A stretch of DNA of 20,521 bases from Planctomycetota bacterium (GTDB lineage Bacteria > Planctomycetota > PUPC01 > DSUN01). Every line of letters begins with the position of its first letter. Position 1 is the stretch's first letter. A model generated the notes under the pieces. The model was not told the origin of the DNA and did no database searches. It saw only the letters and a program-made list of their open reading frames with translations. Position numbers and translations under genes: made by a program. Of this stretch, positions 1 to 20,521 are shown piece after piece. The stretch covers positions 1-20,521 of the forward strand of contig VGYW01000109.1 of the NCBI GenBank assembly GCA_016872875.1, given 5' to 3'.

Positions 1-130
1 ACGGCTGGGAGGGCTGGAGTTTCGGGGCGAACTCTCTCAGCCGGCCGAGTTGCTCGGCCTTGCGCTTCCGGGGGGTGTATGCGAACTGGCGCGCCAGCTC
101 GCCAATCAGGGCGTTGCGATACCGCGCCAC
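1..130 (-). CDS. Unrecognised protein, N-terminal fragment cut by the window edge
   Basis: The minus strand reads open from a GTG at 130 to the window edge, giving about 43 residues that begin VARYRNALIGELARQFAYTP. The fragment is rich in Arg, Lys and Leu and looks helical. I chose the GTG because a purine-rich GGAGAAG lies just upstream and an in-frame TAG occurs 15 nt before it, so no longer form is possible. A perfect-consensus sigma70-type promoter sits 38 nt further upstream on the same strand, which strongly supports a real gene here. I do not recognise the family from so short a fragment. The competing plus-strand frame over the same bases (50-244) has no promoter or ribosome site and is taken as a shadow. 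Confidence 0.6.
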   Translation of the reverse strand, partial: MARYRNALIGELARQFAYTPRKRKAEQLGRLREFAPKLQPSQP

Positions 131-167
131 GCCGCTTCTCCGCTACCCGGTTTCCCGCCACGCCGGT

Positions 168-196
168 ATTATACCCCAATCCGGCTAGCCTGTCAA
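168..196 (-). promoter_or_regulatory. Consensus sigma70-type promoter for the minus-strand gene at 1-130
   Basis: On the minus strand TTGACA (196-191) is followed after exactly 17 nt by TATAAT (173-168). Both hexamers and the spacer match the housekeeping consensus perfectly. Transcription would start near 161, leaving a leader of about 30 nt before the GTG at 130. Confidence 0.8.
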
Positions 197-218
197 CCAG
201 ATCAATCGCCTCGCTCCT

Positions 219-247
219 TTGCGGCGGGGGCCGCCTTCTGGTAGAAT
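219..247 (+). promoter_or_regulatory. Probable sigma70-type promoter for the radical SAM gene
   Basis: TTGCGG (219-224), a 17-nt spacer and TAGAAT (242-247) lie 45 nt before the ATG at 292. The -10 matches 5 of 6 consensus bases and the -35 matches 4 of 6. With the minus-strand promoter at 168-196 it forms a divergent promoter pair. Confidence 0.55.
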
Positions 248-291
248 GGTAGCCATCGGGCGGCCGGCAACTCACCAAGAGGCTGTGAATT

Positions 292-1857
292 ATGGGCGAA
301 GAGCGCGTGTTGGCGCCCGGAACCTATGGGGTTTGTGACACCTGCCGCGAACCGGTCCCCGCCGAGCACCTCATCCGCGCGAGCGGCGTGTTCCTGCGAA
401 AGCACTGCCCGAAGTGCGGGCAGAACGAACGCCTCATCAGCTCGGACCCGGCCCGCTGGCAGTGGAAGCGCGAGGTCTACCAGTACGAGCCGTCCATGGG
501 GGCCGGCTGCTCCCTCCGCTGCGAGGAGTGCGGCCACGACCACAAGCCGCGCCTCATCTTCCTCGACGTCACGAACCGCTGCAACCTCAACTGCCCGATC
601 TGCCTGGCGAACATCCCTGGCATGGGCTTCGAGTTCAACCCCCCCACCAGCTACTTCGCGCGCATCTTCGAGGAGCTCGGCAAGCAGACCCCCCCGCCCC
701 GCGTGGAGCTCTTCGGCGGCGAGCCGACCGTCCGCGAGGACGTCTTCGAGCTCATCGAGGCGGCACGGCGGAACAAGGTGCCCGTCTCGGTGGTCACCAA
801 CGGCGTGCGGCTGGCCGACGAGGGCTTCTGCCGCAGGCTCTGCGAGACGGGGGTGGACTTCCTCCTGGCCTTCGACGGCCCGGACCCCGAGACCTACCGC
901 CGCATGCGCAAGAGCGCCGGCGTCCTCGAAAAGAAGCTCCAGGCCATCGAGAACATCCGCAGGTTCAGCAAGCGCAAGCACACGCTGGTCTGCACGCTCG
1001 CCCGCGACCTCAACGACAAGGACATGCCCGAGCACTTCGCGTTCGCCCACGCGAACCGCGCGCTTTTCCGTCGCCTGTTTTTCATCCCGCTCACCGAGAC
1101 CTGGGAGGCGGGCGAGTACCACGCCGGCCGCATGACGACGCCCGAGGACGCCGAGCACATCCTCGAGGACGCCTTCCCGGGCGAAAAGCTGGAGTTCTTC
1201 CCTGCCGGGCTGCTCGGCTATCTGCTGCCCGCCCTGCGGTTCTTCGGCACCGAGCGCATCCGCTTCGCGGGGGTCCACCCGAACTGCGAGTCCGCCGCCT
1301 TCGTGGTCTCCGACGGCGAGCGGTATCTGCCCCTCACCCACTTCCTCAAGCGCCCGCTCGCTGAGCTGCTGCCGGAGATCGTCGCCAGGGCGAAGAAGGT
1401 GAACCCGCGGCTCGAGCGGCTGTCGCCCAAGCGCTGGTTCCAGCGCTGGCGCGGGCGCCTGCTCGCCCTGCGGACATACGGCCGCCTGCTCCTCGGCGCC
1501 GTCAACTTCCGCAAGGTCTTCACCGGCAGCCGCGTCCTCGGCCTCCTTCGCATCATTGGCGGCGCCGTCATCGGCAGGAGATTCTCCGAGCAGCTTCGCA
1601 GGCACACACACGTCCACGACGGCGTGCCCATCGTCATCCTGCCCTTCGAGGAGTGGCACTCCCTCGAGGCGGGCCGGATGCGCAAGTGCTCGGCGGCGTT
1701 CGTCTACGTTGACCCCCAGACCGACCAGGTGTCCTTCACGCCGTTCTGCATGTGGTGCATGAACCGCCGCGAGATGTTCCGCAAGATCGCCGCCCGCTAC
1801 GGCGCCCAGCCCCACGAAGCCGCCCGACCCGCCGTGGCAGCCACGGCCGAACCATAG
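292..1857 (+). CDS. Radical SAM protein with extra cysteine clusters (MJ0619 / tetraether-synthase-like)
   Basis: This 521-residue protein is a radical SAM enzyme. The cluster motif CNLNCPIC supplies C97, C101 and C104, which would bind the 4Fe-4S cluster that cleaves S-adenosylmethionine. Ahead of it is a zinc-ribbon or rubredoxin-like CxxC pair (C15/C18 and C39/C42) and a further cysteine group (C73, C77, C80). The C-terminus adds C466 and the FTPFCMWC motif (C486, C489). A cysteine-rich N-terminus, a central radical SAM barrel and a C-terminal PFC motif match the COG1964-like group that includes MJ0619 and the archaeal tetraether lipid synthase Tes. The substrate is therefore plausibly a lipid or an unreactive carbon centre, but this is inference. 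The ATG at 292 has AAGAGG about 11 nt upstream. Closest alternatives are other multi-cluster radical SAM methylases or oxidoreductases. Confidence 0.85.
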   Translation: MGEERVLAPGTYGVCDTCREPVPAEHLIRASGVFLRKHCPKCGQNERLISSDPARWQWKREVYQYEPSMGAGCSLRCEECGHDHKPRLIFLDVTNRCNLNCPICLANIPGMGFEFNPPTSYFARIFEELGKQTPPPRVELFGGEPTVREDVFELIEAARRNKVPVSVVTNGVRLADEGFCRRLCETGVDFLLAFDGPDPETYRRMRKSAGVLEKKLQAIENIRRFSKRKHTLVCTLARDLNDKDMPEHFAFAHANRALFRRLFFIPLTETWEAGEYHAGRMTTPEDAEHILEDAFPGEKLEFFPAGLLGYLLPALRFFGTERIRFAGVHPNCESAAFVVSDGERYLPLTHFLKRPLAELLPEIVARAKKVNPRLERLSPKRWFQRWRGRLLALRTYGRLLLGAVNFRKVFTGSRVLGLLRIIGGAVIGRRFSEQLRRHTHVHDGVPIVILPFEEWHSLEAGRMRKCSAAFVYVDPQTDQVSFTPFCMWCMNRREMFRKIAARYGAQPHEAARPAVAATAEP

Positions 1858-1892
1858 CGTTGCTCAGAGCACTGGTCAGGAGACATCGAGAA

Positions 1893-3866
1893 ATGACGCG
1901 ATTCGGAACCGCCCGTTCCGCGTTTGCCGCGGCACTGCTCGTTCCCGCCCTGGCCCTCGCTGCCGAGCGGGTGGACTATCCGCCCGCGGCGCGGCTCAAG
2001 CACCAGTGCCTCGTGGCGGCCGCGCCCGAGAAGGGGGACGCGGAGGTGAAGACGTTCAGCCGCCTCATCCAGCGCGGTTTCGAGGCGATATGGTTCACTG
2101 TCGCAGCGCGCGATAGGGCGAGATGGGTGGTCTACGACACGGCGCAGCAGAAGGCCGTGCCCCTCGGCGGAGAGCCGGCGCAGCCCAAGGCGACGCAGCC
2201 GAAGGAGGAGCCGCCGGTGCCTGCGGGGGTGAAGCCGAGCCACTTCGACAGGTGGCGGTCGGGCGCACACTGGGCCAGCGTGTTCAAGCAGGCGAAGCTG
2301 GAGGAGGTGCTGGCACAGGCGAATCTCCAGGAGGGCTTCGGCTGCTCGGCACGCGACGGGGCGTCGGCCAACGACGCCGCCCAGGTCTTCCTGCACCGTC
2401 CGCCCAGCGGCGAGGGGGTGAAGCTCTGCTCCCTTGAGCCCTTCGAGGGGCAGACGCTGAACGTGGTTTACTGGCTCCGCCTGATGCCGTCGGGCGACAT
2501 CGCCGTCCTCGCGGGCAACGCGAAAGTCACTGTGCTCCAGCTCTATGAGAACCCCCTGCTCGACACGCTCTGCGCCCAGTGGAACGCCCTGCTCAACGAG
2601 GCGTTCAAGGGCGAGCCAGTCGTCAAGGCCCGCTGCGTAGGGAGCCTCTACGACCTCTCGCCCCACGCTGATAGGGCGTTCGACGCCATCCCCGTGGCCT
2701 CCGACGGCCGGGCCTACTTCGGCACCATGCCACACCACGCCAGCGAGAGCGGCCCACTCTTCGCCTTCGACCCGAAGCAAGACAAGCTCATCCTCCTCGG
2801 CGACATCGGCCGCCTCGGCGGCGTCCACCGCCCCGACGCCGTGCCCCAGATGATGCACGGCAACGCCTTCGAGATGAACGGCAAGGTCTACCTCACGGGC
2901 CAGGACCCCCACTACGGCGGCTGGGACTTCCCCGTGGCGCGGCCCGAGGACAAGCCGCGCTACCCCGGCTCGCCCATCGTTGAGTACGACCTGAAGACCC
3001 AGAAGACCCGCGCCCTGGGCGTGCCCTTCGCGGGCAACCCGGGCGTCTTCCGCATCAGCGGCGACCCGAAGCGAAACGTGCTCTACCTCCGCCGCGGCTA
3101 CCACCGCGGCCACGAGTGGCCCCTCACCTGGTTCGCCATCGCGCTCGACGCCCAGGGCAACCTCGCAGGCGAGCCGAAGAAGCTCCCGCTCGACGAGCAC
3201 CCCCACGAGCTCCTCGTGGCCGCCGACGGCTCCATCTACTGCTCCGTGCCGGAGGCCAAGGCGTACAAGGAGCTCCTCGCCCGCCGCGAGCGGAAGGAGA
3301 AAACGGACGCCATCGAGCCACAGAGCGACCTCTGGCGCGTGGCGCCCGACCTGTCGAAGGCCGAGCGCGTGACTACGCTCGCGGGCGGCTGGGAGCTCGC
3401 CTTCGCCCCGTGGCAGGACGGCAAGCCATTCGCCATCGGCGTGACCGACCGCGACGTTGTCCGCCTCGACCTCGCCAAGGGCACCATCGAGAAGCTCGCG
3501 GACCGCCCGAAGTGCCTCCGCCCCCAGGAGGCCTCGATCCTGCTCCGCGACGGCAAGCTCTACACCATCCAGCGCCTCTACCCCAAAGGCCCCGGCAGCC
3601 GCACCGCCGAGGTCTACTCCTTCGACCTCGCCACCGGCAAGGCCTTTCGCCACGGCGTCATCGTGGACGAGGTGGGCCGCCGGCCGAAGGACCTCAACCA
3701 CTTCGCCTTCCTGCCCGATGGCCGCATTTTCGCCGAGGGCACCGCCTACGGCCTCCCCACCGACCGCCGCTACATGCCCCGCTACCGCGACAGCGAGCCC
3801 TACCGTCTCGACGGCGTCGGCCTCGTCATCGAAAAGCTGCCGCCCGGCGTCGCCGTTCGGGACTGA
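1893..3866 (+). CDS. Secreted beta-propeller-like protein, function unknown
   Basis: The 657-residue protein opens with MTRFGTARSAFAAALLVPAL, a typical signal peptide with likely cleavage near ALA-A around residue 23, so it is probably exported. Residues about 100-115 form a Lys/Glu/Pro linker. From about residue 245 to the end there are repeated short blades of the type DGRAYFG, LFAFDPKQDKLILLG, VEYDLKTQKTRALG and VYSFDLATGKAFRHG, as in WD-like or quinoprotein-like propellers. No catalytic motif is evident. I chose the ATG at 1893 over upstream in-frame starts because it has GTCAGGAGA about 9 nt before it and begins a clean signal peptide, and an earlier start would overlap the radical SAM gene. 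It lies 35 nt after that gene and may be co-transcribed with it. I cannot name the family. Confidence 0.8.
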   Translation: MTRFGTARSAFAAALLVPALALAAERVDYPPAARLKHQCLVAAAPEKGDAEVKTFSRLIQRGFEAIWFTVAARDRARWVVYDTAQQKAVPLGGEPAQPKATQPKEEPPVPAGVKPSHFDRWRSGAHWASVFKQAKLEEVLAQANLQEGFGCSARDGASANDAAQVFLHRPPSGEGVKLCSLEPFEGQTLNVVYWLRLMPSGDIAVLAGNAKVTVLQLYENPLLDTLCAQWNALLNEAFKGEPVVKARCVGSLYDLSPHADRAFDAIPVASDGRAYFGTMPHHASESGPLFAFDPKQDKLILLGDIGRLGGVHRPDAVPQMMHGNAFEMNGKVYLTGQDPHYGGWDFPVARPEDKPRYPGSPIVEYDLKTQKTRALGVPFAGNPGVFRISGDPKRNVLYLRRGYHRGHEWPLTWFAIALDAQGNLAGEPKKLPLDEHPHELLVAADGSIYCSVPEAKAYKELLARRERKEKTDAIEPQSDLWRVAPDLSKAERVTTLAGGWELAFAPWQDGKPFAIGVTDRDVVRLDLAKGTIEKLADRPKCLRPQEASILLRDGKLYTIQRLYPKGPGSRTAEVYSFDLATGKAFRHGVIVDEVGRRPKDLNHFAFLPDGRIFAEGTAYGLPTDRRYMPRYRDSEPYRLDGVGLVIEKLPPGVAVRD

Positions 3867-3911
3867 GCCGGCCGGTGAAGGCAAGGCAACTCAGCTATCC
3901 CCAACCCGCTG

Positions 3912-3940
3912 TTGACAGCCAACGTGCCGCGCCCTACAAT
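3912..3940 (+). promoter_or_regulatory. Strong sigma70-type promoter of the Septu-like operon
   Basis: TTGACA (3912-3917), 17 nt, then TACAAT (3935-3940): a perfect -35, a 5-of-6 -10 and an optimal spacer. It lies in the 136-nt gap before the GTG at 4003, giving a leader of about 55 nt. The two defence-like genes therefore form their own transcription unit. Confidence 0.75.
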
Positions 3941-4002
3941 CAGCACTGTGCATCCGCCGCGGTTGTTCGGATGACCCGCACGAGTGCTCTGGGGATTCAC
4001 CC

Positions 4003-5445
4003 GTGGCAGGCCAGCCCAAGCCACTGAACGTTGGCGACAAGACTCTGGTGACCAGGGCCATCGGGCCACAGGTGTACCGTCCGTGCTACTTCCTGTCCAT
4101 GAAGGGTGAGAACATCCGATGCTTCGGCGAGAAGCAGGCCCTCGATCTCTCAGATGGCCGGGGCCGCCCCGCGCGATGGACAGTTCTCCTCGGCGACAAC
4201 GGTGTTGGCAAGACGACGCTGCTCGAGTGTTTGGCTCTCATGCAGCCTCTCCCCGTGGTGAACCCGAAGACGGGAGCCACAGCCGGCATTCCCCGGTTCG
4301 GCGCTCCGGTTCACGGCATCCCCAATGCGGTGCGGTACTGGAGGCGCGGCACGACTCGTCTCGATCTCTCTTGTGAAGCCTACTGCGGGGAACCGCTGTC
4401 ACAGTGTACCGGCGCTGCCGAGAAGCTACCCCTCTCCACAAACGTGATCTACGGGGGGAAGGAGCCCGCGGTCAATGGCTCAGGGCCGTTCCCTTACGGC
4501 AGGATTGGGGGGCTTGTCTGCTACGGGTATGGCGCTGCACGGCGAATGAGGATGGGGGCTCTTACCGGCGAGGAGGAGCAGGACGGCTGCTCGACCCTTC
4601 TCTATGACGATGTTGCCCTACTCAACGCTGAGGAGTGGTTCGCCCGGAACCACCTCGCGGTGCTTGATGCAAAGGACAAGGCTGACAGGGCGCGCCAGAA
4701 CCAGGCGCAAGCCCAACTCGATCAGGTCGAGACGATGCTGATGGTCATCCTTCCAGGAGCGCGTGGGTTCCGACTGGTCGAGTCGGGCCGCAACGCTGGC
4801 CTACCTAAGATGAGTGTCGAAGTGAACACCGATTACGGCTGGGTGAGTATCCGTGATCTCAGCCTTGGTTACCGAACGATGATCGCGTGGACGGTGGACC
4901 TCGCGCGTCGGCTCTTCGAGCGATACCCTGATAGCCCCGACCCGCTGGCTGAGCCAGCGATAGCTCTCGTCGACGAGATTGACCTGCACTTGCACCCCAA
5001 GTGGCAGCGATCGTTGATGCAGTTCCTCACTGAGCGGTTCACGAACACGCAGTTCATTGTCACAGCCCATAGTCCGCTTGTGGTTCAGGCAGCCGAGGGA
5101 GCCAATGTCGTCGTGCTGCGCAGGGAGGGGGATCACGTGGTCATTGACAACGATCCCAAGGCGATCCAGGGCTGGCGCATCGACCAGGTGCTGACGAGTG
5201 ATCTCTTCGGCTTGGAGAGCGCCCGGCCGCCAAGAGAGGCCCGGCTGCTCGCTGAGCGCGCGAAGCTAGCCTCCAAGAGCACGCTCACCGAAGCAGAGAA
5301 GGCGAGGTTTGAGGAGCTTGAGAAGGCGCTTGCCGATCTGCCGACGGGGGAGACGCGGGAGGACAGGGAGGCGATGGATATCATCCGTCGGGCCGCCGCG
5401 GAACTGAAGCAGCGGGGAGCCGGGCACAATGATCCGCATCCATAG
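4003..5445 (+). CDS. ptuA: Septu-like AAA/ABC-type ATPase (PtuA-like)
   Basis: The protein has 480 residues. Residues 29-50 (YFLSMKGENIRCFG) are the RecF/SMC-like N-terminal strand-loop. Walker A is GDNGVGKTT at 64-72, Walker B is ALVDEIDLHLHP with D324 and E325, and the switch histidine is in VTAHSP (H356). The C-terminus from about 395 is a charged helical segment (SDLFGLES..., then LTEAEKARFEELEKALADL), typical of ATPases paired with HNH nucleases. There is no TOPRIM domain, unlike OLD nucleases. Its stop codon lies inside the next gene, which encodes an HNH endonuclease; this pairing defines the Septu anti-phage system, where the ATPase is thought to sense infection and control the nuclease. 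The start is GTG with GGGG about 8 nt upstream; the later ATG at 4099 would remove the conserved first strand. Codon third positions look less GC-biased than in neighbouring genes, hinting at transfer. It could also belong to another ATPase/HNH pairing. Confidence 0.8.
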   Translation: MAGQPKPLNVGDKTLVTRAIGPQVYRPCYFLSMKGENIRCFGEKQALDLSDGRGRPARWTVLLGDNGVGKTTLLECLALMQPLPVVNPKTGATAGIPRFGAPVHGIPNAVRYWRRGTTRLDLSCEAYCGEPLSQCTGAAEKLPLSTNVIYGGKEPAVNGSGPFPYGRIGGLVCYGYGAARRMRMGALTGEEEQDGCSTLLYDDVALLNAEEWFARNHLAVLDAKDKADRARQNQAQAQLDQVETMLMVILPGARGFRLVESGRNAGLPKMSVEVNTDYGWVSIRDLSLGYRTMIAWTVDLARRLFERYPDSPDPLAEPAIALVDEIDLHLHPKWQRSLMQFLTERFTNTQFIVTAHSPLVVQAAEGANVVVLRREGDHVVIDNDPKAIQGWRIDQVLTSDLFGLESARPPREARLLAERAKLASKSTLTEAEKARFEELEKALADLPTGETREDREAMDIIRRAAAELKQRGAGHNDPHP

Positions 5446-6196
5446 GCCCGCAGAAGCCCCGGCCATTCTCGCGGACAAGGGCAGGAAGAAGCAGCGTGCC
5501 CTCTGTTCGGCCTGTTCCCGTTCGCGCAAGGCGTACACAACTGGGGCCAAGACGTTCAGCTTCGACAGTGGCCTCTATGGCCACGAGAGCGTGAAGAAGG
5601 CTCTCATCGCCATGCAGCATGGGAAGTGCTGCTTCTGTGAGTCGAAGATCACGCACATTACGTACGGGGACGTGGAGCACTTCCGCCCCAAGGCCGGCTA
5701 CAGGCAACAGCCCGACGAGCAGCTTCGAAGGCCCGGGTACTATTGGCTGGCATACGAATGGTCGAATCTCTTCCTGGCCTGCGAACTGTGCAACCAGCGT
5801 TTCAAGGAATGCTTGTTCCCCTTGCGCGACCCAAGCCAGCGCGCCACGAGCCACAAGCACGACTTGAGCCTTGAAGAGCCCCTGCTGATAGACCCTGCAC
5901 GGGAGAAGCCCGAGGACCATCTCTACTTTCGCGGGGAACTCGTCCGCCCCGTTGAGGGAGACCTGATGGGCGAAACAACCACCGAGGTTCTCGGGCTGAA
6001 CCGCGAGCCGCTCGTCGAGCGGCGGCGCACGCTGCTGACGCATCTGCGCTGCTTACGCGAACTGACGCGCGTTGCTGCGCCGGCTGACGCGGCCGATGCG
6101 GTGGTTGCCCTGCGGCGAGCCACGACCGCCTCCGCTGAGTACGCTGCAATGGCCCGCGCCGCGCTCTCAACGGCATCTCTGACCACTCAAGCATGA
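5429..6196 (+). CDS. ptuB: Septu-like HNH endonuclease (PtuB-like)
   Basis: This 255-residue protein is an HNH nuclease of the TIGR02646-like type seen in Septu and in retron-Ec78-type systems. A zinc-binding CCFC (C67/C68 and C70) is followed by DVEHFRPK (H84 the probable metal-activating histidine), the conserved YYWLAYEWSNL at 104-114, and LACELCN (C118, C121, N122) that completes the zinc knuckle and HNH core. An FPL motif follows at about 130. The ATG at 5429 overlaps the ATPase gene by 17 nt and uses GGGGAG (5414-5419) inside it, so translation is probably coupled. DNA, or possibly RNA, cleavage during infection is the expected role by analogy. No reverse transcriptase or msr-like RNA is visible nearby, so a Septu assignment is favoured over a retron. 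Confidence 0.82.
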   Translation: MIRIHRPAEAPAILADKGRKKQRALCSACSRSRKAYTTGAKTFSFDSGLYGHESVKKALIAMQHGKCCFCESKITHITYGDVEHFRPKAGYRQQPDEQLRRPGYYWLAYEWSNLFLACELCNQRFKECLFPLRDPSQRATSHKHDLSLEEPLLIDPAREKPEDHLYFRGELVRPVEGDLMGETTTEVLGLNREPLVERRRTLLTHLRCLRELTRVAAPADAADAVVALRRATTASAEYAAMARAALSTASLTTQA

Positions 6197-6197
6197 G

Positions 6198-6210
6198 TGA
6201 CGAAACGTCA
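6198..6210. promoter_or_regulatory. Short inverted repeat upstream of the ECF sigma gene
   Basis: TGACG-AAA-CGTCA is a perfect 5-3-5 inverted repeat between the HNH gene stop and the ECF sigma start at 6257. It could be a regulator operator or part of an autoregulated promoter. No clear sigma70 hexamer pair was found in this 60-nt gap. The site is short enough to occur by chance. Confidence 0.25.
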
Positions 6211-6256
6211 TGTCAGGTCCAGGCCCGCCGCGTGAATAAGGGGTAGAGGAAAAGAC

Positions 6257-6778
6257 ATGGCCGACCGCGAAGCGTTCCTGATGCTCCTGCTGCGAAACGA
6301 GGCGGGCATCCGCGCCTTCATCGCCTCGCTCATCCGCGACCCGAACACCCGCGACGACGTCTTCCAGGAGGTCGCCCTCGCCCTCTGGCAGCAGGCCGAC
6401 CGCTACGACCCGCGCCGCCCCTTCGAGGCCTGGGCTCGCGGCATCGCGGCCAACAAAATCCTCCAACGCCGCCACCAGGACAAGCGCTTCCCCATCGCCT
6501 TCCCGCCCGAGACGATTCTGGCCATCCTCGACGCCTTCGACCGCACGCAGGGGGAGACCCCCGGCCGCCTCGATGCGCTCCGCCACTGCCTGGAGCGGCT
6601 GCCCGAGAGGGGCCGCCAGCTCCTCGCACTCCGCTACGAGGAGGGCCTCAGCGTCCGAGAGGTCGCCGAGCGCACCAGCCGCACCCTCGACGCCGCCTAC
6701 CAGGCCCTCTGCCGCGTGAGGGCGGCACTCGAGGACTGCATCCGCCGCCGCCTCGCCGCGCAGGGGGAGGGAACCTGA
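6257..6778 (+). CDS. ECF RNA polymerase sigma factor (Rhodopirellula/Verrucomicrobium type)
   Basis: This 173-residue sigma factor has region 2 at about residues 9-75, with the core-binding and -10-recognition stretch DDVFQEVALALW at 33-44 and FEAWARGIAANKI at 56-68. Region 4 spans about 107-160, with LPERGRQLLALRYEEGLS leading into the helix-turn-helix VREVAERTSRTLDAAYQAL that contacts the -35 element. There is no region 1 or 3, so it is a group 4 (ECF) sigma. Length and motif wording match the subfamily expanded in planctomycetes and verrucomicrobia. The ATG follows an AGAGGA-type ribosome site. Its stop codon touches the ATG of the FecR-like gene, the usual sigma/anti-sigma arrangement, so its activity is probably controlled by that membrane protein. 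Confidence 0.9.
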   Translation: MADREAFLMLLLRNEAGIRAFIASLIRDPNTRDDVFQEVALALWQQADRYDPRRPFEAWARGIAANKILQRRHQDKRFPIAFPPETILAILDAFDRTQGETPGRLDALRHCLERLPERGRQLLALRYEEGLSVREVAERTSRTLDAAYQALCRVRAALEDCIRRRLAAQGEGT

Positions 6779-8698
6779 ATGCTCACGCCCCGCGACGGCG
6801 AGCTCATTGCACGCTACCTGGACGGCTTGGCTTCTGAGGCCGAGACAGCGGAGCTCGCGGGCCGCATCCAGGCCGACCGCGAGTGCGGGGCGGCCTTCGC
6901 CCGCGCCTGCCGCCTCGACGCCGCCCTCGGCGACCACTTCCGCCAGGAGAAGGGCGCGGGAGACGTGCGGGCAATCGTGGCGCGCATCAACGCCGCGCGC
7001 AGGACCCGCCGGCTGATCCTCGTGGCCGTGGCCGCCGTCGCCTTGCTGGCCGCCGTTGGCCTCTGGCTGGCGCCAGGCCCGGCCCCAATCGAGGTGGTGA
7101 CTGGGAAGGTCAGCGCTGATGGAGCCGAGGTGACACGCATCGCTTACGGCACGAGGTTCACCGTGCCTGCCAAGTGGGGGACGCGGCTGTTCCTTGGCGA
7201 CGGCTCGCGCGCCCAGCTCGACCCCGACACTGCCGCCGCCATCCACGGGCCGAGCGGCGACCTCCGCCAAGCCGTCGAGCTCTTCGCCGGCGGCGGCGAC
7301 TTCCGAGTGACCAAGAACAAAGGGCGGTTCGAAGTCCGAACCCCCGTCGGGCGAGTTACCGTGTTGGGGACGGAGTTCTCCGTCAGGCTCCTCCCCAGGA
7401 AGCACCGTGACGGGAAAGGAGAAGGGGGTATGAAGGCCAGGGGCGTGCTCCTTGCAGTCGGCGTCCTCGCGGGCGCCGTCCAGGTACAGGTCGGCGAGAG
7501 GGCCGTCGTCCTCGGAGTCGGCCAGTCGCAGGTCTTCGCGGGCGAGGAGGAACGCGCGCCGCGAACGGCCCGCATCGGCGGCGAACTCTCCAACGTCGGC
7601 ACAGACTCCATCACCATCGTCCAGCGGGGCGACCGCGGCGAGAGCACCAAGACCCTCACCGTGGACGCCCAGACGAAGGTCGTCATCGAATCTGACGACA
7701 TGGAGCAGATCACGGGCGAAGGCGGCACCCCAACCTACAGGGTGAAGCTGGTGGATGGGACGCTCGCCAACCTCAAGGCCGGCCGCCGCGTCACCGTCAC
7801 CTGCACCGAGGACGGGAAGGCCACGCTCATCGTCCTCAATCGCACAGCTTCCCGCCGCGAGGGTGGCGAGGGCGAGCCCCGCGTGAAGGTCGAGAAGCCG
7901 CGCCGCGAGGGCGGCGAGAGCGAGGGCAGGCCCAGAGTCGAGAAGCCGCGCCGCGAAGGCGGCGACACGGAAGGTGAGCCGCGCCGCGAGAAGCCCCGCA
8001 CTGAGGGCGGCGACCGCGAGGGCGAGCCACGGCGCGAGAAGGCGCGCACTGAGGGCGGTGAGGGCGAGGGCAAGCCCCGACGCGAAAAGGTCCGCACCGA
8101 GGGCGGCGATGGCGAAGGCGAGAAGCCGCGCCCTGAGGCCGGCGCGGGCGACGCCGAGGGCGAGAAGCCGCGTCCCGACGCTGGCGAGGGCGACCGCGAA
8201 GGCGAGGGCAGGCCCCGCGTCGAGAAGCCCCGCACTGAGGGCGGCGACCGCGAGGGCGAGGCCCGCGTCAAAGTCGAGAAGCCGCGCACCGAAGGCGGCG
8301 AGGGCGAGCGAGCCCCGAAGCCCAAGATCACCACAGGCATCCTCGCCGGCGTCAAGGCAGACTCCATCACCGTCGCAATCGGCGGCGAGAAAGGCGGCGG
8401 GCAGACGCTGACGTTCACCGTGGACGCCGCCACAAAGGTCGGGATCGAGGGCGAGCGGACCGAGGGCGGCCGCGAAGGAGCCGACCCCGTCAAGCGTCCT
8501 GTGCTTCTCACAGGCACCCTCGACGACCTGAGGGCCGGGCAGCGCGTCAGCGTCCAGGCCACGCCCGAGGGCAAGGCCACGAGGATCTTCATCTATCGCT
8601 CGCAGACGCGCGAGGGCGAAGGAGGCGAGCGCCGGCGCCCACGCGGGCCCGAGGGCGGCGTCGAAGGCAGGCCGCGCGGCGAACGCGGCGAGTTCTAG
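6779..8698 (+). CDS. FecR-like anti-sigma membrane protein with duplicated C-terminal beta domains
   Basis: The 639-residue product starts at an ATG directly after the sigma gene stop, with GGGGAGGG 8 nt upstream. Residues 1-75 form a short cytoplasmic helical region suited to binding the sigma factor. Residues about 78-98 (LILVAVAAVALLAAVGLWLA) are a single membrane segment, and about 104-260 are a FecR-like beta domain (VVTGKV..., GRFEVRTPVGRVTVLGTEFSV). An unusual insertion follows GTEFSVRL. Residues about 264-356 and 515-612 are two related copies of a small beta domain resembling DUF5666: GELSNVGTDSITI / TGILAGVKADSITV, TLTVDAQTKV / TFTVDAATKV, TLANLKAGRRVTV / TLDDLRAGQRVSV. They are joined by a charged Glu/Gly/Arg/Lys/Pro repeat at about 361-510. 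The signal it senses is unknown. The C-terminus ends in another Arg/Gly/Glu-rich tail. Confidence 0.85.
   Translation: MLTPRDGELIARYLDGLASEAETAELAGRIQADRECGAAFARACRLDAALGDHFRQEKGAGDVRAIVARINAARRTRRLILVAVAAVALLAAVGLWLAPGPAPIEVVTGKVSADGAEVTRIAYGTRFTVPAKWGTRLFLGDGSRAQLDPDTAAAIHGPSGDLRQAVELFAGGGDFRVTKNKGRFEVRTPVGRVTVLGTEFSVRLLPRKHRDGKGEGGMKARGVLLAVGVLAGAVQVQVGERAVVLGVGQSQVFAGEEERAPRTARIGGELSNVGTDSITIVQRGDRGESTKTLTVDAQTKVVIESDDMEQITGEGGTPTYRVKLVDGTLANLKAGRRVTVTCTEDGKATLIVLNRTASRREGGEGEPRVKVEKPRREGGESEGRPRVEKPRREGGDTEGEPRREKPRTEGGDREGEPRREKARTEGGEGEGKPRREKVRTEGGDGEGEKPRPEAGAGDAEGEKPRPDAGEGDREGEGRPRVEKPRTEGGDREGEARVKVEKPRTEGGEGERAPKPKITTGILAGVKADSITVAIGGEKGGGQTLTFTVDAATKVGIEGERTEGGREGADPVKRPVLLTGTLDDLRAGQRVSVQATPEGKATRIFIYRSQTREGEGGERRRPRGPEGGVEGRPRGERGEF
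7861..8310 (+). repeat. Degenerate coding repeat encoding an EKPR / EGG-rich linker
   Basis: About 450 nt inside the FecR-like gene consist of degenerate units encoding variants of EKPRREGGDxEGEPRR, with roughly ten occurrences of the core EK(P/A/V)R. The recurring DNA core is close to GAGAAGCCGCGC followed by GAGGGCGGCGA. Unit length varies, so this is a drifting tandem array and not a clean minisatellite. It is in frame throughout and separates the two related beta domains. Confidence 0.8.
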
Positions 8699-8732
8699 CC
8701 CGTTGCCCGTCCACACCTACGTGACCGACCCG

Positions 8733-8760
8733 CGAGCGGGGCGCCTCCTGGCCCCGCTCG
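8733..8760. terminator. GC-rich hairpin between the FecR-like and beta-helix genes
   Basis: CGAGCGGGGC (8733-8742), loop GCCTCCTG, then GCCCCGCTCG (8751-8760): a perfect 10-bp stem. It follows the anti-sigma stop by 34 nt and precedes the beta-helix ATG by 21 nt. There is no U-tract on either side, so it is a weak intrinsic terminator candidate or an mRNA structure near the next ribosome site. A related hairpin lies after the beta-helix gene at 11541-11564. Confidence 0.5.
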
Positions 8761-8781
8761 TGCGACCCCTCTTGAGGAGGA

Positions 8782-11514
8782 ATGACGACGGAGAGAGTCT
8801 TGACATTGGTTCTAGCGGTGGTGGTCTTTCCAATGCTCTTGGGCGACGACTGTGCAGCGGAAACGCCCAAGGGACTGACGGCCCGCACTCACTACGTGGC
8901 AAAGGATGGCGCTGACACCAACCCAGGCACAGAGGCGAAGCCCTGGCTGACCCTCAACCACGGCGTCAAGCAACTCAAGCCCGGCGACACGCTCTACATC
9001 CGCGGCGGCGACTACGCCGAATACCCCAAGGACGCCATCCCCTCGGGCGAGCCCGAGGCCCGCGTCACCGTGTCGAACTATAAGGATGAGGTTGTTACCA
9101 TCCGGCCCGCCCCGGACTCGGGTACGAGTCAGGACAGCGTCATCAGCATCAAGGGGAAATGCTACATCACGCTGCGGGGGCTGAACCTGGACGGGCACAA
9201 CGGCGCCGCCAAGATCCACCAGCACACGCTGGTGATCTGGGGCAGCGACCCGGTGCCGCACCATATCCGCGTCGAGAACTGCACCATGACGAACGGCCGC
9301 TGTTCCGGCGTCCTGTCGTCGGGCAATCAGTGCGAGTTCGTCAACCTCGATGTCCACCATAACGGCACGACCGGGCTGCACCACGGCATCTACACGGGCA
9401 TGGACAACAACCTCATCGAGGGCTGCGAGTTCTCCTACAACAAGGGGTTCGGCATCCACATCTACGCAACGTCCCCCAAGCGCGCCGACAACAACATCAT
9501 CCGCAACAATTACTCGCACCACAACGGCCTCGCGGGGGCGATCATCGGCACCGGCAACCGCAACGTGGCCTACAACAACGTCTTTGCCGACAATCCCATC
9601 GGCTCCTGGGTCCGCGGCGCCGGCACCAAGTTCTTCAACAACACCCTCCACAACAATAAGTTGGGGCTCGACGTCCAGTACACCAAGAACGCCGAGATCA
9701 AGCACAACATCATCGTCGGCGGCAGCAGCGGCCTCGATGCTTTTGTCGAGAAGAAACCCGAAGCGCGCGCCGAGAAACCCGTGCGAGGCGGGCGGACCGG
9801 CGGCAGGATGGACAGCCGGGGTGCCGCCGCGGCCGCCACGAACACCGACCTGGTGGTCGCCAGCAATTTCACCGAGGGCGATCCGCTGTTCGTGGCCCCT
9901 GATAAGGGCGACTTCCGTCTGAAGGACGGCAGCCCCGTTCCGGCCGGTGTGGGCGCCGTGATGGAAGTGGGGAAGGACGGCGTGGCGCGTCCCCGCGCCC
10001 CCGAGTCCTGGGCGCAGCGGCCGGAATTCCAGGTCGGGGCATTCGTACCAAACGACCCGACTGAAGTAGAACAGCCGCTGCCGCCGCGCGATCCGATCAC
10101 CTACTTCGTCGCGCCCAACGGAAAAGACGACAATCCCGGAACCGAAGACCGCCCCTGGGCGACGCTCAAGAAGGCGGCCGACTCCGTCGAGCGCGGCGAC
10201 ACCGTCCGTATCAAGGCCGGCGTGTATACCAAGACTGCCCCCAGCCAGTCGGCCTTCACCTTCACCAAGGCCGGCACCAAGGACGCCCCCATCACCTACA
10301 AGGCATACGGCGACGGCGAGGTGGTGCTGACGGCCGGCGAGGCCGTCCCTCCCGCGAGCTTCAAGCACGTCAAGGGCGCAATCTACTCCATGCCCTACGA
10401 CCCGAAGGCCGGCGTCCTGAACGTTTTCTGCAACGGACTGCCGTTGGTCGGCCACGGGCAGAATCACCCTGTGCCGTCGGTCGCCGAGATGTATCCGAAC
10501 TCATTCTACGAGGACAAGGACGCCTCGACCCTGTACGTCTGGCTGGCCGACGGCTCCGATCCCAGGAACTCCGACATGCGGACCGCGTCGCTGAACGTCA
10601 TCGGACTGATCTCCTGCCACCACACCATCTTCGACGGCCTGACGCTCCAGTACGGTTTTCGCGGGTTTCACTTGCATCGCTCGACCCACGATGTCACCAT
10701 CCGCAATTGTGTCATCCGCTCGATCGCCAGCCAGGGCATCATTCCCATACCCGAGAACTGCGTGATCGAAGGCAACACATTCCAGAAGATCGGCTCGACC
10801 AAGTTCAACCACGCCATGTATGGGAGCCTGCCGGGAGTGGTCGTGCGCCACAACGTGTTCGAGGAGATCAGCGGGGCGGCCGTCCACCAGTACGCCGGCG
10901 GCGGCAACGTCGGCAAGGACGGCTTCCGCATCTACAGCAACGTCTTCCGCAAGCCCGTCCAGTTCTGGGACAACACGCCGCGAAAGAGATACGAAAGCAC
11001 CGTGATCCTCTGGGCCCGCGACGAGAACTGGGTGTACAACAACGTGTTCTACGGCGACGGGAAGAAACCGGCCATCAGCACGACCCAGTCGGCCAACCTC
11101 ATCTTCCACAACACGCTCGTCGGCTGCCCGGTCGCCGTCGGCTTCGGCCCGCAGAGCAAGGACAACGACGTTCGCAACAACATCTTCGTGGACTCCGAGC
11201 GGGCGTTCATCAACTGGCCCGCGGAAGCGATGCCACAGAAGGCGCTGGACTACAACATCTACTGGAGCACGGGCGGGCCGCCGAAGTGGCAGCACGCCGG
11301 CAGAGACTACGCCACGTTCGCGGAGTATCAGAAGGCTGCCGGCGAGGCCCATTCGAGATACATTGATCCGGGCCTCACGGGTCCCGCCGACGCACGCCTG
11401 AAGGCCGGCAGCCCGGCCATAGACGCGGGCGCCCCGGTACAGGTGGATCGGGACTTCGACGGCCAGGCAAGACCGCGCGGCAGCGCGGTTGACATTGGGG
11501 CGTTTGAACGATAG
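8782..11514 (+). CDS. Secreted tandem right-handed parallel beta-helix protein
   Basis: The 910-residue protein has a signal peptide (LTLVLAVVVFPMLLG, probably cleaved near residue 26) and two homologous halves. Each begins with a DUF1565/pectate-lyase-like entry motif: THYVAKDGADTNPGTEAKPW at about 36 and ITYFVAPNGKDDNPGTEDRP at about 440. Each continues with a GDT(L/V)xI(R/K)xGxY segment and many Asn/His-rich coils such as NNIIRNNYSHHNG, VAYNNVFADNPIG and NLIFHNTLVG, the hallmark of right-handed beta-helices. Each half ends in a closing motif (DFRLKDGSPVPAGVGA, then ARLKAGSPAIDAGAP ... VDIGAFER). The fold is typical of secreted polysaccharide lyases, hydrolases or adhesins. I cannot assign a substrate. 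The ATG at 8782 has GAGGAGG just upstream. Confidence 0.88.
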   Translation: MTTERVLTLVLAVVVFPMLLGDDCAAETPKGLTARTHYVAKDGADTNPGTEAKPWLTLNHGVKQLKPGDTLYIRGGDYAEYPKDAIPSGEPEARVTVSNYKDEVVTIRPAPDSGTSQDSVISIKGKCYITLRGLNLDGHNGAAKIHQHTLVIWGSDPVPHHIRVENCTMTNGRCSGVLSSGNQCEFVNLDVHHNGTTGLHHGIYTGMDNNLIEGCEFSYNKGFGIHIYATSPKRADNNIIRNNYSHHNGLAGAIIGTGNRNVAYNNVFADNPIGSWVRGAGTKFFNNTLHNNKLGLDVQYTKNAEIKHNIIVGGSSGLDAFVEKKPEARAEKPVRGGRTGGRMDSRGAAAAATNTDLVVASNFTEGDPLFVAPDKGDFRLKDGSPVPAGVGAVMEVGKDGVARPRAPESWAQRPEFQVGAFVPNDPTEVEQPLPPRDPITYFVAPNGKDDNPGTEDRPWATLKKAADSVERGDTVRIKAGVYTKTAPSQSAFTFTKAGTKDAPITYKAYGDGEVVLTAGEAVPPASFKHVKGAIYSMPYDPKAGVLNVFCNGLPLVGHGQNHPVPSVAEMYPNSFYEDKDASTLYVWLADGSDPRNSDMRTASLNVIGLISCHHTIFDGLTLQYGFRGFHLHRSTHDVTIRNCVIRSIASQGIIPIPENCVIEGNTFQKIGSTKFNHAMYGSLPGVVVRHNVFEEISGAAVHQYAGGGNVGKDGFRIYSNVFRKPVQFWDNTPRKRYESTVILWARDENWVYNNVFYGDGKKPAISTTQSANLIFHNTLVGCPVAVGFGPQSKDNDVRNNIFVDSERAFINWPAEAMPQKALDYNIYWSTGGPPKWQHAGRDYATFAEYQKAAGEAHSRYIDPGLTGPADARLKAGSPAIDAGAPVQVDRDFDGQARPRGSAVDIGAFER

Positions 11515-11540
11515 GGCAGACTTGGGCACTGGCTCGCACG

Positions 11541-11564
11541 GCGGGGCCGGCCTCCCGGCCCCGC
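11541..11564. terminator. GC-rich hairpin after the beta-helix gene
   Basis: GCGGGGCCGG (11541-11550), loop CCTC, then CCGGCCCCGC (11555-11564): a perfect 10-bp stem 26 nt after the stop codon. No U-tract follows. Placement suggests transcription termination. Its sequence closely resembles the hairpin at 8733-8760, including the shared GCCTCC loop region and the GGCCCCGCTCG right side. Confidence 0.6.
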
Positions 11565-11604
11565 TCGCGGCATTCCGGCGCCGTATCTCAGCCACATCTC
11601 AATC

Positions 11605-11832
11605 GGGCGTGGTCCGTTTCGGACACCGAAGGCCGCGACACGTCTGCGGGGGAAGGTGCCGGAGCATGTTTGCGGACGTGTACACGTGTGCAAACAGGCT
11701 CTGGCCCCGCATGATCGCACGCCAATGGCCAGTTCTCATGAACTGCCTCTCCGTTGACGTATAGCCCTTTCGCGCCCATGGAATGGCGAGGAGACGCTGG
11801 CGCGGCACTGGTGTCGGAAACGGACCACGCCC
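11605..11832. repeat. Nested inverted-repeat element (MITE-like) in a gene-free gap
   Basis: The interval 11515-11906 has no credible gene. Most of it is a 228-nt element bounded by 23-nt inverted ends, 11605-11627 (GGGCGTGGTCCGTTTCGGAC followed by ACC) and 11810-11832, which match with one mismatch. Weaker similarity extends each arm inward for about 20 nt more, around GCCGCG and GTCT. At the centre-left is an imperfect palindrome (11668-11695), and a smaller one, AGTTCTCATGAACT, is at 11731-11744. Small overlapping open frames here read straight across the symmetric arms and look like shadows. This could be a non-autonomous transposable element, or a structured regulatory leader for the isomerase gene. 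Confidence 0.6.
11668..11695. repeat. 28-nt near-perfect palindrome
   Basis: GTTTGC ... GCAAAC flanks a perfect 12-nt core palindrome ACGTGTACACGT (11676-11687); only two base pairs near the shoulders fail to match. The symmetry about GTGTACAC resembles a dimeric regulator operator, but it also fits the internal structure of the surrounding 228-nt inverted-repeat element. Confidence 0.55.
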
Positions 11833-11906
11833 ATTTGAATTTCCCTTGGCTTTCGGGCATGCTATCTGCCCGTCCCGTCTGCTACACCCTCATCAGGAGA
11901 GCGCGC

Positions 11907-12704
11907 ATGAAGATCGGATTCATCGCCAACAACGACCTCGGCGGGGTTCAGGAGGACGCCCGCTTCGCCGCCGAGAACGCCTTCGAGGGACTCGAGTTCA
12001 ACTACTGGGGCGACTTCAAGGACCTCACGTTCGACACCGTGAGCAAGATGCGGGCGATCCTGGTCGAACACGGCGTGAAGGCATCGGCCCTGGGGCTGTG
12101 GGGCTGGAACCACACCTCGCGCGACGCCGCCGAGCGCGAGACGAGCCTGAAGATGCTCGACCGCGCGATCAACTTCGCCCAGCACCTCGAAGCCAGCATC
12201 CTCATCACCGGCGGCGGCCAGCCGAAGGACGCCTCGCCCGAGGAGTGCGCCGCCGAGTTCGCTCGCGTCTTCCCGCCCTACGTCGAAAAAGCCCGCAAGG
12301 CCGGCCTCCGCATCGCTCTCTACCCCGTCCACGGCAACAGCTTCTTCACCACCATCGCCGACTACGAGCGGGTGTGGAAGCTCGTGCCCGACGTGGGCAT
12401 CAAGCTCGACCCCGCGAACATCATGCACCACGGGGACGACTACCTGCCCATCCTCCGCGACCACGGCCATCGCATCTTCCACATGCACATCAAGGAGCAC
12501 CTGGTGATAGGCGGCAAAGTCGTCTCCCAGCCCGCAGCGGGGATGGGCGACGTCCAGTGGGGCAAGGTCTTCGCCTTCCTCCACGAGCACCACTACGCCG
12601 GCTACCTCTCCATCGAGCCCCACGGCCCCGCCTGGAGCCGTCCGCCCCTGCGCCGCAAGATGCTCCTCCTCTCCCAGCGCTACATCAGCCAGTTCATCAT
12701 CTGA
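11907..12704 (+). CDS. Sugar phosphate isomerase/epimerase (AP-endonuclease-2-like TIM barrel)
   Basis: The 265-residue protein has the xylose isomerase-like TIM barrel (Pfam AP_endonuc_2 type): MKIGFIANN at strand 1, EGLEFNYWG at strand 2, a GGGQP turn at 102-106, KLDPANIMHHG at 167-176, IFHMHIKEH at 190-198 and YLSIEPHG at 233-240. Likely metal ligands are D168, H192/H194 and E237. The glutamate usually found at strand 5 (as in LEnH) appears to be replaced in IALYPVHG at 136-143, with H142 as a possible substitute, a form I associate with an uncharacterised subfamily. The cytosolic product would isomerise or epimerise a sugar or a polyol. I chose the ATG at 11907 because CAGGAGA is 7 nt upstream and the barrel begins exactly there; upstream in-frame sequence crosses the inverted repeat. 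The gene converges with the minus-strand DUF4276 gene with a 9-nt gap. Confidence 0.85.
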   Translation: MKIGFIANNDLGGVQEDARFAAENAFEGLEFNYWGDFKDLTFDTVSKMRAILVEHGVKASALGLWGWNHTSRDAAERETSLKMLDRAINFAQHLEASILITGGGQPKDASPEECAAEFARVFPPYVEKARKAGLRIALYPVHGNSFFTTIADYERVWKLVPDVGIKLDPANIMHHGDDYLPILRDHGHRIFHMHIKEHLVIGGKVVSQPAAGMGDVQWGKVFAFLHEHHYAGYLSIEPHGPAWSRPPLRRKMLLLSQRYISQFII

Positions 12705-12713
12705 GGGAGGACG

Positions 12714-13346
12714 TCACGCGGGCTCGCGCCGCAGGGCCGCCATGGCCAGCAACCCGTCCCTGAACACTTGAAAGCTCCTCGACCGGTTGCGTTGCGGGTC
12801 CATGTGTGCCGACACTGCGCGTGCGACTTCCAGCTTCGGGAGGCCCTCCCGGTAGTACCCCGCTTTCCTCAGGATACGCAGCAGAGCTTCCCACGTCCCG
12901 CTCTTGATTGCGTCGGGGTCACGGAACCGCGCCTTTTCTCCAAGGGACGCCGGCACTCCTGGATAGGCCGTTACGAGGGCTTGCACGTCGCCGAAGTACC
13001 ACGCCTCGATCTCCTCGATGGCGATCCGGTTGAGGACACGGAACTCGCGCTTGCCGGCGGCGACTGCTTTTGTGACGAAGCCGGTGTCACTGGCCACGCG
13101 CTCCATTCTCGCCTTCAGCGCCTCACACCCATCGGGGTCTCGATCCTCGTCAACGAGCACTACAATGAACCAGTCCTCGGGCAGCCATTTCCGGTAGGCC
13201 TTCAGCCTCGCTGGGAGCTTCGCCAGGAGGTCCGCCTTGCCTCGGTGGGGGTGGGTTCTGAACGACACGGCGCCGAGCATCTTTGGGATCAGGTTCCTGA
13301 GGAACGCCTCTGCGGACGGCTCCTCAAGGAGGAACTCGATGTGCAT
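12714..13346 (-). CDS. DUF4276-family protein, probable TOPRIM-like nuclease partner
   Basis: This 210-residue protein matches the DUF4276 pattern. An N-terminal strand with acidic turn (HIEFLLEEPSAEAFLRNLIP, E8/E9/E13) takes the place of the more usual EGpTE. A conserved HRGKADLLAKL follows at 34-44, then the acidic VVLVDEDRD (D66, E67, D68, D70) and the signature IEEIEAWYFGD (E111, E112, E114, W116). A glutamate followed by a DxD motif is the TOPRIM arrangement that binds Mg ions in OLD nucleases and topoisomerases; that link is inference. The start at 13346 has AAGGAG 9 nt upstream, inside the end of the ATPase gene. The pair is 6 nt apart and clearly co-transcribed. Together they look like an OLD nuclease split into two chains. 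No role has been shown for this protein here. Confidence 0.8.
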   Translation of the reverse strand: MHIEFLLEEPSAEAFLRNLIPKMLGAVSFRTHPHRGKADLLAKLPARLKAYRKWLPEDWFIVVLVDEDRDPDGCEALKARMERVASDTGFVTKAVAAGKREFRVLNRIAIEEIEAWYFGDVQALVTAYPGVPASLGEKARFRDPDAIKSGTWEALLRILRKAGYYREGLPKLEVARAVSAHMDPQRNRSRSFQVFRDGLLAMAALRREPA

Positions 13347-13352
13347 GCCAAG

Positions 13353-14615
13353 TCACTCCTTGGGAATCCCGTTCGCTCCGGGCATTGTGCGGTGCGGCCC
13401 ACCTGCATTCGTCAGGGGGTCCCCCACATCAAAGTGGCCCTCCATCCAGAGATTCCCAAGCTTCGCTCCGGCCTCCATGAACTCACGGATGCCTGGCATG
13501 TCGAGCGCCCTCCTGGCCTGGGTGAAGCCTCGATCGTCCCTGTACAGAACCCAGAGCTCTGAAGCCTCCAGGCCATCAATGAAGAACGGCGAATGGGTGG
13601 TCACCATCAATTGCGAGAGCGCCGCCGCCTTCCTGCATTCCTCGGCCAATTCGGGCAGGAGGCGTGGATGCAGGAAGTTCTCTGGCTCCTCAATCCCGAT
13701 GAGTTGCGGGGGTGTTGGATCGTATAGGAGCGTGAGATACGCAAGCATCTTAAGCGTGCCGTCCGATGCGAACTTCGCCAGAATCGGGCGCTCGAACGGC
13801 GCGTCCTTCACTTGAAGCAGCAGCCGGCCGTCTGCCAATAGCTCGGCATCTACCTTCTCGAGACGGGGCACCCGGTCGGAGAGAACCCGGAGAATCGCCG
13901 CGAGCTGGTCGGGGTGTTGCTCCTTCAGATACTGGACGACGTTGGGCAGGTTATCGCCGGTCGAGGAGAGGTGTTCCTGGGGGCCCGCCTCCGGGACCCC
14001 GCGGATGCTCTGAGCACTCAGGTAGGACAAGTGCCAACCCGTGATGAACCGGCGCAACGCCGCAACCCGGGGGTGCTTGGCGAACCGGCCCAGCGTGTTG
14101 ACCGCCAGCAGCTCAGGGGAGTCGAGTTCCTCCGGGTTCCGGCCAGCATCCTCGTCGGGAACTTCCCCCGGCGTGGCGTACCCCTTGCCTCTCGAGAAGT
14201 CGAGGAAGACAAATGGGCGCCCGCTTCCGCTCCTGCGCGTCCATCTGAGCCATTCCCTGGACACTTCAGGGCCCTTCGACCCCTCGTCAATCTCCAAGTG
14301 GTAGGTGAGCAGCGGCGGCTGAGGGGGCATTTCCCGGTACTTGAGCTCAATCACGATTGGGCCGTCCGCACCGCGAGTCCTCAACTCGCGGAAGCGCCCG
14401 CGCTTGTCCCAGGCGCGCCGCAGGCCATCCGAGAAGCACTCTGCAAGGAAAGCGAAGACGTCAAAAACCGTGGACTTGCCGCTCCCATTTGGCCCAACGA
14501 GCACGGTGAGGGGCGCAATCTGCTTCAGCTCCAGGTCGTGCAACGCCCGGTAGTTCCGCACCCGCAGGTACTCGATGCGCGGCACCGACTGCGTGGGTAT
14601 GGCTAAGGGCTCCAT
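13353..14615 (-). CDS. OLD/RecF-like AAA ATPase partnered with DUF4276 protein
   Basis: The 420-residue ATPase begins [20 protein letters not shown], the RecF-type first strands, then Walker [10 protein letters not shown] at 41-49. [14 protein letters not shown] (281-294) fits the ABC-signature region, [13 protein letters not shown] (305-317, E309/E310) is Walker B and [13 protein letters not shown] (338-350, H341) carries the switch histidine. A short C-terminal tail contains [10 protein letters not shown] (386-395). The length is that of stand-alone AAA_21 ATPases, with no fused TOPRIM. The ATG at 14615 is preferred because AAGGAGG lies about 8 nt upstream and a promoter lies at 14662-14691, which would be inside a longer reading frame. 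With the next gene it forms a two-component ATPase/nuclease-like operon, the design seen in several anti-phage systems (for example PARIS, where the partner is DUF4435). Confidence 0.85.
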
Positions 14616-14661
14616 GCCTGGGCCTCCTTGGCTCGGTCGCTCTGTGGTTCCGGCTGAGAGG

Positions 14662-14691
14662 ATTATACATGCTCCCGCGGGCACCGGTCAA
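14662..14691 (-). promoter_or_regulatory. Sigma70-type promoter of the ATPase/DUF4276 operon
   Basis: On the minus strand TTGACC (14691-14686), an 18-nt spacer and a perfect TATAAT (14667-14662). Transcription would start near 14655, giving a leader of about 40 nt to the ATG at 14615. This placement also rules out an upstream start for the ATPase. Confidence 0.75.
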
Positions 14692-14710
14692 GGCTCGAAC
14701 CCCATCCGAG

Positions 14711-14740
14711 TTGGCAATAACCCCTTCGCGCTGCTACACT
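14711..14740 (+). promoter_or_regulatory. Sigma70-type promoter of the GH32/43-like gene
   Basis: TTGGCA (14711-14716), an 18-nt spacer and TACACT (14735-14740) precede the ATG at 14774 by 33 nt. It lies back to back with the minus-strand promoter at 14662-14691; the two -35 boxes are 19 nt apart, so one regulator bound between them could affect both directions. Confidence 0.6.
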
Positions 14741-14773
14741 GAGCGGGCGGCCGGTAGCGCTCGGAGGTCGCAG

Positions 14774-16267
14774 ATGGTCGTGCATGACTTGGTGGCGTTG
14801 GCGGTGCTGCTCGGCATCGCGTGTCTGGCAACGGTCAACGCCGGCGCGGGCGAGCCCCGCCCGCCGGTTCAGCCCGCTGAGCGGGTTCCCTTGTCGGCAA
14901 AGCACGCGCTGATCTACGCGGCACAGCGGCAGGATTCCCCAAACACACCGATGCCGTTGGCCAAGGGGCCGCACCTGTTTCTCGATGACTTCCTCGTGGA
15001 GACGAGCGAGGGCGTTGAGCGCAGGGTGAACGTGCCGCAGCGCGAGGCGAGCATCCCCAACCCGGTCGTGACGGGGAAGGAGGACGGCTGCTTTCAGCCT
15101 TACATGACCGTGCTGCGGGACGCTGCGACGGGGCGGTTCCGCATCTGGTACGGCCACCGTACCGACGACCGCAGCATGATGGCCTCGCACGTCGGCTACA
15201 TGGAATCCGACGACGGCATCCGCTGGCTCCGCCCCCACCGCGTCCTTCGCGACCCCGCGCCCATCCAGTTCGGCGCAAGCGTGATGGATGACGGGCCGGC
15301 CTTCGCCGACCCGGCCAAGCGCTTCAAGCTCGGCTGGTGGCACGGCGGCGGACTCAACGTCGCCGCCTCGCCCGACGGCCTCGACTGGCAGCCGCTGGCT
15401 CCAGGCGTCGTCCTCCCCCACAACCACGACATCACGGGCATCGCACGCGACCCCATCCGCAACCGCTACTTCGCCACGGCCTCCGTCTTCATCGGCGGCC
15501 CCTGGAAGGGCAGCCGCCGTGTGACCATGCAGAGCACGAGCCACGACCTCCTCACCTGGGCCACGCCCCACCACGTCCTCGTGCCCGACCTCAAGCTCGA
15601 CGAGGGGGAGACGCAGTTCTACGCGATGGACGGCTACCTCGCCCGCGGCAGCCTCCTCATCGGCCTGGTCAAGGTGCTCCGCGACGACCTGAAGGCCGAC
15701 GCGCCGCCCAACCCGCCCGACCAGTATGGCGTCGGCTACACCACCCTCGCCTGGACCCGCGACGGCGAGACCTGGGTGCGCGACCGCACGCACTTCTTCG
15801 ACCCCGACCCCCGCAAGGGCGCCTGGGACCACGCCCACGCCTGGATTGACGAGCAGCTCCCAGTCGGCGATCAAGTCTATCTCTACTATGGCGGCTACAA
15901 GCGCGGCCACAAGGTCAACCGCTTCGAGGAGCGCCAGATCGGCCTCGTGCGCATGGGGCGCGACCGCTACGTCGCGCGCGAGGCGGGAGAGCGGCCCGGC
16001 CGCCTCGTCACCCCGCCCCTCACCCTCGACGCCGAGGCGATGACCCTCAACATCGCGGCCAAAGGCGGCGAGGCCAAGGTGGAGGTCCTCGACGAGGCCG
16101 CCAAGCCCCTCCCAGGCTTCTCCGCCCAGGACTGCTCGCCAATCGCCGACGACTCCCTGGCCGCCCCCGTGGCCTGGAAGCTGCCGCTCAGCTCCCTCAA
16201 GGGGAGGCCCATTCGCCTGGCGTTCTCGCTGCGAGACGCTCGGCTCTTCGCATTCGACCTGCGGTGA
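14774..16267 (+). CDS. Secreted sialidase / GH32-GH43-like five-blade propeller protein
   Basis: The 497-residue product has a signal peptide (LVALAVLLGIACLATVNAGA, cleaved near residue 25). The repeated pattern GYMESDDGIRWLRP, VAASPDGLDWQPL, MQSTSHDLLTWATP and LAWTRDGETWVRD is the SxDGxxW blade motif of sialidase and GH32/43-like propellers. DDFLVETSEGVERR near residue 75, and a C-terminal beta-sandwich (LNIAAKGGEAKVEVLDEAAKP, then LKGRPIRLAFSLRDARLFAF), match a family abundant in planctomycetes and lentisphaerae, often annotated only as a glycoside hydrolase-like protein. It probably acts on or binds extracellular glycans; the substrate and the catalytic acids are not evident. The ATG at 14774 has GGAGG 6 nt upstream, starts the signal peptide, and lies downstream of the promoter, unlike the earlier in-frame ATG at 14669. 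Confidence 0.82.
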   Translation: MVVHDLVALAVLLGIACLATVNAGAGEPRPPVQPAERVPLSAKHALIYAAQRQDSPNTPMPLAKGPHLFLDDFLVETSEGVERRVNVPQREASIPNPVVTGKEDGCFQPYMTVLRDAATGRFRIWYGHRTDDRSMMASHVGYMESDDGIRWLRPHRVLRDPAPIQFGASVMDDGPAFADPAKRFKLGWWHGGGLNVAASPDGLDWQPLAPGVVLPHNHDITGIARDPIRNRYFATASVFIGGPWKGSRRVTMQSTSHDLLTWATPHHVLVPDLKLDEGETQFYAMDGYLARGSLLIGLVKVLRDDLKADAPPNPPDQYGVGYTTLAWTRDGETWVRDRTHFFDPDPRKGAWDHAHAWIDEQLPVGDQVYLYYGGYKRGHKVNRFEERQIGLVRMGRDRYVAREAGERPGRLVTPPLTLDAEAMTLNIAAKGGEAKVEVLDEAAKPLPGFSAQDCSPIADDSLAAPVAWKLPLSSLKGRPIRLAFSLRDARLFAFDLR

Positions 16268-16291
16268 TACACCGGCATCTTCAATCGTCCC

Positions 16292-16382
16292 TCGTCCTCG
16301 TCCTCGTCCCTCGTCCTCGATCTTCCTGCCCCGTGGAGGGAGAAGAGTCGAGGACGAGGACGAGGGACGAGGACGAGGACGA
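16292..16382. repeat. 28-bp perfect inverted repeat made of CCTCGT hexamers
   Basis: The left arm at 16292-16319 and the right arm at 16355-16382 are perfect reverse complements (28 of 28), separated by a 35-nt loop. Each arm is built of CTCGTC/GACGAG hexamers with one extra C (TCCCTCG) acting as a register mark. It starts 24 nt after the GH-like gene stop and ends 11 nt before the next ATG. Transcribed RNA would form a very stable hairpin, possibly a terminator for the first gene, but no U-tract follows. Confidence 0.75.
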
Positions 16383-16393
16383 CGGCCAGACAC

Positions 16394-18418
16394 ATGAGCA
16401 GGCTCACGCGGCTGTGCGAGTGGATGGCGGCGCGGCGCTACCGGTGCTTGCTCGTCGCGCTCGGGCTGCTCCTTGCCTCCCCTTCCCTCCTCATCGGCCT
16501 TCAGACCGACGACCTGATGATTCGCGGCGCCGCGCTCCGCCTCTCGCCCGCCCCGGGCGTGCGACGCGGCCCCTGGGAGGCGTTCACTTTCATGAACGGC
16601 GACCCCGCCCAGAACCACGCGCTGATGGACAAGGGCTATGTGCCCTGGTGGATGTATCCGAGGGCCAGGGCCGCCTTCGCCCGCCCGCTGACGGCGCTCA
16701 CGCACCTGTTCGATTTCAGAGTGCTCGATGCCTTTCCCGCCCTGATGCACGTCCACAACCTCGCCTGGTTCGCGCTCCTCCTCTGGAGCGCCGCCACCTT
16801 GTATCGCCGCCTCCTGAGTGGACACCTCGATGGCCCCGCTCCTGGCCAAGCTTGCCTCTCCCCTGGGGAGAGGCCGCCCGCCGAGGGCGGGCGGGTGAGG
16901 GTGTCTGTTGGAGGGGCGGCCGCGGCCCAAGCACCCTCACCCCAGCCCTCTCCCCAGGGGAGAGGGAGCAAGACATCCTCCCCATCGGCCCCGCGCCTGA
17001 GCGGCGAAAGCCCCGCCTGGGCCGCCGCGCTCGCGGCGCTGCTGTTCACCTTCGACAACGGCCACGCCTGGCCCGCGGGGTGGCTGTCGAACCGCAACGC
17101 GCTGATCGCCGGCGCCTTCGGGTTCGTCGCCCTCATCGCCCACGACAGGTGGCGGCGCGAGGGCTGGCGCCCCGGCGCGGCGCTCGCGCCCCTCGCACTC
17201 GCCGCGGCGCTCCTCGCCAAGGAGGAGGCCCTCGGCGTGGGCGCCTATCTCCTCGCCTATGCCCTGTTCCTCGACGGGGCGCCGTGGCGCCGCCGCCTCG
17301 CCGCGCTCCTCCCCTGCGCGCTCGTGGGCGCCGCCTGGTGCACCGCCTACAAGGCCCTCGGCTTCGGCGTCGTCGGCTCGGCCATGTACGTTGACCCCAC
17401 CCACGCCCCGCTCCGCTTCGCGTCGTGGGTCGCCCGCAACGCGCCGCTGCTCCTCACCGCCCAGTGGGCATTCCCCGAGGCCGACCTGAGCTCGATGCTC
17501 TCGCCCGCCGCGTTCCGCGCCCTCTGGCTCTGGGCCGCCGGCGTCCTCGCGCTGCTGGCCGTGGCGCTCTGGCCCCTCCTGCGGCGCGCCCGCGTGGCGC
17601 GCTTCTGGGCGCTCGGCATGCTCCTCTCCGTGGTGCCCGTGTGCGCGGCGTTCCCGATGAACCGCCTCCTGATGTTCCCCGGCCTGGGCGCGATGGGCCT
17701 CCTCGCGCTCTGGCTCGCCGGCAGGAGCGCACGCGCCGAGTGGCTGCCGAAGGCCAGGGCGTGGCGCGGCCTCGCCAGAGCGCTCGCCGCGCTCTTCGTC
17801 GCGCTCCACCTCGTGCTGGCCCCCCTCCTCTTCCCCATCCGCACGGCGGGGATCTGGTTCATCGGCAAGCTCGTGGCGGCCCACTACGCCGCGCTCGACC
17901 CCGGCCCCGAGGCCGCGGGGCAGTCTTTCATCTTCGTGAACCCCGCCGCTTCCAGCCACATGCTCTGGATGATCACGCGGGCGAGGGCCGGCCTGCCCCT
18001 CCCCGAGCGCTGCCTCAACCTCGGGCCGTCCTCAGCCCCCATCGCAATCACACGCACGGACGAGCGCACCCTCGTTGTCCGGCCCGCGGCCGGCTACCTC
18101 TTGCCCCTGGGCGCGTCGCCCGTGCCGGGCGAGCCGCCACCCGCCTTCTCCTTCGCACACATGGTCCGCTTCTTCGACATCCTCTTCCGCGGCCCGGCCC
18201 ACCCGATGCGTCTCGGCGACAAGGTGGAGCTAACGCCCGCCACCGTGGAGGTCACTGCCCTCACGCCCGACGGCCGCCCCGCCGAGGCCACGTTCCGCTT
18301 CCGCGTTCCGCTTGATGACCCCTCCCTCCGCTGGTTCGCCTGCCGACGCGGGCAATTCCAGCCCTTCACCCCGCCGCCCGTGGGCCAGGCCATCCACGTG
18401 CCATCCGCGCTGGAATAG
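16394..18418 (+). CDS. Polytopic membrane protein (GT-C glycosyltransferase-like) with an in-frame repeat insertion
   Basis: The 674-residue protein begins with a membrane segment (RCLLVALGLLLASPSLLIGL), then a soluble loop with TDDLMIRG at about 38, an acidic motif in the position used by GT-C glycosyltransferases. A conserved-looking PWWMYP / FARPLTALTHLFDF / ALMHVHNLAWFALLLW stretch follows. From about residue 200 there are roughly seven or eight further hydrophobic segments, including AAALAALLFTFDN, GWLSNRNALIAGAFGFVALI, FWALGMLLSVVPVCAA and LARALAALFVALHLVLAPLL. The C-terminal 160 residues are soluble and beta-rich. Residues about 154-191 are encoded by a palindromic dispersed repeat (16854-16967), directly between RRLL and AWAAAL. 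A lipid-linked sugar transferase role is inference. No good ribosome site precedes the ATG at 16394, so the start is uncertain. Confidence 0.8.
   Translation: MSRLTRLCEWMAARRYRCLLVALGLLLASPSLLIGLQTDDLMIRGAALRLSPAPGVRRGPWEAFTFMNGDPAQNHALMDKGYVPWWMYPRARAAFARPLTALTHLFDFRVLDAFPALMHVHNLAWFALLLWSAATLYRRLLSGHLDGPAPGQACLSPGERPPAEGGRVRVSVGGAAAAQAPSPQPSPQGRGSKTSSPSAPRLSGESPAWAAALAALLFTFDNGHAWPAGWLSNRNALIAGAFGFVALIAHDRWRREGWRPGAALAPLALAAALLAKEEALGVGAYLLAYALFLDGAPWRRRLAALLPCALVGAAWCTAYKALGFGVVGSAMYVDPTHAPLRFASWVARNAPLLLTAQWAFPEADLSSMLSPAAFRALWLWAAGVLALLAVALWPLLRRARVARFWALGMLLSVVPVCAAFPMNRLLMFPGLGAMGLLALWLAGRSARAEWLPKARAWRGLARALAALFVALHLVLAPLLFPIRTAGIWFIGKLVAAHYAALDPGPEAAGQSFIFVNPAASSHMLWMITRARAGLPLPERCLNLGPSSAPIAITRTDERTLVVRPAAGYLLPLGASPVPGEPPPAFSFAHMVRFFDILFRGPAHPMRLGDKVELTPATVEVTALTPDGRPAEATFRFRVPLDDPSLRWFACRRGQFQPFTPPPVGQAIHVPSALE
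16854..16967. repeat. Palindromic dispersed repeat (CTCTCCCC-GGGGAGAG type) inside a coding region
   Basis: The left end GCCTCTCCCC-T-GGGGAGAGGC (16854-16874) and the right end CCCTCTCCCC-A-GGGGAGAGGG (about 16946-16966) are each hairpins, and TGAGGGTG (16896-16903) is answered by CACCCTCA (16932-16939). Between them is a CCGCCCGCC ... GGGCGGGCGG stem. The element is inverted as a whole, about 114 nt long and a multiple of 3. In the gene frame it reads LSPGER ... PSPQPSPQGRG; translations of this kind are familiar from a repeat scattered across many GC-rich genomes. It contains no stop codon in this frame. Confidence 0.75.
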
Positions 18419-18421
18419 CCG

Positions 18422-18445
18422 CACGCCCAAACTTGTTTGGGCGTG
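18422..18445. terminator. Bidirectional hairpin between convergent genes
   Basis: CACGCCCAAA (18422-18431), loop CTTG, TTTGGGCGTG (18436-18445): a perfect 10-bp stem. It starts 4 nt after the membrane protein stop and lies 28 nt beyond the stop of the convergent minus-strand gene (18474). Position and symmetry suit a shared terminator. The AAA/TTT at the loop end is part of the stem and there is no separate U-tract. Confidence 0.6.
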
Positions 18446-18473
18446 GAGGACGGGGGGCTCTCCGCGACAGGAA

Positions 18474-19571
18474 CTACTCGAGCTTTTCGAGGAGGGCTCT
18501 GGCCTGCCCCGCGTAGAAGCCGTCGGGGTACTTGCTGATGATCTGCCTGAGGGCCTCGCGGGCTCTCGCGGGCTGGTTGTTGGCTATCCAGCCGCGCGCG
18601 AACGCGAGGAGGCGGCGGCACTCGGCAGCCGCGCCGCTCTCCTTCCCCGCAGGCTTCGCCTCCTCTCCCTCCGCCATCTTATCCAGGGCGTCCAGCTCCT
18701 CGTCAGTGAAGTAATCGCCCTCGATGTCGGCCGGGTCGTCCGTGTGCCTGCGGGCGGGGCAGGCGGCGACGGCGTCGCGCTTCTCCGCCTTTTCGAGTGC
18801 CTCCTTTGCCTCTGGCAAAGCTCGGAGCTTGGCCAGCTCCTCGCGCGCCTCCTTGGCCGCGGGGAGCGGGCTGAAGGTCTCCTCGATGCCCGCCAGCTTC
18901 CGCACCGCCTCGGGGTACGCCTTGTCCCCGAGGTCCGTCCTTGCCGCCGCGAGGTCCTTCTTCGCCATCTCCTCGATCTTCGCAAGCTCCTTCTTCGACG
19001 CCTCGGTCGCGGGAATCTTCAGGTTGAGGTCCACCACCTCCCTATAGAGCCTTGCGGCGGCGCCGAGGTGCTTCTTGGCGGCGAGGGCGTTGGCCTGCTC
19101 GAATGCCTCCTGCGCGTCGCGGGCCTTCCTGGGGCTGGCCACGCCGCCGATCTTCTTGATTGCCGCGGCCATCTCGCTCGCCATGTCGCCCGCCTTCAGG
19201 TTCAGCCCCTCGACCTTCGAGATGACCTTCTCGTCAGACCCGGCGAAGAAGATGAGCGGCAGCGCGTGGCCCCCAGCCCCGGGCTGGTACTTGTGGAACA
19301 TCGCATGCATCATCTTCCCGTCCTTGACCTCCACCTCGATGTAGATGAACACGAAGAGTCGGTGGAAAGGGATGACTGCGTCGCGCTCGAAGAGCTTCTT
19401 CGCCGCGCGCACCTTGTCCTCCCTATCCTGGAATACCACGACGATTGGCCGGCCGGTCTTCTTCGCCAGTTCGACCCCCTCCTCGTAGGTGTCGTACCAG
19501 CGCACCGCGGCGCGGCACGGCAGTGTCGTGAGCACCATCACGAGTGTGACAACGATCGTCTGCTTCGTCAT
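18474..19571 (-). CDS. Secreted thioredoxin-fold protein lacking CxxC, with TPR-like tail
   Basis: The 365-residue product starts with a signal peptide (IVVTLVMVLTTLPCRAA, cleaved near residue 21). Residues about 24-140 have the thioredoxin-like pattern: YEEGVELAKKTGRPIVVVFQ, then a helix AAKKLFERDAVIPF, a strand FVFIYIEV and the LPLIFFAG strand before DEKVISKVEG. At the place where the catalytic CxxC normally sits the sequence is QDREDKV, with no cysteines, so disulfide chemistry is unlikely. The remainder is Lys/Glu/Ala-rich helical, with TPR-like units at about 155-185 and 335-363 (ARAREALRQIISKYPDGFYAGQARALLEKL). A role as an exported scaffold or chaperone is possible. The ATG at 19571 has GGAG 7 nt upstream and a clear promoter at 19610-19638. 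Confidence 0.8.
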   Translation of the reverse strand: MTKQTIVVTLVMVLTTLPCRAAVRWYDTYEEGVELAKKTGRPIVVVFQDREDKVRAAKKLFERDAVIPFHRLFVFIYIEVEVKDGKMMHAMFHKYQPGAGGHALPLIFFAGSDEKVISKVEGLNLKAGDMASEMAAAIKKIGGVASPRKARDAQEAFEQANALAAKKHLGAAARLYREVVDLNLKIPATEASKKELAKIEEMAKKDLAAARTDLGDKAYPEAVRKLAGIEETFSPLPAAKEAREELAKLRALPEAKEALEKAEKRDAVAACPARRHTDDPADIEGDYFTDEELDALDKMAEGEEAKPAGKESGAAAECRRLLAFARGWIANNQPARAREALRQIISKYPDGFYAGQARALLEKLE

Positions 19572-19609
19572 TCAGCATCTCCGCCAAAGCCCACTGCCCC
19601 ATACCAGGC

Positions 19610-19638
19610 AGTATAGCTTGATGCCCATCGCAGATCAA
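19610..19638 (-). promoter_or_regulatory. Sigma70-type promoter of the thioredoxin-fold gene
   Basis: On the minus strand TTGATC (19638-19633), a 17-nt spacer and TATACT (19615-19610). It lies 38 nt before the ATG at 19571. The -35 hexamer overlaps the last codons and stop (19635-19637) of the upstream zinc-ribbon gene, so the thioredoxin-fold gene has a promoter embedded in its neighbour. Confidence 0.65.
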
Positions 19639-20321
19639 GGGACAACTCTTTCCGTCGTCAACTCGAAGCGAACCACGCTGCCCGTGGGTGCCGTGAGGTC
19701 ACCCGCCAGCGTCAGCGAGCGCGTCGGACGGTCGTACTCGCCAGCCACCCGGCCGCTGAAGACGACCGACGCCCCAAACGGCGTGAGGATGAGGCCGCAG
19801 GTTAGGCGGACTCGGTACGGCGGCGAGGCGACATAGGTCATGCCCGCGGCGGCGCCGTGGGTCACGCTCGCCGTGCCCCTGGCCCCCACGCACCTGGGAG
19901 CCGTCCAGAAGAGAAACGGAACGTCGAGCTCCAAGTCCCCCACGCGGGTCGCCCGCCGCATCGCCGCCTGGGCCGCCTGAAGCTCCCGACGCACCGGCGC
20001 GATGCGCCCAAACCACGCGTAGAGCACGAAGGCAAACAGTAGGCTCGCGATCACCTTGCCCCGGTGGGTGACGGCGCACGCCAGCACCCTCTTGCACGCG
20101 CTCCCCAGCGGGTTGGGGTCCGCCAGCGCCGCCGCGGTCGCCGCCTCCTGGGCCAGACTGGCCGGCTCGGCCTCCTCAGCAGCCTCATCCGCAGGGGCAT
20201 CCGACGGCTGAGGCGGCACCTCCACCTTCTGCCCGCACACGTGGCAGAGCAGCGTCTTCCCCACATTGGCCGCATGCCAGTAGAACCGTCGTCCGCAGTG
20301 CGGGCAGTCGAAAGTCTCCAT
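19635..20321 (-). CDS. Zinc-ribbon membrane protein of unknown function
   Basis: The 228-residue protein opens METFDCPHCGRRFYWHAANV, with a four-cysteine zinc ribbon (C6, C9, C26, C29) of the type that begins many planctomycete membrane proteins. Residues about 35-75 are an acidic, Ala/Glu/Pro-rich linker. One membrane segment (VIASLLFAFVLYAWFG) lies at about 90-106. The rest is a beta-rich domain with paired strands (YRVRLTCGLILTPFGASVVF, SLTLAGDLTAPTGSVVRFEL), probably outside the membrane. I chose the ATG at 20321, which has GAGG about 7 nt upstream; an in-frame GTG at 20357 would place the ribosome site against the start codon. It reads towards the thioredoxin-fold gene, 63 nt away, and may be partly co-transcribed with it. 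I do not recognise the family of the C-terminal domain. Confidence 0.72.
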   Translation of the reverse strand: METFDCPHCGRRFYWHAANVGKTLLCHVCGQKVEVPPQPSDAPADEAAEEAEPASLAQEAATAAALADPNPLGSACKRVLACAVTHRGKVIASLLFAFVLYAWFGRIAPVRRELQAAQAAMRRATRVGDLELDVPFLFWTAPRCVGARGTASVTHGAAAGMTYVASPPYRVRLTCGLILTPFGASVVFSGRVAGEYDRPTRSLTLAGDLTAPTGSVVRFELTTERVVP

Positions 20322-20397
20322 CGCAGCCTCACTCGCAGCGCATCCCTTCGAGGTCACTCCTGAGACTTGACGATCGGGTCGCTCCGAGCACCTTTAG

Positions 20398-20434
20398 CCC
20401 GCATTTCTCACCAGCGGCTGGTGAGAAATGCGGG
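20398..20434. repeat. 37-nt perfect palindrome (18-bp arms, 1-nt centre)
   Basis: CCCGCATTTCTCACCAGC (20398-20415), a single G, then GCTGGTGAGAAATGCGGG (20417-20434) match 18 of 18. It lies upstream of the minus-strand zinc-ribbon gene in the noncoding end of the window. A cruciform or fold-back this perfect suggests a mobile-element end, a recombination site or a recently duplicated repeat. Confidence 0.8.
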
Positions 20435-20521
20435 AACCACCAAACCACAAGCACCAAGCGCCAAACAAGCCCCAAACTCCAATCCTCAATGGTCCAAGCG
20501 GAGACTACGTGGTGTTGCCCG
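20435..20521. other. Noncoding A/C-rich tail of the window
   Basis: About 50 nt (20435-20485) are almost free of G and T, with loose repeats of ACCAA, CCAAG and CCAAAC. The composition breaks sharply from the rest of the window. No gene is visible. The stretch looks like a degenerate heptamer-type repeat running on from the palindrome and may belong to the same element. Confidence 0.4.

Follow-up and report, generated by a model that had tools for sequence, protein, structure and literature searches.

Septu relies on an HNH nuclease as its effector, RloA/RloB and AbiL, both known from restriction loci, combine an ATPase with a small TOPRIM-like partner, and PrrC, encoded between hsdS and hsdR, is one protein whose nuclease domain differs from that of the gene pair examined here. 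HEC-01, a candidate defence system of two genes, reportedly originates from the Payne et al. 2024 preprint. PrrC is described as a latent nuclease of a type I restriction operon that is freed when the T4 protein Stp inhibits the restriction enzyme (PMC3874165). In PARIS, AriA is reported to hold AriB in check until a phage protein, Ocr for example, sets it free, whereupon AriB cuts tRNA-Lys (PMC12409363), and an earlier description of OLD-ABC pairs linked to TOPRIM is credited to Aravind and colleagues (PMC12839542). HEC stands for Hma-embedded candidate, and antiviral activity is reported for several HECs, including HEC-06 (PMC12988326); HEC-01 itself has been predicted in a strain of Desulfovibrio piger (PMC12724379). 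Our literature search, with preprints and most subscription papers outside it, returned no assay of HEC-01 and nothing relevant on DUF4276 (PF14103), and we make no claim of newness in print for the TOPRIM assignment and the restriction linkage presented below.

The window, by which we mean the whole 20,521-nucleotide stretch of planctomycetotal DNA that was analysed, had been described in a first-pass annotation as carrying two tightly coupled minus-strand genes with a near-consensus promoter of their own at 12714..14691, and both points are borne out. The gene for an OLD-type ABC ATPase of 420 residues (13353..14615, minus strand) is open and intact from the ATG at 14615 to the stop at 13353, the frame for a DUF4276 protein of 210 residues, a TOPRIM-fold nuclease candidate (12714..13346, minus strand), is likewise open and intact from 13346 to 12714, and 6 nt separate the ATPase stop from the DUF4276 ATG on the same strand. 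As read from the sequence, an AAGGAGG ribosome-binding site (14623..14629, minus strand) precedes the ATG of the ATPase gene by 7 nt, and the AAGGAG of the DUF4276 gene (13356..13361, minus strand) is placed within the 3′ end of the ATPase gene. The program-called ATPase frame starts farther out, with a GTG at 14684; the residue numbering of the first-pass annotation matches the ATG start. The putative promoter of the pair, a sigma-70-like TTGACC-18-TATAAT (14662..14691, minus strand), agrees with the consensus at 11 of 12 bases, and the region holds two sites of such quality, as compared with a mean of 0.2 in shuffled sequences. The intergenic stretch at 14616-14773 is common to this promoter-like site and to a divergent gene (14774-16267, plus strand), for which the start at 14774 was chosen, the longer frame being without a Pfam match; from that start, the beginning of the product would be signal-peptide-like.

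The statement that the pair sits among unrelated genes holds in so far as its neighbours are ordinary and it stands alone, but it overlooked a Septu pair at 4003-6196. The genes for PtuA (4003-5445, plus strand; PADLOC, 486 bits) and PtuB (5429-6196, plus strand; PADLOC, 319 bits, with a weak HNH match) overlap by 17 nt and lie 6.5 kb from the ATPase-DUF4276 pair. Between the two pairs are found the genes for a sigma-70-family protein with regions 2 and 4 (6257-6778, plus strand), directly followed by that for a FecR-domain protein (6779-8698, plus strand), and then for a beta-helix protein (8782-11514). The GC content is 63.6% in the ATPase-DUF4276 pair (GC3 of 0.79-0.80) and 63.0% in the Septu pair (GC3 of 0.75-0.77), against 68.4% in the remainder of the window, where five genes have a GC3 of 0.87-0.94; the lower values of both pairs suggest that both were acquired from outside.

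Although the pair had been put forward as undescribed, PADLOC already lists it. In PADLOC-DB 2.0.0 the best match of the ATPase is HEC-01A (PDLC04182, 543 bits), about five times the score of the best model outside HEC-01, AriA (106 bits), and the best match of the DUF4276 protein is HEC-01B (PDLC04202, 288 bits), all 10 of its 10 matches at E ≤ 1 being to HEC-01. Because both proteins match HEC-01 models and their genes adjoin, with 6 nt between them, the pair is a member of this catalogued candidate, an assignment made from protein-model matches and adjacency; we saw no difference between the window pair and HEC-01, whose PADLOC entry carries no mechanism. The PADLOC-DB labels seem to be swapped for one HEC-01 clade, in which 'HEC-01B' (PDLC04144) matches ATPases and 'HEC-01A' (PDLC04143) matches DUF4276 proteins.

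The sole Pfam match of the DUF4276 protein is PF14103 (106 bits; cut-off, 30), and as a query it gathers 3442 related proteins at E ≤ 0.001. The Glu, DxD and EEIEAW motifs, thought at first reading to resemble a TOPRIM centre, are supported as such by the predicted fold and by invariant acids at the positions of the OLD metal site. Residues E8, E9, D66, D68, E111, E112, E114 and W116, the last four within the EEIEAW motif (residues 111-116), are invariant in an alignment of 45 close relatives, and E8, D66 and E114 are still invariant among 25 sequences, 16 of which are only 13-22% identical. A structure prediction and fold search, of the kind that the first-pass annotation had proposed, returned OLD TOPRIM regions as the top matches, and not a non-TOPRIM fold: the model (pLDDT of 89) shows a TOPRIM domain and, after it, a helical part, with a Glu after strand 1 and the DxD after strand 3, as expected for a separate TOPRIM partner, although the Foldseek TM-scores against OLD are just 0.41-0.48. 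The ligands in OLD are reported to be E400, E404, D455, D457, T506, E508 and K562 (PMC6755086). In the metal-free model the invariant acids of DUF4276 would coincide with this two-metal site, and K171 is a candidate counterpart of the catalytic lysine. No relative of DUF4276 was found among solved structures when these were searched by sequence, with either a single sequence or a profile. On the basis of the model, we predict that DUF4276 supplies the nuclease of a split OLD system.

The motifs assigned to the ATPase, Walker A at residues 41-49, Walker B at E309/E310 and H341, are all present at those residues; K47, E309, E310 and H341 are invariant in an alignment of 33 rows, in which P42 of the Walker A motif varies. 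The protein matches AAA_21 in Pfam (109 bits; cut-off, 27) and is of the ABC/OLD type, with Walker A, Walker B and H-loop, as a split-OLD ATPase should be. Its closest solved relatives by sequence are PtuA and the Thermus OLD protein 6p74 (E of 8e-9). When the natural stop is read through, the joint ATPase-DUF4276 chain is predicted to fold with a pLDDT of 83.8 and a pTM of 0.83, and its top Foldseek match is the full-length Thermus OLD 6p74 (E of 1.5e-14); VIA-align of the joint model matches mainly the ATPase heads. The AbiLi model also matches the ATPase (79 bits).

The pair can be set against several described systems. With PARIS, the OLD class 4 system formed by AriA and AriB, it has in common the architecture of an ATPase and a separate, here predicted, TOPRIM nuclease, so that the likening of the two-gene layout to PARIS was apt; membership of PARIS, however, is rejected, since the partner matches only PF14103 and has no AriB model among its PADLOC matches. 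AriB presumably represents the DUF4435 family, and the profile comparison of DUF4276 with DUF4435 (hhalign probability of 83) aligns 59 columns only, a moderate result. We know of no response of HEC-01 to Ocr. The OLD systems of classes 1-3 (P2 OLD, Gabija GajA and retron Eco8) have the same type of ATPase, and OLD proteins supply the closest TOPRIM folds, but OLD is one chain; in the window a stop codon (13355-13353) separates the two parts, which rules out a single-chain OLD of class 1, 2 or 3, and the scan of window ORFs turned up neither a helicase nor a reverse transcriptase family. RloA/RloB and AbiL resemble the pair in joining an ATPase to a small partner, but kinship of DUF4276 with RloB is unsupported (hhalign probability of 7, with a small, ragged RloB alignment of six proteins, which likewise gave no support for RloB against DUF4435). 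The NCBIfam model of the MADS ATPase, Mad3, matches the window ATPase at 120 bits, far under its cut-off of 420 bits, and Septu has an ATPase of the same superfamily but an HNH effector, PtuB, in place of a TOPRIM protein.

The pair is a unit across its relatives, which we scanned with one genome per species, keeping the best 80 of 380 loci. These come from Bacteria and Archaea and represent 16 named phyla, plus seven loci without a named phylum. In all 80 the ATPase gene directly precedes the DUF4276 gene on the same strand (for two, L049 and L057, just the end of the ATPase gene is present, since the contig ends there), with a gap of -11 to +39 nt in 79; in the remaining locus, L079, from an Akkermansia metagenome-assembled genome, the two are naturally fused in frame as one open frame of 615 residues. 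The 40 searched genomes contain 95 DUF4276 matches, of which the anchors account for 40. Twenty stretches were fetched for the distant genes, one of which (L107) turned out to be an anchor and was left out; of the remaining 19, drawn from the 55 non-anchor matches, 18 are immediately preceded by a related ATPase gene, and in L104 the adjoining ATPase frame has just 141 residues. On a quick tree of the ATPase the phylum labels cluster, with 22 changes for 15 groups against a mean of 51 after shuffling, and transfer between phyla has therefore not been rampant, a point against the defence reading. In the Hormoscilla genome that holds L053 (G030), a distant DUF4276 gene and a DUF4435 (AriB-family) gene lie about 2.5 kb apart (contig C2, near 1082500 and 1085677).

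Part of the family is embedded in type I restriction operons. The neighbourhoods, for which the first-pass annotation had proposed an enrichment analysis, are non-random: in the 40 genomes searched, which cover 40 of the 80 loci, with a radius of 10 kb and a random-placement null that ignores contig ends, hsdS (PF01420) lies near the anchor pair in 10 (0.56 expected; p of 5e-11) and hsdR (PF04313) in eight (0.40 expected; p of 4e-9), as against one genome for the control Aconitase_C (PF00694; 0.42 expected; p of 0.35); PF02384 and PF02826 were left out of these counts. All ten hsdS cases have the order hsdS, pair, hsdR in one direction. Among the 72 of 80 loci that have at least 1.5 kb of downstream sequence, 16 show an hsdR start within 1.1 kb downstream on the same strand, mostly as hsdS-ATPase-DUF4276-hsdR. 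In 15 of these 16, hsdR adjoins the DUF4276 gene (one gene intervenes in L005); 14 have it as a single open frame of at least 820 residues, whereas in L008 it is broken up and in L074 it is short, at 489 residues; and hsdS is upstream in 14, and was not found in L020 and L027. Pfam confirms representative HsdM, HsdS and two kinds of HsdR. L044 retains an hsdR remnant only, and in L015 and L019 hsdR lies 2-3 kb farther downstream. Counting L044 as embedded, 17 loci were labelled embedded and 55 not, two of the latter being outside the tree; the hsdR-embedded carriers span 8 phyla, including Methanobacteriota. The embedded state changes at least nine times on the quick ATPase tree, where gains and losses are indistinguishable, and the association with restriction is therefore not one inherited event. 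A GIY-YIG nuclease domain (64 bits) occurs within or at the end of type I subunits, in HsdM of L008 (3137-5020) and HsdR of L077 (5984-8791), and could be a mobile insertion.

Taken together, the families, the predicted TOPRIM fold, the conserved acids, the constant gene order, the natural fusion, the partial type I linkage and the copies on plasmids and among phage genes argue that the pair is a split-OLD, two-gene anti-phage module of HEC-01 that acts by abortive infection, a reading to which we give a probability of about 0.7; the observations of the first-pass annotation are confirmed, and its interpretation is supported. Since the architecture is PARIS-like and the position PrrC-like, we prefer the reading of a two-metal nuclease that is gated by the ATPase and brings about abortive infection. 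The ATPase would both sense and gate: its ABC head, of the OLD/PtuA/AriA type, would bind and hydrolyse ATP and keep hold of the DUF4276 partner, and the latter would be the effector, cutting nucleic acid through two Mg2+ ions on E8, D66, D68 and E112/E114. As long as the cell is resting, the ATPase would keep its partner silent. Some cue from a phage, most probably a disturbance of the type I restriction enzyme or of DNA processing, would alter the ATPase, which would free or activate the nuclease; tRNA or DNA would then be cut and phage growth stopped, probably at a cost to the cell. ATP hydrolysis, the holding of the partner, the cue, the substrate and the abortive outcome are the parts of the scheme that we infer.

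Where the pair is embedded, interference with restriction would be the likeliest cue. A competing view is that the slot between hsdS and hsdR gathers unrelated defence genes, the pair being a defence module with no working link to restriction, and we regard this as falling just short of even odds. E. coli DarTG2 is reported in the same slot, as is, in four genomes, a pair formed by an RNA-binding protein and an AAA-like ATPase (PMC12255303), and a type I operon of Vibrio cholerae contains the two TgvAB genes (PMC11411939). Our own loci add a DUF3800 protein (L008, 7481-8146) and an SLFN_AlbA_2 protein (L045, 2446-3645), each between hsdS and the pair, and a plasmid of Meiothermus taiwanensis, pMtWR-220, that carries, on one strand, genes for a methyltransferase, DUF262, HsdS, DUF4433 (DarT, 234 bits), a macro-domain protein, the ATPase, DUF4276 and HsdR. 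Moreover, hsdR is absent within 1.5 kb downstream in 55 of the 72 relatives, and the window copy lies outside any such slot, no restriction gene being found among the window ORFs scanned. Embedding in a type I operon is common to PrrC and a part of the HEC-01 relatives. On the other hand, the pair recurs in one slot over eight phyla, an archaeon among them, the embedded state having switched at least nine times along the tree, and all hsdR, hsdS and hsdM genes found in the clusters share one orientation. Given that DarTG2, TgvAB and others also occupy type I operons, a hotspot that lacks any functional link is roughly equally probable as far as the cue is concerned, and the nuclease may cut DNA in the manner of OLD.

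Within the defence reading, the pair might instead restrict DNA without suicide, cutting invading DNA as do Gabija GajA and P2 OLD, with an ATPase responsive to nucleotide levels or to DNA ends. We consider this the less likely reading, albeit worth keeping in sight: the fold is common to OLD and to AriB, a tRNase, so that the fold match tells little of the substrate, and DUF4276 has only 210 residues and no further domains.

A role in the host cell, in which an OLD-family pair would serve replication, repair or the cell cycle, is improbable, even though several points speak for it. Both proteins are highly conserved (54-76% identity to the window copy for the ATPase and 50-60% for DUF4276 over the 80 loci; pairwise means among the relatives of 69% and 55%), which is unusual for the sensor of an arms race and counts against a defence reading; the window copy, amid ordinary genes, comes with a promoter-like site of its own; and archaeal Cran1, an OLD-family ATPase and nickase, is reported to be essential and apparently not antiviral (PMC12796447). 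Against such a role stand the linkage to hsdS and hsdR, far above chance, the lower GC of the pair and the counts of DUF4276 matches, which range from one to seven in each of the 40 chosen genomes, as against zero in 14 control genomes. Mobile copies argue in the same direction. Ten plasmid records matched, four of them Synechocystis pSYSM-like, and of the five viewed, in addition to that of Meiothermus, pSYSM has the pair near toxin-antitoxin genes and a phosphorothioation-associated methyltransferase, a Rahnella plasmid (CP003404; L122, 5712-7654) has it amid phage genes, flanked by an antitermination gene and lysis genes, a conjugative Pseudomonas plasmid has it flanked by transfer genes, and a Pseudanabaena plasmid has it among ordinary genes, including those for glycosyltransferases, with no defence company. 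Against a defence role, DUF4276 is rare in phage collections, with one distant match in phage records, four loci in viral contigs and no PHROG family, and a DNA search of E. coli genomes gave no match to the pair. Finally, a chance pairing of the ATPase with an unrelated protein, for which we found no supporting point, can be dismissed in view of the adjacency in all of the best 80 of 380 loci and in 18 of 19 distant ones, the natural fusion in L079 and the correlated divergence of the two proteins (Mantel r of 0.60, with 0 of 2000 permutations as high), although shared descent alone can also yield such a correlation.

The window copy is an ordinary member of HEC-01, and the added interest lies in the TOPRIM assignment and in the niche within restriction operons. 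A domain of unknown function, DUF4276, gains a concrete predicted job, that of the nuclease in a split OLD system. The recurring order hsdS-ATPase-DUF4276-hsdR revives the old theme of restriction enzymes with a back-up that fires once phages disarm them. We advance only tentatively, and as somewhat less than an even chance would warrant, the broader proposal that HEC-01 stands guard over type I restriction enzymes, with an origin separate from those of PrrC and PARIS, and that DUF4276 is a large family of OLD-type effectors not assigned as such until now. If so, the ATPase between hsdS and hsdR would sense that the enzyme is blocked by anti-restriction proteins of a phage and unleash the DUF4276 nuclease, and DUF4276 effectors, each tied to its own ATPase, would be at work in bacteria and methanogens alike.
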